Shown one piece after another: positions 1 to 64,000 of a stretch of DNA of 64,000 nucleotides. The position numbers and the translations under genes were made by a program. The notes under the pieces are model-generated. The model was not told the origin of the DNA and did no database searches. It saw only the letters and a program-made list of their open reading frames with translations. The DNA comes from Enterocytospora artemiae (taxonomy: Eukaryota > Microsporidia), in assembly GCA_038659295.1 (NCBI GenBank), contig JASNGC010000004.1:62001-126000 (forward strand), given 5' to 3'. Position 1 is the first letter of the stretch; the number at the start of each line of letters is the position of its first letter.

Positions 1-399
1 GTGAAGGAATCATTTCAGAGTAATGGAAGTGGTTCTGTTTTGTACAAAGAAGTAGATGGAAGTTGCTATGATGATGACCATCCACAGAAAACCAAAAAAT
101 CAGTGATATTTATACAAGAGTCAAACCTTTCCATGGACAATTACAATCCTGGCTTGTTGTTTTTAGGACTTTTGGCCTTTTGTCATGTTTGGATAATACC
201 GGCTGTCATTATATATGCAGTAGTCCCAAAGTCTCAGGGTGTCAATATGTTGCACAATTTGATTGCAATTAATATTATATCCATATCGTGTTTGGTTATT
301 GGCTTTTTTACCATAGGTATCTTATTTTGTATATTTGTGGTATGCATCTCAACTCTTTTAAACCCTATTGGGTTAATTAAGGCATTGGTAACTACATAG
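1..399 (+). CDS. Small multi-pass membrane protein, 5' end uncertain or outside window
   Basis: The frame is open from the first base, so the N-terminus may lie outside the window. An in-frame ATG at 133 would give an 88-residue protein. It contains two or three hydrophobic helices and a conserved stretch, VPKSQGVNMLHNLI. The gene at 59980-60321 has nearly the same stretch (VPRSQGINMLHNLI) in the same position after its first helix, so the two are paralogues. The hydrophilic stretch before the ATG is not shared with that paralogue. An AATAAA signal follows at about 459. No known family is recognised and function is unknown; the topology suggests an endomembrane or plasma-membrane protein. Confidence is high that it is coding because of the paralogue, low on the start. 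Confidence 0.7.
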   Translation: MKESFQSNGSGSVLYKEVDGSCYDDDHPQKTKKSVIFIQESNLSMDNYNPGLLFLGLLAFCHVWIIPAVIIYAVVPKSQGVNMLHNLIAINIISISCLVIGFFTIGILFCIFVVCISTLLNPIGLIKALVTT

Positions 400-760
400 A
401 CTAGACGGTTGACACAGGTAACGGTGATACTGCTTATAGTAACCCCTAACCATTATTAATAAAATTTAATATCAAAGATTACAGGTTATTCTTGATAATT
501 GTTATGTTGATTCTTAGCATTGCTCAATAGAAGAAGCATCTCCAAAAAATTTCTTGCTATGATCCTCATGTGAATGTATTTGTCAGTATTAATAGTAGCA
601 TAGCATCGCATGTCTTTTATATTATATTACTTTATTTCTCAAGGGAATTAAAAAGTTGTTAGGTTTATGTATCAGTTGCCTTCTTAATGCCTGATAGAAT
701 TGTATTTAGATATATTATAGTGTATGTATTTCAGACGGATTGTTTGCCCTTACAAATTCA
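400..760. other. Intergenic, nothing recognised
   Basis: AT-rich spacer with an AATAAA signal near 459. No ORF with a CCC/GGG-preceded ATG, no tRNA B-box and no repeat was seen. Confidence 0.5.
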
Positions 761-1111
761 ATGTTTCTCTCTCATATCGAATCTGAAATTATGAAGCTAC
801 TCATAATACCACTCATACTCCCTATGGTATGCACCAGTAACAACTACTTTATACAGTTCTGTTGTATAATAATTCCGGAATATCTCGCTTTTCTTCACCC
901 AAGTATCTCCAACATCCTGATGATTTCCTTTGTTCCACTGTTATTTTTAAAAAGATATTTGATAAAAAGAAGTATTAAAATCAAACTGAATACTCAGGAA
1001 ACAGCATTAGATGCCAAAAAAGACCCTAAACAGTCTAGCAGTGTATCTCAAAACAATTTGAACAAGTACATATATCATAGTATTGTAACCATCACAAGGA
1101 TAACAAATTAA
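761..1111 (+). CDS. Hypothetical protein with hydrophobic N-terminal half
   Basis: An ORF of 116 codons from the ATG at 761, which has CCC about 12 bases upstream; a second in-frame ATG at 791 would begin with a signal-peptide-like MKLLIIPLILPMVC. The first 75 residues are hydrophobic with two probable membrane segments. The C-terminal 45 residues are polar and basic. I recognise no family. It lies on the same strand as the small membrane protein upstream and tail to tail with the CstF64-like gene. It could be a secreted or membrane protein, or a non-coding open frame. Confidence 0.35.
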   Translation: MFLSHIESEIMKLLIIPLILPMVCTSNNYFIQFCCIIIPEYLAFLHPSISNILMISFVPLLFLKRYLIKRSIKIKLNTQETALDAKKDPKQSSSVSQNNLNKYIYHSIVTITRITN

Positions 1112-1179
1112 TTTGGCATTGTACGACTATCATTTATGCTACATAAGTCAACAAATATAATTTATTAAATTGCTTTTTA

Positions 1180-1824
1180 TTATGTCCTATGATCTTTTTT
1201 AGTAAGAATATACCTAAGTTTTGTAAGACGTTGTCTAACTTCTTCGGAATACGGTCTCAGGGAACTTTCTCCCATGTGTGATATTCTGTCAGAAATTTGA
1301 TCAATCTGCTTTTCAGCATCAAATGAATCATGTAATAATTGCAGTACCTTTGGCTTGTCAATTACATTTGCTTTCACTAGAATATGCATTATTGCACAAA
1401 CCAGCTTCGGATTTTGCTCAAATATTTCATTTAGTTCAGTTGGCTGGTCAACTGCCATTTGCTTTATATATCCTAAAACCTCTTTTATACTTCCTTCATC
1501 CATGCTGTCCAAAGCATTTACTATATTCTCAACCTGTAATGGCTTAGACTCTGGTTCTTTAATTTTAGTGGGAAGATCATTCTCGGCATAATTAATCTTA
1601 ACTGGCCGCCCATTAAAACTAAACTTCAAATTTCTCATTGCTGACTCTGCAATAGCGGGAGACTCGTATTCACAAAATCCATATCCTTTAGATTTCCCAG
1701 TATTCTTATCGATCATCAATCGAAAACTGACCACTCTTCCGGCAGCTGAAAGCTCCTTTATCACGGTAGCCTCATCTATTTCGAAATCTATATTTCCAAC
1801 AAAGACACTGCAGCCTTCCTTCAT
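1180..1824 (-). CDS. Cleavage stimulation factor 64 kDa subunit / Rna15-like RNA-binding protein
   Basis: This protein should bind the U/GU-rich element downstream of poly(A) sites within the mRNA 3'-end cleavage factor in the nucleus. Residues 5-80 form one RRM: RNP2 is VFVGNI and RNP1 is KGYGFCEY. Residues about 98-165 match the CSTF2 hinge pattern (VENIVNALDSMDEGSIKEVL, then NPKLVCAIMHILV), which binds CstF77/Rna14. The last 30 residues are helical and basic and may be the short C-terminal helical domain. At 214 residues it is much shorter than human CstF64 (about 577) and lacks the Pro/Gly-rich linker, as expected for a reduced genome. The ATG follows CCCC by three bases. The alternative is a generic RRM protein, but the hinge argues for CstF64. 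Confidence 0.85.
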   Translation of the reverse strand: MKEGCSVFVGNIDFEIDEATVIKELSAAGRVVSFRLMIDKNTGKSKGYGFCEYESPAIAESAMRNLKFSFNGRPVKINYAENDLPTKIKEPESKPLQVENIVNALDSMDEGSIKEVLGYIKQMAVDQPTELNEIFEQNPKLVCAIMHILVKANVIDKPKVLQLLHDSFDAEKQIDQISDRISHMGESSLRPYSEEVRQRLTKLRYILTKKDHRT

Positions 1825-2034
1825 ATTGGGGTCTTAAAAAGAGAAAATAGTAAATGGATATCCAAGTACTGAAAAAACCAAATATTTAAAATACTATGCA
1901 TAATTTACATGTGATAAACACAAAATAAACAAAAATATTTTATCCATTTGTAATATAAAAATATAATTAATACGTTGCTTATAAAATATTGATGGTTGTT
2001 TGATAAAAGGGTTTATTATGGCCATAAATCCCTA

Positions 2035-2421
2035 TTAGCTTAGTCTATTTCTAATTTTTGCAATCATATTTTGATAACCCTCTTCAGTTAAAGTCGACAT
2101 TGGCTCAGATTTCCAATTACCAGAATCACTAGCCTCTATTAAATGAAAATGGATGTGTTTAATCATCTGCCCAAATATGTTATTCTGCACTAAATTATAT
2201 TTTTCAAGGTTTAGTCTATTTGCCATATTCTTAGCTATTTTAATCATTTCAGATAAAGTATCATCGTCACATTCATGAAGAAATGCTGAATGTTTCTTTG
2301 GTATGATTAATAAATGACAATTACTGGAGGGAAACCTGTCTACCAATACAAATATATTTTCGTTTTCATATATGATGTTTTGTTTAGACTTTGAAAGTTC
2401 ACAGAAAAGACAGTTATCCAT
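2035..2421 (-). CDS. HIT-family (histidine triad) nucleotide hydrolase
   Basis: A 128-residue HIT protein, the usual size for Hint/Fhit relatives that hydrolyse nucleoside phosphoramidates or dinucleoside polyphosphates. The N-terminal CLFCELSKSK resembles the Zn-type or Hint opening (CxFC). The catalytic triad motif is HIHFHLI near residue 100 (HxHxHxx). The start is set at the ATG at 2421, which is preceded by CCCAA; the frame is open ten codons further but only with a TTG. The gene is divergent from the next one (2722), so the 300-base spacer probably carries both promoters. The substrate cannot be told from sequence. Confidence 0.9.
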   Translation of the reverse strand: MDNCLFCELSKSKQNIIYENENIFVLVDRFPSSNCHLLIIPKKHSAFLHECDDDTLSEMIKIAKNMANRLNLEKYNLVQNNIFGQMIKHIHFHLIEASDSGNWKSEPMSTLTEEGYQNMIAKIRNRLS

Positions 2422-2721
2422 TTGGGATAAAAAAGTAATTTTTCTTAACAAAGCCTTAACCTCAGTAAACCAAAATATTCAAGATGTTATTTATTATGAA
2501 TTTTGAGTTTTCAAAATATCATTTATAGTCGCTAATGACATAATATAAATAAACATCTTTTAAAAAGTTTGTAATGTATTGATGTTTGATGGTTCTTCCA
2601 TACTAAACTCATTCTAATAATTGCTATTTTTTATATTTAATCATCTATCTTACAGAATATTTTTGTTATTAAACTCAATGATTGATGAAACTTTTGAGTT
2701 TCCAATATTTTCAATCAAACA

Positions 2722-4191
2722 ATGCAGCAAGAACAGAGACAGAGCTCTGGGTACTATATAAAAATGAAGAGATTAAAATCGAATGATGTGGTATTAAAAC
2801 CCTTAAATTTATCATTAAAAGATCCCAATAATTCGTTAACACTGCCAAATACAATAGAATTATATGTTGGACTTTTATTAAAGGATGTTACTTCATTAAT
2901 CATGACCAACAAAGTTGAAAAATCGATTCAAAAAGGGTTTATTCCCATAAAATGTATTTATATTAGCGATTTACGCAAAATATCTGCAAAATATAAATGG
3001 AGTAGGGTAATGATTAATGATACTGTTAAAACTCTAGACCATTTGAATGAAAAAATAGTTGGCAATTGCTCTACTCCAATGATTAAAAACTATGGTATAG
3101 CTTATTCCAATGATTTAGTTGATGAGTATGGTCCAGTCGGAATTCAAGCTTCTAACAGTACTGAAAAAGATTATAATGATACAATTAGTATAATTGACTT
3201 TTATAAAGAGGGTAATTGTGAGGAAGATATAACCTTACCAGACAAAGATTCTGAAATATACAATATATTAAATAGATATTCAGATAATGCTATTGATCAT
3301 ATATTAAGACAAGATGAAAATTTAGAAAGACGCCACCTTAGTCACAATTGGAATAGACGAAAACAAATTTCTAGTGAAAACATTGGTTCAAAGCAAAGAT
3401 TAAAAGATATTTGGAAATGTGAACCTAACTTTGATTATGAAATGGTGTTTAATTTGTTAGATCGTTATACGATGATATCTGGATGTATCAACGAATTGGA
3501 AACAAAAAATCCATTACTTAATAAGGCTCACAAATCTGATATAATCGTTCAAAATGGGGTAGAAAACACAAGTAAGAATTTAAACATTAATAATGATTTA
3601 TTAGCGAATTGTATTTCACCTAAATTTTCCTATACTAATAATTATCGTAGGTATTTATGTAGTGCGTGTCAAGAGAGTTTTAGCATGGATAAAAAATATA
3701 AAAGACTCATCACAGACATCAATAGTTCTCAATATAATATTATATCCTCACCCAACGATGCATCCTTATTAAATTATGGCACAATTTTTCCAACACAATC
3801 CTACAAAACCCATCAACTGCCAACAAGGTATAATAGAGAAATATTAGATTACATGGAATTTAGAGCGAGATCTAGTATATCTATAATTAACTCTGTAATA
3901 CCTGAGTCAAAATATTTTATTTCTCAGGAGGTGTTGTCTCTTGAAAGAGTATTTGGCTGTGTAATTTTTGGGGGCTTGATTAGTGTATTCACAATACTGT
4001 GGATTAGTCTTAAAAAATTTGATTGTTGTATTATACAATATTTAAATTTACAAATAGCCAACTACTTGTTATATCTAAAGGATATGCAGTATGTTGTAAT
4101 AAGGCAGTTAGGCTTATATGATCACTTTGAAGATTCAACTAATATTGATGAAACTTATCAGATCTTCATTAGAATAAATGAGAATATCTAG
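2722..4191 (+). CDS. Unknown protein with one C-terminal membrane segment
   Basis: A 489-residue protein with no family I recognise. The first 150 residues are mixed alpha/beta in character, followed by an acidic, Asn-rich middle. A clear hydrophobic helix spans residues 410-430 (VFGCVIFGGLISVFTILWIS), with a basic KK directly after it and a roughly 60-residue helical tail. This suggests a single-pass membrane protein with a large N-terminal domain. Several Cys residues near 313-318 (CSACQ) could bind metal but form no standard finger. The ATG lacks a nearby CCC signal. The 3' end is followed by AATAAA at about 4269. Confidence 0.75.
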   Translation: MQQEQRQSSGYYIKMKRLKSNDVVLKPLNLSLKDPNNSLTLPNTIELYVGLLLKDVTSLIMTNKVEKSIQKGFIPIKCIYISDLRKISAKYKWSRVMINDTVKTLDHLNEKIVGNCSTPMIKNYGIAYSNDLVDEYGPVGIQASNSTEKDYNDTISIIDFYKEGNCEEDITLPDKDSEIYNILNRYSDNAIDHILRQDENLERRHLSHNWNRRKQISSENIGSKQRLKDIWKCEPNFDYEMVFNLLDRYTMISGCINELETKNPLLNKAHKSDIIVQNGVENTSKNLNINNDLLANCISPKFSYTNNYRRYLCSACQESFSMDKKYKRLITDINSSQYNIISSPNDASLLNYGTIFPTQSYKTHQLPTRYNREILDYMEFRARSSISIINSVIPESKYFISQEVLSLERVFGCVIFGGLISVFTILWISLKKFDCCIIQYLNLQIANYLLYLKDMQYVVIRQLGLYDHFEDSTNIDETYQIFIRINENI

Positions 4192-4379
4192 AAATCATCT
4201 AGCTACCAGAATATAGAGTATAGAATAGGAGAATCAAAGACTATATACTTTTATGACTGTAATGCTGAATAAAACATGATTCATAGCACATGAACAGATT
4301 CTTGGTTTGAAATTTGCTTAACCTCTGTGATTATGTGGTATTATTAATTATTCAAATTGATTTCTCACCCCTCTTAATC

Positions 4380-6404
4380 ATGTCTGAAAATCGGTATAAT
4401 TTTTTTAATTTCTATAAGAATGCTCTTCGTCTAAATTCAGAAGATTTCTCAAAGTTTGAGGAATCCTTAAATATTCCATTGCCCCACACATTTAGAATAA
4501 CAGATTCTCCAGACTCTGAAAATATAAGGAATAAGCTGAAGGAGTTTCCATTTCTAAAAAAACTTGAATATCTAAAAGATTTATATACTTTTCAAAAAAG
4601 GAATAGGGTCGTATGTAAAACCTCCACAAATGATGTACAAAATGTTGAAAATTCAAACTACGGGAATACATCCAAAATCTTTACTAGTTATGACTACGAT
4701 AATTCTGAACTTTCCGATTTACACAACGAATCATATCCTGAAACGTCTATTGCTTTCAAAAATAAAGATTCCGACCTGTACAATGAATTTGTAAATTTCC
4801 TTATAAGTCATACAGATATTGGAAATATTCAGAGACAAGAGGTTGTTAGTATGATTCCTCACATTTTTCTCAACTTGAAACCAACATCTAGGGTTTTTGA
4901 GCCCTGTGCAGCACCTGGTAGCAAAACCAAACAAATATTAGAGATTGTTAAGGATGGATTGGTGGTTTCCAACGATTGTAATCCCATAAGAACGAATGTA
5001 TTGATCAGCGAATCGACTAAAAAATCACATATGGGCTTTTTAGTTACGTGCATGGACGCTTCCTCATATCCTACGCTATATCATCAGATGAGCACAGTCA
5101 AATCCGATCTCTTTGATAACAATAATAAGCACAATAGGCTCCTATTTGATAGAATTTGTTGTGATGTTCCTTGCTCTAGCGATGGAACAATAAGAAAAAC
5201 ACCACAAATATTAGACAAATGGAGTATTTCTAAGGCCATTGGTCTATGTAATCTACAAGAAAGAATTTTAAGAAGATCATTGGAGATGTTGGAGAATGGT
5301 GGAATATGTGTATATTCTACGTGTTCTTTGAATCCTATTGAAAATGAATATGTTGTCGACAAAGTTATTGGAGATAATGACCTATATGAAATTGTAGATG
5401 CCGATCCAGAGATATTTTGCCATAAAAGAACCGAAACATCTGGTAATGCTACTGAATCAGAAGCATTACCAGATGATTTGGACAAAGCTGAAAACAACAG
5501 TAGTAAAATAATTATAAGACGTGGAATTGAAGAGTTTAGTTATGAAAAATACTCCTATTCAAATCCAAAAATGGGAAAATGTGTAAGAATTTTACCTCAT
5601 GATCAGGATACTGGTGGATTTTTCATAGCTGCAATTAAAAAGAAACCGGACATGAATATGAATTCTCTGTCTTTGAAAATGAATAGCCTAGAGATTCATC
5701 AGAAAATTGATTGTAAAAGTCAGGTAGACATTACATCGAGTTATATAAATAATACTCAACAGAAATCGCAGGTTGAATCCAAGCTGCATTTAGAGTCTGG
5801 CTTTTACGAAGCTACTCCTGAAATTTATTCTGAAATTTTTAGAAAATACAACACTTGCCATAAATTGATTTCTATGTCCACAAACTATAAAAATTTATAC
5901 GCTATTTCAAACCAGGTTTATGAGTTTATAGCAAATAACAGAAAGGCTAAGATTATTTACTGTGGAATAAAGGCTTATAACTGGCAAACTCTTAGCAAAA
6001 AGGCATACCGAATAAAATCTGAATTTTTGAATAGAATCACCAGTTCTTCCAAATTAGAAGGAAGTGTTGTTGATAATGAAAATTTATCAAATGAACTTGG
6101 TGAAAAATACAATCAATCAGAAAATACAGAAATAATTTCAAACAAAACCGACATAATCAATCAACACACCTTTACTTCCAATAAAACCTCATTTAAGTGT
6201 GATGTTGAGATTTCGTTGAGCGATTTTGGAAAATTATTGAAAAAAGAGGTGGTTCCAACGGAGGAATTACATTTCGAAATAAGGGGTTTATTTACTTGCA
6301 ACGTTCATGGGCTTAATTATAAGTTTTGTGGGTTTTCCAGTAACAAAAAGGTTTTCCTATACATTGATAAAAATGTAAGAAAGGCACTAATGAAGCTGTA
6401 CTGA
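4380..6404 (+). CDS. RNA 5-methylcytosine methyltransferase, NSUN2/Trm4 type
   Basis: Transfers methyl from SAM to C5 of cytosine, most likely in tRNA, as Trm4/NSUN2 do. The Rossmann core starts with the SAM motif EPCAAPGSKT (the family usually has DMCAAPGSKT). It continues with NDCN and CDVPCSSDGTIRK (release Cys at residue 265), then YSTCSLNPIENEYVV (nucleophile Cys at residue 315). The order QEVVSMIPHIFL before motif I is typical of NSUN2. The region after residue 420 is divergent; the last 80 residues resemble a PUA-like C-terminal domain. The ATG at 4380 follows CCCCTCTTAATC, and the frame upstream contains only a TTG. At 674 residues it is close to yeast Trm4 (684). Confidence 0.93.
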   Translation: MSENRYNFFNFYKNALRLNSEDFSKFEESLNIPLPHTFRITDSPDSENIRNKLKEFPFLKKLEYLKDLYTFQKRNRVVCKTSTNDVQNVENSNYGNTSKIFTSYDYDNSELSDLHNESYPETSIAFKNKDSDLYNEFVNFLISHTDIGNIQRQEVVSMIPHIFLNLKPTSRVFEPCAAPGSKTKQILEIVKDGLVVSNDCNPIRTNVLISESTKKSHMGFLVTCMDASSYPTLYHQMSTVKSDLFDNNNKHNRLLFDRICCDVPCSSDGTIRKTPQILDKWSISKAIGLCNLQERILRRSLEMLENGGICVYSTCSLNPIENEYVVDKVIGDNDLYEIVDADPEIFCHKRTETSGNATESEALPDDLDKAENNSSKIIIRRGIEEFSYEKYSYSNPKMGKCVRILPHDQDTGGFFIAAIKKKPDMNMNSLSLKMNSLEIHQKIDCKSQVDITSSYINNTQQKSQVESKLHLESGFYEATPEIYSEIFRKYNTCHKLISMSTNYKNLYAISNQVYEFIANNRKAKIIYCGIKAYNWQTLSKKAYRIKSEFLNRITSSSKLEGSVVDNENLSNELGEKYNQSENTEIISNKTDIINQHTFTSNKTSFKCDVEISLSDFGKLLKKEVVPTEELHFEIRGLFTCNVHGLNYKFCGFSSNKKVFLYIDKNVRKALMKLY

Positions 6405-6705
6405 ATAGAACAGAATTGGCATATGAGAAGCTACATAAGCATAGATTTAGATATTTGATGATTAAATTAAGAATGTACCATCTGTGTGAAATAAATTATT
6501 GATATTTTGAACAATGAAAGGCACAGTCTCGAAGTATGGTTTCTATAAAATTATCAAAGAATATAATTTAATTTGGTGAGCTGGATAAATAAATTCGATC
6601 CAAAAAATAATATATAACTTTTCAATAAATTAAATTGACATACCAAATTTTGTATACATCTTCCCAATGCAAAAGCTGAACTTTATTTACTCACATAATT
6701 CATTT
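6405..6705. other. Convergent 3' spacer, nothing recognised
   Basis: Spacer between the tail-to-tail NSUN2-like and MRD1-like genes. It carries AATAAA-type signals for both strands (for example AATAAA near 6488). No other structure was seen. Confidence 0.5.
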
Positions 6706-7965
6706 TCAGAGTTTTGCTCGTTCTAGTACTAATTTTCGACCATATAGATGTGTACTTACTCCAAAATATTCTATTGCTGATTCTACACTTTCTGAAGAAT
6801 CTAAAACAACAAAACAGAATCCACGATGGCTACCATCACTCTTCTTTGGAATCCTGACGTCTTTTACATTGGCAAACGTGGAAAATATTTTCTTGATTTC
6901 TTCATCGGTTGCCTGAAATGGAACATTCTTAACAACAAGCTTATTTGTTCCTTTGATTTTTTTAACAGATGTATTGCTTTCACTGTATATGTCATCTTTA
7001 TTTGTGCATTGCGGTGCAAATTCACAATAAATTACTTGGTTTTTATGCCTTTTTAAATTTAATATTTTCTGATTCTCCACTGCATCCTTATGCTTTTTAA
7101 ATTCTAATATTGCTAAGCACTTCGATGGAGCAATATTTACTTTAAAATCACCCCTTACCAAATCAATACAACCAAGTATATCAGAATTTCTCAGAATCAG
7201 TTTCGTTTCAGACAACTCATTGTGATCAATTTGATTAATGTGTATTCCATTATAATCTAGAAATTTTTTTGTTTGCTCTACCAAATTTGTTTCTAAAAGA
7301 GCCATTTTAGCACCTAAATCCTTATCCTTTAGATCAATCAGCTCTTTTTTATCGATCTTTTCAATATCACAAGTACGCTTCAGTACTGTTTCAAAGTTAA
7401 AAAACAATGTATTAAAATATTCTCTCTTATTCGGTCTGGCAGTTTCTACAAACGACCCAATTCTGACACGCCTACCCGCGATGGTTTTCAACTTTGATGC
7501 TTTTACTGCACCATTTCCATCTTTGAAAGTAACAGATGCATTTACCAAAGGCTCCAATTTGGAATCATTTTTAAAAAAGATCAATTCAGTAATTTTACCA
7601 AATTTTTCTAAAATTGCTCTCAAACAACACTCATCAATTTCTTTGGACAATCCTTTAATAAAGATAGTCTTGGAATAAAGAATTTTTCGTTCTGTCGAAA
7701 TACAGTTGGTAGAATTTTGCTGAATGGATTGCTCAGTGGCCATTTCTACCGTTAATTTATGATTTTTAAACATCGAATTATGGCTATATTCAACTGCAGC
7801 CTTGGCTTCGGTTTCTGCCATGTAGCCAACAAAGCAAACTCTCCGGAATACTCCTTTCCCATTTTTTAACATAAAAATATCTGTGATTGTTCCGTGTTTG
7901 GAAAATTCCGATCTAATTTCAGACTCTTTTGCGCTTTCTGGCAAATTTTTAAGAACAACTCTCAT
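6706..7965 (-). CDS. MRD1: Multi-RRM pre-rRNA processing protein, MRD1/RBM19-like
   Basis: Needed for early cleavages that release 18S rRNA in the nucleolus. The first RRM is at residues 2-76 (VVLKNLP). A second lies at about 100-175 (TIFIKGL), and a degenerate one at about 245-310. The last, at about 345-418, reads KLVVKNVPFQATDEEIKKIF then RIPKKSDGSHRGFCFVVL. That final domain, including the VP-F-AT and RIPKK-x(4)-RGF pattern, is the signature of the last RRM of Mrd1/RBM19. The protein is 419 residues against 887 in yeast, so about two RRMs and the linkers are missing. The start has only ACC upstream rather than CCC. Confidence 0.85.
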   Translation of the reverse strand: MRVVLKNLPESAKESEIRSEFSKHGTITDIFMLKNGKGVFRRVCFVGYMAETEAKAAVEYSHNSMFKNHKLTVEMATEQSIQQNSTNCISTERKILYSKTIFIKGLSKEIDECCLRAILEKFGKITELIFFKNDSKLEPLVNASVTFKDGNGAVKASKLKTIAGRRVRIGSFVETARPNKREYFNTLFFNFETVLKRTCDIEKIDKKELIDLKDKDLGAKMALLETNLVEQTKKFLDYNGIHINQIDHNELSETKLILRNSDILGCIDLVRGDFKVNIAPSKCLAILEFKKHKDAVENQKILNLKRHKNQVIYCEFAPQCTNKDDIYSESNTSVKKIKGTNKLVVKNVPFQATDEEIKKIFSTFANVKDVRIPKKSDGSHRGFCFVVLDSSESVESAIEYFGVSTHLYGRKLVLERAKL

Positions 7966-8121
7966 TAACGGTGAAAATTAACAGATATTTGAAACTCTAA
8001 GTATATAGTTTGGGAAATTGAAATAACAGAAAATGCAGAGGATTTTGTTTAGGAGCTGTTGCAATTGCATTTGGTTGGTTATAAAAGAATTTATTTGAAT
8101 GAGTATTTGATTTGTAACTTA

Positions 8122-9102
8122 CTACTTTTTCCCAAGTCTATCTCCACCAGGACTTGAATTTAAAAATGAAATATCATTAAAGAATGATTTATTATCTTTT
8201 TTCATAATACTTTCAACTTTAGAAACACAATCTGTATCCTTTGATTTAGTAGCTATATCCTCTGGTATTCTGCTTGATTTATTTTTATTAACATAAAGTG
8301 AATCAATATCTTCTTTTCCAGATTTATTTTTCAAAGCTAAATTGACTCCACTTCCTTTCCTTTCATTTTTCTTCGCAGCTTTCTTTCTACTAACTTTTTT
8401 TGTCTCACTACTTCTAATCACTTGATTATCACTTTGAAATGTTTGATTATTATTAACTGGGCCATCCGGGTTTCCATCTAATATGATCCCAGGTAATATT
8501 AAATCCTCTTTTGGTGTACTTTCCAATAGTTGTTGTTTGATTTTTCCATTTTCCGCTTTTAACTTCTCAATCTCCAGCTCTTTCATCTCTAATCTATCTT
8601 TCAAAAGCACAATTGTATCCTTTTGACTTTCCAGAGCAATCTGATGAGACTTCTTTAGTAAAGTAATTTGATCCTTTAAAGCGACAACCTCAGAAGAATT
8701 CGTATCAGCAATTAAGGTAGTTTTTAAGGGAAATATCATTTTATGTATCTCTTCCTTCAAACCAAACAATTCTTCTTTAAAAAGTTTTTTAATCTCCAAA
8801 GGAAGTTCACCTAGATATTCCTTTCTATGCACAACTTTCTCCCCTTCTATGGGATCTAGATCGTATTTCTGGTATTGTTTTGATCTTTTCTGTGGTTCAT
8901 CTACACTGCTCTGTTCCTTACATACTTCAGTATTCTTCCAGTCTATATCGTAGTTTTTCTTTTCGGAATCATATTTTTCCTTGTTGCTCTCAACATTTTC
9001 TATTAATTCACGTAACAGTTTAGAATAATGCTTTAAGACCTTTTCAGTGTATTTTTGCTCCAAATTTCTAGAAATCTGGAAATATTTGTTGGAATCTTCC
9101 AT
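8122..9102 (-). CDS. Coiled-coil protein, function unknown
   Basis: A 326-residue protein. Residues about 1-50 and 120-200 are strongly heptad-like (KSHQIALESQKDTIVLLKDR and following), indicating coiled coil. A basic patch, KKVSRKKAAKKNERK, near residue 235 looks like a nuclear localisation signal. The C-terminus ends in a short hydrophobic/Pro motif, SFFNDISFLNSSPGGDRLG, which could be a docking peptide. I do not recognise the family; a chromosome or spindle scaffold is possible but unproven. The ATG has CCC eleven bases upstream. It is divergent from the small ORF at 9359. Confidence 0.75.
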   Translation of the reverse strand: MEDSNKYFQISRNLEQKYTEKVLKHYSKLLRELIENVESNKEKYDSEKKNYDIDWKNTEVCKEQSSVDEPQKRSKQYQKYDLDPIEGEKVVHRKEYLGELPLEIKKLFKEELFGLKEEIHKMIFPLKTTLIADTNSSEVVALKDQITLLKKSHQIALESQKDTIVLLKDRLEMKELEIEKLKAENGKIKQQLLESTPKEDLILPGIILDGNPDGPVNNNQTFQSDNQVIRSSETKKVSRKKAAKKNERKGSGVNLALKNKSGKEDIDSLYVNKNKSSRIPEDIATKSKDTDCVSKVESIMKKDNKSFFNDISFLNSSPGGDRLGKK

Positions 9103-9358
9103 AGAAATAAGGGTAATGGAACCAAAAAATTAATTGAATACTAAAGCCAAATAGGCAATCATAAATTAATATTAACATTGTGATGTGTAAATATGAAGGC
9201 CATAAGATAATATACAAGGTTTTATAAATACTAAATTATAATCGATTTCACAAAAGAAATAAGAATCCATATGTTCATAGTCCTATAGAATAGAAAATAT
9301 CACAATAATGAACTTTTGAACGTAGGCTCTCCACCAACTTATTCTGCGAAGGGTTACA

Positions 9359-9517
9359 ATGGAAGCCAATCCGAAGTTTGCAACAACTAAAGATAACATT
9401 TCAAAGAAAAGTAAAACAAAGCAACGGAGAGCATACATTATCGAACAACACAATCTAATTCTGAAGCCTACAGGACAGTCTTTATTGCTACTTTATTTAT
9501 TTATTTTGCCCTCTTAG
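9359..9517 (+). CDS. Small basic tail-anchored protein (52 aa), new small ORF
   Basis: ATG at 9359 with GGG six bases upstream opens 52 codons ending in TAG at 9515-9517. The N-terminal half is basic (KDNISKKSKTKQRR). The C-terminus is a hydrophobic helix, QSLLLLYLFILPS, so the product looks like a tail-anchored peptide. Size and layout (basic N-terminus, single C-terminal helix) resemble RAMP4/Ysy6, but the sequence match is weak. The last 17 bases overlap the 3' end of the convergent H2B gene. Confidence 0.45.
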   Translation: MEANPKFATTKDNISKKSKTKQRRAYIIEQHNLILKPTGQSLLLLYLFILPS

Positions 9518-9905
9518 TCTGTGCTTTGCTCAATGTGTTTTTAATCTCCCTACAACACAACTTTCTCAACTCTCCTGTCAACATCAATTCGAAAGAAGTA
9601 GTGATATCTTCCCCTATTATGGTCTTTCTATTCATCTTCTGTGCCAATTCCGACGAGTTTAAAGCAGTATCCTCCAAAAGCGACTGTGCAATTCCACAGA
9701 GTACAGACAAAGAATTCCTAGTCATTGTGATAGAACCATCTGGCACAGCTTCCTTGAGACATTTCTTGATTGCAGACTTAAACATAAGACCGGTAGATGG
9801 ATCCACTGCCTTTCTCTTCTTATGGGATTTTAGCTGTGAATCAGTTGCGGGAATACTTTTCGCTGGTGCTTTTCCGGAGCTCTTTGTTGGGGGCATTGAA
9901 GACAT
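9501..9905 (-). CDS. Histone H2B
   Basis: Core nucleosome histone. After a Lys/Ser/Pro-rich tail of about 40 residues comes the histone fold: KSAIKKCLKEAVPDG (alpha 1), MTRNSLSVLCGIAQSLLEDTA (alpha 2), then NRKTIIGEDITTSFELMLTGEL and RKLCCREIKNTLSKAQ (alpha C). The TGEL-RKL pattern corresponds to the H2B PGELAKHA signature. At 134 residues it is of normal length but strongly diverged, as microsporidian histones are. The ATG directly follows CCCC. The stop lies within a TTATTT run, giving AATAAA at the stop on the gene strand. Confidence 0.93.
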   Translation of the reverse strand: MSSMPPTKSSGKAPAKSIPATDSQLKSHKKRKAVDPSTGLMFKSAIKKCLKEAVPDGSITMTRNSLSVLCGIAQSLLEDTALNSSELAQKMNRKTIIGEDITTSFELMLTGELRKLCCREIKNTLSKAQTKRAK

Positions 9906-10590
9906 GGGGTGGAATAATTTATGAATATTTAAAGATTATTGGGAGGGAAAAGGAAAAATATGAATTATTAGGAGGGAAATAGACAGTGAAAGTACGAAAC
10001 TACAGAAATTGTATTGCAATAATGTGTATGATCATTGAAGATGTATTGCTAATATACTCTGTTTGTTTAGGATCTTTTTGTGGTGTTTTTATGTTCTTTC
10101 ATCACTCTGACTTTGTTAATTTTTCCTTTGTCTTCTCCAATTCGCTTTATTCGGAAACATACGAAAAAGGAGAGAGTGCCGGAAAATATGGTAGATAAAT
10201 GTTTTGGGCCATAAAAACAATGTTCGAATATGATTCTACATTATGAACGCGGTAATCAGACAGATATTAGTCAGAGAATTTTGTAAAAACCTATATTTGA
10301 GGCCGGACATTATTGGTCAAAATATTTCTTAACCGACCGAAAACATTTTTAAAATTATTAAGACATATGTTGCGATAAAAGAATATAAATAATTCTGGAA
10401 AATGAATCTATCACACAGTTGAAGATAATTTAACAAATATTTTTGTCTGAAAAGGTGTGATATGTGTACAAACAAGACAATATTGGCTTATGGATCTGAA
10501 TTTAATTAAAAATTCATGGTTTGAATTGGTAAAAAGCTTCTAACATCATTAAACATTAGTTACCATATTTTAGAAATTTTTTATCCAAAA
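9906..10590. other. Intergenic, no supported gene
   Basis: Contains an open frame at 9986-10198 that begins with GTG and has no start signal. I treat it as chance. One GTGATGA on the minus strand near 10105 has no partner D box. It presumably holds the promoters of H2B and of the gene at 10591. Confidence 0.45.
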
Positions 10591-12078
10591 ATGTTTAAAA
10601 GAAAAGACTCCGAACTTATTTTACTGCTTGATTCATCCGAGAGCTATAGCACATCATCTGAAAATGAAGACTTAATACTCTGCCTATCTTCCGAAGAAAA
10701 TTTCACAACTTCGGTAGCTTCCCATGCGAAAATGAAAAAATATATAAGTGAAGATCATCTAAACAATCCACAAATGGGTTTGTCCCTTTACCTATCGAAA
10801 GCAATTAATAGTACAGAAGAACCTAATAACTCATATGTCATGGCAAATGAAAATAGGTCTGAAGTATCAAGTTTTATAGGTCCAGCCATGGTTCAAACCA
10901 CATTTGACAAACAAAATTTTTCATTATCTGGTGTTAAAACTCTCCCAATATCGTCCAATTCAGAAATAATTCCCCAGCCAGTTAAAAAAAGGTTAAAACA
11001 ACTAAGAAATAGTACTATTGCAAATGCAGATAATCAAAACAATGTCATCGATATAAAGAGAACAAAAATAGACATAATACTTTATTCTGCCAAAAAAACT
11101 GATGATGGTTTGAGTGATATCTCTTTAGACAAAAATATCTTACAAAATACAAATAGTGCAATAGATACTAACCTCGGTTTAGATATGGTATCCACAAACT
11201 TAAATTGTAATACTGGTGATGATATAGCTTCAAGAAATACGATTGCGTCACGTGTGGTTAGTGATTCTTATTCTTCAACCATAGAAGGCATTTTATTAGA
11301 TCATAAAGAATCAATTCAGAAGTCAAATTCTGTCGATAACATAAAGCCAGAAGAATCTAGCTCAGTAAAATTTAAAGATAAAACCACTGAAGAATCTTTA
11401 ATGCAGTCAAGTATTGAAAAGATATATAGTAGCTTAAAAAAAGGAAATATGATAGAGAAGAGGAGTTGCTGTGAAGGAGCATCTTATTCATGTAATCCAG
11501 AAATAGCAGCAGATACTAATGGGTCTAGCAAATCAAATGCTATTTCCGGTGAAAATAATCCTGCAAAATATACTGTTATTTTTACTTCTGGTGAATACCA
11601 GAAAACAATTTATATGAATGAAACAGATTCTATAGGTATTTTATTCGATGAAATTTTTGGGCCTAAATCAGAGAATATTGCTGATGCAAAATTGATTTAC
11701 GAAGATATGAAACTAAATAGAATGCTAACGGCGGAAGAATCTGGATTTTTTGAAGGAGTAAATTACATTACATCAGAAAACTTCGAATTCAAACCAAATA
11801 TTAGGTTTATAATTAATACAAGTGCAACAGTCAGCTATAGTTGTGAAATGGATGTGAACATGAAAGTATCAGAAATACTTATCAAAGATTGCAGATATGC
11901 TCCAGATAAAACCACTATAATTGACGTAAATGAATCTTGGATATTCCTTATTAAAAATGGCACAATTATAGGGAAAAATAATGTAATTAAGGATGTTATA
12001 GAAGAGGGTGATATTATTGATTTAATTAGTGTAGATAAAATATCGATATCGGAACCAAAATCATTGAAAAAACCATAA
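10591..12078 (+). CDS. SUMO-interaction-motif protein with C-terminal ubiquitin-like folds, Esc2/Rad60/NIP45-like
   Basis: A 495-residue protein. The N-terminus has two classic SUMO-interaction motifs, LILLLDSSES (residues 9-18) and LILCLSSEE (28-36), each hydrophobic then Ser/acidic. The middle, to about residue 320, is polar and disordered. Residues about 326-390 (KYTVIFTSGEYQKTIYM, then LIYEDMKLNRML) and 405-487 (IRFIINTSATVSYSCEM, then GDIIDLISVD) look like two beta-grasp ubiquitin/SUMO-like domains. SIMs followed by two SUMO-like domains is the Rad60-Esc2-NIP45 architecture. Those proteins act in SUMO-dependent repair of replication intermediates. The identification rests on architecture, not on a strong sequence match. 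Confidence 0.5.
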   Translation: MFKRKDSELILLLDSSESYSTSSENEDLILCLSSEENFTTSVASHAKMKKYISEDHLNNPQMGLSLYLSKAINSTEEPNNSYVMANENRSEVSSFIGPAMVQTTFDKQNFSLSGVKTLPISSNSEIIPQPVKKRLKQLRNSTIANADNQNNVIDIKRTKIDIILYSAKKTDDGLSDISLDKNILQNTNSAIDTNLGLDMVSTNLNCNTGDDIASRNTIASRVVSDSYSSTIEGILLDHKESIQKSNSVDNIKPEESSSVKFKDKTTEESLMQSSIEKIYSSLKKGNMIEKRSCCEGASYSCNPEIAADTNGSSKSNAISGENNPAKYTVIFTSGEYQKTIYMNETDSIGILFDEIFGPKSENIADAKLIYEDMKLNRMLTAEESGFFEGVNYITSENFEFKPNIRFIINTSATVSYSCEMDVNMKVSEILIKDCRYAPDKTTIIDVNESWIFLIKNGTIIGKNNVIKDVIEEGDIIDLISVDKISISEPKSLKKP

Positions 12079-12192
12079 TAAATAAATTGAATCTAGAAGA
12101 TATCTATTCTAAATGTGAAAATATTGGTCCTTATCTTTGCTTTATATATCTTTGAAATCTAACTATAATTTCTTTTCTGACCCCTTCCTAGG

Positions 12193-13446
12193 ATGGAAAT
12201 CGATCTATATAATGATAGCTCTAAGCAAGTAGAGGCAAAAGTAAATAAAATAGTCACGTCATACACTTGGGTTATACTTGCCTCGACCATGGAAATTTTG
12301 GCTGCTGTGGGTTGTTTTACTCGCTTCTCTAACGCCTATCTGCTGTATGCCAGTGCATTCACATATTTTTATTTTCAACTGTTCCACAAATTAATTCATT
12401 CTAGGAATGGTAGGGAATGGTTGAGACAGACACTGGTATTTATGAGCTCTATCAAGATATTTCAGGAATTACTAAATCATAGATGTCATACTGGTAAACA
12501 AAAAAATAACCTAAATCAGAACAGTGAAAAAATATCGTTGCAGGCATACTCCTTAAAAAGAGACCCTTTCAAAAATGGAAACAAAAATTCTTCCAACACT
12601 CTTGGTTTTATTATTTTTCTACCAATATTCATTTCATCAATCCTGTTTTTAAGCGGAACCAAGCAGCTTTTCCACAATAATCACTTGTCTATGCTGGGCA
12701 ATATTCTATACACTATTCCACTATGTTTTATATTCGCAACCCTGAAATCTATATTCATTTTGCTGAATTCGCCAGACACCTGTAAATATTCCGGATTATT
12801 TGTCTATGTAAGAAAGACAATTGGCTTGGAGCTGGCACTCTTAAAAATATTTAGCCTAGCCACTGTTGTTGTTTTATTGGGTATGCTCCTGATTAGGCCA
12901 CTGTTAAATTTAATTCCATTTATAAAATTTACTACTGTGGGTATTAGTATTATTTCTTTAGAAATTATAATAAAAATATTTCTATATAATACCTTAATAA
13001 ATATTGTTCACAAGATTTTGATCTATAATATGAGGCATCTAATGAATAATAAATCGGGTATAGCAATAAAGAATAAATCCTCTGTTGAAAGTAGAAAACA
13101 AACTATTGAAACCGATAATATAGGGCAAGAAAGTTCCACAGTTTTGAATAATCCAGTAAATAGATACGATAATCTCATACTCTCCCTACTGAATCCTTGT
13201 GCTGTTAACTCTTCAAAGGTATCCCTTAATACTCTATCTGATGTATTAAAAGCAATCCAACATTCTAGAGATGCTTATGAATCCTCATTCTATATAACTG
13301 TCCCTCAAATTCAGGAAAAATATCCTAAAAGAATGAAAGCCTATGGTTTTAGAAATATACTATTTTATTTAAGATATTTAATTGAAAAAAATATGTTATT
13401 GATCAGATACGAGTATATACTACGAGAAACTCTGGAAAGTAGTTAA
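12193..13446 (+). CDS. Polytopic membrane protein with soluble C-terminal domain, unknown
   Basis: A 417-residue protein with about six or seven hydrophobic helices. They lie roughly at residues 25-42, 48-68, 135-155, 165-188, 210-235 and 240-275. After a polar stretch near 285-310, a soluble C-terminal domain of about 100 residues ends in YLIEKNMLLIRYEYILRE, which is winged-helix-like in pattern. I recognise no family. Six helices followed by a cytoplasmic C-terminal domain would suit a nuclear-envelope or ER protein, but nothing specific supports that. The ATG follows CCCCTTCCTAGG. Confidence 0.75.
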   Translation: MEIDLYNDSSKQVEAKVNKIVTSYTWVILASTMEILAAVGCFTRFSNAYLLYASAFTYFYFQLFHKLIHSRNGREWLRQTLVFMSSIKIFQELLNHRCHTGKQKNNLNQNSEKISLQAYSLKRDPFKNGNKNSSNTLGFIIFLPIFISSILFLSGTKQLFHNNHLSMLGNILYTIPLCFIFATLKSIFILLNSPDTCKYSGLFVYVRKTIGLELALLKIFSLATVVVLLGMLLIRPLLNLIPFIKFTTVGISIISLEIIIKIFLYNTLINIVHKILIYNMRHLMNNKSGIAIKNKSSVESRKQTIETDNIGQESSTVLNNPVNRYDNLILSLLNPCAVNSSKVSLNTLSDVLKAIQHSRDAYESSFYITVPQIQEKYPKRMKAYGFRNILFYLRYLIEKNMLLIRYEYILRETLESS

Positions 13447-13951
13447 AAATAACATGGAAAAATGAATTCTCAATAAATAAATTTAAGCTGATGCATTTGC
13501 AGAATTGGAAAATTCTCTGTAATGGTATTGTAATATAATACTCAAAAGGTTTCTGCACAGTATACAAAGATTGGGTTTGTGATTTCAAATAATGAAAAAT
13601 TTTGTAACAAATTATTTTTTTAAACATCATAAGTGAGATTTCGTATTTAAGAAACTCAATTTCAAGCAGTGAATAGACATTTTATAAATACAATAACATG
13701 AAGGAGGGCAGCATTGTATCATATACAGAGAACGAATCATCAACTATCTAATTTGGATATTATCTCTCTATTTCCCTTCAAATACTGAAAAAGTTGTAGA
13801 TGTTTTTAGAATGATGATATCGCCTTAATAAATGGTTGTTTTACGATATTTATGTATAACTAACTGCAAATATAATTAAACACAACAATCATAAATAAAG
13901 ATACACAAAGGTCAGATTTCTCAGTCAAATACACGCTATTTTTCAACTAAT
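13447..13951. other. Convergent 3' spacer, no supported gene
   Basis: Lies between two tail-to-tail genes. A minus-strand frame at 13403-13630 starts ATGATG but overlaps the upstream gene, has no CCC signal and matches nothing. No RNA gene was identified. Confidence 0.45.
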
Positions 13952-16678
13952 TTATTTATTTAAAATCATTTTTAATAAAAACCTGTTTTTTCTGTTCATT
14001 CTATATTCCTCCTCCATAATCTGTTTAATTTCATAGTACTCATCCCCCTTAATGTTTTTATGGTGGTATACCAGATGCTTCAAAGCATCCACTAATCTAA
14101 GATCTTTATTGGTACGAAGACGCATAATAATAAGTTGATAGAGTGTTACCGCATATGACTCTGGAAGCAATCGAAAATAAGAAGAAATCTTGCTATTCAT
14201 AATATCAATATTCGATTCTACGCCCAGATAGGTAGAAGCATCTGTCTCATTATTTACCGCCTTATCTTCGATACCTAACTCATTGCTGGCACCAGATACG
14301 GTTTTATTTGTCAGTGTATCTTTCCTTTCTTTATTTGAATCGGAAATCAATTCTGCCTTGCTGTATATACTTTCCACTATATCATCTATATCGCCCATTT
14401 TAATAGATTTGATTAATCTGTTATACTCTGAACTGTCCGTGGTATCATTTGCAATCACTTCAATTTTCGGCTTGTCCCTATAAAACATTGTTACGCCTTC
14501 TCTTGATAGTATATATAATTTAGTTTCCTGGGCGATAATTCCTCTACATTCAATAATTTTTGAAGGATTAAAACTATTTAAGTGATTGACCTTTCCTAAA
14601 GTATCTGAGTAGTTTTCCCAATTTCTATTGATAGAAATTTGAATAGTTTGTTTTAATTCAAAATCATTTAAATATTTCCTATTACTGTTACCAATATCAT
14701 TCTGATATATTTTTACCTGATTTGCCAATCCGGAACAGAATATATTGTTACTGTTAGAATCAATGTATTCTACGGATTTTGGTTTGTTGTATACTTCATT
14801 TCTATGTCTTGATTGTAAAATAGATTTAAAAGCATCTATAAAATTCAATTCCAAATCATAAATTAAAACTTGATTGATGGTTGTAATAAGTATCTTATTG
14901 CAGTCAACATTAAAACTTATAATATTATGATCAATATTTATAGAATAAATATCACCCACAATATTTTTTCCCAACATACCGTTACCTCTATCAATAACAC
15001 TGTTTTTTTCTTGTACCTTAATGAAGTACTTCGTGAGTTTATTATTCATATCAATTGTGTATAAATATTGCTTATAATACTTCATATTAATAATGTTTTT
15101 ACAAGGTATTGAATCAATCAACATACCCCTCTGAATATCTATGATTGAAACTACTGAAGAAGCCATGCCAGATATAAAAAAGATACATCCATCTTCCGTA
15201 GCTGTGGAAATATTTATATTATTCGAACTTTCTACATTAACAGAAAATGATCTGTAAGGGGCGAGATGACTGACTTTTCTATGCCTACCACCTATATTAA
15301 ATGCACTTATGTGACCCCTATCTGTAATTACAAACACAGATTCGTTTATTAAGTGAACAGCAGTAATCTGTCCAAAATTAGACCTTTCCAATTCAAAATC
15401 CTTAGCTAATGTCCCATCAACCTCTAGCATATTTTTTTCTTTGGAAAGTATTTGAATATTACTCTCTCGGCCACAGTCTATTAGCTCGGCTATACAGGTA
15501 GAGTTAGAATATATCCTACATACTCCATCTTTACATCCTACAGCCAGTAGGTCCTTGGCATCGAAACAAAGAATGTGAGGAAGCGGAATGGAAGTAGTTA
15601 TAACTTCAGCATGGACATCAAATACAAGGATATACGCTGAATTAAAGAATGCTACAGTATAGTTGGACAGGGCCAAGTGTTTTAGATCAGAACTTTTATA
15701 TGGAATGTTTGTTGTAATACGAGTTATATCGGTAGTGTAGATTTCTTCAACACTCATTAAACTTTCACCTACTTTGTATAGTATAAAATGTCTATTTTCA
15801 TCATTCTTCTGAACCACCCCAACCAATTTGCTACTAATCGATGCATGTTCAAAAAACTTAGTTGTAATTAATATATTTATCTGCAATTTAGTTGTATGCA
15901 GCAAAAAAGGGTCCAGAATTGAATCTAAACACTCAAGGTTTTTTAATTTATCTTCTTCGCATGTTATGATATCTTTAGAACTACCATTTTCACAACCTAT
16001 AGAATGAATTCCTTGTCTATTTACCACTATAATCCTGTCATCAATCAGCCCTACATCCAGAATATTACTACGACTCTTATTAATAATTCTTGATTTTCCT
16101 GTTTGTAAGTTTATTAAACTGACCAACCCTTCCACAGATGTAGCCAGGACAAAATTGGATGGATTACCAGAGAAGTTCAATATTACCTTCATTCTATCAA
16201 CAGTGCCTATCCCAGATATTCTATAAACTCGTCTAAAAAGGGTAAACTTAAATTCAATGGGAATTAACCAGATTTCCACTGCATTAGAAGTAGAAATTGC
16301 AAGGAATGTCGAATTATTACATATTGAATCGGCAACACGAGATAACTGTCCGATTATATTATTCTTAAATGTGTTTTGCAGCAAAGGCCCGTGGGAAGGG
16401 CCAATTCTATTTTCTTCCGAAGAACAAATAGTATTGTAGACACTCATATCGCTGATAACAACGTAATACACTTTGTCCTTTGTGCTTATAAATAATCTCC
16501 CATCACAAATTGAAAATTTTTCAATTTCACTATCACATCTGGCTACAAGAGAAACAGAATTATTTATACAAGCAAATAAATTATTATTTGCGCTAAAGTA
16601 CAAAATATGCTTATCAAATTGAAAACTGGAATGATCTGAGGAAATTGGAATAGATGAGTGAAAAACGAAGTCAGACAT
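13952..16678 (-). CDS. WD40 U3 snoRNP protein, PWP2-like (Utp12-domain family)
   Basis: A 908-residue beta-propeller protein with a C-terminal Utp12 domain, the design of the UTP-B subcomplex of the small-subunit processome (Pwp2, Utp12, Utp13, Utp21). The blades are degenerate. The stretch ITAVHLINESVFVITDRGHI followed by SAFNIGGRHRKVSHLAPYRSF tracks the Pwp2 pattern VTA..F...G..v.S.S.DG.VRAFDL.RYRNFRTF..P. Later DGCIFFI and QRGMLIDSI fit the next blade. Residues about 815-880 (LPESYAVTLYQLIIMRLRTN) match the Utp12 helical domain. The ATG has CCC eight bases upstream. Membership of the Utp12-domain group is firmer than the choice of Pwp2. Confidence 0.7.
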   Translation of the reverse strand: MSDFVFHSSIPISSDHSSFQFDKHILYFSANNNLFACINNSVSLVARCDSEIEKFSICDGRLFISTKDKVYYVVISDMSVYNTICSSEENRIGPSHGPLLQNTFKNNIIGQLSRVADSICNNSTFLAISTSNAVEIWLIPIEFKFTLFRRVYRISGIGTVDRMKVILNFSGNPSNFVLATSVEGLVSLINLQTGKSRIINKSRSNILDVGLIDDRIIVVNRQGIHSIGCENGSSKDIITCEEDKLKNLECLDSILDPFLLHTTKLQINILITTKFFEHASISSKLVGVVQKNDENRHFILYKVGESLMSVEEIYTTDITRITTNIPYKSSDLKHLALSNYTVAFFNSAYILVFDVHAEVITTSIPLPHILCFDAKDLLAVGCKDGVCRIYSNSTCIAELIDCGRESNIQILSKEKNMLEVDGTLAKDFELERSNFGQITAVHLINESVFVITDRGHISAFNIGGRHRKVSHLAPYRSFSVNVESSNNINISTATEDGCIFFISGMASSVVSIIDIQRGMLIDSIPCKNIINMKYYKQYLYTIDMNNKLTKYFIKVQEKNSVIDRGNGMLGKNIVGDIYSINIDHNIISFNVDCNKILITTINQVLIYDLELNFIDAFKSILQSRHRNEVYNKPKSVEYIDSNSNNIFCSGLANQVKIYQNDIGNSNRKYLNDFELKQTIQISINRNWENYSDTLGKVNHLNSFNPSKIIECRGIIAQETKLYILSREGVTMFYRDKPKIEVIANDTTDSSEYNRLIKSIKMGDIDDIVESIYSKAELISDSNKERKDTLTNKTVSGASNELGIEDKAVNNETDASTYLGVESNIDIMNSKISSYFRLLPESYAVTLYQLIIMRLRTNKDLRLVDALKHLVYHHKNIKGDEYYEIKQIMEEEYRMNRKNRFLLKMILNK

Positions 16679-17236
16679 AAAAGGGCAGGGAATTTTTAAA
16701 AATTATGAACTATTTGAATTCTATAAGGAAAATCCAAAGAAATAATGGATTTATTGCATAACTTTTAAACTAGAAAATAAGTGTATTTTCTTCGGTTGAA
16801 TTAATATACCAAATTGTTGAATTTAGATAACAGATGATTTGATTAATAGCAACTATTACTTGCATTTCTTGGTTAACAGTTGATATATTTCAAATTATTT
16901 GACTAAAAGTAATTATTCACTAGTGGATTTTAAACAGAAAGTGCAGAAACGATAATTAAGTAAACCCATGGATTCTGATACAGTATAAACAAACAGCTTA
17001 AATTAAAATTGATGAAGTCAGAAAAAGCATTCATCACGACTCAGTCTGGGGCGGCTATTCTCATCACTCTTCATGGGGTTGCCAAATAATTTAAATTTAT
17101 TTAAAAAAAGGAGGGAAAAGTAACACACCATGATAAGTGCCTTTATGACATAGAGTGGATATTTCTTAACAGTTAATTAAATATAACATTGATATATAAA
17201 AAGAAACCTGCTCAAAAATCCAAAACTATAGTTTCT
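16679..17236. other. Spacer holding the snoRNA gene
   Basis: 558-base spacer between PWP2 and beta-adaptin, both on the minus strand. Apart from the C/D snoRNA at 17012-17074 it shows only AT-rich sequence. Confidence 0.5.
17012..17074 (-). ncRNA. C/D box snoRNA, guide complementary to LSU rRNA P-loop
   Basis: Read on the minus strand the 63-base element contains, in order: ATGAAG (5' stem), A, C box GTGATGA, a 16-base guide, D' box CTGA, GTC, C' box GTGATGA, nine bases, D box CTGA, and CTTCAT (3' stem). The terminal 6-base stem is perfect and both C boxes match RUGAUGA exactly. The D' guide (GAATAGCCGCCCCAGA) is antisense to the conserved LSU motif CUGGGGCGG. By the D+5 rule it would direct 2'-O-methylation of the second G of GGGG. 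I believe this is the P-loop position equal to E. coli Gm2251 and yeast Gm2619 (snR67). The guide between C' and D is short. The element lies alone in an intergenic spacer. Confidence 0.85.
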
Positions 17237-19729
17237 TTATTCCTCTAAAATATTTAAAATACTCCCCTCTCCCTTTAACACTATCTGATTACTAAATGTC
17301 TTTCCAAATATTGTTTTACCTAAAATGTCAAACACAAATGAGCTATCATTTATGGCATATACTCTCTTAAAATCAAATTCATCTATCAAGATGTAATCAC
17401 TTAGATTCGTAAAGTTGTAATCAAATTCTTCAATAGTACACTTTCTAGGAGAAATAAGTTCGGCTAGCCTAAAATCAACCAGGTGAATAAGATTATTAAT
17501 AGTCAACTCAAATGAAAGTGATATATCCTTCGGATCAATATTACATAAAATCATATTAAAAGGTGCAGGCTGCAACTGATAATAATCCTCATTGTTAGGT
17601 GCATCAGGGTATTCTTTACCTAGCTCTCTAGTGTAGCCACTACTAACTCCTTCATTGGAATAATCCACAACCATTGTTTTTTCCAACATTCCATATCTAT
17701 ACTTTATATGAGTTTTTGAAAGGGCATTTTCTACTTTCAGGATAAACTGGTCTTTTACAATTGAAAGCGATCCAGTAAATGAGGACTCATTTATAAGAAC
17801 CGGAAAAGAATACGATTTTATAAAAATGAAATTATTGTTCATAGATATTGGAACAGGTAAGTTGCTAGCATCTCTTTCACTTGAACTATTATTAACTGAT
17901 TTTAAATGGTGTGATTGCTTTCCATTGCTAGATTCTGCATTGGTTATTTTTAGCGTTTTTTTAAAGTCAACTTTAGGTAGGTCTAGTTTCTCCTCAGTTT
18001 CTAGAGTATCTACGTAATATACCCAATCTGGCAGTGCATTATTGATATTTTTCATAATAATTCCGATTCTTCTATCCCCAGTTTCTTTTTTAAGAATTTT
18101 TAATGAATTCTTACATTGCTCTAATGAAATTGCAGATTTATGGTACAGCATCAAATACATCCTAGCAAGATGTTTCAAAACCGTGTGGTTTGCTTCAAAC
18201 ATATGGTTAGAAAAAGCATTATTACCTTTGTAATGCAGTATTCCATGGAAGTGTTTGAGTAAATTGTCTTCCTGAGAAATAGTGGCAGGTAAACATTGGC
18301 AAAACAAGCCCACCATTTCAAAATACAAACATAATAAATCAATGTTATCTTGAACTTCTTTGTTATCTCTACAATTACTGAGACTGAAGTGATCAAAATT
18401 TTCAATTTGGTTCTGACTCAAAATATCGCTCAAGTTTATTCCACACAGAAATCCATCTATATCTACTCTATATTTCTTGAAGTCAACAAGATCTTTATGC
18501 CTAATCATAAATTTAAACAGATTTAAGTATTCACTTTTGGAAATAAAGTTGAGAATTCCCGGCAGATATCTCCCAAATCGAACACTCAATTTAAATATTT
18601 CCAAGGTTGATGATTTGGTGAGCAGGTTAATTTGACTTTGTATTTCTGAAATTGCAAAATCATCATATTTCCTAATAAGTATTCTTAGTTTTGTAAACTT
18701 TATGTATTCAGGATCATTTTCTTGAATTGAAAATATTGATGAGTCATAATTTACAAGGCCAATAAACGATTCAATAAAATTTAGTATATTGTATAGTTGT
18801 TCGCTCCTCAAATTAAAAAATCCGATTGCATGATCAAAAATAAGTTGATAATATTCAAGCTTATTTAAATTTGGTTTGTTTAAACTAACCGTCTCATCAT
18901 CTGTATTTTGAATAATATCCATAATCTTAGTTGATGCTAAGTAAAATATACTCACATCTGTATGATTCAACAATTTTGCCAGAGTGTCCAGAATGTGAAT
19001 GTCTACCTCCTTATATTTTAGAACATTCATAGCCAATCTGAGCCCTTGGATATTGTTATTCTCAAAATATTTTAGAACCAGGTCTACCAAATCACCCAAG
19101 TATATGATATTTTCGTGCTGTTCTATGATCGATATTGTTTTCAAAACACTCATTTGAACAAATTCATCTTTATCATTCATCAGAGTTTTAATCATTTTTG
19201 GAAAATCAGACTCAAAAAATAGTTCCCTGTTTTTCAAATAAAAAATTCCCAGGGTTACTGAAATGGTTTTCCTGATTTCTACATTGGGATGAATACACAT
19301 TCTCCTTATGGAATTTACATAATTTTTTAAAATGACCTCATCTGCTAGTCGGATTGCGTCATTTGTAGCTGTTCTTTGAATTGCCCAGTTTTTATCATTA
19401 AAATCCTTCAAAAAGGTGTTTATGCACATAAATTGACAGGCAGGCCTGTCCTGGCTGTACTGCTTCAAATAGATATTACACAACTCTTTTAATTCCAGGC
19501 TAGTTGTGTCGATTACCCTCAAGACATCACTATAAAGTATGCCAAGGTCATAATTTTTCTGTAGCATACTGATTATGGTTCTCATTGCCTTTACTTGAAG
19601 GGACTTTGATTGTAAATCTTCCTGTAAGGTGGAAATGCTTTTAGACGGTTGTAATTTATTATCAAAAATGATATGTGATAGTTTTCTAATAGTCTCATTG
19701 CATTTATTGATTGGTTCATTGCGCTGCAT
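17237..19729 (-). CDS. Clathrin-adaptor beta subunit (beta-adaptin of an AP complex)
   Basis: A large subunit of a heterotetrameric AP vesicle coat. The N-terminal two thirds is an Armadillo/HEAT solenoid. Diagnostic parts are LKELCNIYLKQYSQDRPACQ followed by MCINTFLKDFNDKNWAIQRTA, matching the beta-adaptin series LKKLVYLYLMNYAKSQPDMA / AVNTFVKDCEDPNPLIRALA. HPNVEIRKTISVTLGIFYL fits the next repeat. After a hinge near residues 590-640 the C-terminal 190 residues are beta-rich, as expected for an ear, but with little identity. The 830-residue length suits AP beta subunits; the AP type (1, 2 or 3) cannot be told. No CCC precedes the ATG. Confidence 0.8.
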   Translation of the reverse strand: MQRNEPINKCNETIRKLSHIIFDNKLQPSKSISTLQEDLQSKSLQVKAMRTIISMLQKNYDLGILYSDVLRVIDTTSLELKELCNIYLKQYSQDRPACQFMCINTFLKDFNDKNWAIQRTATNDAIRLADEVILKNYVNSIRRMCIHPNVEIRKTISVTLGIFYLKNRELFFESDFPKMIKTLMNDKDEFVQMSVLKTISIIEQHENIIYLGDLVDLVLKYFENNNIQGLRLAMNVLKYKEVDIHILDTLAKLLNHTDVSIFYLASTKIMDIIQNTDDETVSLNKPNLNKLEYYQLIFDHAIGFFNLRSEQLYNILNFIESFIGLVNYDSSIFSIQENDPEYIKFTKLRILIRKYDDFAISEIQSQINLLTKSSTLEIFKLSVRFGRYLPGILNFISKSEYLNLFKFMIRHKDLVDFKKYRVDIDGFLCGINLSDILSQNQIENFDHFSLSNCRDNKEVQDNIDLLCLYFEMVGLFCQCLPATISQEDNLLKHFHGILHYKGNNAFSNHMFEANHTVLKHLARMYLMLYHKSAISLEQCKNSLKILKKETGDRRIGIIMKNINNALPDWVYYVDTLETEEKLDLPKVDFKKTLKITNAESSNGKQSHHLKSVNNSSSERDASNLPVPISMNNNFIFIKSYSFPVLINESSFTGSLSIVKDQFILKVENALSKTHIKYRYGMLEKTMVVDYSNEGVSSGYTRELGKEYPDAPNNEDYYQLQPAPFNMILCNIDPKDISLSFELTINNLIHLVDFRLAELISPRKCTIEEFDYNFTNLSDYILIDEFDFKRVYAINDSSFVFDILGKTIFGKTFSNQIVLKGEGSILNILEE

Positions 19730-20347
19730 AAAAAAAACTAAGGTAAACTATTTATAGGGTGGTGGTGTTTCAAATTCAAAAACAAACAAATGATTATAAT
19801 TGAGGTATAGAAATATAGTGCTATTGGTTATACCCTTTCATAATTTTTCCAACTTGACGATATAATTGAAAGTATTTACTATATCAAAGAAATACATCAC
19901 GGTTTATTAATATGGAGAAAATATGCAGTCTTTAAAGATAAACCAACAATTAATTATTTCAACCATAATAATAGAAGTTGTGAATAACATTAAGGTATTT
20001 TCAGGGAATTTTAATATTCTTTTTAATTCATACATCCCAAATGTCTTTGAAGCTGGAAAATGGAATGGGATGATGATTTGCACAGTAAATATCAAACTAT
20101 AATAGCCGATAATATGATTGATTTAGTTACTTACGACCAATAATCGCAGGAGGATTGGGATTTGTAAAATAAAAAGTGGATATGGAACATAGTAAATATT
20201 CCACATCAAGACAATTATTAGGACATATGTGTGTTCAACTCTAAATTCAACAATACAAAATTCAGAAAATGTTTTTGAGTACAATAGGCTACAGAACCAT
20301 AGCAATAATCTAAAAAAATTGTGATATTAAATATGCAATATCATGAA
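19730..20347. other. Intergenic, no supported gene
   Basis: Two minus-strand frames here (19907-20095, 20123-20305) start with TTG and show no start signal or known motif. Presumed promoter of beta-adaptin plus 3' region of Rpn6. Confidence 0.45.
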
Positions 20348-21484
20348 CTAAATTTTATTTAAAAACTTCTCTAGGATGTTTATGTTTCTTGGTAATTTCA
20401 AATTCTTCACTTCTTCTTTTTTGAATAGAATCAAGCATTGAGTCAAGTGATCTAAAATTCCATTAATAGTTTTTTCTAAAATCATCATTCTCAATTTATC
20501 TTCGATTACATCTTCTCCAAGTCCAATATTTCGAGAAATAAACCCTATTTTAACATGAGAATACGGCTCGATTATCTTAAGAATATTTTGACCTAACAAA
20601 ATGTTGTATAATTTTTGTAAATGTTTAAAAATAAACCCATCGCTTTCTAAAATTCTACATTCGTTGGACAATATTGTCTGGTACATATTTACATCTCTTG
20701 ACTTGCATATTTTACTAATCTTTATAAGGGACTTTGTATATTCGTCGTCTTTACATTTCTGTGCATATTTAGCACTCAGGACACTTTGAATTTCATCGAC
20801 TTTATTTCCCAAAATTTTACATAAAATTATATATCTTAGAGGGATGCTGGTGTTTGAATACTGCTTGTCCATATTAAACCCTTCCGCAGCCTCAACAAAG
20901 TATGATATGCCTGTGTCATAGGCCTCATCATCTGCTAGATACATCCCATTGAGAAGATCTATCTGGGCCTGCAACCCATAAGGACAAGCACTACTGACTG
21001 CCAAAGCTCTAGCAGAAGTGAGTGATGATTTAGCAAACTCCAGTGATTTCAAGTCATAATATGCTCTACTCTTATAAATATAGAGTGTAATTAAATTAAT
21101 CTTATCCTCATATTTTTTTAGCTCCTTAGAAACAACCTTTATTTGGTCTAAGCATTCTTTATATTTTCCGATATTCAGGTATAGATGTATCAGCTTGCAT
21201 TTCAAATCCAGCCTAAGCATCTTCCTGTTTTCAGACCAATCGATCAATCCAGTCAAAAAGTTCAATACACCTTCATAGCTATTAAAATCTATCGGAATAC
21301 TCTCAAAAACCCTTTTAATAATTTTTGTTAATCTTGCGGTAGTTAGGGACTCCCACTTGTCCTCCAAACCTACTATTAATTGTAACATTTTATCATATTG
21401 GGTTTTTTTAATATATTCGTTACATAATTCCAATACTAATTCTTCCTTATCCTCGTTAGATTGTAAGTGCGCAATATTTTCCAT
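20348..21484 (-). CDS. RPN6: 26S proteasome lid subunit Rpn6 (PSMD11)
   Basis: A scaffold of the 19S regulatory particle that links lid and core. N-terminal TPR-like helical pairs run through residues 1-250. They include LRLDLKCKLIHLYLNIGKYK and the block YYDLKSLEFAKSSLTSARAL followed by CPYGLQAQIDLLNGMYLADD. That block matches Rpn6 motifs (tRaaLTsARTtAnaIYcpP.lQa.iDlqSGilhaeekDykTayS). A C-terminal PCI domain occupies about 270-360 (LQKLYNILLGQNILKIIEPY then DKLRMMILEKTINGILD). The length of 378 is a little under the usual 420. CCCC lies one base before the ATG. It is divergent from RPB8. Confidence 0.9.
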   Translation of the reverse strand: MENIAHLQSNEDKEELVLELCNEYIKKTQYDKMLQLIVGLEDKWESLTTARLTKIIKRVFESIPIDFNSYEGVLNFLTGLIDWSENRKMLRLDLKCKLIHLYLNIGKYKECLDQIKVVSKELKKYEDKINLITLYIYKSRAYYDLKSLEFAKSSLTSARALAVSSACPYGLQAQIDLLNGMYLADDEAYDTGISYFVEAAEGFNMDKQYSNTSIPLRYIILCKILGNKVDEIQSVLSAKYAQKCKDDEYTKSLIKISKICKSRDVNMYQTILSNECRILESDGFIFKHLQKLYNILLGQNILKIIEPYSHVKIGFISRNIGLGEDVIEDKLRMMILEKTINGILDHLTQCLILFKKEEVKNLKLPRNINILEKFLNKI

Positions 21485-21682
21485 TGGGGCAGTATTTTTA
21501 AAATATTTATGCTCACAAAAAATATTTTATAAATAAACAAATCTTCCTAAAAGCACCTACTAGAGTACTAGTTGATTATTTGGATCAGGAATTTAAATTG
21601 GAGAGGCCTGCATATATTTACCAGCTTAGCTTTTCGTGACTGTGACTACAAAATTATATCTTTAATTTCTTTTTCACCCCAC

Positions 21683-22021
21683 ATGATCTACAATATAAAT
21701 GGCAAAGTCACAAATATTATAGATAAACCATTTGAAACTGTTCCTAGGGCAATTATTGATTCCGAAACCGTCTCCCTCACTTTAGAATATCATTCTCAGC
21801 TTTTACATCTCTCATTGGATGATAATGTTCAAGTTCAAATATTTTTGGGAATAAAACCTCAAGTAGATAAGAATACATATATGATGCAAGGAATAATTTA
21901 TTCAATAGAAGAAAGACTGTTTAGGATAAGCTTTGGAGGGCTTGTAACGGTAGTATCTGGTGAAATTAGTCCAGAAATACACAAGGAATCAACGGTTTTT
22001 TTGATAGCTATGAAAATATAA
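21683..22021 (+). CDS. RPB8: RNA polymerase I/II/III shared subunit RPB8 (RPABC3)
   Basis: Shared small subunit of the three nuclear RNA polymerases. The 112-residue frame ends with YMMQGIIYSIEERLFRISFG and GLVTVVSGEISPEIHKESTV. This aligns to the RPB8 tail: YvMYGKvYrie...lsayvSfGGLLMrLqGd......vyLLmkk. The N-terminal YNINGKVTNIIDKPFETVPR fits the opening OB-fold strand of Rpb8. The ATG at 21683 follows CACCCCAC; the frame is open further upstream, but the protein would then be over-long. Normal Rpb8 is about 145 residues, so the insertion loop is reduced here. Confidence 0.75.
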   Translation: MIYNINGKVTNIIDKPFETVPRAIIDSETVSLTLEYHSQLLHLSLDDNVQVQIFLGIKPQVDKNTYMMQGIIYSIEERLFRISFGGLVTVVSGEISPEIHKESTVFLIAMKI

Positions 22022-22519
22022 TAAATAATTAATTGTTTCGTAACTCACAATTCCAATGGCAATATTTATTTAAACATGGGTATTCATCACAAACACCCTG
22101 TAGTTTAAAGATTCTTTTACTAAGATAATGGTATTTACTTGAAATTATAGATTCCTGTTACAATATACAAATCTTCATTTTATTCATATAATACACTATT
22201 ATTATCTTACCAAAAGATACCAGTGACCCTATTTTGCACTCATAAGTCCTAAGACAGCTACAAATTCAACCACCGAAAGATATCGAAGCTAAATAATTGA
22301 CAAAAAACTTTTAATATATTCATATCTCCCTCAGAACATCACCTCAACGACAACTAAAGCCAATGGGACATTCAAAATTTACTTATAAACTTTTCAACCT
22401 CTCAAATCGTACCAACCAATCTTCTTAAACCTCAGCTTTTCAATTCATCCCTCATCTAACCTAAATCGGCATCAAAATTTAACAAATATAAAAGAAAACA
22501 CTTATTTTAATATTAATAT
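22022..22519. other. Convergent 3' spacer, nothing recognised
   Basis: 498 bases between tail-to-tail genes. It has one GTGATGA on the minus strand (near 22085) without a D box. No ORF with start signal. Confidence 0.45.
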
Positions 22520-23017
22520 TTACTCTTGGCTACAGAACAATTTCATCTGTGAACTAGTTGATACCATGCTGTCAGTATCACTTAAAGAACCACCTGGCGA
22601 GCCACTGTCTTTGTCTTTATCCCTGGGATTGTGTGTGGAGACAATACTTTTGATGTGAGAGCATTTCTTAATACCTTTTAAATTTGCCAAGTCAAAGAAG
22701 ATAGAGCATCCTATCTTCACCTTTCTCACAAAGGCAATAATTGAATCAAATGGATTCAATCTGTCAGTGTAAATTACTGCTCTTACACCAATGGGAGGAG
22801 TAACCCCAGATTTAAGCAGATTAGAGCACTCAATTGGAGTAAGAACTCTGTCATATGATACTACCTGTATGTGAGCATAAACCTTCTTCACACTCTCCTG
22901 GGTAATAAAAACCTTCTCATAGCCTCTTAATCCTGTTGAGTTCAGAAAGTGATATTTTCCTCTCTCTATGAATTTCACACAGATAAAATCAGACTGAAAA
23001 GTGAACCAAGTTGACAT
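22520..23017 (-). CDS. Unknown 165-residue protein with Ser/Asp-rich tail
   Basis: ATG with CCC two bases upstream. The first 120 residues look like one compact mixed-fold domain (FTFQSDFICVKFIERGKYHF then IGVRAVIYTDRLNPFDSII). The tail (HNPRDKDKDSGSPGGSLSD) is polar and probably disordered, and rich in possible phosphorylation sites. No family is recognised. Coding status is supported by the start signal and the amino-acid make-up. Confidence 0.75.
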   Translation of the reverse strand: MSTWFTFQSDFICVKFIERGKYHFLNSTGLRGYEKVFITQESVKKVYAHIQVVSYDRVLTPIECSNLLKSGVTPPIGVRAVIYTDRLNPFDSIIAFVRKVKIGCSIFFDLANLKGIKKCSHIKSIVSTHNPRDKDKDSGSPGGSLSDTDSMVSTSSQMKLFCSQE

Positions 23018-24158
23018 GGAAGGGCAAATTTATTTGTAAAGTATTTATAGTAGGTCAAAAAATTGGCAATAAGCTCGCATACTATTAGGTCTATTTACGT
23101 AACGTTCGGCCATTCACTTGTTCTGGCTATAAATATTTTGAATTTCCCATTTGTAGTAAATTAGCGGCTTCCCTTAGAACATGATAATTAAATTTTTAAT
23201 CAACACGTCAAATAATCTGAATCCACTGACGGATAAAGTGACTTCAATTCTTAATCATCTTTATAGTTTATATTTGCCAAAAATGGAGGGAATATACAGT
23301 TTATTTATAAATAAGTCTTTGGAATAGGTTGGAAAGTCATCTGAATTTTAAATAAAACTTACTAGATTTTATGTAACATCATCGAACGTCGTTAATATGA
23401 TATAGGTTCATGTAATATACGAATAACTTCCTTAGAACAGAGTAGTTACAATTATAATAAGGACAAGCACTTCTGAAATATATTTTTTGATAAAAATACT
23501 TTGATAGTTGACATATCATTGCAAAAAACCCATAGAATATCATCACAGATAATTAGTATGTTTTTCAATATTGGAAAAATGATAAGTCAATTTACTTCAA
23601 ATTCATATAGCGTTATATAGGATGAAAAATATATATAACCGATTGTGTACATACACATAAGATTTTTTTGGTTTTATCATCAAAAATACACAGATTTCAT
23701 ACCTCTGATTCTTCTATTGATATGAAAACTGATCTCTTTCCTCAATTTATTGAGTTATATAAAGTGATTGATTATTTGTCTATAGATTCTAAGCCAGTAA
23801 CATGTAAGGCCTACATAAATAACCTTTACCACAACCAATCATTTGTGATAAAGTACATTCATGTCTATTTTTAAATCTTCATATATTAGTAATACTACCT
23901 ATATCTATATAACTTCAAACAAGAAGGTGTAAAATAAATAGGTGTTGGAAGAGAATAACTGAGTCCGTCCTGCACCACTTAATATATTTCGGGAATTATA
24001 ATTTTCAATTTGATCATATTTTACAACCAGATATTGTAATTTGATAAGCACCTATAAGTAAAGTATTTACCATAAATAGCTAACAGTAGGCAATATATAC
24101 TTACTGCAACATTGAATTATCAAGATGAAGGGACAATCTCCAATTACATATACTTTAT
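23018..24158. other. Largest intergenic region, no supported gene
   Basis: 1.1 kb between two minus-strand genes. A plus-strand ORF with ATG at 23722 (50 codons, ending 23874) has TATA-like sequence upstream but no CCC signal and no known motif. One GTGATGA on the minus strand near 23553 lacks a D box. Confidence 0.4.
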
Positions 24159-27005
24159 TTATTTAGCATCCATATAATCAACAACTTTGGTTTCCTTTAG
24201 GTAATATCTCTCTTTCAGCCTCAAATAATAATTTCCAGAAATCAATTGATAAAAAACAAATAGCATCTTATGGAAAACAACTGAACAGAGTATAATCTTA
24301 CCGACAAATATGAAGAGGCTAGCAACTTTTGTCATATAGAGGATTAATAAGGTCATGTTCGCAAGAAAGAGCAAAAAAATAATTTTCATGGATGTTACGG
24401 TGGAAACATTTGTCTCTGAGGGTAACTCGATTTTGACGATCGAACATGTCACATCACAAACACTGCTTATGAACACAAACATTTTTGTGGACGAGATGAT
24501 TGATCTATTGATTAGAAGAAAGAATATTGTGCAAATTAGTGGGGAAATAAAGACAAAGTATAGCTTTACCATGGATACGCGTATGGAAATGCTTCGTATG
24601 GCAAACGTCTTAACTATCAGATTGACCACTGTCAAAAATACTATCTTTTTCGGCAAATATTCTTCAAATTGCTGTGAAATATACTTCGAAACATTCAGGA
24701 CAGTGAAAAATAGCAACTTGGTGAATATCACACACAGGGCTTTTATGAAAAGTATTGCTAAATTGGTATACTTTGGACGATAAAAAATACTCAACTTTTT
24801 GTTGTGAGTTCGACCAAAGTATTTTAAAAATCTCCTAGTGTCGATAATGGTGTTACTATTCCCAATTGCACGAATCGGATTGGAACCTATGGACATGCTA
24901 ATTTTAGAGATCAGCCCTGAATTTGAGGATATAATATGGCTATCCGATTCCCTTGTTTTTGATCTGAGATTAGGGTGCAAACGGCCCATCCCAGAAGTTG
25001 TATTCAAATCAACATCTTTAGAAGGTAGTTGGATATTGGTTGTCTGGAAGTTCCCATCAGAACTAGATTGTGGTGTTGTATTCACCTCCTGATTCTTCAA
25101 TTCAAAATTAGTCTGGGTGTTGTTTATGTCTCTGTGCATCATTATACTTTCATGGCAATTTATGTCAGATGGAAGACGTAAGCTCATATATTGTGCGAAC
25201 GCAGACCCTTTGCTACAAGTTGGAGGTGTAGTAACAGTGGTTGATGATGCTAAAATCATTTTCTCTGTGTGACATTTCTTAATCCTTGATGCCTTTTCTA
25301 AATGACGTAGTAGTTTCCTGGTTAGCATAAATGATTCTGGATCAAGCTGCACATCGACTTTAGCTCGTTTATTTGCATATTTTATAACCTTTTTTAAATT
25401 CTGATTCTTATTCGAGTCCCAAACTAATCGAGACAAATCAATACTTAGCATCTTTTTGTTAAAGAGATAGTTATCCAAATTGAACTTTGAGGAAACAAAT
25501 CTTGTTATGGCAAAATAAATATGACACAATCTGATAACACACGTGTTCACATTTTTTACAATGCTAAATCCACAGATAAAAAGAACATATCTCTCCAAAA
25601 GAGTAGAATAAGTATAGAATGGACAATCATACAGCAAAAAGTAAAATAGCCCAATAGATGCACCGATAAGTGTGGATATGTTTATCAGATATGGCTTCAG
25701 CTTTAATCGTATCGTTTCTTTGACTGATCTATTGGATGGCGTAGTCTGATCAAACAAAAATAATCCAGGTCTCAAACATTTCGTGAAATATATCTGTACT
25801 TGCTTTAGAATAGAAATACAGCCAAGCCCTAGAAACAGATGGAACATAAATGAAATAGAATGATGAGCATTCACAAAAGAGGTCTTGGACAAGTCATATT
25901 GTGTATAGCAGTTAAACTTCACCAATAAAAAATGCAGAAGAATGCCTGAAAATACAAACTGAGAAGCAAAGAATGCAATAAAATAGGTATATACCTTTGA
26001 AAAAAAATAGCAGTTTCTAACAACCAAGTTCCTTGTTTTTCCCCTAAAATATCTTAAAGCCAAGGTAAATACGGACCATAACATTATATATTCCACAATA
26101 AACACTAATTGCAAATCTAGAGACTGAATTCTGATGAACAAAAGAAACTCAGCCACAAATTCCTTTGCCTTAATCAGTATATTGTAAAATTTAATAGCCG
26201 TGTCTGATTCTAGGACACCATCAATCAAATTGCATGTTCTTCTGAAACCATTACCACAACAAGTGAATATTTTACAAATCAAAGCCAATGTTTTTGAAAT
26301 ATTTGTCATTCTAATAACTAGTGTAATTAGAGCTAATCCTGATGTACTTAAAGTAAATTTTATCTCACTAGCCAGATTAAAATCATTATATACAGCACTG
26401 TCAATTACACTACCCATCGAAATATTCATTACTTGTACCAATTCTTCGGAATTTGTGTCACTGACACTATCATCGTCTAATATAGATGGAGGGCTATTGG
26501 CCCTTTGATTCATTTCATGCATTATTTGAGCAGGGTTAATTCGGATATTTTCTGAAGCAACCGCTTGTACAATTGTTTTGTATAATTGTAAGTGCAAAGC
26601 ATTGACGGCAATCAGTACCAAGCTAAAAAACATTCTACCTGATGAATTGCCAATAGTGGACAAACTATAATAATTTGTGGACACAACTAAGAGTATTTTT
26701 AGCAAGAAGATCGTCCACATACCGACATATTTAGACAGATGAGATGTCGTTCTAGCAATATCTGACAAAATTACTCTTAAGGGAATCCTATTTGGCGTAT
26801 TCTCAGCAAAAATTTTCTCGAATTTAAAAGTATGTAGACATATTTCACACTTTGGAGATTTATCCGTTTTTATCCATTGAAGCAAACAAGAGTTGTGAAT
26901 AAATTTCAAAGATCCTTTACACTTACATGGGGAACAAAGATTCTCTTCAGCAGAAGTTTCATGGCATATTTTACATTTTATTTCATCATCAAAACTCTCT
27001 TCCAT
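24159..27005 (-). CDS. DOA10: Doa10/MARCH6-type ER membrane RING-CH ubiquitin ligase
   Basis: An ERAD E3 that ubiquitinates misfolded membrane and soluble proteins at the ER or inner nuclear membrane. The N-terminal RING-CH (C4HC3) domain uses C11, C14, C27, C29, H37, C40, C53 and C56. It is followed by PNRIPLRVILSDIARTT and a membrane region of about 12-14 hydrophobic segments spread over 948 residues. A polar cytosolic loop lies at about 555-720. N-terminal RING-CH plus many helices is the Doa10 hallmark; MARCH proteins with two helices are much smaller. It is shorter than yeast Doa10 (1319). CCC directly precedes the ATG. Confidence 0.88.
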   Translation of the reverse strand: MEESFDDEIKCKICHETSAEENLCSPCKCKGSLKFIHNSCLLQWIKTDKSPKCEICLHTFKFEKIFAENTPNRIPLRVILSDIARTTSHLSKYVGMWTIFLLKILLVVSTNYYSLSTIGNSSGRMFFSLVLIAVNALHLQLYKTIVQAVASENIRINPAQIMHEMNQRANSPPSILDDDSVSDTNSEELVQVMNISMGSVIDSAVYNDFNLASEIKFTLSTSGLALITLVIRMTNISKTLALICKIFTCCGNGFRRTCNLIDGVLESDTAIKFYNILIKAKEFVAEFLLFIRIQSLDLQLVFIVEYIMLWSVFTLALRYFRGKTRNLVVRNCYFFSKVYTYFIAFFASQFVFSGILLHFLLVKFNCYTQYDLSKTSFVNAHHSISFMFHLFLGLGCISILKQVQIYFTKCLRPGLFLFDQTTPSNRSVKETIRLKLKPYLINISTLIGASIGLFYFLLYDCPFYTYSTLLERYVLFICGFSIVKNVNTCVIRLCHIYFAITRFVSSKFNLDNYLFNKKMLSIDLSRLVWDSNKNQNLKKVIKYANKRAKVDVQLDPESFMLTRKLLRHLEKASRIKKCHTEKMILASSTTVTTPPTCSKGSAFAQYMSLRLPSDINCHESIMMHRDINNTQTNFELKNQEVNTTPQSSSDGNFQTTNIQLPSKDVDLNTTSGMGRLHPNLRSKTRESDSHIISSNSGLISKISMSIGSNPIRAIGNSNTIIDTRRFLKYFGRTHNKKLSIFYRPKYTNLAILFIKALCVIFTKLLFFTVLNVSKYISQQFEEYLPKKIVFLTVVNLIVKTFAIRSISIRVSMVKLYFVFISPLICTIFFLLINRSIISSTKMFVFISSVCDVTCSIVKIELPSETNVSTVTSMKIIFLLFLANMTLLILYMTKVASLFIFVGKIILCSVVFHKMLFVFYQLISGNYYLRLKERYYLKETKVVDYMDAK

Positions 27006-27247
27006 GGGTCAAAATTTCAGAGAAAATTAATGGAAAACAATCGATGAATATAACCAGAAAAGGGAAGATAAACCATATTATGGAGTGAACCTACAACTGT
27101 GAAGTACCAAAGATGCAATTTTGTCCCCTTAAGAAAATCAACAAGAGTTCAATTTCATAAAACCCTCTACTTCCTCCGATCCAACCCTACAATAATGTTA
27201 TTCTACGACTTAAGAAAGAGATATCGCTCAGACTACTATACAATTTA

Positions 27248-27916
27248 TTAATATTTCCTATAATAGAGATGCAAAAATACTATTACGAATGTTAAACATA
27301 TTAGTATTACAAAGAGAAGTCTTCTGAAAAAACTTCCAGCTCCTTCAAAGCATATTTCGTTTATGTTGTCATAAATTTTGTTACTCTGAGATGCAGTATC
27401 ACAGATGTCATCTATACGCTCATCCTGAATACATAAATGTTCATTGATGGCCTTTTGAACAGCTTCAATCTTCATCAGCCTCATCCTAGTCTGTTCGTAC
27501 TCCTGCCCATTGACTATTCTTTTGTTTTCCATCTGCATTTGCTTGCTAACCTCTCCTCTTACCTGCTTAAATGTTTTTGGCCGCTCCTCCTGCAGTTCAA
27601 CACTATCTATTCTCTTCTTTTTCTTCACTAGTTTAATCAAATCATTTATCCTTTGTTTCAAAATGTATTTTATTCCCTCAAATATTTCGCCCATTTCTTT
27701 AACCTCTATCTTGTCAAGCAATAAAATTTCTTGTTGTAACTTTGCGATTTTATCTTCTATTACTAAAATACTCTTGTACGAGCAGCTATTTTCTAAATCT
27801 TCTCTCAGCTTGGCTATTTTTAAATTTAAGGTTTCATAAAACTTTTCTGTCTGCATTTTTGGATTCTTCTGAATAGACTTATCAACAAACTTGAAAAATT
27901 CGGCAGTACGATTCAT
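27248..27916 (-). CDS. Tail-anchored Qa-SNARE, syntaxin-18/Ufe1-like
   Basis: A SNARE for membrane fusion, probably at the ER in retrograde traffic. Residues 20-125 form helical, Habc-like segments. Residues about 140-190 form the SNARE helix (TRMRLMKIEAVQKAINEHLC then IQDERIDDICDTASQSNKI), with a Gln near the expected zero layer. Residues 197-218 are a C-terminal membrane anchor (LLFVILICLTFVIVFLHLYY). The 222-residue size and the order fit a syntaxin. The ER assignment is from overall resemblance of the SNARE helix to syntaxin 18. CCCC lies four bases before the ATG. Confidence 0.7.
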   Translation of the reverse strand: MNRTAEFFKFVDKSIQKNPKMQTEKFYETLNLKIAKLREDLENSCSYKSILVIEDKIAKLQQEILLLDKIEVKEMGEIFEGIKYILKQRINDLIKLVKKKKRIDSVELQEERPKTFKQVRGEVSKQMQMENKRIVNGQEYEQTRMRLMKIEAVQKAINEHLCIQDERIDDICDTASQSNKIYDNINEICFEGAGSFFRRLLFVILICLTFVIVFLHLYYRKY

Positions 27917-28491
27917 TTTTGGGGTGGAGAATATTTGTTGGAAAAATTAATACATCTTAAATTTAGTTAGAATTTGTAACTGACTGAAAATTACTGGCCA
28001 GCAAATGCTTTGTGGAAAAGTCATGATTTTAAAGTATTGTTTACATAAAGTTTAAAAACGGCTTGGAGTTTCCATTATAGTTCTTCTTCCATAACAAACC
28101 AAAGTCCATGACTACCAACTAAACTCAATATATTCGACCTAAATGCAATATATAGAATATTAAATAGTTATTCTTTCTCTGAAGTTTGGTGTGAAGTGCT
28201 TTATTTTTGTTGAACTAATAATATGCAATACAACAAATATGGTGGATAGATATTCATCCGATCCAATTTTAAATCATTTTAAGAAAGTATATCACAGAAC
28301 AGGAATAGTTGAAAGAAAAAGTATTGATGGGTATTACGATTTTGTACTTCATATTGCTGTATCTTATTTTTTGCTTAGCAATTGATCAAGTCCAAGTTTA
28401 TCAGAGAAGACTTGCTATTAGAAAATTTTACACTAACTAACTATACCATTGATACTAAAATGTAAAACACTACACTTTGTAACAATTAATT
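27917..28491. other. Intergenic with one doubtful small ORF
   Basis: Spacer between the syntaxin-like gene and DCP2 (both minus strand). It contains the low-confidence plus-strand ORF at 28239-28385. Otherwise nothing was recognised. Confidence 0.4.
28239..28385 (+). CDS. Possible 48-residue protein
   Basis: ATG-initiated ORF with coding-like composition: a charged first half (DPILNHFKKVYHRTGIVERK) and a hydrophobic end (FVLHIAVSYFLLSN). That layout would make a small tail-anchored protein. There is no CCC/GGG start signal and no recognised family, so it may be a chance frame. Confidence 0.22.
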   Translation: MVDRYSSDPILNHFKKVYHRTGIVERKSIDGYYDFVLHIAVSYFLLSN

Positions 28492-29595
28492 TCATGGTTT
28501 AATTGAACTCCACTTCTCAGCCATTTCTCTGTGTCGTCCAATTCCGACCACCAGACTGAAGTTTCGTTTACTTCCAGGCCGATTTTCGGATATATTATTA
28601 ACTTTCAGGATTGATTTTTTATCAAGATCATTTATAAGCTGATCCAAATTCCTAAACCTGAACTGTGTTGATTTTATTGTATTAATTACACTTTCTAGGT
28701 GTATGAAGGCAGTATAAACAATCTTGTATTCTTCGCAATTCTTGTATTTCCTAATATTATCGATTTTAGCCCAAAAGATTTCACCAATCTCATTTCTAGT
28801 TTGTGTGTGAAATATGGTGTTTTTGTTCACATTTAAAGCTACATAGAATGTTATTTTGTTGAAGATGGTCACTGAAATATCTGTTATGTAGTCGGTGACA
28901 TCAAATCCAACCTCTTCTATCGTCTCCCTAATAGCACATGCCTTACCAGTTTCATCCTTGGATCTCTTGCCTTTTGGGAATGTGAAATTTTTGCTAGCAA
29001 TCTGACGAACTAACAAAAAGTGTGTCATTTCTGGATTCAAAATTACTGTTCCAAATACCTTTATGGATTGCTTGTATTTAACAAATGTTGAAAAATCACT
29101 TCCTACAGCGTTGTTGTAAAAATCACTCCCAAAATACCAATTTGATTTCTTCACCTCATCATTCTCAAACAACTCAGAACGTTCTTCTGATTTGTCTTTA
29201 TCATCACCAAGTCTGGCCGGTGTGTGCTTCCTCTCAGCCTTGGTTGTTGTGTAGTTAAATATAGAAGACAATTCCTTGTCCGATAACTCTGCCACGCTTT
29301 TTTTATCAAACAATTTATAAATCTTATCTAACAACCTGGATTTATAGGATTCAAACTCTTTGTATGCTAAGTTCTTTGTTAAACAGCTATGTGATGCAAG
29401 TCCATTGTAAATAAGTACCAATTCTGCAAAGTATCTCAAACTTACGTTTTTAAAGCCGTAAAAATCCATAGCAAACCAATGGGCTTCTTCCATTATAAAG
29501 AAATATTCCTGTGGATTGAGTGCCAAAAATTCTGTAGAGTTTATTACAAAACGAGCAGAAACATCATCCAAAATTTCTGTTAGTACAAGTGTCAT
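28492..29595 (-). CDS. DCP2: mRNA decapping enzyme DCP2
   Basis: Cleaves the 5' m7GpppN cap of mRNA in the cytoplasm. The N-terminal regulatory domain spans residues 5-95 (FVINSTEFLALNPQEYFFIM then EEAHWFAMDFYG, the expected Dcp1-binding helices). The Nudix domain follows. The Nudix box occupies residues 209-231 as G-x5-E-x7-RETIEEVGF with all catalytic Glu present. The preceding FTFPKGKRSKDE and the following box-B-like region agree with Dcp2. A polar insert at residues 115-150 separates the two domains. The 367-residue length lacks the long disordered C-terminal tail of yeast Dcp2. CCCCA precedes the ATG. Confidence 0.95.
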   Translation of the reverse strand: MTLVLTEILDDVSARFVINSTEFLALNPQEYFFIMEEAHWFAMDFYGFKNVSLRYFAELVLIYNGLASHSCLTKNLAYKEFESYKSRLLDKIYKLFDKKSVAELSDKELSSIFNYTTTKAERKHTPARLGDDKDKSEERSELFENDEVKKSNWYFGSDFYNNAVGSDFSTFVKYKQSIKVFGTVILNPEMTHFLLVRQIASKNFTFPKGKRSKDETGKACAIRETIEEVGFDVTDYITDISVTIFNKITFYVALNVNKNTIFHTQTRNEIGEIFWAKIDNIRKYKNCEEYKIVYTAFIHLESVINTIKSTQFRFRNLDQLINDLDKKSILKVNNISENRPGSKRNFSLVVGIGRHREMAEKWSSIKP

Positions 29596-30110
29596 TGGGG
29601 CGTAAAAAATCCTTTAATTCTTGTGTTTCAAAGAAGTCTTAAATCAAAAAGAATAAATTATCAAACGCGGTTTATGATCTGTTTTGAAAAAGTGTTAGAT
29701 GGCTTTGATCTCCCCGTATCATATGACCCTGCATAAGAATCTGGCAAACATTTGTTTATAACAGTCGGGTTGATAAAACAATTGAATAAGAGAGCCTCAT
29801 CGAAGGTTGTGAGAGGTACCAAATATGTATTGACACTGGGAAATGATGACAAATATTACAATTTCAAACAGAATAAACTTCAATATTTTTTATTAATAAT
29901 ATAAAAACAAAATGATTAAGCTGATATTATCATTATGTTTATGTGATTTTTGTGTTAGATATAAAATAGAATTTATTAGATAAATTACTAGCACTTTCTA
30001 ACTAAAGCTTAATATTTTATCTACAAGCTCTCATACTATTTTACTGTGAAATCAACCAAGCAGTGGTCCTGTAAAAAGAACTGTTTCATTTGCAACCTAT
30101 TTATCGCCAA
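29596..30110. other. Intergenic with an ATG-less open frame
   Basis: A minus-strand frame at 29661-29852 has coding-like composition but no ATG and no start signal. See findings. No other feature was seen. Confidence 0.4.
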
Positions 30111-32153
30111 TTAATCATGCAAATCACTAGCTTCAACATAAGCACTGCAATATGGGCATACATTATTCTTTTCTAGCCAACTAATAAGGCATTTTGAATG
30201 ATAAATATGCTGACACCTCATGACCATACACTGTGATTTTGGCTTGAAATCATCTAAACATATTAGGCATACTGGCTGCTCACAGTTTAATGTTGAATTC
30301 CGGGGGTTCTTATCATCCACACTATTTGAATCAATTTTTATTTCCGGGATATCCCGGAATAAAATTCTTTTGAATATTGCTTTGACCTCAGTTGGTAAGT
30401 ACTGTTTTTTCCTTGGGGTAATTAATCTTTCCTTGTAAACCTTATTCATGATGTATTTGATCATTGCCATCTCAACATTATTTAGAAGCAGGAGAGTAAA
30501 AATGCTCACCTGGGTTTCAATAAATGACTGCGAATTAATATGATGTCTGATCTCCGTTAAGTCAAAATCATCATGTTTCAATAAATTATCTGTAAATATT
30601 CTTTTATGAGTTAGAGAAACGCATCTGGCATCATATCGATAATTTATAACATTTGAGCTTCTTGAAAGGGCTTTGGCATTTTTACCTTGAGATTTTCTGC
30701 TTATTTTGGCATTATTATTTTGGATCCTATCAAAATAATTTACTGATTTCAATTCATGGAGTATTTTGTCAAACATACTTCCAACCACGCTACCAGTATT
30801 GATGAATCCTTCAGAATCTAAAAGTATATTCTCAATTTTTTTATCATAGAAATTAAATAGAAGAGCTACTGTTTTGTATTGTAGGGTCAGTCTAGGAATA
30901 TCACTGGGACTCACAAAGAAAAGTAAGGTGATTGGCCTATCTTTAATAAGTTTTGCAGTATTTTTCATGGTTAAAATTTCAGACCTCTTGCTCACAGAAC
31001 TTCCGTTTTGACTAGGAGTATCTGTTTGAGATTCGCCAACTCTCGACACTAAACTATTGGATTCCTCATCTAAAATTTCTACTGATAGATTATGATCATT
31101 ATAGTATGTAACCATATATAACTCTGGCAAATTGAATGAATGAGGGCTGAGTTGATGTATGGCAGAATCTTCCTGAAAATTTTGTTGGTATCCAGGAGTA
31201 GAAATATCTTGGCTTGGACTCATTATACCAATTTCTCCCTTCAAGGTTCTTCTTTCAATAGCACAAACTGTTTGATGAATGTCCCTGCAGATGATCTTGA
31301 TATTCTCTAATCCAAATTGTTTAATCCTCATATATCTAAAATCAGAAGATTCAACGTGTGTAATCACGATTCTGCACTTATCTGCAATACTACTGATGTA
31401 GTCCTCAATATCCTGTAGAAACTCAACCACATTCGTAAAATCAAAATAAAAAATAAACAATTCACTCAGAAACTCACCCAAAAATCTTCCATATGGCGTG
31501 GACCGGATTGTTATTGTAGGACCATTTCTCTGCATATTGAAATTGTGATCTGTATTCTCATCGTTTTCAATGAACTGATCATTGGACTCATCCTCAATCC
31601 TATTGTAATGCATGGGTTGGTTTATAGAAAAATTTGAAAAGTCCATTACTTGGTCTACCTCGTGATCGTAAGAAAAAGGAAAATAGTTTTCTGTGAGGAC
31701 AACCTCATCTGATTCAGAGATAAAATTTATAGAATTTTCCAGGGCTAAAGCTTCTGATGAGGATGTATACTCATTATAGGTGTTCATATTATTGGAAGAT
31801 AGGGCAAATTCAAAGTTCTCTGAATGGGATTTCAAATCATCGGAATACAACCCACTAATACTAGTGGATAAATCTTTTCTATTTTCTTCTTCTCCGCTAT
31901 CCAGGCCGGTTTCATTATCTTGACTGAAGTCTATATCTATCTGTATAGATGAGTCAATAAAATTCCAATCAATATTTTCAAAGGATTGTTCTATTTTAAC
32001 ATCCAAAGAGTCACTGTGAGGATCACAATCGGATTCAAATATCAAGGCATCTGATTCCTCATATTTTGGAATATCGTCCACATTATCCATATTTGAGCTA
32101 CTTGTGTTTGAAATCAAAGAACCATTGAGCTTATCTCTTTTCCTTTGGTACAT
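30111..32153 (-). CDS. RING-H2 E3 ubiquitin ligase with long acidic N-terminus
   Basis: A 680-residue protein with a C-terminal RING-H2 finger at residues 629-669. It begins CLICLDDF, has MRCQHIYHSKCLISWL in the centre, and ends VCPYC (C3H2C3). Residues 1-210 are acidic and Ser/Asn-rich, probably disordered. A central block near 220-310 (YGRFLGEFLSELFIFYFDFT) looks folded. No membrane segment is evident, so it is likely a soluble ligase. This arrangement is common to RNF126/PJA-like proteins, but the N-terminal zinc finger of RNF126 is absent. The substrate is unknown. CCCC lies three bases before the ATG. Confidence 0.85.
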   Translation of the reverse strand: MYQRKRDKLNGSLISNTSSSNMDNVDDIPKYEESDALIFESDCDPHSDSLDVKIEQSFENIDWNFIDSSIQIDIDFSQDNETGLDSGEEENRKDLSTSISGLYSDDLKSHSENFEFALSSNNMNTYNEYTSSSEALALENSINFISESDEVVLTENYFPFSYDHEVDQVMDFSNFSINQPMHYNRIEDESNDQFIENDENTDHNFNMQRNGPTITIRSTPYGRFLGEFLSELFIFYFDFTNVVEFLQDIEDYISSIADKCRIVITHVESSDFRYMRIKQFGLENIKIICRDIHQTVCAIERRTLKGEIGIMSPSQDISTPGYQQNFQEDSAIHQLSPHSFNLPELYMVTYYNDHNLSVEILDEESNSLVSRVGESQTDTPSQNGSSVSKRSEILTMKNTAKLIKDRPITLLFFVSPSDIPRLTLQYKTVALLFNFYDKKIENILLDSEGFINTGSVVGSMFDKILHELKSVNYFDRIQNNNAKISRKSQGKNAKALSRSSNVINYRYDARCVSLTHKRIFTDNLLKHDDFDLTEIRHHINSQSFIETQVSIFTLLLLNNVEMAMIKYIMNKVYKERLITPRKKQYLPTEVKAIFKRILFRDIPEIKIDSNSVDDKNPRNSTLNCEQPVCLICLDDFKPKSQCMVMRCQHIYHSKCLISWLEKNNVCPYCSAYVEASDLHD

Positions 32154-32572
32154 TTAGGGGATGACTCGCTTATTTTTATTAGAAACTAAAACACTAATGC
32201 TTGACAAAAAAGAGTATGTAAAATATTAAGAGTTGATTGGTCTTTGCCAAAATGGCCAAACTATCTTACGTTATAACCTTTAATGATCTAATAAATAATC
32301 TACATCTTGAATATGGAATTAAATTGATACTACTACCTTATTCATTTATTTATTGCTCAAAACTATATCTATTAAATAATTGGCAGATTGTTAATATTAG
32401 ATTAAGCATTTCTATGCAATAACGTCAAACGCTGATGCCTGTGAAAACAAATCTTGTCTCAAGTATTGGGTAGCTTACTTTTGAAAACCATAGTATAGTT
32501 GCTTGCCGTTATTATTTTGTTTACATCGCAGCATAATCCCTATTAATTTTATTGTTTGAATATTTTTAGCCC
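32154..32572. other. Intergenic, no supported gene
   Basis: Divergent promoter region of the RING-H2 gene and the gene at 32573. A 56-codon plus-strand ORF (32252-32422) lacks a CCC signal and shows no motif. Confidence 0.4.
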
Positions 32573-32932
32573 ATGAATTTTTCTTCATTGCTATACATCT
32601 GTTTTGCATTTGCAACGATGGAAGAGGCACTTTCCAGACTTGGATATTACAGATCGCGTCTTTGTGAGACTGGTGAGAGTTTCCGCAAATTTGCAGGAGT
32701 CCATTTATCCAAGGCAGAAAAGGTATATTCCCAATTAAAAGAGCGGGTTACTTTGAAAATTAAAGAAGTATATTTGAACTATGTAAGCCCAAAAATACAA
32801 AGGGAGCAAAGAACTAAGGAGCTTACGGCAGAGGAGTTCAAGAAGAAAATTGATGAGATTGTTAAAAAAAGTAAGGAAATTAAGGAGGATCAAGAAAAAA
32901 AAGAGGAGCAGATAAGAACAGATACCTTATAA
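32573..32932 (+). CDS. Small protein with hydrophobic N-terminus and charged helical body
   Basis: ATG preceded directly by CCC. The first 15 residues (MNFSSLLYICFAFAT) resemble a signal peptide or anchor. The remaining 100 residues are strongly charged and helical (SKAEKVYSQLKERVTLKIKE then FKKKIDEIVKKSKEIKEDQE), consistent with coiled coil. An in-frame ATG after the hydrophobic stretch could give a soluble form. No family is recognised. The stop TAA overlaps AATAAA, giving a minimal 3' UTR. Confidence 0.65.
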   Translation: MNFSSLLYICFAFATMEEALSRLGYYRSRLCETGESFRKFAGVHLSKAEKVYSQLKERVTLKIKEVYLNYVSPKIQREQRTKELTAEEFKKKIDEIVKKSKEIKEDQEKKEEQIRTDTL

Positions 32933-33235
32933 ATAAAGTCTTTTTACATTTATTGATTACGATAGGATTGAGTTTGATCTTGGTTTTGATTTGCTGGTTG
33001 AAGAAAAGTTCCTCTTTCGGTGCAGGTCTCTGATGAATCTAGGAGTCCTCACTGATATATCTGGTAATAAATGAATTATGCTTGAGTTCACTGCCTAGTC
33101 GAGTATCAGAGTTGATGTTTGTCATGAATGCAGTATTAGGTTTCCTTCATATATGATGTTTTCTTTAAACTGCTTGTTACAATTTCTTTTTACTATAACT
33201 ATTTAACTTTTGTTTTATGTTACCAAATTTTACCC
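32933..33235. other. Intergenic with possible structured RNA
   Basis: Three nested complementary segments at 33028-33111 could form a long hairpin. See findings. No ORF. Confidence 0.35.
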
Positions 33236-33604
33236 ATGGCTATAAAGCATGTTATGAAGCTTACAGAAATAACAAATACACCCAGGAAGAAGAAGGCATT
33301 AGAGGAAGACAAGGTTACAAGAGACGATGAAATTGAATGGTTAAATTTAACTGAAAGCATCAGACTCGATTTTCTATACCCAGAAGAATATAAATGCGAC
33401 AAGGATAGCTTGGATCAGAGGAAAGATATTGAGTATCATGGACAATATGGTGAGGATACAAGTACTGAAGATAATGGCTTTGATTTTAAAAACGAATCTT
33501 CTATCATCTATAGTGATAATCTGATAGACGATAGATATTCGTTTGAAGGGGACTCGGATATTTTTCAAGAATACCAAGCAGAGATATCTGAAAATGATGT
33601 TTAA
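33236..33604 (+). CDS. Small acidic protein, unknown
   Basis: A 122-residue frame whose ATG directly follows CCC. A short basic N-terminus (PRKKKALEEDK) leads into an acidic remainder rich in Asp, Glu, Ser and Tyr, with a possible folded motif EIEWLNLTESIRLDFLYPEE. No family is recognised. Start signal and composition support coding. An alternative is that it is a short regulatory partner in a nuclear complex, but nothing shows this. Confidence 0.65.
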   Translation: MAIKHVMKLTEITNTPRKKKALEEDKVTRDDEIEWLNLTESIRLDFLYPEEYKCDKDSLDQRKDIEYHGQYGEDTSTEDNGFDFKNESSIIYSDNLIDDRYSFEGDSDIFQEYQAEISENDV

Positions 33605-34046
33605 AATAAACTACTTGTATTATTTGAAAATATTCACTCGCTAGGAGCAGATCCTATGAAATCAGTGCCTAATTCTAATCCAACTCACACAGGAGTGCAA
33701 ATTTAATACTTCTTAATAATATGGCTTATCAAAGGATAGCAACTACAATAACACTCTAACAAATATTAATGATATGAAAGAACTGTTCAAATATGGCAAT
33801 CCATGATTGGTAATCCCATTTCCATGTAAATTAATAAATAGTTGGTTGGCAGTACTAAAATTGTTTCATCAGTATGATTCAATTTCACAAAATCTACCAA
33901 GCGGTAATATGTGATATATTTCAAAATAACCTTGACTTGGTTGATTGGCAATATCCTTATAGAAAGTCGCAAGTATTCTGCAAATACTAAGTTTCATTTC
34001 TTTCATACAGTACACTATATTTTGTATTGTGCAGGTACCCCCATAA
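33605..34046. other. Intergenic, no supported gene
   Basis: Several short frames begin with GTG only. A CCCCC tract at 34038-34042 serves as the start signal of the next gene. Confidence 0.45.
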
Positions 34047-36140
34047 ATGCTTACCACTATCACGGTATTCCATTCGTCCACAAATTCATTCCCACTACTG
34101 TATACGCTTTATCATAGAAACCTGTTTTTAAATATCCGTTTTGTTCGCTCATCACTCTCCATCTTTTCCACATCTCCAGATTTTTATTCGATGGTATGCT
34201 CAGGAACCGTAGTTTTTTCACTAACCAGTTTTTCGGAAACCAAGAAACACAAAAACACTAAAGACATGAGTAGCACTGAAAAGGAGCCACATAACTATTT
34301 TCCACAAAGTACAAAGCATTTCAGCACCACCTTAAACGCGCTATCTTCTGACTCTACAAAAATAGATAATAACAAACCAAATCATGCGAGCGGTTCTTCA
34401 GAAATATCCTTTGAGGAATATAAGCCACTATTGTTGGAATTTCTTGATGTATTCTTAGACATAAGCTATGGCAATATAACTTCTAAAATGGGATTGATCA
34501 GATATGGCTTTAAAACCAACAACTTGGCTGTTGCATCAGTGCATTTACAAAGCATTCCTTCGACCCCTGAAATAGAACTTCTTAAAATTTATATCGATAA
34601 GTGTTGTAAAAAAGACGAGGTAACGGGTAGAATATTTGGTAGAAAACTTTTTGAACGCTTTTATATTTATGATGAATGCCCAGTTGATTATAAAATACAA
34701 GATTCTGACGGCTATAACTTTGAGAATTTGTCTAATTATCATGGGAGTTTTCATAGAACAAAATTAGAAAACAATGAAAATTTGTCTTTTGAAAACTCCA
34801 AAGCCTTGGATAGTGATAGGATTTTGTTCAATATTTCTCAGGTATCTAATGAAGCATCTAGAGTAATATTTATCATAGAATTATTGGAGTTTATTCCAAC
34901 GGATCAATTTTTATGGTTATTGGAGAATATCCAAAAAAGACATCTGAAAATTTATTTGGGATTTGTCCTTGTAAGAAGGCTTAACCAAATAGGAAAAACA
35001 AGGTTAATAGTGCTGATTCTTTGGATTATTTATGAATCGAGCGGAGGAGAAATATTTCTTAAATTGAAGATACGTGAAACTTTAGAAAAGTTTGTAGTGG
35101 ATGCCGGTTTGGATTTTACCGGATCTATTATGAGAGAAATGAATGAAAGAGAGATCAACAGATATGGAAAATCACTTCACACAAATTATAAAATTTTCCC
35201 TGATTATAGCATATCCCTGGAAAATGAAAAAAATACAATAACTCCATCATTTTTTAAAACTAAGTATAAATTAATTAACAAATGCAGCATTGTAAAGTCA
35301 TTCCAGTCTATTTTAGTAGAAAGTGGGAATGATATATTTGAGAACTCTATTGTTAAAAAAAAGTTATCAAAAATCTTCAGAAACAGGTTAAAAATTCAAA
35401 ATGTAGATGAGGTTTACATAAGCTTGATGAAAATTGGAATAATCTGCGAACATTACTCAGGTGATTCATTATCAAGATATCCTCATGGAAGATGTAAGGT
35501 TGCTGAAAAATTCGTTCCAATCTATAGCTCTGATAGGATTATTCTCGTTTCCATAGGCAACTGCAGAATAAGAATAGTATCTTTTATAGGTAGTGATGGC
35601 ACGGAGTATGAAACTGAGCCAATAGAATTTGAAAGGATTAAAATAGCGGGAGATTCTTCTGATGTCAAAGTTATGTCACAAAATAACAATCCCAGCCCTG
35701 ATGAAATATCAACCGATTCAAGGATCTTTGAAAACTGCAATTTAAACGATTTTGGGGATCCATTGAACAGGAAGACTGTAACAAGCCCTGAAAAATGGAG
35801 CAATGAAATATATAGTGGGAGAGAAGAAATAGGCATTCAAGAAATACGAACTATCCACGAAACTTTTTTTGGGATGGATAAATGTCCAGATACCTTTGAT
35901 GTGAAATTTATTACATGTGAAACGATTGGATCTAAAAGAATTTATAAATTTCAAAACAAAAACTGCCGAAGTGTTGTTATGAAAACAGTAGATTCCGAAG
36001 ATGGTATAGTTATAATGAGGTCATCAGATGCAGAACTAATTTTTGAATTAGACGTCAAGATAAATCAATTTTTTCTGATAATAGAGTTGACAAAAGACGG
36101 GACAATATGTGAGGAAATAGTGTTTAACGGAATATTCTAG
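34047..36140 (+). CDS. Large unknown protein (697 aa), helical middle, beta-rich end
   Basis: The first ATG follows CCCCCATAA, a strong start signal. It gives an N-terminus rich in Ser/Thr/Phe/Arg and nearly free of acidic residues for about 48 residues. An in-frame ATG at 34266 (MSSTEKEPHN) would give a 624-residue form. Residues about 120-190 and 260-360 are helical and may be repeats (EASRVIFIIELLEFIPTDQF then ILWIIYESSGGEIFLKLKIR). The last 200 residues are beta-rich, with Asp/Ser linkers. I recognise no family. The acidic-poor start could be an organelle targeting signal, but this is inference. Confidence 0.8.
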   Translation: MLTTITVFHSSTNSFPLLYTLYHRNLFLNIRFVRSSLSIFSTSPDFYSMVCSGTVVFSLTSFSETKKHKNTKDMSSTEKEPHNYFPQSTKHFSTTLNALSSDSTKIDNNKPNHASGSSEISFEEYKPLLLEFLDVFLDISYGNITSKMGLIRYGFKTNNLAVASVHLQSIPSTPEIELLKIYIDKCCKKDEVTGRIFGRKLFERFYIYDECPVDYKIQDSDGYNFENLSNYHGSFHRTKLENNENLSFENSKALDSDRILFNISQVSNEASRVIFIIELLEFIPTDQFLWLLENIQKRHLKIYLGFVLVRRLNQIGKTRLIVLILWIIYESSGGEIFLKLKIRETLEKFVVDAGLDFTGSIMREMNEREINRYGKSLHTNYKIFPDYSISLENEKNTITPSFFKTKYKLINKCSIVKSFQSILVESGNDIFENSIVKKKLSKIFRNRLKIQNVDEVYISLMKIGIICEHYSGDSLSRYPHGRCKVAEKFVPIYSSDRIILVSIGNCRIRIVSFIGSDGTEYETEPIEFERIKIAGDSSDVKVMSQNNNPSPDEISTDSRIFENCNLNDFGDPLNRKTVTSPEKWSNEIYSGREEIGIQEIRTIHETFFGMDKCPDTFDVKFITCETIGSKRIYKFQNKNCRSVVMKTVDSEDGIVIMRSSDAELIFELDVKINQFFLIIELTKDGTICEEIVFNGIF

Positions 36141-36769
36141 CGATTATATGCCATCTTATTAATTTAGTTTTCTCTTTTGGAAACATATTGTTTAATATAA
36201 CAATCGAGGTCGGAGATCCAAAACTATTTTTACATGTATTACCATTAGTTAAAACTGTTCAATAAATATTAATACCTTTAATGGTTAAAATAATTTCAGT
36301 AGTTCGAATATTTTAAGCTATTTAAAGTTGATTAAATTGATCAGCTGTTATTTTTTAAAACTATTTGTTTATTCGTTTCTGAAATACCAACTCAACTTTT
36401 AAAATTATGACAATCCCAGGGCACTACTTTAACATATATAATAGTTTGTATGATGAGGACCGTATTTGTTTATATTCATTTAGGGGATAACATGTGGTTA
36501 ATAATACTGAAAATTAATTTGCTACGGGTAAAATCAATATGTATGTTACAAAACAAAATCTCAATAGTGTTATGGATAAAGTGACTTATCTTGTTATTTA
36601 AATATTGATCTGTTAAATGGCCTAAACACAAGTAACCATGAATAATCACCCAAGTACTATTTCTAAATATGATAAAAGATACTCTTGTTATATTATATAT
36701 ATGGCATGAGGCCAATGAACATTATTTTTTAGGTGTTGTCGAATTTGATTTTTATTTTTATCCTTCAAA
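36141..36769. other. Intergenic, no supported gene
   Basis: An ATGATGA at 36450 and a CTGA at 36507 are spaced like snoRNA boxes but lack a terminal stem and inner boxes. No ORF with a start signal. Confidence 0.4.
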
Positions 36770-39763
36770 ATGGATGGTGACACTGAGAGTTTTGAAACTA
36801 ATGATTTTTTTATTCGTGCAATCAAGGATTATCATAAGTCAAAGGAGCCTTCTATATCAGATAAGTCAGCGGAACTTGACAACAAGGAGAATTCTAAATT
36901 AGGAGAATCGAAATTTTCAGACCCAGTTGTAATTAACCAAAAAATGCACTATAACACCATGAACAATACAAACGGCAAATATATAAATCATTATCCTATA
37001 AGTTGTGACAGCATCGAGTTGGACAATATCTTTATAAATGATAGGGTCAACAGTAGCTTTATAGAAGATGATTGCTTATTCATGTCATCAAGCAGTGAAA
37101 AAAATGATATAATTGACTATGAGACTGGAGATATGGTGGAAAATCTTCATTCGCTAAAACAGATAAGTATAGCTGAACCACCCTTAACAAACGAGGTATC
37201 TTCAGTTCCAACAAGTTTATTTTCCCTTGATGATTGCACGAATGGTATACTTGAAGAGACAAAGCAACTATGGGATTCTTTATGTGAAAACAAAACAAAT
37301 CTTTCGAAAAAACACGAATCTCACACGAGTAAAAACCCAATTTATATAGATGAAGTAACACCAATTGCGGATTCTAAAAGTGAAGAAGTATTAATTATCC
37401 AACATGAAGAATCAAAAACAGATGATGATTTATTCATCCACAGATCCTATACAGAAAATATTGCCAATTGTGATTTTATAGACGATCGACTAAACTCTTA
37501 TTCTTCTATTATAAGATCACCAACTCACAGCACACACCTATCTAATGTACCTAATAAAAATGTCCAAACTTATAAGGATCAAAGAGAGCGTCACAGTAAT
37601 TTTCCAGTAGCTTCGGATGATTCTGTAATTGAAATTATTAGTGAGACATACTGTAACGAAGATTCTCAGGTAATTATTTATTCGAGCTCAGATGTTGGGT
37701 GTGAAGATGGCCAAGTATCCCATAAATATGCAGATAAAGGATCAATTTACAATACAACATTTCACGAAGAGGACAATGTTATTCCAGACAGCAATCTTCA
37801 ATCATTCCCAATAGGAAACAATCGGGATTTTGCACATAGTTGCTCTTTTGAAGATGATCAAGATTTTATTAGCAATTGCACCTTAGAAAATGAATCCATG
37901 ATGTATCTGGACAATGTTTTAAAGACTGAACCTCCTAAAGACAAGCAGACTGCATTTTTGAGGGAGATTTTCAAATTAGAGCATTTCAGAGGTAACCAGG
38001 AAGAAATTATTAAGGCCTCATTGGCTGGGCATGATGTATTTGTCTTAATGCCAACAGGCGGAGGGAAAAGTGTATGTTATCAGCTTCCTGGTTTGATGCA
38101 GGAAGGTATTACCATCATTGTTTCCCCATTATTATCGTTAATCCAGGACCAAATCACGAATCTTCTCAATAAAAATATCCCTGCAGTTGCATTAAATTCT
38201 CAATGCACACATTCGGAAAAAGAAACAATAATAAATGCAATAGCAACAGGACATTCAGTAAAGTTGGTTTATGTAACACCGGAGTTGTTGAACAATAGTG
38301 GCAGGTTCAAATTAGTGATGAAAAGTTTATATGCAGAAAAACGTCTATGTAAATTTGTAATTGATGAGGCTCACTGTGTTAGTCAGTGGGGGCATGATTT
38401 TAGGCCTGATTATCACGAGTTAGGGAAATTGAAGCGGGAGTTCCCAGAAGTTCCTATGATAGCACTTACAGCTACGGCTACAAAAAAGGTTGAAATCGAT
38501 ATTCTAAGTGTCCTAAACATGAGAAACCCCAAAATATTCCGTCAGTCTTTTAATCGTCCAAATATAAAATATTATGTTATCGATAAATCAAAGAAGACCA
38601 CACTTGATATTGTATCGTTTGTACATACATATTACCCAGACTCGCCAGGAATAATATATTGCACCTCAAAGAAAGCATGCGAGGAAATGTCAGAAACGCT
38701 TAACGAACACCTGAAAACCACATATTACCATGCGGGACTATCAAAAAAAGAAAGAACGCGTGTTCAAGAGATGTGGAATGATGGATCGATCAATATAATT
38801 GTAGCGACCATTGCATTTGGGATGGGAATTGACAAAGCAGACGTAAGATTTGTAATCCATTATTCATTGCCAAAAAGTTTAGAAGGATACTATCAAGAAA
38901 CAGGAAGGGCAGGGAGAGATGGGTTGGAAAGTGTGTGTATAATGTATTATAATTTTGCAGATACAAAGACCATCGAATTTTTGATTCAGAAAAATTTCCA
39001 GGCCACTTATGAACAGAAACAGAGGCAAAGGGAGGAGTTAAAGTATGTTGTCCAGTACTGCGAGAACAAGAGTGATTGCAGAAGGACACAAGTTTTAAGG
39101 CATTTTGATGAACAGTTTGATCCGAAGGATTGTAGAAAGACTTGTGATAATTGTGAAAAAAATCTTAAAAACAAAAAAGACTACACCAAAGAAGCAAGAG
39201 AATTGGTTGAAATGATCAGAAGAGCAGACAAAATATCATTGATCCAGGCTACAGATGCATACCGAGGCTCAAAAAACAAAAAGAGCCAAGAGTTCTCCAG
39301 TTGTCTTAACTTTGGAAACGGAAAGCTGCTTACCAGAACAACCGTTACCAGAATCCTTCAGCATCTAATTTCAGTTGGTATTTTGGAAAATAGAATTACC
39401 ACAACAGGAAATAGCAAATTTGCACATTCCTATCTAGTAGCAAAGAATAGATTAATTTCCAAAGTTGAACTAATATTAGATGAAGAAACTTCGGATAAAG
39501 TATCTTTCAACAACATCACAATGTCCAATAACAAACCTAGAATTAAAAACAAAAAGAATTATGGCTTTCCTTCAGAGTCTGAAGTGGTTTATCATGATTT
39601 CAAAACAAAGACAGCACCCGAGCAGGGCATCTGTTCATCAACTAAAAAACCTGTTAAAACAAAGAGATCGTCGAAATTGGCACAGAAATATATTGTTAAT
39701 GAGGCAGATGAGCTTATAAACAATACTAATGAAATAGTTCAGCACTTAAAGAAAAAAAGGTAG
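36770..39763 (+). CDS. RecQ-family DNA helicase, Sgs1/BLM type
   Basis: An ATP-dependent 3'-5' DNA helicase that resolves recombination and replication intermediates. The long N-terminus (about 390 residues) is acidic and disordered. It holds SIM-like patches at residues 205-214, 285-292 and 300-308. The helicase core has FRGNQEEII (motif 0), MPTGGGKS (Walker A, 427-434), DEAH (532-535) followed by CVSQWGHDFRP (aromatic loop), ALTATAT, and YYQETGRAGRDG (motif VI). The RecQ zinc site (YCENKSDCRRTQVLRHF then CDNCEKN) and an RQC winged helix (ISLIQATDAYRGSKNKKSQE) follow. I see no HRDC domain. Disordered N-terminus plus RQC is the Sgs1/BLM design; 997 residues against 1447 in yeast. Confidence 0.95.
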   Translation: MDGDTESFETNDFFIRAIKDYHKSKEPSISDKSAELDNKENSKLGESKFSDPVVINQKMHYNTMNNTNGKYINHYPISCDSIELDNIFINDRVNSSFIEDDCLFMSSSSEKNDIIDYETGDMVENLHSLKQISIAEPPLTNEVSSVPTSLFSLDDCTNGILEETKQLWDSLCENKTNLSKKHESHTSKNPIYIDEVTPIADSKSEEVLIIQHEESKTDDDLFIHRSYTENIANCDFIDDRLNSYSSIIRSPTHSTHLSNVPNKNVQTYKDQRERHSNFPVASDDSVIEIISETYCNEDSQVIIYSSSDVGCEDGQVSHKYADKGSIYNTTFHEEDNVIPDSNLQSFPIGNNRDFAHSCSFEDDQDFISNCTLENESMMYLDNVLKTEPPKDKQTAFLREIFKLEHFRGNQEEIIKASLAGHDVFVLMPTGGGKSVCYQLPGLMQEGITIIVSPLLSLIQDQITNLLNKNIPAVALNSQCTHSEKETIINAIATGHSVKLVYVTPELLNNSGRFKLVMKSLYAEKRLCKFVIDEAHCVSQWGHDFRPDYHELGKLKREFPEVPMIALTATATKKVEIDILSVLNMRNPKIFRQSFNRPNIKYYVIDKSKKTTLDIVSFVHTYYPDSPGIIYCTSKKACEEMSETLNEHLKTTYYHAGLSKKERTRVQEMWNDGSINIIVATIAFGMGIDKADVRFVIHYSLPKSLEGYYQETGRAGRDGLESVCIMYYNFADTKTIEFLIQKNFQATYEQKQRQREELKYVVQYCENKSDCRRTQVLRHFDEQFDPKDCRKTCDNCEKNLKNKKDYTKEARELVEMIRRADKISLIQATDAYRGSKNKKSQEFSSCLNFGNGKLLTRTTVTRILQHLISVGILENRITTTGNSKFAHSYLVAKNRLISKVELILDEETSDKVSFNNITMSNNKPRIKNKKNYGFPSESEVVYHDFKTKTAPEQGICSSTKKPVKTKRSSKLAQKYIVNEADELINNTNEIVQHLKKKR

Positions 39764-39920
39764 GCTTCCATTGCCCAAATTACTAACAAATACAATAAAC
39801 TAGTGCTTATTCTATATATTAATCATCATTTTTAATTTTTGTTGATTGTAGGGGATATCTGATATAGTGTAAGCTATGTGTTTTTTATATTATATTTATT
39901 TACTATTACGACGATAAAAT

Positions 39921-42197
39921 CTAGCTATCTTTTGGTTTGTGAAAGTAATTTAGTATTTTATCTGAAATTTTCTCGGCGGTAAATTCAAAAAATTCGAACA
40001 CATCGGTACCCGGCGCACTTCTCCCAAAAGAATCAATTCCAAAACTTAATTGAGCATATTTACTCCATCCAAACGTCGAAAGGGCTTCGATTGAAACGTA
40101 TAGAGGTTCTACTGTATCCGTAGAGCTATCATTTCCTTCTCCAGTTTGTCCATTACACTGTCGTCTACAAGATCGATGGAAAATATACTTTTTGTATTCG
40201 TCATCCTGTTCTTCAAAAATTTCCCAGGACCAGAAGGATACTACTGCTACTTGCAGGATATTTTTGTTTGACCTATTTTTACGTACTTTATATGCAGTTT
40301 CCAAAGCTAAAGAAACCTCTGAGCCAGTGGCTAGAATTACGATTTGTGGGGCAGAATCTCTTTCTATAAAATAAGCTCCTTTAGAAATATTGGCATAACT
40401 ATCTTTCACATCAAAATATCGTTCGATCTCCGGAACCTTTTGTCTAGTTAATACGATAGCTATTGGACCAGTAGCTTCTAAAGCCATTTTTAAAGCTACT
40501 CTGGTTTCTAACCCATCACACGGACGCATAGTTATCAATCCAGGTGTAGCCCTGAGAGTGGCCATGGTTTCTATTGGTTGGTGTGTTGGTCCATCTTCAC
40601 CCAATCCTATGGAGTCGTGAGTGAGAATATAGATAATATGATTCTGGTCTAAGCTGCTTAGTCGGACAGTTGGGAATCCATAGGAAACAAAATTGAGGAA
40701 TGTTCCACATATTGGAATAAAATGATTGTGTGCACCAATGCCATTCATCACAGCAAACATTGAATGCTCACGAATTCCAAAATGGATGAAGTGCGTATTT
40801 TCTTTCTTACAAAGACACGAGGGCAATAGATCAGCACATCCGCAAATTATAGGCTTACCTGACGATATGTCATTAAGAGCGTTGGAGAGATGTTTTCTGG
40901 CTGCTGCTCTAGATGATTTATATTCTGAATTATAGTATATATGATTCTTTGATGAATAATCTTCCAATAAGGAGCCATTATACTCCAGAGATTGACTGGT
41001 TAGTGAAGGATTTTTGGGGAGTATGAATTTTTTACCCGACAAATCCTGTTCTTTAATCATTTTATGATTGGTATGTTTATTATAGTCGTTCTCTCTGCGT
41101 CTAATTTCTTCTTTCATTCTCTTTTTACAACTCAGAAATCTCTCTTTTAACGTTTCTGAAATGTAGAACGGTATGTTTGGAATTCCATATAGTTGCTTCA
41201 GCTTAATAACTTCCTCTTCACCCAGTGGATTGCCATGAGACTTGCAACTATTCGCTACAATGGTGTCTCTTCCGATTGTAGTATGTAGAATAATAACTTT
41301 TGGTTTTGAAACTTTTTTTGATAGTGCATTCCGAATATTGCTGTGGTAGTCGGCATAGCTGATGTGTGTTGGTGAATTATTGTTCTTGCAGACAGTATTT
41401 TGGTGATCAATATTGTTATTTGCATAGTCTTCAATTTCAATCACTTCGAATCCTAGACTTTTAAATCTCATAAAAACATTCTCGTTCATACTTAATTCTG
41501 TTGATCCGTCTATTGTTACCTTGTTGTAATCATAAATATATGTTATGTTATCTAGGTTGTGCTCTTTATGCAGTTTAGCCAATAGACTAAAAGCTTCCTG
41601 ACTGATCCCCTCCTGATAACATCCATCACCAAAAACACAATAAGTATGATTTCCCAAGTTCTGTAGTTTGCTGCTTAGTGCGAATCCAACAGCATTTGCA
41701 ACGCCTTGGCCCAGTGGCCCGGTGGTAATTTCTATACCAGATGATAACAGTTCTAAACTACTAGCATTATTTATATCTTCTTCATTACTTATTCGCTTGG
41801 CCACATTCTTTTCAGGATGACCTGGTGTTTTGGAATTAAGTTGTCTAAACTGCTTCAAATCCTCCATTTCCAAGTATCCTAGCAGGTGATTCATCAGATA
41901 AAGTATAGCACATGCATGGCCGTTCGACAATACAAAAATATCTCTCTGATTGCTGCACAAATCAATACTAATAAACTCCGTATACAAAATATACATAAAA
42001 TTGCTGAGACCTATTGGAGCACCTGGATGACCACTATTAGCTTTCTGGACAATATCGGCACATAAAGTACGAATGTTATGAATGTTGTCCAAGTCGTAAG
42101 TAGTATCTAAAATGACTTTAGAGTTATCGGGTTGTATTTCGAATGCAGGATTGGTAAGATGATTAATTTCTTTCTTTTCTGGTTCATCCTCTGCCAT
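39921..42197 (-). CDS. Transketolase
   Basis: A thiamine-diphosphate enzyme of the non-oxidative pentose phosphate pathway, moving two-carbon units between sugar phosphates. The N-terminal domain has ANSGHPGAPIGLSNFMYILY, SNGHACAILYL and the cofactor motif GDGCYQEGISQEAFSLL ending at DYNKVTIDGS. The pyrimidine domain has GIREHSMFAVMNGIGAH and HDSIGLGEDGPTHQPIE. The C-terminal domain has ATGSEVSLALE and the phosphate-type end GWSKYAQLSFGIDSFG. All key residues look present. It is 758 residues against about 680 usually; polar insertions near residues 255-280 and 360-420 explain the extra length. The ATG at 42197 follows CCCTGCTCTGAG; upstream only a TTG is available. Confidence 0.97.
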   Translation of the reverse strand: MAEDEPEKKEINHLTNPAFEIQPDNSKVILDTTYDLDNIHNIRTLCADIVQKANSGHPGAPIGLSNFMYILYTEFISIDLCSNQRDIFVLSNGHACAILYLMNHLLGYLEMEDLKQFRQLNSKTPGHPEKNVAKRISNEEDINNASSLELLSSGIEITTGPLGQGVANAVGFALSSKLQNLGNHTYCVFGDGCYQEGISQEAFSLLAKLHKEHNLDNITYIYDYNKVTIDGSTELSMNENVFMRFKSLGFEVIEIEDYANNNIDHQNTVCKNNNSPTHISYADYHSNIRNALSKKVSKPKVIILHTTIGRDTIVANSCKSHGNPLGEEEVIKLKQLYGIPNIPFYISETLKERFLSCKKRMKEEIRRRENDYNKHTNHKMIKEQDLSGKKFILPKNPSLTSQSLEYNGSLLEDYSSKNHIYYNSEYKSSRAAARKHLSNALNDISSGKPIICGCADLLPSCLCKKENTHFIHFGIREHSMFAVMNGIGAHNHFIPICGTFLNFVSYGFPTVRLSSLDQNHIIYILTHDSIGLGEDGPTHQPIETMATLRATPGLITMRPCDGLETRVALKMALEATGPIAIVLTRQKVPEIERYFDVKDSYANISKGAYFIERDSAPQIVILATGSEVSLALETAYKVRKNRSNKNILQVAVVSFWSWEIFEEQDDEYKKYIFHRSCRRQCNGQTGEGNDSSTDTVEPLYVSIEALSTFGWSKYAQLSFGIDSFGRSAPGTDVFEFFEFTAEKISDKILNYFHKPKDS

Positions 42198-42336
42198 CTC
42201 AGAGCAGGGATTTTGTAAATTTATGAGGATAACCAACCAATCAAAACTTTTGGAATAAAGTCAAAGACGTTTTACAACAAGATAACAAATTACCAATAAA
42301 AAGACATTTGAAAGCTTACAATGCCAACAAAACCAT

Positions 42337-42561
42337 TTATTTAAATCTAGTATTATCTCCAAACCTCAAACTTTCCATGGCAAAGTGCTCCGATAGAACC
42401 GTATTCTCATGTGAAAAAAGCTCCTCTAATTTTTCTGACTGAGCTTTTCTTAGATCTGCCATCTTATTAACAAATTGAGTTTTTCTTATTTCTAACAGTT
42501 CCTGGTTTTCCACACTTTCATCAACAACACTATCTTTTTGGCATATAGACTCTGAGGACAT
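42337..42561 (-). CDS. Small helical protein (74 aa), unknown
   Basis: The ATG at 42561 is preceded directly by CCCC, so I prefer it to the open frame ten codons longer. The product is charged and mostly helical (KTQFVNKMADLRKAQSEKLE), consistent with a short coiled coil, and has two Cys/Met-poor ends. No family is recognised. The stop lies in a TTATTT context, giving AATAAA next to the stop. It is head-to-tail with transketolase at a spacing of about 140 bases. Confidence 0.65.
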   Translation of the reverse strand: MSSESICQKDSVVDESVENQELLEIRKTQFVNKMADLRKAQSEKLEELFSHENTVLSEHFAMESLRFGDNTRFK

Positions 42562-43074
42562 GGGGTATTTGTCAAAACAAAGGTAAAACAATTTGTTAAT
42601 GTGAGTTTTTCCATCAATTTATCGATACTGATGCTAGTTTTGTGTTCAAGCAAATATTACAGATAATAGTTAAATATTGGTCTTTTCATTTGTATAATAT
42701 TTTCCCTGATATCAGTGAAATCAAGAAACTATTCAGATGATAAACTATATTGATATTTATACACTCCGTGATTCTAATTCATATTATTTACAAGCCCATG
42801 GGAGTACCCATTTACAGCCATATAATCAAGTAAAACCAAAATTATGATTTGATACTTTTTGGAAGATATTAACCAGCTATTATTTTACTGAAAATTATTA
42901 AAAGTCATTAATAGAGTGATTTATAAATTCACAATACTCAACATTCTAATATCACCAATATCTATATTACAAAAAGGAATATCTGTGGCTCTTGTTAGCT
43001 AATATAATTTTCAAGATAAATCCTTTCCTTTAAAAATAATTTTGTAAAATTTTTTAACAATTTTTCTCCCATAG
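42562..43074. other. Divergent promoter region, no gene seen
   Basis: Lies between the small gene and RPL5. It has a palindrome CCCATGGG at 42795-42802 followed only by very short frames on each strand. No tRNA or snoRNA was seen. Confidence 0.45.
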
Positions 43075-43938
43075 ATGACTGACAGAAAGGGAACAAGATC
43101 TTATCAGTGCAATTTTCAAACCAAAAGACGTAGAAGAAGACAAGGAAAGACAGACTACAAGCACCGTACGAATATGATCAGACAGGATATTAACAAGTAT
43201 GGAGCTGTAAAATCTAGGTTGGTCGTGAGGATTACTAACAGTAAGGTGATCTGCTCAATTCATAAGGCATTCATAGATGGAGATCGCGTAGTGGCATATG
43301 CAGATTCAACTGAGCTGAAAAAATATGGTGTAGAGTTTGGTTTAACTAACTATTTTGCTGCCTATGCTACAGGATTTTTGGTGGGAAGACGTGCTCTTTT
43401 GCAGAATGGTCTTGACAAAGATTACCAACCAAATGAAAATATTGGAGAGCACAAAGTAACCGAAAACAATGAGGAAGTTGAGAGGTGTGCCTACAAAGTA
43501 TTCCTTGATATTGGTCTGGCTCGTTCTTCAAAGGGAGCAAAGGTATTTTCTGCAATGAAAGGAGCTTCTGACGCTGGGCTGCAAATTCCACATGGACCAT
43601 CTAAGTTTTACGGGTTTGACGGAGAGAATTTGAATTCAGAGGAGCTTAGAGATAGAATATTTATGAAGCAGAATGTGGATTACATGAATCTGTTAAGGGA
43701 CACTGATGAAAACGCCTATAAAAAACAGTTCTCCAAATACATCTCATTGAATATTCAGCCTGACTCCATTCAATCTGTTTATGAGAACTGTCTTAAATCT
43801 ATTTCAGAATCTCCATCTAAGGAGAAGAAGGAAAAGAGGGATTATTCCGGATTTAAGAAGTATAATGTTGCTAAGTTGACTCTTGAGGAAAGAAAAGCTA
43901 GAATCTCTAGAAAGTTGGGGGTTGCTGCAAGTATTTAG
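43075..43938 (+). CDS. RPL5: 60S ribosomal protein L5 (uL18)
   Basis: Binds 5S rRNA and forms part of the 60S central protuberance. Motifs include KRRRRRQGKTDYKHR, YGAVKSRLVVRITNSKVICS, VFLDIGLARSSKGAKVFSAM and IPHGPSKFYGFDGE, all matching eukaryotic L5 (for example [28 protein letters not shown]). The C-terminal basic helix KEKRDYSGFKKYNVAKLTLE completes the usual length of about 290. There is no intron, although the 5' end of ribosomal protein genes is where microsporidian introns usually sit. The ATG has CCCATAG directly before it. Confidence 0.98.
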   Translation: MTDRKGTRSYQCNFQTKRRRRRQGKTDYKHRTNMIRQDINKYGAVKSRLVVRITNSKVICSIHKAFIDGDRVVAYADSTELKKYGVEFGLTNYFAAYATGFLVGRRALLQNGLDKDYQPNENIGEHKVTENNEEVERCAYKVFLDIGLARSSKGAKVFSAMKGASDAGLQIPHGPSKFYGFDGENLNSEELRDRIFMKQNVDYMNLLRDTDENAYKKQFSKYISLNIQPDSIQSVYENCLKSISESPSKEKKEKRDYSGFKKYNVAKLTLEERKARISRKLGVAASI

Positions 43939-44090
43939 ATTAAATAGCTTATTTCAGAAATTGTACCATCGTTTTTATTGTCAGTGAAATTATATTGCTT
44001 ATGTCTTGAACTCTTTTTCCACAAGATTTATCTCCGACGAATATTGGTTATGCCCCTTACCTAGTTATTTCCCCTTAATCATAAACCCCT

Positions 44091-45743
44091 ATGAGCCATC
44101 TTACCATTAATAAAGCTCAAAATGCCAATTTTCTGAAAGTTTATGACCCTATTCTGAAGAAAGTAATTACCTACAATGTGTTTAAAAATCCTCTGATTAT
44201 AGGATCTTCGGATGCTGTAGATTTAAAGGTTACTCTTCCTGCCATGGATGAACTTAAGTTTGGATTGTATTGGGAAAGTAATGGAATATCCAATAAGAGC
44301 GAAATGAAATCTTCACATAACTCGTCCATTGCAGATAACTACTTATCAATAGACTTCTTTGGTGAATATAAATCAACAATATATAAAATTAAGCTTGGGG
44401 CGATTATTAGAATTCATAACATATTTTTGATGCCTATCTTTAATCCTGCATTGGACAATTCGGTATCTTTAACAGTTAATTCAGAGCTTGATAAATTTAT
44501 AATTCAGGAGGCTAGTCAATTTAATCCATTGGGTCGTAAAACTATAGAATTACATCTAATTGATGGGAGTGACTTAACGTTGGATATTATTCCTAAGAAT
44601 GGGAACAGTAAGGCCCCTCCGGTAACCGGAAATGGAAATATCAAATTTTTGAAAGATAAAGATGTTGGAGAAGAAATAGTTGGTGATACCGGAGTTGTAG
44701 ATCCAACAATAGATATTGGAAATGCAAATATTGTAGAATCCAGTGTAACTGACCAAAATGGGCTGAGCAATCAGCCCTGTCAGTCTTTGAATAGTCAAGC
44801 AGTATCGGAGCCTTTATTGAATTTAGTAGAGAATGAGATAGTTAAGAAAACAAAAGAAATAGAAACAATTATTGAGGGAAGATCAGACATTTCCATAAAA
44901 AAGGGGGTTGGAGACTTGGGAGATTTAGAAAAGAGAGATTTGGACAAAATGATAATTGATAGAGAAGTATTAAAAAATGAGCTGAATGAGACCACAAAAA
45001 ATATAAAGAGTAGTTCATCCAATGGGGTTCAAGATGGATTGTTGGAAATGTCCCAAAGTAACAGTTTAATAGGCCATGTTTCTCAAATAGTTGAAAATGA
45101 TATCAATATAGTGCCTGATAATATCTGTGTTTTAGACAATAATAAATCAGAAAATATAGTCACAAATAATACCTCTATTTCAGAAAATACACTTGAAATG
45201 TGTATTGATTCTATTAAAGATAATATTAAAGAGGAAGTGCTTCAAGTCATTTCAAATTCTGTAGCTGAAGAGGTATCTCAGAATATAAATACAGCAGTGA
45301 GTGATGTATTGAATGAAAGCAATATTTCTCAAGCAATTACAGATAGAATTTTGAATGAATCAAGAGACTTGATCAAACTTGAGGTTGACAAGGAGATTTC
45401 AATGTCGAAAAGATTAAAGATAAAGGAAGATCAAGTAGATGCCGATGGCAGGAATGAAAATAGTGGGATTAATTCTAAAAAAGATAGAAAATCCACAAAT
45501 AATAATGATAAATATTTAAAGAAAACCAGAGATGGTTCAACGTCACAGGAATCTTCATCATTTGACAATAAAGAATCGGGAATAACCGTTGAAAGTACTA
45601 GTGATGATATTGAAACCCCATCTCCAAAAAGACAGAAAAGAAAGGCAAGTATAGCCAATGAGAAAAAACTGACTCCTCAGCAAAAGGCAGCAATTACTAG
45701 GCGCAAAAATAAGAAAGTCCGAGAAGCTGCAAAAAATAAATGA
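44091..45743 (+). CDS. Unknown nuclear-type protein, FHA-like N-terminus and basic C-terminus
   Basis: A 550-residue protein whose ATG follows CCCCT. Residues about 15-110 (FLKVYDPILKKVITYNVFKN, PLIIGSSDAVDLKV, then a late beta pair near IIRIHNIFLMPIF) have the spacing of an FHA-like beta sandwich. The canonical Arg of GR and the SxxH motif are not obvious. Residues 225-440 are acidic and helical with several possible coiled-coil stretches. The end is highly basic (KRQKRKASIANEKKL then ITRRKNKKVREAAKNK), resembling a nuclear or nucleolar localisation tail. No confident family. The FHA reading is tentative; nuclear location is inferred. Confidence 0.75.
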   Translation: MSHLTINKAQNANFLKVYDPILKKVITYNVFKNPLIIGSSDAVDLKVTLPAMDELKFGLYWESNGISNKSEMKSSHNSSIADNYLSIDFFGEYKSTIYKIKLGAIIRIHNIFLMPIFNPALDNSVSLTVNSELDKFIIQEASQFNPLGRKTIELHLIDGSDLTLDIIPKNGNSKAPPVTGNGNIKFLKDKDVGEEIVGDTGVVDPTIDIGNANIVESSVTDQNGLSNQPCQSLNSQAVSEPLLNLVENEIVKKTKEIETIIEGRSDISIKKGVGDLGDLEKRDLDKMIIDREVLKNELNETTKNIKSSSSNGVQDGLLEMSQSNSLIGHVSQIVENDINIVPDNICVLDNNKSENIVTNNTSISENTLEMCIDSIKDNIKEEVLQVISNSVAEEVSQNINTAVSDVLNESNISQAITDRILNESRDLIKLEVDKEISMSKRLKIKEDQVDADGRNENSGINSKKDRKSTNNNDKYLKKTRDGSTSQESSSFDNKESGITVESTSDDIETPSPKRQKRKASIANEKKLTPQQKAAITRRKNKKVREAAKNK

Positions 45744-46277
45744 GTTTTTGAGAGCGCATTTTACAAAATCGTGAATTTTTCAATTAATTCTATTCGAGAT
45801 GGCATTCTAGTGTTGAGTAAAATAAACAAAGATTTTAAAGATCTGACTCAAATTTTTTATCTTCATTATTGTGTTCAGCTTGAAACTATCCAATAGATGA
45901 TAAAGGCAATCAATTTTTCTACAAGTTATAACATATTGTAATAAAAGTTTACAAATTCCAGATGAATGGATCATGAAAGAAATAAACTAGTTTGTAAAAA
46001 TGAGCAGGGAAACCAAAAATGCTAGCTTTTAATATTGTAAATAATAGTACTTTTGACGTGGACAGCTAAAAAGTTAATACAGATGGTTACCAAGTCAGTA
46101 AGATTGAAAATGAGCCATATCAGCACATACTAACTATTAGTAGTTTTCACAAAATATGATGATCTGGGCACTGATAGACAACTAACCTCTTCTGCGTAAA
46201 AAATTCATGACCTAACAGCCATTTTTGTTTTGACAATGCACAAATACCACCAAGATTAAAATTTGTATTGAACCAAT
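45744..46277. other. Convergent 3' spacer, nothing recognised
   Basis: 534 AT-rich bases. An ATGATGA/CTGA pair at 46155-46175 is too closely spaced to be a guide RNA. No ORF. Confidence 0.45.
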
Positions 46278-46844
46278 TTAATTACTATTAACTTTTGGTG
46301 TATCATTATCCAAAATCTGCGACATTTCCTCCTCAGAACTTTCACTTTGATAAGCAGACAATTTTTCGGATCCTGTTAATTCATCAGACTCTGCATCATT
46401 GACTAAATTCTTTACTTCCTTCATATCATTGTTCATGGATACCTTGCTACTGACAGATCTACTCTTAAACCCACTTTTTTTGTTTACAAGCTCTAAATAC
46501 TTTTTGTAAAGTTCATCTCTCTGCATGGAAATGTTGGCCACCAAATCGTCGAACCGACCTTCAAACAAAATGTAGCCATTTTTCACATAAACATTGTATA
46601 CAAAATGCACAGCCGTGCCGTTGGGAATACTTAACCATACAAAGGAAACCAACTTAAACAATTGATAATAGGGTAAACGATACAGAATGAATGCAAAGAC
46701 ATTGTCAAGGGCTAAAAGCAAAGCAAACACTATGAAATAATGCCTGTAGAATTTTGCATTTTTCTTCTCTTTGTTCTTTAAGCTGTTTAGAATGTTGTAA
46801 ACTACTGAAGTAAGAAGACAAACATTAACAAGAAATCCCAGCAT
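46278..46844 (-). CDS. REEP/Yop1 (TB2/DP1/HVA22) ER-shaping protein
   Basis: A hairpin membrane protein that curves ER tubules. Residues 1-95 hold the TB2/DP1/HVA22 domain: a first helix pair, then HYFIVFALLLALDNVFAFIL, then YRLPYYQLFKLVSFVWLSIP and GTAVHFVYNVYV. This follows the family pattern of WixFallxxxE, PxYxxxKxxFxxWL.xP and GaxxxY. The remaining 95 residues are a soluble acidic tail. The ATG at 46844 follows CCCCTCAG; five further codons are open but begin with TTG. The length of 188 is typical. Confidence 0.85.
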   Translation of the reverse strand: MLGFLVNVCLLTSVVYNILNSLKNKEKKNAKFYRHYFIVFALLLALDNVFAFILYRLPYYQLFKLVSFVWLSIPNGTAVHFVYNVYVKNGYILFEGRFDDLVANISMQRDELYKKYLELVNKKSGFKSRSVSSKVSMNNDMKEVKNLVNDAESDELTGSEKLSAYQSESSEEEMSQILDNDTPKVNSN

Positions 46845-47090
46845 CTGAGGGGTAAACAAAAAAAGAAATTAATAACAGATTTATTAGAAATATTCTGAAA
46901 AATCGGTTTAATTACTATAATTTGCAAAGCTAACATGGTATATGGCATACACCTTGAAATTAATAAAAAGCACAAAAAGGAATTTTTCTGTCTTTTCTTA
47001 TGATATCCAAAGATGTTTGAATGAATTTCCGGTTCTTTCTATATAATTGGCATTGGGTTTTTATTTGTTTGTTAAATATTTTACCCTAGA

Positions 47091-48797
47091 ATGTATGACC
47101 ATAAATACGACGAAAGCGGGTTGCCCAGCAGTTATGTTTTGATCACAATTCTTCTTCCTTTGCTTAGTTATAAAATCATGAAATACACAAGAAGTCCGAG
47201 TTCATTTAAATGTAACTGTAAAGAATGCAAAAGAAAAGTCCCAAGGAAAGATTTTGGAAATATTTTCTTAATTTCCTTTTTAGCTATTTGTTGTGTATAT
47301 CTTGTAAGGAATATTTATACATTAAAAATATCTTCTAAGATACAAGCCTCATTTGATCCATTCAAGATATTGGGAGTTGATGAAGGCACATCTTTGAAGA
47401 TTATGAAAAAAAAATATAAAAAATTACTAAAACCTCTTTACAGAATGGCAGCTAAAAATGATCGGATGAAAAATCAAATTGTTAACAACTTAACGGATGA
47501 TATTGCTAAGCATTCAGAATCTCAAAGATTGCCTGGCCATCTTAATACAGATTTGATTGCAGAAGATATTGAAAGGCAAATTCTGGAAATAAACAGAGCC
47601 TTTGATCTAGTGAAGGATCCCAAAAATTATGAAAGTTGGCTTTTGTCCCAAACAAAAACAGAATTGTTTGTTGCATTGCCATCTTTTATTATGGATTTTT
47701 CAATCTATTCTGTAATTGCCTATACACTAGTTTTTGGAATTATACTGCCATTATTAGCTTATTTCCAATACAAGTCTTACAAATCAAAAACCGCATTCGG
47801 CTTATCGTTTTCAACATCGGAAATGTTTTTGGAAAATATTAAGAATTTTAGTTCAAAAAGAGAGACACAAATTGTGGAAGTTATTCATCTTATGTCGAGG
47901 ACAAAAGATTTTGCAAAATTACATCTTTGTAGTTTAACAACCGTGAAGAAAGAAATTGAGGAAAAGTATGGCGTTCCGGTAACCCTAGGAACCCCGGAAT
48001 ATCTGCATATTATGGATGTATTGTTTAGAACTAACCAATCAAATAAAACAGAAGAAATAATTGATATTTCGGTAAGGATGATGGAAACATTTAAAATAAT
48101 TGCATTTAGATGCAAAGAGACAACCTTATATGAAACTCTTCTAATCATGGAGAAAATGTTTAGACAATGTGTAGGAAATCCGGAGTATTGGCAGCTGCAG
48201 TTTCCAAATGTTACGTTTGAAGATATATATATATATAAGTTGAAAAATAAAGCCAATCCAAGTACCAGCAAAAGTGTTTTGGACCAAAATTCTGGCCAGT
48301 CAACAAACTCGGTTGTTGAGTTTTTATCAAGTGTATTGTATGGTGATAAATTAGAACAGGCATTATATGTTTATAATCTTATCCCAAAATTGCAGATTGC
48401 TGAATTTGTAGCCTACAATTATGATGAAAAAGCAATTGTGCAGAGTTGTGTTGACATTAACTCTGAGAAAAATATCGAGATAGAAGGGAATGTTTATTCT
48501 GTCAATTCTAGCACAAATTCGTTTTTGGGAATAAAGTTGAAGAATGATATTCAAACAAGAGTTTGCCATTCTCCGTTTTCAAACAAAATTTATGAAAATA
48601 AATTTACAATTTTTGTAAAACTAAACGGGGAATTGCTTGAAGAAATTGTTCTCCCTCAAACTTTTATTGGAGAAAAAAATATACAAATCCCATTACCTGA
48701 AATTAAGCATAAGACTACCGCTAAAGTTTCAGTGGTTTGTAATGGGTATTTTGGTGTTGACTCAGAATCATCAATATCTATTAAAAATTCTAAATAA
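47091..48797 (+). CDS. SEC63: Sec63-like ER translocon subunit with HPD-less J domain
   Basis: A partner of Sec61 that normally recruits luminal BiP to drive protein import. Two N-terminal helices (residues about 13-30 and 60-80) flank a short Cys-rich loop. The luminal J-like segment begins FDPFKILGVDEGTSLKIMKK, as in Sec63 (FDPYEILGIS). Helix II continues YKKLLKPLYRMAAKND with no HPD. A third helix at about 200-225 leads to the cytosolic Brl domain (QKSYKSKTAFGLSFST-like region, residues 230-550), which ends in beta strands. The 568-residue length is near yeast Sec63 (663). CCCTAGA precedes the ATG; stop and AATAAA overlap. Confidence 0.85.
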   Translation: MYDHKYDESGLPSSYVLITILLPLLSYKIMKYTRSPSSFKCNCKECKRKVPRKDFGNIFLISFLAICCVYLVRNIYTLKISSKIQASFDPFKILGVDEGTSLKIMKKKYKKLLKPLYRMAAKNDRMKNQIVNNLTDDIAKHSESQRLPGHLNTDLIAEDIERQILEINRAFDLVKDPKNYESWLLSQTKTELFVALPSFIMDFSIYSVIAYTLVFGIILPLLAYFQYKSYKSKTAFGLSFSTSEMFLENIKNFSSKRETQIVEVIHLMSRTKDFAKLHLCSLTTVKKEIEEKYGVPVTLGTPEYLHIMDVLFRTNQSNKTEEIIDISVRMMETFKIIAFRCKETTLYETLLIMEKMFRQCVGNPEYWQLQFPNVTFEDIYIYKLKNKANPSTSKSVLDQNSGQSTNSVVEFLSSVLYGDKLEQALYVYNLIPKLQIAEFVAYNYDEKAIVQSCVDINSEKNIEIEGNVYSVNSSTNSFLGIKLKNDIQTRVCHSPFSNKIYENKFTIFVKLNGELLEEIVLPQTFIGEKNIQIPLPEIKHKTTAKVSVVCNGYFGVDSESSISIKNSK

Positions 48798-49649
48798 ATA
48801 ATATCTATAAAGCAGAATAACTTTCTATTGAAGTGCTTGAGGAAAGAGAAAGGCACCGATTTAATGTGCCTTAATACTGGCAAAGATTTTTACAACAACA
48901 TCAATAGAATATTAGTGTCATGGCTCTTTTGAAATTAGGTATCCATCCTTTTATTCCATTACTTAAAACCCATTTCTCCACTATTACTTATCAGCTATAG
49001 AGATTGCAAGATTCGATAAAATTCTGTTTTGTATTATCCAAGTTTTTTGATATTTATCACTGAAAGCCCTAATGATCTACGATTCTAAGCAATATTTTGA
49101 GTTGTTCTATTTTAACACTTAGAATCAGCATTGTATTATAGCCCATATTATCCTAATACGAAAATGGTTTTGGTGGTTTGATTTACAAACAGAGTTTTAG
49201 TTATCAGCATAATGATGGATTAAAAATAAGGATGATCACTTGTGTTAAAAAGAAATAAATTTTAGTGTTAGGTTTAAGATCCTATGAGGATATTCTACTT
49301 TACTATGAACATCAAGGATATATTTATGTTGAAATAGCGAAATGACAGATACCCTTGAACCATGGTGTCTGAAAATGTAATTCGTTGAAAAACTACTATA
49401 TGATCAAGCCACCACGAACAAGTAACATCTTAAGAAATTTATTAACAAATCTCAACTCAAAAAGTGTTTTCCAGTTTCTTTTATCAAAATAAGACGAATA
49501 AATATGCCCACCATAGGCTTAAACTGGCAATCACAACTCATGTATGAGACAAAAGAAACTATGCAAATTAGTTTTTTAGAGTTTAATTTGTAATTGACCA
49601 TACATTTGAAATTCTTAGTTTTTATTTGAAAAACTCACCCTTTCAAACA
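48798..49649. other. Long spacer with two stable hairpins, no ORF
   Basis: 850 bases without a supported coding frame. It has a 7-bp perfect stem at 48850-48872 and a 9-bp perfect inverted repeat at 49081-49126. See findings for both. Confidence 0.4.
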
Positions 49650-52301
49650 ATGCTGGAGGTAAGTTCTGAACATAGGATTTTTCTTGAATCAGCTTTGAAA
49701 AAGATGTTTCATGATCCAATTTCCCTCACGCCTGTAGATTTATTGGATGTTTACAATCTTGTGTATTCACTCTGTACTGTTCAAACCAAGGAGTTCCATG
49801 TTGGTGGGGAGTGTATTTATAATCTTATAGCTGATATGCTCGATAAATTGACACGAAATATAGAATTCAATGAGTTGCCAGGAAATAATTGTCGGATATA
49901 TTCCAATATTATGCAAAATGATGGAGGCCATCTTATTTCAAACGAATATTCCAATGTCCATCTATCGTCATCGTTAGTTCCATATTATTCATCATTTGTT
50001 AGACTTGGCCATGTTGAAAATATTTTAGACTTCTCATTTAGGTATCTCGACAGGTTTTTTGCAAAATATCACCAAAAACCTTCTTTAAATAACTTGCTTC
50101 TATCAAACATTTATAGAAATTTCATCAAGCCAAACGAAGGTAATTTATTTAATCTGATTATTTTGGAAATAGAAACCTATAGGATTCAGGCTATTAAGGG
50201 AATAACTTCCAATACAAGCTACTTATCGCATATGATTAGGTATTTTTCCAGAATAATGAGATCTATAGGAGATGAAGGTGCAAAGCAATCACTTAACATC
50301 TTCTATACATCATATCTTCAGAATGTTCGACAGCACATTTCTAGAAAATCCAAGGATATTTCTTCTCTTATAAAAACGGTTTATATCGAGATGTTTTTTA
50401 CTACAAATGTTGTTGACAAGGGAATCAGCAAAGAAATCGTAAATATGGTAGAAGATAGGAGCAAAGAAATTTTGGAATTTACTAAAATTAGAATTTATAA
50501 AAATGAAAAGATAAAGCACATTCATAAGGTTGTTTCTATGATGAGTGAAGAGACAAAAGCTGGATTTAGAAAAATTTACGAAAAATATATAGAAAGAGTT
50601 TTAAAACAAAGTATTAATTGCGAAGCTTTAAATGCGGTTGGTGAAAGTGAGAATTCCAGTAAAACCAATTTGACATATCTTGATGTTAATAATAGCTGCA
50701 CAGCTGGCAGTGGCAAAAACTATGATTCTATTGTCTGTATTCCAAATAGGATTGAAAAACATGGAACATTTGATAAAATATTCTCGGCATTTGTATTTTT
50801 AAGAGATCAAATTTTTGGTAACAAAATGATGGGTTTCATCAAAGTTCTAAATACTACTTTAGAAAGATGCTTTATGGAAATGAGTAGTAGTAAACAGACG
50901 GAAATATCAGAAGACTTGATAAATTGTATGGATCATATTATTCGTAAAAATTCAGGAATTGAGGGTGTTAATGGCTATATTATTTCAAAATTTACTTCTA
51001 TAGATGATACCGGCTCAGCAACCTTGGATAGTATAAATACGGATGATAATGAAATGGTAAACAGTGATCTTTTAGAAAATAATTCTGCTGATGAACAGAC
51101 AGAAGATGTTGTAGATAGATTCTGTACTAATACATCACAAGATGGGAATCATCTCGCTGTTTTTTCAACTAAAGAATTTCAGGTATATATGGAAATTTTT
51201 AGTACACTTTACTCAGAACCAATGAGTAAACTGTACATTATTCAATGTCAAAATAGATTGTTAAATGGATTTAGTAGAAAATTAGAGTATGAAATTTACA
51301 AAAAAATTTCAGAGAGGGTGGGAAGAATATCACTTTTAGAAAGTAGCATTCTCTCATTCATGGATTGTAAGCACTTACAAGACCTGAAAATTGATCAACA
51401 TAACACTTGTGAATTGTCTCCAAGCCATCCACAGTACATATTTACTTCACTTGTAAATATAGTAAAAAGCCCAACCTCTGAAATATGTACCCAGGATTTT
51501 ACAACCTTAGAAACCAATACAATCAATATTCGGTTATTTAAAATAATTAAAGAATTCTGGAATGTTCCAGAAACTAGTCGGAATATTCTCCATAGGGATT
51601 TACAGGGAATCGTCAATTATTTTTACAGGGGAGAAGATAATAAGAAGATTGTTTTGCAAATTAATCATGAAATCAGCAGAGTTATTTTCAAGATTAATAA
51701 TGCGATTGTAATTTCCAATGTAAATATTTTTAATATTATCTATTCCATAATTTTTACAATTAAAAAGGATGAATTTTTAGTAGAGCATTTGCAAGAGTTA
51801 ATTATCGGTAGTTCGGATGCATACAATTCAATTCTTACAAATCAAGCAGATCAATGTGATTGCAGCATGAATATTCCCCCAGAAATGACGAATGTTCCAG
51901 TAAAAATCAATTTTGATGTGTCAAAATCACTATTTGATATGAATTTATCTGTTTTAATTAATGCAAAGATTTTGATTAAAAATGGGGATGTATTAAAAAT
52001 CCCACAAAGCTTTCCATGCACCATCATAAACTTGTTTAGCGTAAAGAATACAATAGCAAATCCTCTCTTGTCTAAATGTCCTGAATTCGATCCAAGATAC
52101 ATTTATGAGGCTTCTATATGCAGAATTATGAAAAAGTACAAGAGATTAGTTAGAAAAGAATTAATTCATCTTGTTATAAAAGAAACAGATGAAAAAATCG
52201 GTACAAATGTTGAAATCACAGTACTGGAAGAGATTTTACAAGGATTGATAAGGAAAGACTATATTAATGAAATTGATGGAGTTTTTGAGTATATACCTTA
52301 A
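49650..52301 (+). CDS. Cullin, scaffold of a cullin-RING ubiquitin ligase
   Basis: An elongated scaffold that binds a substrate adaptor at its N-terminus and Rbx1 at its C-terminus. The first half is helical cullin repeats. The C-terminal winged helix and neddylation site are clear: YIYEASICRIMKKYKRLVRK (family pattern IEAAIVRIMKxRK), with the acceptor Lys at residue 828, then VLEEILQGLIRKDYINEI and a terminal VFEYIP. This end is conserved in CUL1-CUL4. The cullin-homology middle is diverged, with an Asn/Asp-rich insertion near residues 465-500. The ATG at 49650 has CCC ten bases upstream; before it only a TTG is available. CUL3-like N-terminal features are suggested but not proven. Confidence 0.88.
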   Translation: MLEVSSEHRIFLESALKKMFHDPISLTPVDLLDVYNLVYSLCTVQTKEFHVGGECIYNLIADMLDKLTRNIEFNELPGNNCRIYSNIMQNDGGHLISNEYSNVHLSSSLVPYYSSFVRLGHVENILDFSFRYLDRFFAKYHQKPSLNNLLLSNIYRNFIKPNEGNLFNLIILEIETYRIQAIKGITSNTSYLSHMIRYFSRIMRSIGDEGAKQSLNIFYTSYLQNVRQHISRKSKDISSLIKTVYIEMFFTTNVVDKGISKEIVNMVEDRSKEILEFTKIRIYKNEKIKHIHKVVSMMSEETKAGFRKIYEKYIERVLKQSINCEALNAVGESENSSKTNLTYLDVNNSCTAGSGKNYDSIVCIPNRIEKHGTFDKIFSAFVFLRDQIFGNKMMGFIKVLNTTLERCFMEMSSSKQTEISEDLINCMDHIIRKNSGIEGVNGYIISKFTSIDDTGSATLDSINTDDNEMVNSDLLENNSADEQTEDVVDRFCTNTSQDGNHLAVFSTKEFQVYMEIFSTLYSEPMSKLYIIQCQNRLLNGFSRKLEYEIYKKISERVGRISLLESSILSFMDCKHLQDLKIDQHNTCELSPSHPQYIFTSLVNIVKSPTSEICTQDFTTLETNTINIRLFKIIKEFWNVPETSRNILHRDLQGIVNYFYRGEDNKKIVLQINHEISRVIFKINNAIVISNVNIFNIIYSIIFTIKKDEFLVEHLQELIIGSSDAYNSILTNQADQCDCSMNIPPEMTNVPVKINFDVSKSLFDMNLSVLINAKILIKNGDVLKIPQSFPCTIINLFSVKNTIANPLLSKCPEFDPRYIYEASICRIMKKYKRLVRKELIHLVIKETDEKIGTNVEITVLEEILQGLIRKDYINEIDGVFEYIP

Positions 52302-52867
52302 ATGTTTCGAGAATTTTTAACTATCATGACAAACAAATACTTTATTGGCTAGGTGATTAGAATTTAGTCCAGTGATTGAACCGACTAAAAATTCAGTTCG
52401 TTTATAACAACTCTAGAAAATTCTCGTTACTAAACAAACATACTTGTTACTATTGTCTGGGTGCTTCTCGACTTATAATAAGTATAAATGAAGGACGAGT
52501 ATTCTTTTTTACCAGCTTTTACGAATGAAATTAATAAACTTTACAGATAGTAAATAGCAGTCTTTTTATTTGGCCGGTTTAATTAGCGTTATTTAAAATG
52601 CACCATAAATAAAGCAGTATCTTTGTTAGATATTGAAAACTAATCGACTAGCCACTATATGCCACAAACATAACTATTTAATCAAAATTGATGTGAATAA
52701 ATAATAACTAACTATTACAACAACCTTCTGTGAGGTTTTTATGTTTTATACATTAGTTCTTTTAAATTTGTCTCGTTTATTGTTTACTCTTGAGAATCCA
52801 GACAAAGAACCTTTGCCGAAGATATATTCTGGAAATAGTGTACATCTTCAACAATTTTCATAATGAC
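52302..52867. other. Convergent 3' spacer, nothing recognised
   Basis: 566 AT-rich bases between the tail-to-tail cullin and USP genes. AATAAA-type signals occur on the plus strand (near 52608). No tRNA, snoRNA or ORF was seen. Confidence 0.45.
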
Positions 52868-55537
52868 TCACATTTGCAACTCATTTATCCTTTCATATAC
52901 AAAGATATATGCGGCTTTCTCGTCTATTTCCTCTTTTTTAATTATTTTGTCATCGCAGCAATACCAACCGTCTGATCTTTTAACATATGCTGTGTAATGC
53001 CCAGATTCAGTACCTCTATGAAGAATATTACTATAATGACAGATAACAGATTTTAAAAGATAAGTGCTTGAAACTACATTGTTCCCTGGATCATCATGAT
53101 TTGTGAGCTTTATCATATCTTCAAATTGTACCATATCTCCAATCTTATTTTGTCTATTGCCAAACCGTTTTAGTTGGATTAATAGTATTTTAGGTAACTT
53201 ATACAGTTTACAAATTTTATCAGCCATCTGAATCTTGTCGGGAAATAGATTGCTGGTGCTCTTATCCATTGACGTATTCAGTTCTTTTTTGTTAGAATTC
53301 ACAGCTGATCTCCTTAAACTTATTTTATCCACACATATTCCGCAAGTGTATTGAACTTGTTCTTTCCTAGTAAAATATTCTATACAGTTCTCAATGCTCA
53401 ATAATTTTTGTGTATCAAAATAGTCACTCGAAATAATATCATTTTTCACAAGTACAGAAATAGAATCTACTAAAAGATAGCCATTAATTGAAATATTTTT
53501 TGATTCAATCTGAGAAAGTTCAATATTTTTATGGAACATAGCAAATAGCTCTTCTATATCCTTAGGAGTAGCCAAAATAGATGAATCTACAGAATTGCCA
53601 GCTTTCTCCATACTTGAATGCGTAAATTCACTGCATGATTGCATCCCAGATCGATAACTTTTACCTCCTCTCTTTCTTCTAATTCGTTGATTTAAATAGC
53701 CTTGTATTATGTCGTTTAAATAAATGCGTTGCATCACATTATCTGATTTCCTAAATGGGACAATTAAATCAAAAATTTGAATAATATGTGATGTTGGAAA
53801 AATCCATAACAATTGCTTCTCAACAATTTTTGTAAACTTGACCAAACTAAACTTTGTCTCTTTCCGATTAAAAATGTAAACTATATACTCTCCGCTTTTT
53901 TCGAGTAAATCGATGTCTGATAAAGTATTGATAAATTTTCCGGACTTATATTTGCAAACCAGAAGAAAATATGTCGAAGTATTTAAAAAATCTTTTTTCG
54001 AAGAAGCAGAATTCGATGGTATATCTGGAGTGTATTCATCAACCATATCTTGGCTCATACTATCAAAAATATCGTGTTTTATATATTGCTTTAGTTCTCT
54101 TACATTAGAAACATTCACTAAAATTCTTCTCAGTTGCTTCCAAATAATCAGTACACTTATTGCTTCCAATGGAATTGGTAAAGAAAGAGAAATAAACGAT
54201 TCCTTGGTTACACTTTGGTACTCGCACCTTGTGCAATGGATAATATTGATAAAAGAACCAGAAAATAGATTAGAAACAAGTGAACAAGTTGTAGCATTCA
54301 TGTCATTAGAGGTTTCTGCAACATCGATACTATCCAAGCCATCACAGCATTTCATCTTGGTTTCTTCATCAATAATATCCAATAATTGTCCTATAAATTC
54401 AAAAGAGTCCATTTGATTAACTCCTTCATAAGCATCATTTATCTTCCCAATTTGCCTCATAAAATTACTAAGAAGTTGACTCGGTATTATTTGTTGTTTC
54501 CTATAAGCCACTAATATATCTACTAGTGCTAATATTGTTGGTGTATACTTGGTGTGGGTCTTAAGAACTTTTTTATATCTTAAAAGCTTATCAGTAAATT
54601 CACTACATGTAAACAGTGCTTGCAGAGAAGAATTGACATAGCAGGTATTTCCCACGTTAGGAAGACCAATCACACTGGATATTGTGATATCTGAATTGTT
54701 AGTTCTTACTGAGTTTTTTGAGTGTACAGACGTATGCCCAGGCTCTAGGGTGAAGAAAAGATGTGGGTGCATACCAAGGGCGGCATTTAAATTTTCTGAA
54801 GAGATCTGCTCATACAAGATATCTAGAACTTCACAGTTTCTTGGTGGAGATAAACAATATGAATTTGAGTTGTCTTCATTATCTGATAGATTGGCAGCAC
54901 TATCTTTAACCAGCGATCTATAGTGACTCTTATAAAACGCATTCAAATCCCATTCTGGAGATACAATATTCCCATTTGAATAGATTGTGAATGATTCTTT
55001 AACCTCAACCAAACTAGCGTTTTTTTTTAAAATATTAGAAATCAGCTTATAGATTTGAATATTTCCAGATACTATTAAGAACACCCTAAAGCAGTGCCCA
55101 TTGGATTCACATTTTAAAATGATTTGGCTTGATTCATGAGCGGTATCCAAATTTTGAGAAAAGTTAGATCGAATATCATCAAAATTGTAGAAGGTATTGT
55201 TGGTAGCAATAGGAATATTATCCTTGGGGCAGGATATATTATGAACCTGATTGGAATTAATACAATAAGTAGAGTTGCTAGCACAATGGCAGATATTACG
55301 AATATTCCTTTCTTTCAAGATATCCAAAATTACCACAAACTTCTTTATTTCTCTATTTGTTTCTACGATTGTATTTTTGGTGCCACATTCCTCCAAACTA
55401 GAATCACTTTCTGTCACCTCGCTATTTTTTAAGTTTTGTAATTTACTAGTACCTACTTCCGTATCTTCTCTAACCTCACCACTGTTACTCCCTTTTCTTA
55501 TTCTCGCTTCCTTAGCTGAAGCGGCAAATTCACGCAT
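52868..55537 (-). CDS. Ubiquitin-specific protease (USP/UBP family)
   Basis: A cysteine deubiquitinase. The Cys box is GLPNVGNTCYVNSSLQALFT with catalytic Cys at residue 299. The His box is RGTESGHYTAYVKRSDGWYC with His at residue 847. The following CCDDKIIKKE supplies the Asp/Asn. A Cys-x2-Cys pair (IIHCTRCEYQS) and a second (YTCGICVDK) form the zinc ribbon of the fingers. The core is interrupted by polar insertions of about 200 residues. The first 280 residues are a mixed N-terminal extension with no ZnF-UBP that I can see. CCCAAG precedes the ATG. The exact subfamily is unclear. Confidence 0.92.
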   Translation of the reverse strand: MREFAASAKEARIRKGSNSGEVREDTEVGTSKLQNLKNSEVTESDSSLEECGTKNTIVETNREIKKFVVILDILKERNIRNICHCASNSTYCINSNQVHNISCPKDNIPIATNNTFYNFDDIRSNFSQNLDTAHESSQIILKCESNGHCFRVFLIVSGNIQIYKLISNILKKNASLVEVKESFTIYSNGNIVSPEWDLNAFYKSHYRSLVKDSAANLSDNEDNSNSYCLSPPRNCEVLDILYEQISSENLNAALGMHPHLFFTLEPGHTSVHSKNSVRTNNSDITISSVIGLPNVGNTCYVNSSLQALFTCSEFTDKLLRYKKVLKTHTKYTPTILALVDILVAYRKQQIIPSQLLSNFMRQIGKINDAYEGVNQMDSFEFIGQLLDIIDEETKMKCCDGLDSIDVAETSNDMNATTCSLVSNLFSGSFINIIHCTRCEYQSVTKESFISLSLPIPLEAISVLIIWKQLRRILVNVSNVRELKQYIKHDIFDSMSQDMVDEYTPDIPSNSASSKKDFLNTSTYFLLVCKYKSGKFINTLSDIDLLEKSGEYIVYIFNRKETKFSLVKFTKIVEKQLLWIFPTSHIIQIFDLIVPFRKSDNVMQRIYLNDIIQGYLNQRIRRKRGGKSYRSGMQSCSEFTHSSMEKAGNSVDSSILATPKDIEELFAMFHKNIELSQIESKNISINGYLLVDSISVLVKNDIISSDYFDTQKLLSIENCIEYFTRKEQVQYTCGICVDKISLRRSAVNSNKKELNTSMDKSTSNLFPDKIQMADKICKLYKLPKILLIQLKRFGNRQNKIGDMVQFEDMIKLTNHDDPGNNVVSSTYLLKSVICHYSNILHRGTESGHYTAYVKRSDGWYCCDDKIIKKEEIDEKAAYIFVYERINELQM

Positions 55538-55642
55538 CTTGGGATTGAATATTTCAAAAAGGAAAATAAAGAATTGGATAATTTAACTAATTATAGAATA
55601 GATATGGATTTACACAATAATATAATCCTCTATTTCTTGTGC

Positions 55643-55816
55643 TTATTTATTCAATATTTCATCTACTTTCTTCATTTCGTTTCTTAATTCCTCAATATAG
55701 TTTGAGTTATCTTTGGATAAAATATATATTTCATTCTGAAAAACTTGCTGGATACCGCATTCTTCAGATTGTTCCTCTTCAAATTCCAAATTTAGAAAGA
55801 AATTCGCGTCTATCAT
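55643..55816 (-). CDS. Small acidic helical protein (57 aa), unannotated-size gene
   Basis: ATG at 55816 with CCCC eight bases upstream opens a 57-residue frame between USP and the P4-ATPase. It begins MIDANFFLNLEFEEEQSEE and ends in a helix YIEELRNEMKKVDEILNK. It is acidic at the N-terminus and helical at the C-terminus, like a small coiled-coil subunit. No family is recognised. Start signal, same-strand context and clean composition support it. Confidence 0.55.
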   Translation of the reverse strand: MIDANFFLNLEFEEEQSEECGIQQVFQNEIYILSKDNSNYIEELRNEMKKVDEILNK

Positions 55817-56037
55817 ATCAAAGGGGCTCCAAAAACTAAATTTAAATAATTAGAAATGAGTGTATACCAAAAATAGAATGGATAGAATTATGTTCCGATA
55901 CAAGAATGAAATTGATATATAATCGTTATATATTGGACAGCAAATTAAAAATGTTTATACAACACAAAATACTTAAGCAAAGAAACCTTTCAAAACATTT
56001 AATGACTCATTGTATTACACTATACCGGGCTTTATAT

Positions 56038-59000
56038 TCAGTTCTTCTTTATCCTTTCAAAAATACTTGATTGAATAAACTCTAATCCTGAGTCCATGAA
56101 ATATACCAGTGAAAACACTGATAGAAAAATACAATAAAAGGATGGCATTCGTAGTAAATAATACATCCCCCCACTTGTCACACGAAAGAACTGTTGAACC
56201 CCAAATAGAACAAATATATTAAATATAATTGATCCAAATATTCCAACATACGAGTATATATTCATAAATGAAATCTGGCGTATTTGACGCAATATTACAG
56301 TAGAAAATACTATAATACTTATAAGCGTACTTTCACAGCTGTATCCACCTAATTTTCCATTGCTACTAGAGATACCTTCGTATAAGAATGCTCTAATCAA
56401 CAAAAATACAAATATCGACTCAATTATCGAAAAGAGGAGATTTAGTAGAATGATTCTTTTATCGAAGTATATTCTCGCTGTTTTATAAGAATAATTTCCA
56501 TCACGTAAATTGTTTCTTGCATTATAGTCCTGTGGAGAGGTTGCAGCCAGGCTATTCTGAATAGGATTTATGACAGTATTATTACCCGGATATACATTAT
56601 TTCTATTGTCACCTACGAGTGATTCTTCAATATCCTTGTCTTTGTCGAACAATCCTACGGTAAATGGTATTAGGCTCGTATAGAAGAGATTGTAGTAGTT
56701 CATAAAAATGTCATTGTAAATTGGAAACCCAGAACCATTATTGTAGAAATTGTAGTAGAACTGTATCATGATGAAAAATATATTCTTGTAAAATGCATTT
56801 AGCGTCATCTTAGAATATCTGATCAAATTATATCTTCCATGAGATAAAATTAATAGTCTTAGGCAAGAAAAGCATGGTATTGCAAAATCTGCATTTAAAG
56901 ACGCTTGGTTCCCCTCTTTTCCAATAACACCCACACCCACATTCGATTCTCGAATCATTTGAACATCATTATTTCCATCTCCAATTCCCAGTGTATGTCT
57001 GTTTAAATGTGTCATCCTTCTAGCAATGGCACCTTTCTGAGCAGGAGTAGCTCTATAAATTATAACAGATTTATAATTCAGCAAGCTTAGTAAAGGATTA
57101 TTTCCAAGTTCTTCTAATTGGAGTGTGCCCTCCAAAACACTATCTGCCTCTGATCCACTCAAAGCTATATATTCTCCATCTATCACACCAGCATTCATTC
57201 CACAACAAATAGCAGTCTCTTTTTTGTCCCCGGTAATCATCCAAACCTTAATTCCATTATTCTTAAGAACAGTTATTGTTGTTGCAACATTGTCCTGTAA
57301 TTCATCTTCAATTAAAATAGATCCATCGTAAACCGACAGTGAATTGCTGGTACTTTCGCCTTCAGAAGAGCCATTACATTTATTGGAAGAACAAATTTCC
57401 TGGGTATGCTCTAGTTTTCTAAAAATTCTTTCTTCTTCTTGAAACATTTCTCTATGGTTTTTGGCATTGTTGTGGTTGTCCTCCCATTTAGCATGAAATT
57501 CTTCCACTTCTTCTGCACTTAATTCTCTATGTTTATAGACTAATGCTCTGTATTCGTTGCAATTTGATAAATAGTTTAGAATTGGCCTATCGACATCCCG
57601 AGATAGTAGTTTTTGATCAGAACCCTTGGTAAATAAAAAATATTTGCCACACACCATAGAATCATTAATGCTAGACATCAAATTATCAAGTGAACAGTTC
57701 TCTTCTTCATCAGAAATTTCACTGAATTTTACAATTACGCTTTGTCTTTGTCTGGCACTTGTGAACTCTAAGTTTCCTACAATCTCAGCTCTGATCTCAT
57801 GGCTCTTTATACTAATCTTAACAAACTCTTCATCTCTTTCCAAAAGGCATATGCCATATTTCTGTAACTCTTGTAATATACACAATTCCTCCTGGCTGAT
57901 TCCTTCGTACTTTCTATTGAGAACTTCAATGGAGTTGCATATTAATATATTTAATAAGAAGAAAGCGCAGTTTTGGTTGGACTTTAATAAATCCATCAAC
58001 TTTATCTCGCCCATTCTTGTATGAACATATTTTAAAGTCATCGAATTCTTAGTTAGTGTTCCAGTTTTATCAGTAAGAATATAATCAATATTTCCCAGAT
58101 CTTCAATTACTGACGAGTTTCTACATACGGAATTAATAGATGTACTAGAAGAATCATCACCCTCTGCTACTGGTACGCTCAGTCGATCGTCATATTTCAC
58201 ATATGAAGAGTGAAACATTCTGGTAACTTCTATCATCACATACAGTGATAAGGGAATCAGATACGAATATAAAATGTAATTTGTGAAGATTATGGAGTGT
58301 ATATTCGAAATATCCTTGCTGACTACTGCAGTAGCAGACAAGATCACTCCATATAAGACAAATACCAACTGCAAAATATAATTTAGTTCTTTTTCAAATA
58401 TGCTCGATTTTGCGACTTTTCCAATACTGTCGCTGGCTCCAACAGAAATAACAAGGCAAAGAGCATAAGATGTATTGCGCAATAAAGACCCCTTGAGAAT
58501 AATGTTTTTTGATGTTGCTTGGACTGCATTTGATGGCGTGGATATACCTATTGATGCATTGTCAACATTACTTATGGGGCCTGCTCGAGATTTATCTGTA
58601 GGTGGGATATTTTGTTCTGATAAACCATGAAACCTTGATGGCTCATTTATACTCTCTTCTTTTACTTTACTTTTGAAATTCTCTGGGATTCTTTCTGATT
58701 TGAGAGTACATTCCATTTCAGGTTCACGGGAAATAGTAAAGGAGTGTAAAGATGAGGAAATTGGATAGAAGCAAGAGCAAATATAATCTATAGAATTTGT
58801 AATATTCTTGGAAGTCCCACTCTTGTTATCACACTTATACTTTAAGGGTGCACACTGTTTCTTCTTTATATTACTCTCTCCATCCAGGTTACTAGTGTCA
58901 ATAAAACAATGGTTATTGCACTTATAAACATTAGACGAATCTTTGCTATTAATCTTGTGTGAAATTTCATGAACTCCTTTCAACAACACAACATCAGCAG

Positions 59001-59481
59001 GGACGTATTCATTCTGACGCAGATACAGTAAATCCCCGTTGTCAAGATCCATAACTTTTTTGGCTATAGGTGTTAGATTCATTTCATTGCTGTCTCCTGA
59101 CCGGTAATTGTTATGGGTGGAATTTTCAGAGTTATTATTCTCTATCAGTACTATACATTCTTTATTGTTGAAAAGATTATCCTCCTTATGTCTTTTTAAA
59201 TCCTCTAGAGCATCTTTTATCATTGAGATTCCAACCACAATTATAAAAGCCAACATATATGAATAGGGTAGAAATGGAGAAATAGAAGGTATGCATAACA
59301 AAAGCAATGTAACTGAAAAAAACAAAGTTGAAGGTTTAGACAGTTGATGGAAAATATTTAAAGGAATAAATGAAAGCAATGAATATCTACTGGATCTCGA
59401 TTTGTTGGGATGCCTCTCAAGTGGTTTCTCATTTCTGTTTTTCAAACTAACAGTCTTAGATTTGTTTATAGTATTTGTCAT
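56038..59481 (-). CDS. P4-type ATPase (phospholipid flippase), Drs2-like
   Basis: Flips aminophospholipids to the cytosolic leaflet of Golgi or plasma membrane. The P domain has ILTDKTGTLTKN with the phosphorylated Asp at residue 471, and a hinge GDGNNDVQMIRESNVGVGVI. The actuator loop reads SNLDGESNIKKKQ, where almost all P4 enzymes have DGET. Membrane segment 4 has IPLSLYVMIEV (the PISL motif of P4 pumps). Later helices, such as FYKNIFFIMIQFYYNFYNNG, are also P4-like. It has about ten membrane segments. The ATG at 59481 has CCC eight bases upstream and is preferred; another in-frame ATG at 59553 would add 24 residues. The stop is near 56038. Confidence 0.93.
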   Translation of the reverse strand: MTNTINKSKTVSLKNRNEKPLERHPNKSRSSRYSLLSFIPLNIFHQLSKPSTLFFSVTLLLLCIPSISPFLPYSYMLAFIIVVGISMIKDALEDLKRHKEDNLFNNKECIVLIENNNSENSTHNNYRSGDSNEMNLTPIAKKVMDLDNGDLLYLRQNEYVPADVVLLKGVHEISHKINSKDSSNVYKCNNHCFIDTSNLDGESNIKKKQCAPLKYKCDNKSGTSKNITNSIDYICSCFYPISSSLHSFTISREPEMECTLKSERIPENFKSKVKEESINEPSRFHGLSEQNIPPTDKSRAGPISNVDNASIGISTPSNAVQATSKNIILKGSLLRNTSYALCLVISVGASDSIGKVAKSSIFEKELNYILQLVFVLYGVILSATAVVSKDISNIHSIIFTNYILYSYLIPLSLYVMIEVTRMFHSSYVKYDDRLSVPVAEGDDSSSTSINSVCRNSSVIEDLGNIDYILTDKTGTLTKNSMTLKYVHTRMGEIKLMDLLKSNQNCAFFLLNILICNSIEVLNRKYEGISQEELCILQELQKYGICLLERDEEFVKISIKSHEIRAEIVGNLEFTSARQRQSVIVKFSEISDEEENCSLDNLMSSINDSMVCGKYFLFTKGSDQKLLSRDVDRPILNYLSNCNEYRALVYKHRELSAEEVEEFHAKWEDNHNNAKNHREMFQEEERIFRKLEHTQEICSSNKCNGSSEGESTSNSLSVYDGSILIEDELQDNVATTITVLKNNGIKVWMITGDKKETAICCGMNAGVIDGEYIALSGSEADSVLEGTLQLEELGNNPLLSLLNYKSVIIYRATPAQKGAIARRMTHLNRHTLGIGDGNNDVQMIRESNVGVGVIGKEGNQASLNADFAIPCFSCLRLLILSHGRYNLIRYSKMTLNAFYKNIFFIMIQFYYNFYNNGSGFPIYNDIFMNYYNLFYTSLIPFTVGLFDKDKDIEESLVGDNRNNVYPGNNTVINPIQNSLAATSPQDYNARNNLRDGNYSYKTARIYFDKRIILLNLLFSIIESIFVFLLIRAFLYEGISSSNGKLGGYSCESTLISIIVFSTVILRQIRQISFMNIYSYVGIFGSIIFNIFVLFGVQQFFRVTSGGMYYLLRMPSFYCIFLSVFSLVYFMDSGLEFIQSSIFERIKKN

Positions 59482-59979
59482 TCCGAAGGGTGCAGTATCT
59501 GTTTGGAGGTTATTATATACTTGACAGAAAAAACCTTTGTTATGTTTGATCATAATGACTCAGAAGTCTTGTCGTTAGTGAATTGTGAAGTACCTATCAG
59601 ATCAAGTATTGATTTTATTGCTTGCTATGAACGATAATATATTTTAGTTCTGTGGTATAGAAACTAATGGTAAGTTATCAACTATATTTATACCTCTGAA
59701 TAATACAATGCTAAAATTGAACACTTAATATACACAGCAGATTTCAAACATTATTTTACTTAATTATTAAACTTCCAGAATATCCAAGAGGGGAATATTG
59801 GTAAATAAGAATCAGTGGATACAAAGTGTAATATGTGAATTATGTAATGAAACTGTTGCATTAATTCTCAAGAGAATGAATTTAGCAAATTAAAGCATAT
59901 GCTCTTTTCAAATAATTTTATCAATTTATATTTTGAGAAATTATTCTATATTTTATATCTCACTTCTTCAAGGGTAGAA
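59482..59979. other. Divergent promoter spacer, nothing recognised
   Basis: About 500 AT-rich bases between the divergent P4-ATPase and small membrane protein genes. The P4 frame extends into the first part if the upstream ATG at 59553 is used. Confidence 0.45.
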
Positions 59980-60321
59980 ATGCAAAAAGATAATGACAAT
60001 ATCATACTATTATTTCTAGGCCTTTTTCTCTTCTGTCCATTATGGATAGCAATACCAGCATCTATTGTGTATATGGTGGTCCCAAGATCTCAAGGAATCA
60101 ATATGTTACATAATTTGATCAAGGTTGGGATTATATCCCTAATACCTGCATTATTCTTTTTGTTATCTGAAGATATACGACTTGTGAAATTAGTATTATT
60201 TATTCAAGGCATTTTTGCTATTCTGGAGCTATATAAAGCATTTTTTGTGCCATATACAATACTAACTGATAATAATACAACAGAACAGACAAATAGTAAT
60301 GATTCCGTTGTAAATTTTTGA
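59980..60321 (+). CDS. Small membrane protein, paralogue of the gene at the window's left end
   Basis: A 113-residue protein with the ATG at 59980, six bases after GGG. Residues 7-33 form a first helix (NIILLFLGLFLFCPLWIAIP), followed by VYMVVPRSQGINMLHNLIKV. Two more helices follow and a polar Asn/Thr-rich tail closes it. The block VP-K/R-SQG-V/I-NMLHNLI is shared with the 1-399 gene, as is the preceding LLFLGL-x(4)-FC-x(2)-WI/WIA pattern. The two genes are clear paralogues. The frame is open upstream to an ATG at 59899, but the GGG signal favours 59980. No named family is recognised; function unknown. Confidence 0.7.
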   Translation: MQKDNDNIILLFLGLFLFCPLWIAIPASIVYMVVPRSQGINMLHNLIKVGIISLIPALFFLLSEDIRLVKLVLFIQGIFAILELYKAFFVPYTILTDNNTTEQTNSNDSVVNF

Positions 60322-61199
60322 TCTTATTAATAAAGCTCTCGTCTTCAGTAATTATAGACTTATTTTTTGATTTTAGTTGACTTTTATGAATACTCAATAA
60401 AGCAATTGTTTTTGAAAATAGTAAGAAAAGATAGTTGACAACAGAATATGTATTTAATCATTGAATTACTAATTTTTATACAACCTTATGATCTCATTCC
60501 ACTAAATGAGGTCTGAGTCATTTACAGTGTGTTGATAAATTTATGTAATAAAGCAATGTAGATATTTCATACACGATTATTATGCTGAATTTAAAGTTAA
60601 TCCACCGTGGCTGTATACCACTATTTTATTCTTTGTTACGTCATCAGAAAATACTCGATCCCCTCAGAACTCATCAGCAAAACCTATGTGAGCCTTTATA
60701 ATTACCTAGTTGAGAAGCCATTCAGGAACACATGGTTTGTGGTTTTTATTCTTTACAATAGGTATATGAAATCTTCTTCTATATCACTTCTATGTTGCAA
60801 GAAACTTTATTCATGCTCTGAAAGCTTTATTGAAGCCGTTACTTTTGTGAATGCTATTTCTGCATGCAAATTCTTATTATCAAGCTCCATTACAAATTAT
60901 CGAATCACTTTTGATTTCTTCGGTTCATTTGATTTTCCTTTTCCGCTCATTACTACGCTTAATTCCTCAATCAACCTGTTATTTTTAATGTATTTCACAT
61001 CCATTCATACTGGAGTAATACGGTTAAATATGGGCAACATACCTGGAAAATTCTGCAACAAGATTTAATTCTTCTCACTTGAACTATCTTCCGATTTCAA
61101 CTCCAATTGTTCACTTCATAGTCTTTATTATTACCATTTCAAAAATACCGAAAACATCCATTCACATTCTAGATCTATACCATCTAATATTCCCCTATT
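60322..61199. other. Degenerate region, no intact gene
   Basis: Plus-strand frames at 60607-61068 and 61079-61450 begin with GTG or TTG and lie opposite decayed sequence. The minus strand shows coding-like fragments broken by stops, for example MSGKGKSNEPKKSKVIR near 60910-60955 followed by a stop. A 9-bp hairpin lies at 60490-60513. Confidence 0.45.
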
Positions 61200-61885
61200 T
61201 TATCTCCAACACAAACTTCTATCACCGTTCTCACCTCTTGCAAGCCAACTTAACAATCTTTTCGCCTGTATCAAATCCACTTCTTTTCCTTTTTGCTCCA
61301 AAAAATATTTGGCTTGCCAGTCTTGTGTTGCTAATGCTTGTTTACTCTGTCTTCACCCAGGGCGGATATACTCGAATTCCTCTCTTTCCTGCAGAAGACA
61401 TGATCCCATGCTGCACCAGAACCATCTTCGGGAACATGAAATACCCATGATTGGCTCCATCTCGAGTCGTCACGACAATGAGGACAATCCCATCTTTCTC
61501 ATCATATAGCCGTGTTCTCTTACCATCTCTGACCCACAACGTCACAAATTGTCCATTCTTAGTTGGTGTTATCTTGCTGCAACGGAATTTTATCCGTTGT
61601 CCGTTAAGACACACATCACTACCACCGTATTCTCCTCTCCACATCTTTTTCCAGTGAAGAAGTCTTAAACAATCCAAGAGGCTCAAAAATCATCTTAATA
61701 ACTTCTGAATGGTCATTTCTTGACTCTTCACATTTTCCAACCTCATTGCTCAATATTGGTTCCTCTAAGATTCGTCAATCCTTATACTCTACATTAATTG
61801 GCTCCATATCCAATGTTCTCTTTGATCCTGTCTTTTCCTCCAACTTCTTCTGTTTCCATCCACTTACATTCGCCTTTTCGCCCAT
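61200..61885 (-). pseudogene. Broken gene with bacterial MepB-type domain
   Basis: An ATG at 61885 with CCC five bases upstream opens a frame with a basic N-terminal extension. It meets an in-frame TGA at 61775-61777 (codon 37). Past it the frame continues to about 61637, where a +1 shift moves it into the frame 61344-61635. That frame has KITPTKNGQFVTLWVRDG, FMFPKMVLVQHGIM and GKRGIRVYPPW, the core of the MepB family (fR.aKiTPtK.GqFVtlW, F.FPk..L...gI, RvYP.W). A second +1 shift near 61347 restores a MepB-like tail (KQALATQDWQAKYFLE) that runs to TAA at 61200. MepB proteins are bacterial, known from the S. aureus mepRAB operon and of unknown function. One stop and two shifts make this most likely a dead gene. 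Confidence 0.8.
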
Positions 61886-62034
61886 TCAAGGGCATTTCAA
61901 AATGCAAAGCCTATTTTGGTGATATTCTTTACTCTACCTAAAAGATCTAAAGACCTGTGTCTAGCTTACATCCATAAGGAGTTAAAATTTTCAACACTGG
62001 CATATGTTCATACTTTATTGACTGTTTGAATACC

Positions 62035-62172
62035 TTAACTATTAAATATACATCCAGAGATATCAAGTGATTCTGTTTTATAATTACCACTAATAAGCCT
62101 GCTTTCTCCTGGTCGGCCAAAATTATTATCTCCAATGCTCACTTCAATTATTTTTTTATGCCTATGGATCAT
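62035..62172 (-). pseudogene. Short coding-like frame (45 codons), possible remnant
   Basis: ATG at 62172 with GGG eleven to thirteen bases upstream opens 45 codons (IEVSIGDNNFGRPGESRLIS near the start). The frame then ends at TAA, and coding-like fragments continue in other frames. It lies just 3' of the remnant at 62204-62634 and could be its tail or an independent peptide. No family is recognised. Confidence 0.25.
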
Positions 62173-62203
62173 GTTAAAAAACCCTGTAACGGTCGCTTAT
62201 ATC

Positions 62204-62634
62204 TTATTTTTTAATTTGGGAAACCATTTCCGCATATTTTCTATTTCTTTTACAGAGTTGTAAGAAGATAACTCGTTTTTTCCAAGTTGTGAGAGTGCTG
62301 TGATATTCTCTAACATTGTTGGCCTCTTCTGATGCTTCTTGATATATCTCAAATATAGACAGCACACTATTTTGATTTAAATCATTTTCATCAAAACAGA
62401 AGAATGTCTTCAACTCTAGAATCTTTAGTAATAATTCTGAAAAGGCTAACACTATTCCTCTATGGCCTTGAATTAAACTATATTCTAATATTGTTGTTAC
62501 TGATATCAAAAAACTCAGACAGTTATTCAATGCTTGAGTAATGTATTTATCTTGCTATTACAGAGATAATACTTTAATTCAAGATATTTCAAATATACCA
62601 AAATAGTCCTATTGACTATCTCTACTACATCCAT
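62204..62634 (-). pseudogene. Unknown gene remnant with frameshift
   Basis: ATG at 62634 opens about 34 codons (MDVVEIVNRTILVYLKYLEL) and then stops. From about 62550 a second frame without its own ATG continues 115 codons (ALNNCLSFLISVTTILEYSL ... KRNRKYAEMVSQIKK) to TAA at 62204. Both parts are helical and coding-like, and they adjoin, so I read them as one gene broken by a frameshift. No family is recognised. Confidence 0.4.
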
Positions 62635-63105
62635 TGTATCATAAAAATAATCTTAAAAAATCTACAATCTTTTGGTTCTATACACTATCCAAGGATTCGT
62701 TTTGTAGGCTAACTGAGTTAATGATGGTTAAAGTGTCAATAGCTAATGTTATTTAAGTCTGTTGTATAGATCCTATAGAAGTAGGAAAGAATGTAATATT
62801 CTATTTTTTCATCTTCAAATAACTTAATAAAGTGAATATCTTCCTGGCAAACCTTAATTTATCATCCTTTTATATCACAATATCTAGAGATATCTATGAA
62901 CCAACAATTAATTTTAAAGCATGGTTATTAATATTGTATGATCTGATCAATATTAACATTCTTATTCCATTAATGAAAAGCAACTATCCATCCCTGTTCT
63001 AAGTATCACATAGAATATTTATTAAATTATATCGCATTCTAATTAATTTTAAGACAGACTTGTAGTGACAAATTCAATAAAATATTTTTTTATCTTTCTG
63101 CCCAC
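62635..63105. other. Intergenic, nothing recognised
   Basis: AT-rich spacer between the 62204-62634 remnant and the gene at 63106. No ORF with start signal was seen. Confidence 0.4.
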
Positions 63106-63435
63106 ATGCCTAGTGAGAGTGTATTTTTTCCTCTTGCAAATTCTCATGCCACTCAGATTTTTTTCAGTTTGACCTTCATTAGTCTGTGTGGGTTTGGTTT
63201 CATTTATCTTTGTATTTTTATATCCAGACTCAAAGTCGGTTTGAAGATATCATTTATGTGTAGTTTCCTATCTATTTGTAATTTTGTAGCAGCGAGTATT
63301 TTGAGACATTGTATGCATCATCCTGAATTACTTAATCTTAAGCACCTTTTATGTGGGAATGTAATGGTTCTTATCCAGATATATTGCTGGTGTGAATTCT
63401 TAATACATGGAATGTTAATACGTAGAATGGGATGA
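63106..63435 (+). CDS. Small membrane protein (109 aa), unknown
   Basis: The ATG follows CCCAC, a typical start signal. Three hydrophobic helices lie at about residues 15-38 (QIFFSLTFISLCGFGFIYLC), 48-65 and 82-104, separated by short basic or His-rich loops (RHCMHHPELLNLKHLL). It does not resemble the paralogous pair at 1-399 and 59980-60321. No family is recognised. An intact frame and start signal set it apart from the decayed sequence around it. Confidence 0.5.
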   Translation: MPSESVFFPLANSHATQIFFSLTFISLCGFGFIYLCIFISRLKVGLKISFMCSFLSICNFVAASILRHCMHHPELLNLKHLLCGNVMVLIQIYCWCEFLIHGMLIRRMG

Positions 63436-64000
63436 GCAGCAAATAAATATATATTTTTCTAGGCTGTTAGTATTAAATTAATTGCGATGAATTATTTATT
63501 TTTTTGATTTTGGATATCTGCTGCTTTTAGAATAAATAATTATGGTAAAGTGTTATTCATTTATCTGCATGACTTCGTACAAACTCAATAATATTCCATA
63601 ACTCTTCTGATAAAGTTATTCTACTCATCCTATGTTCTTCCATATTTCAGATCTGAGATTATAGTGCTTTCTTATATTACTCCACAGTTTCTGATTGCAT
63701 TGGTAACAACTACTTTAGGCATCATAGAATAGGCAATATTAGCTTGATCTGCCTATTTTGGTGTTTACCATAGACTGATTAAATCCTACAATTTCTAGCA
63801 GATATCCCTTAGATATTTAACTTGTTGCCACATACTTTTCTTGTTTACCATCCCCGTCTTCTCTAAATTAATTTATGTCATTTTGAAAATTTTTGTTCTT
63901 CTATAAACAATATTCTTTATTGATTTGATTTTTCAGAAATGGTAAATTTATATTTACAATCAGTAAGTAAACATAAAATTAATCCAAAACTGCATCAAGA
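63436..64000. other. Window end, coding relics on minus strand
   Basis: A 23-codon frame at 63557-63628 (MSRITLSEELWNIIEFVRSH) and fragments further upstream in other frames (for example CNQKLWSNIRKHYNLRSEIW) look like a decayed gene on the minus strand. No intact ORF. Confidence 0.35.

What the first reader, a model, noticed from the sequence alone, without database searches (positions are those of the whole stretch)
61200..61885. Decayed gene with a bacterial MepB-type domain in a microsporidian
The frame at 61344-61635 carries the MepB core, and its tail continues in another frame after a +1 shift. The 5' part has a microsporidian-type start signal, so the gene had been fitted with host signals before it decayed. 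MepB is a bacterial family of unknown function, so this suggests horizontal transfer followed by loss. The upstream extension (basic, about 80 codons) is not part of bacterial MepB.
Basis: partly seen in the sequence, partly recalled or inferred. Interest (0 to 1): 0.8.

Follow-up and report, generated by a model that had tools for sequence, protein, structure and literature searches.

The report
Dead bacterial gene in a microsporidian
A broken copy of a bacterial gene called MepB lies beside, and probably inside, the wreck of one of a microsporidian parasite's own repeat-protein genes, so a bacterial gene seems to have entered this very small genome and then died.

Summary
Frame 61345-61689 matches Pfam MepB-like (PF08877) with 102 bits against a cut-off of 27 (profile 5-104); profile 105-122 follows in another frame, 61203-61352. 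One copy was found in the 3.0 Mb microsporidian genome. As assembled it cannot give a whole MepB.

Upstream on the same strand (62591-61913) is a decayed relic of this genome's LRR gene family. Weak LRR similarity resumes beyond MepB at 60990-60881, in order and on the same strand (E 0.25-0.9). MepB thus probably lies in an insert of about 0.9 kb in a dead LRR gene, which speaks against a chimera.

Nine of the 120 listed homologues carry an organism name, all Bacteroidota. Trees lean to a Chlamydiota-rich part of the family, but AU tests leave the donor open. The core's composition is foreign, the tail's is not. The extension has no MepB similarity; its ATG has the host's CCC signal, modest evidence of former use. 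Reads and sister genomes could not be examined. A new member of a known kind.

The parts
61345..61689 (-). MepB core: open frame of 115 codons carrying profile positions 5-104 of PF08877; homology starts near 61635
   Evidence: 102.3 bits, cut-off 27; 58% identity to the nearest known relative over 98 columns
61203..61352 (-). MepB tail (SKQA..TQDWQ..YF and C-terminal helix) in the frame reached after a +1 change
   Evidence: PF08877 profile 105-122, 14.4 bits, below the cut-off alone; best score reached by 0 of 200 shuffles
61622..61774 (-). Probable N-terminal piece of MepB in a third frame; similarity only in about 61710-61635
   Evidence: No Pfam match; no hit at E 0.01 or better, weak match at the place of MepB N-termini, 3 of 200 shuffles reach it
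61775..61777 (-). TGA stop in the upstream frame
61778..61885 (-).
   Evidence: No Pfam match; no similarity to 197 MepB proteins
61886..61905 (-). Upstream of that ATG: CCC start signal of the host type
   Evidence: 16 of 23 host ORFs against 101 of 2,347 other ATGs
61913..62591 (-). Decayed relic of an LRR-family gene (left arm), several frames and stops
   Evidence: nhmmer E 2.2e-52 for 62449-61956 and 2.5e-6 for 62591-62455; pairwise with L093 to 61913
60881..60990 (-). Probable continuation of the same LRR gene (right arm) beyond MepB
   Evidence: Best nhmmer hit of the LRR C-terminal profile in 64 kb, E 0.25, next hit 1.5; 27 of 31 bases with L091; exact 17-mer shared with L101
60991..61912 (-). 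Presumed insert of about 0.9 kb that carries MepB
   Evidence: LRR arm on one side and probably on the other; GC 0.30-0.48 in 100-base blocks, mostly above the flanks

Best explanation
A MepB-family gene came from a bacterium into the chromosome of a microsporidian, possibly a mite-associated one. It landed, as a stretch of about 0.9 kb, in a member of the genome's mostly subtelomeric LRR gene family that was dead or died then. It may for a time have been read from a host-type CCC start. It is now a pseudogene: the domain lies in two, probably three frames, so the assembled sequence cannot give a whole MepB protein and most likely does nothing. Shown: the homology, the broken frames in the assembly, a single copy found, a microsporidian genome, the LRR relic upstream. 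Probable: LRR on both sides, bacterial donor. Inferred: former expression, order of events.
For: PF08877 at 102 bits with the profile's end in another frame. One copy found by the family search and by a search with P0050. LRR relic at 62591-61913, E 2.2e-52, and LRR-like right arm at 60990-60881, top hit of the C-terminal profile in the window. The 9 organism names among the 120 listed of 1,257 homologues are all bacterial. In bacteria MepB is found in 90 of 72,556 plasmid records, and 3 of 6 viewed stretches also hold a transposase gene, two of them close by and one about 2.2 kb off (flanks differed and one record is unannotated), so it looks like a mobile accessory gene. GC3 of the core is 0.46, above all 128 host blocks of 100 codons (max 0.45). 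The core departs from 6 of 33 columns conserved at 90%, reached by 1 of 196 homologues, as expected after loss of constraint.
Against: The right LRR arm is weak alone: E 0.25-0.9, next-best hits close behind, and only 2 of 4 LRR copies beat all shuffles. No target-site duplication was found. Composition is foreign in the core only: GC3 of the tail is 0.32 and of the N-terminal piece 0.35, within the host range, and the core's excess GC is in all codon positions. Most invariant MepB residues survive (18 of 19 at 98%), so decay is recent or breaks could be assembly errors; one frame change lies near a run of five T. The donor is not resolved: AU p 0.258 and 0.298 for alternatives.
Confidence: 0.75

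Rival explanations
1. The gene is intact in the organism and the breaks are assembly errors; the microsporidian has a working MepB.
For: 18 of 19 columns conserved at 98% are kept; one frame change is near a run of five T; CCC start signal before the ATG at 61885.
Against: Two frame changes would have to be errors, and a TGA as well if the gene starts at 61885; the core-to-tail change lies in a stretch without runs of four or more; the extension has no homology; the LRR neighbour is also decayed.
Confidence: 0.1
2. A piece of bacterial DNA fell into the chromosome and was never a working gene in the host; the CCC-ATG is chance.
For: Foreign composition of the core; the 5' extension has no MepB similarity; location beside or inside an LRR wreck; 4 of 175 ATGs in the surrounding 4.4 kb have the CCC signal.
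Against: No second bacterial gene was recognised: 10 frames of the surroundings gave no Pfam match above a cut-off. The CCC signal is on the furthest-upstream ATG of the frame that leads to the N-terminal piece. Tail and N-terminal piece have host-like GC3.
Confidence: 0.35
3. MepB was a domain of a fused LRR-MepB protein of the host, all of which decayed together.
For: Same strand and same order: LRR, MepB, LRR.
Against: MepB was found once while the LRR family gives 44 matching stretches; by eye the LRR relic is more broken than MepB (not counted formally).
Confidence: 0.07
4. Contamination or chimeric contig.
For: GC step at the stretch.
Against: Flanked by host LRR-family sequence upstream and probably downstream, in a contig of 386 kb that also bears a microsporidian rRNA gene.
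Confidence: 0.03

Closest known systems
MepB-like family PF08877 (solved relative: PDB 4lqe, MepB)
   Same: Same domain over profile 5-122 in two frames, with the RxxKITPTKxGQFVTxWxR, GKRGIRVYPPW and TQxWQxxYF signatures; the core matches 4lqe by sequence, E 7.3e-12.
   Different: Broken into frames, in a eukaryote; 58% identical to the nearest known relative. That 4lqe is the S. aureus protein I infer from a cited title.
Bacterial gene transfers into Microsporidia, e.g. nucleotide transport proteins named among transfers in Trachipleistophora hominis (PMC3486916, passages seen)
   Same: Bacterial-type gene inside a microsporidian chromosome.
   Different: Those are described as functionally important; this one is broken and of another family. 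The paper calls such transfers relatively rare.
Microsporidian LRR gene families with many fragments (T. hominis, Spraguea lophii; passages seen)
   Same: Expanded LRR family with decayed members.
   Different: Kinship of this family to those was not tested; here one relic probably carries a bacterial insert.

Membership tests
MepB-like (PF08877) | Score above the curated cut-off (27 bits) | tested here: met
   102.3 bits for the core alone
MepB-like (PF08877) | Cover of the whole profile | tested here: met
   5-104 in one frame; 105-122 in another, at 14.4 bits
MepB-like (PF08877) | Near-invariant residues of the family | tested here: met
   25 of 27 columns at 95% and 18 of 19 at 98% kept; 6 of 33 at 90% lost
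MepB-like (PF08877) | Endonuclease-like fold | not tested
   No fold predicted; known to me only through a cited title
Pseudogene | Frame broken in the assembled sequence | tested here: met
Pseudogene | Breaks present in raw reads; no full product | not testable with these tools
   No reads or transcripts held
Bacterial gene transfer into a microsporidian | Lies in the host chromosome | tested here: met
   Host LRR relic upstream, probably also downstream; microsporidian genome; no read-level proof
Bacterial gene transfer into a microsporidian | Nested among bacterial sequences with an identified donor group | tested here: inconclusive
   In a Chlamydiota-rich set, 97/85, but AU p 0.258 for the other side; many rows unnamed, named rows drawn from bacterial collections

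The most novel reading that the evidence does not exclude
A bacterial MepB, a family described as related to endonucleases, was once a working gene of this microsporidian lineage with a host CCC start, and intact copies may still serve sister parasites. The nearest unnamed relatives in the first tree (P0097, P0050) could come from such parasites or from bacteria that share their host cells.
Probability: 0.25. Interest if true: 0.6.

Novelty: new member of a known kind. Interest (0 to 1): 0.42.

Why it matters
One genome paper calls gene gains from elsewhere relatively rare in Microsporidia and suspects contamination behind one set of bacterial-looking genes (PMC3486916, passages). A dead gain beside, and probably inside, a host gene-family relic is hard to explain by contamination. 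It suggests that gains can fail, and it gives a place where the age and fate of one transfer can be tested in sister genomes. No paper with both MepB and microsporidia was found in the held library.

Tried and rejected
Insertion marks: the longest direct repeat between the edges is 8 bases; 207 of 500 shuffles have 8 or more. Viral source: no confirmed hit in viral contigs for three queries; with P0097 as query, 7 of 50,697 phage records hold a relative, at 31-38% identity. Naming the organism: a protein search with an insulinase found no close relative (best hit 27% over 95% of the query). The ATP/ADP translocase is 84% identical to a protein labelled as from Medioppia subpectinata (an oribatid mite by my recall), which I read as a microsporidian contaminant of that assembly, and 54% and 50% to Nucleospora and Pancytospora. 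No closely similar MepB is among the best 120 of 1,257 proteins, so no intact microsporidian orthologue was found; the other 1,137 were not seen. Placing the donor: two trees, both with few columns (102) and an unsettled bootstrap; AU tests leave it open. Rows were thinned by identity (101 of 196 kept in the first tree); in the second, two long rows, L090 and L058, were also dropped and six plasmid rows added. Four genes presumably occur twice among the 77 loci (L014/L027, L015/L029, L018/L028, L023/L030) before thinning, so counts (196 of 197 rows) and 85 include these repeats. A programmed frameshift was considered because both frame changes go the same way; nothing was found for it and it was not tested.

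Full report
What is there. A search of the whole genome with the MepB model PF08877 finds one place, on the minus strand at window 61315-61635 (104.7 bits, one TAA read through by the tool). The stop-free frame 61345-61689 carries profile positions 5-104 at 102.3 bits, and the frame 61203-61352 carries 105-122 at 14.4 bits. The tail's best score against 197 MepB proteins was reached by 0 of 200 shuffles. A third piece at 61622-61774 has a weak match at the right place (3 of 200 shuffles reach it; no hit at E 0.01 or better). The upstream 36 codons have none (197 of 200 shuffles reach their best score). So core and tail are certain, the N-terminal piece probable, and the extension unsupported as MepB. 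A TGA stands at 61775-61777.

The host. The genome has 3,015,070 bases in 5 contigs. The microsporidian small-subunit rRNA model matches over its full length in five places, 1,279 nt each; that model also rings in 9 of 14 prokaryote controls, so length and the next point matter. TLC-type ATP/ADP translocases match in five stretches, with 0 of 14 controls. I infer a microsporidian close to one that contaminated that mite assembly.

The setting. A DNA search with the surroundings gives, besides the place itself, ten further pieces; four of these places were read and are copies of one gene family. One copy matches LRR models in Pfam, and its protein matches 44 stretches in the genome, the window relic included, a lower bound; 36 of the 44 lie within about 36 kb of a contig end, taking the lengths of C1 and C5, which no call shows, as inferred. 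In the window the relic runs from 62591 to about 61913 on the minus strand, in several frames with stops. Beyond MepB, 60989-60959 matches L091 in 27 of 31 bases and 60930-60909 in 20 of 22. With the LRR C-terminal profile this right arm is the best hit in the 64 kb, E 0.25 (next 1.5); with the full profile it ranks third after the two left-arm pieces, E 0.9 (next 4.3). At protein level it ranks third among stop-to-stop pieces of at least 12 codons, after two left-arm pieces, E 0.27, with a piece from another gene close behind at 0.38. In pairwise tests 2 of 4 copies beat 200 of 200 shuffles; for the other two, 97 and 44 of 200 shuffles were as good. Because place, strand and order also fit, I take the two-sided LRR frame as probable, not proven. 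It puts MepB in an insert of about 920 bases where, by my reading, the LRR gene should have some 60-110. No target-site duplication was seen.

Age and origin. The core's GC at third positions is 0.46; the highest of 128 host blocks, from 23 ORFs of the window, is 0.45 (mean 0.30). Against a simple reading: positions one and two are high as well (0.50, 0.43), and the tail (0.32) and N-terminal piece (0.35) are host-like at third positions; these are short. MepB genes of 32 Chlamydiota rows have a median of 0.35 (0.25-0.53), of 40 Bacteroidota rows 0.28 (0.16-0.49) (repeats included, frames taken from stop to stop, phyla after the named locus from which each search began). The core departs from 6 of 33 columns conserved at 90%, which 1 of 196 homologues reaches; at 95% it is 2 of 27 (8 of 196 reach this) and at 98% 1 of 19 (15 of 196). 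This fits recent loss of constraint after long constraint. MepB is found in 35 of 232 genomes of the Chlamydiota, 31 of 395 of the Bacteroidota and 4 of 398 of the Pseudomonadota, and in 90 of 72,556 plasmid records. Of six plasmid stretches viewed, three also hold a transposase gene: two next to MepB and one about 2.2 kb away with two genes between; flanks were 200 bases in five and 2,500 in one, and one record is all but unannotated. In the first tree the core stands with P0097 and P0050 (98/90) inside a set of 27 rows with 21 Chlamydiota (95/94). In the second, with plasmid rows added, it pairs with P0097 only (97/70), inside 32 rows with 19 Chlamydiota (97/85). Holding it on the other side costs 16.3 log units but is not rejected (p 0.258), and holding it with Chlamydiota alone is not rejected either (p 0.298). 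The donor is therefore open. Of the 120 listed homologues 9 bear organism names, all Bacteroidota; the named loci come from a collection of bacteria and archaea only.

Start signal. CCC just before the ATG is a known microsporidian signal (PMC2803860, passages seen). Here it precedes 16 of 23 ORFs of at least 200 aa and 101 of 2,347 other ATGs; in the surrounding 4.4 kb 4 of 175 ATGs have it. The ATG at 61885 has it; the core's own ATG at 61644 does not. The 56 codons from 61885 to 61718 hold one stop where shuffles give 4.6 on average (P 0.050). This is modest support that a host-type reading frame once led into MepB, no more.

What it does. As assembled, no whole MepB can be made. A solved relative is 4lqe. 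A link of S. aureus MepB to nucleic acids and endonucleases I saw only as a discussion line and a cited title in PMC9722764 (passages; the original is not held). I infer no role for the former gene beyond that.

Literature. No held paper has both MepB and microsporidia and none has PF08877. Of 11 papers with MepB and horizontal gene transfer, none is on microsporidia by its title (listing only). PMC3486916 (passages) calls transfers into microsporidians relatively rare and reports LRR fragments in T. hominis; PMC3749934 (passages) reports 97 LRR ORFs in S. lophii, 52 of them apparently complete.

Recounting changed some supporting facts (the transposase distance, the composition of tail and N-terminal piece, the count of named homologues, the collections' bias); I left the odds as they were, since none of these decides between the readings.

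Noticed in passing
window 63043-63435 and L002 6013-6432: Two neighbouring small frames share near-identical stretches (LRQTCSDKFNKIF, PLANSHATQ), which suggests a local tandem duplication of an unknown gene.
   Followed up: no
G000:C4:34932-36563 (L091): An LRR-family copy that is open apart from one in-frame stop, while similar copies on C5 (4678-6309 and 308711-310342) show none.
   Followed up: no
G000:C2:542006-543701 and C2:598515-600210: Two LRR copies with equal scores in opposite orientation about 55 kb apart, which suggests an inverted duplication.
   Followed up: no
G000:C1:134159-140102: Three TLC-type ATP/ADP translocase genes side by side.
   Followed up: no
P0241 (labelled Medioppia subpectinata): A protein in a mite assembly is 84% identical to this microsporidian's ATP/ADP translocase: probable microsporidian contamination of that assembly.
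   Followed up: partly
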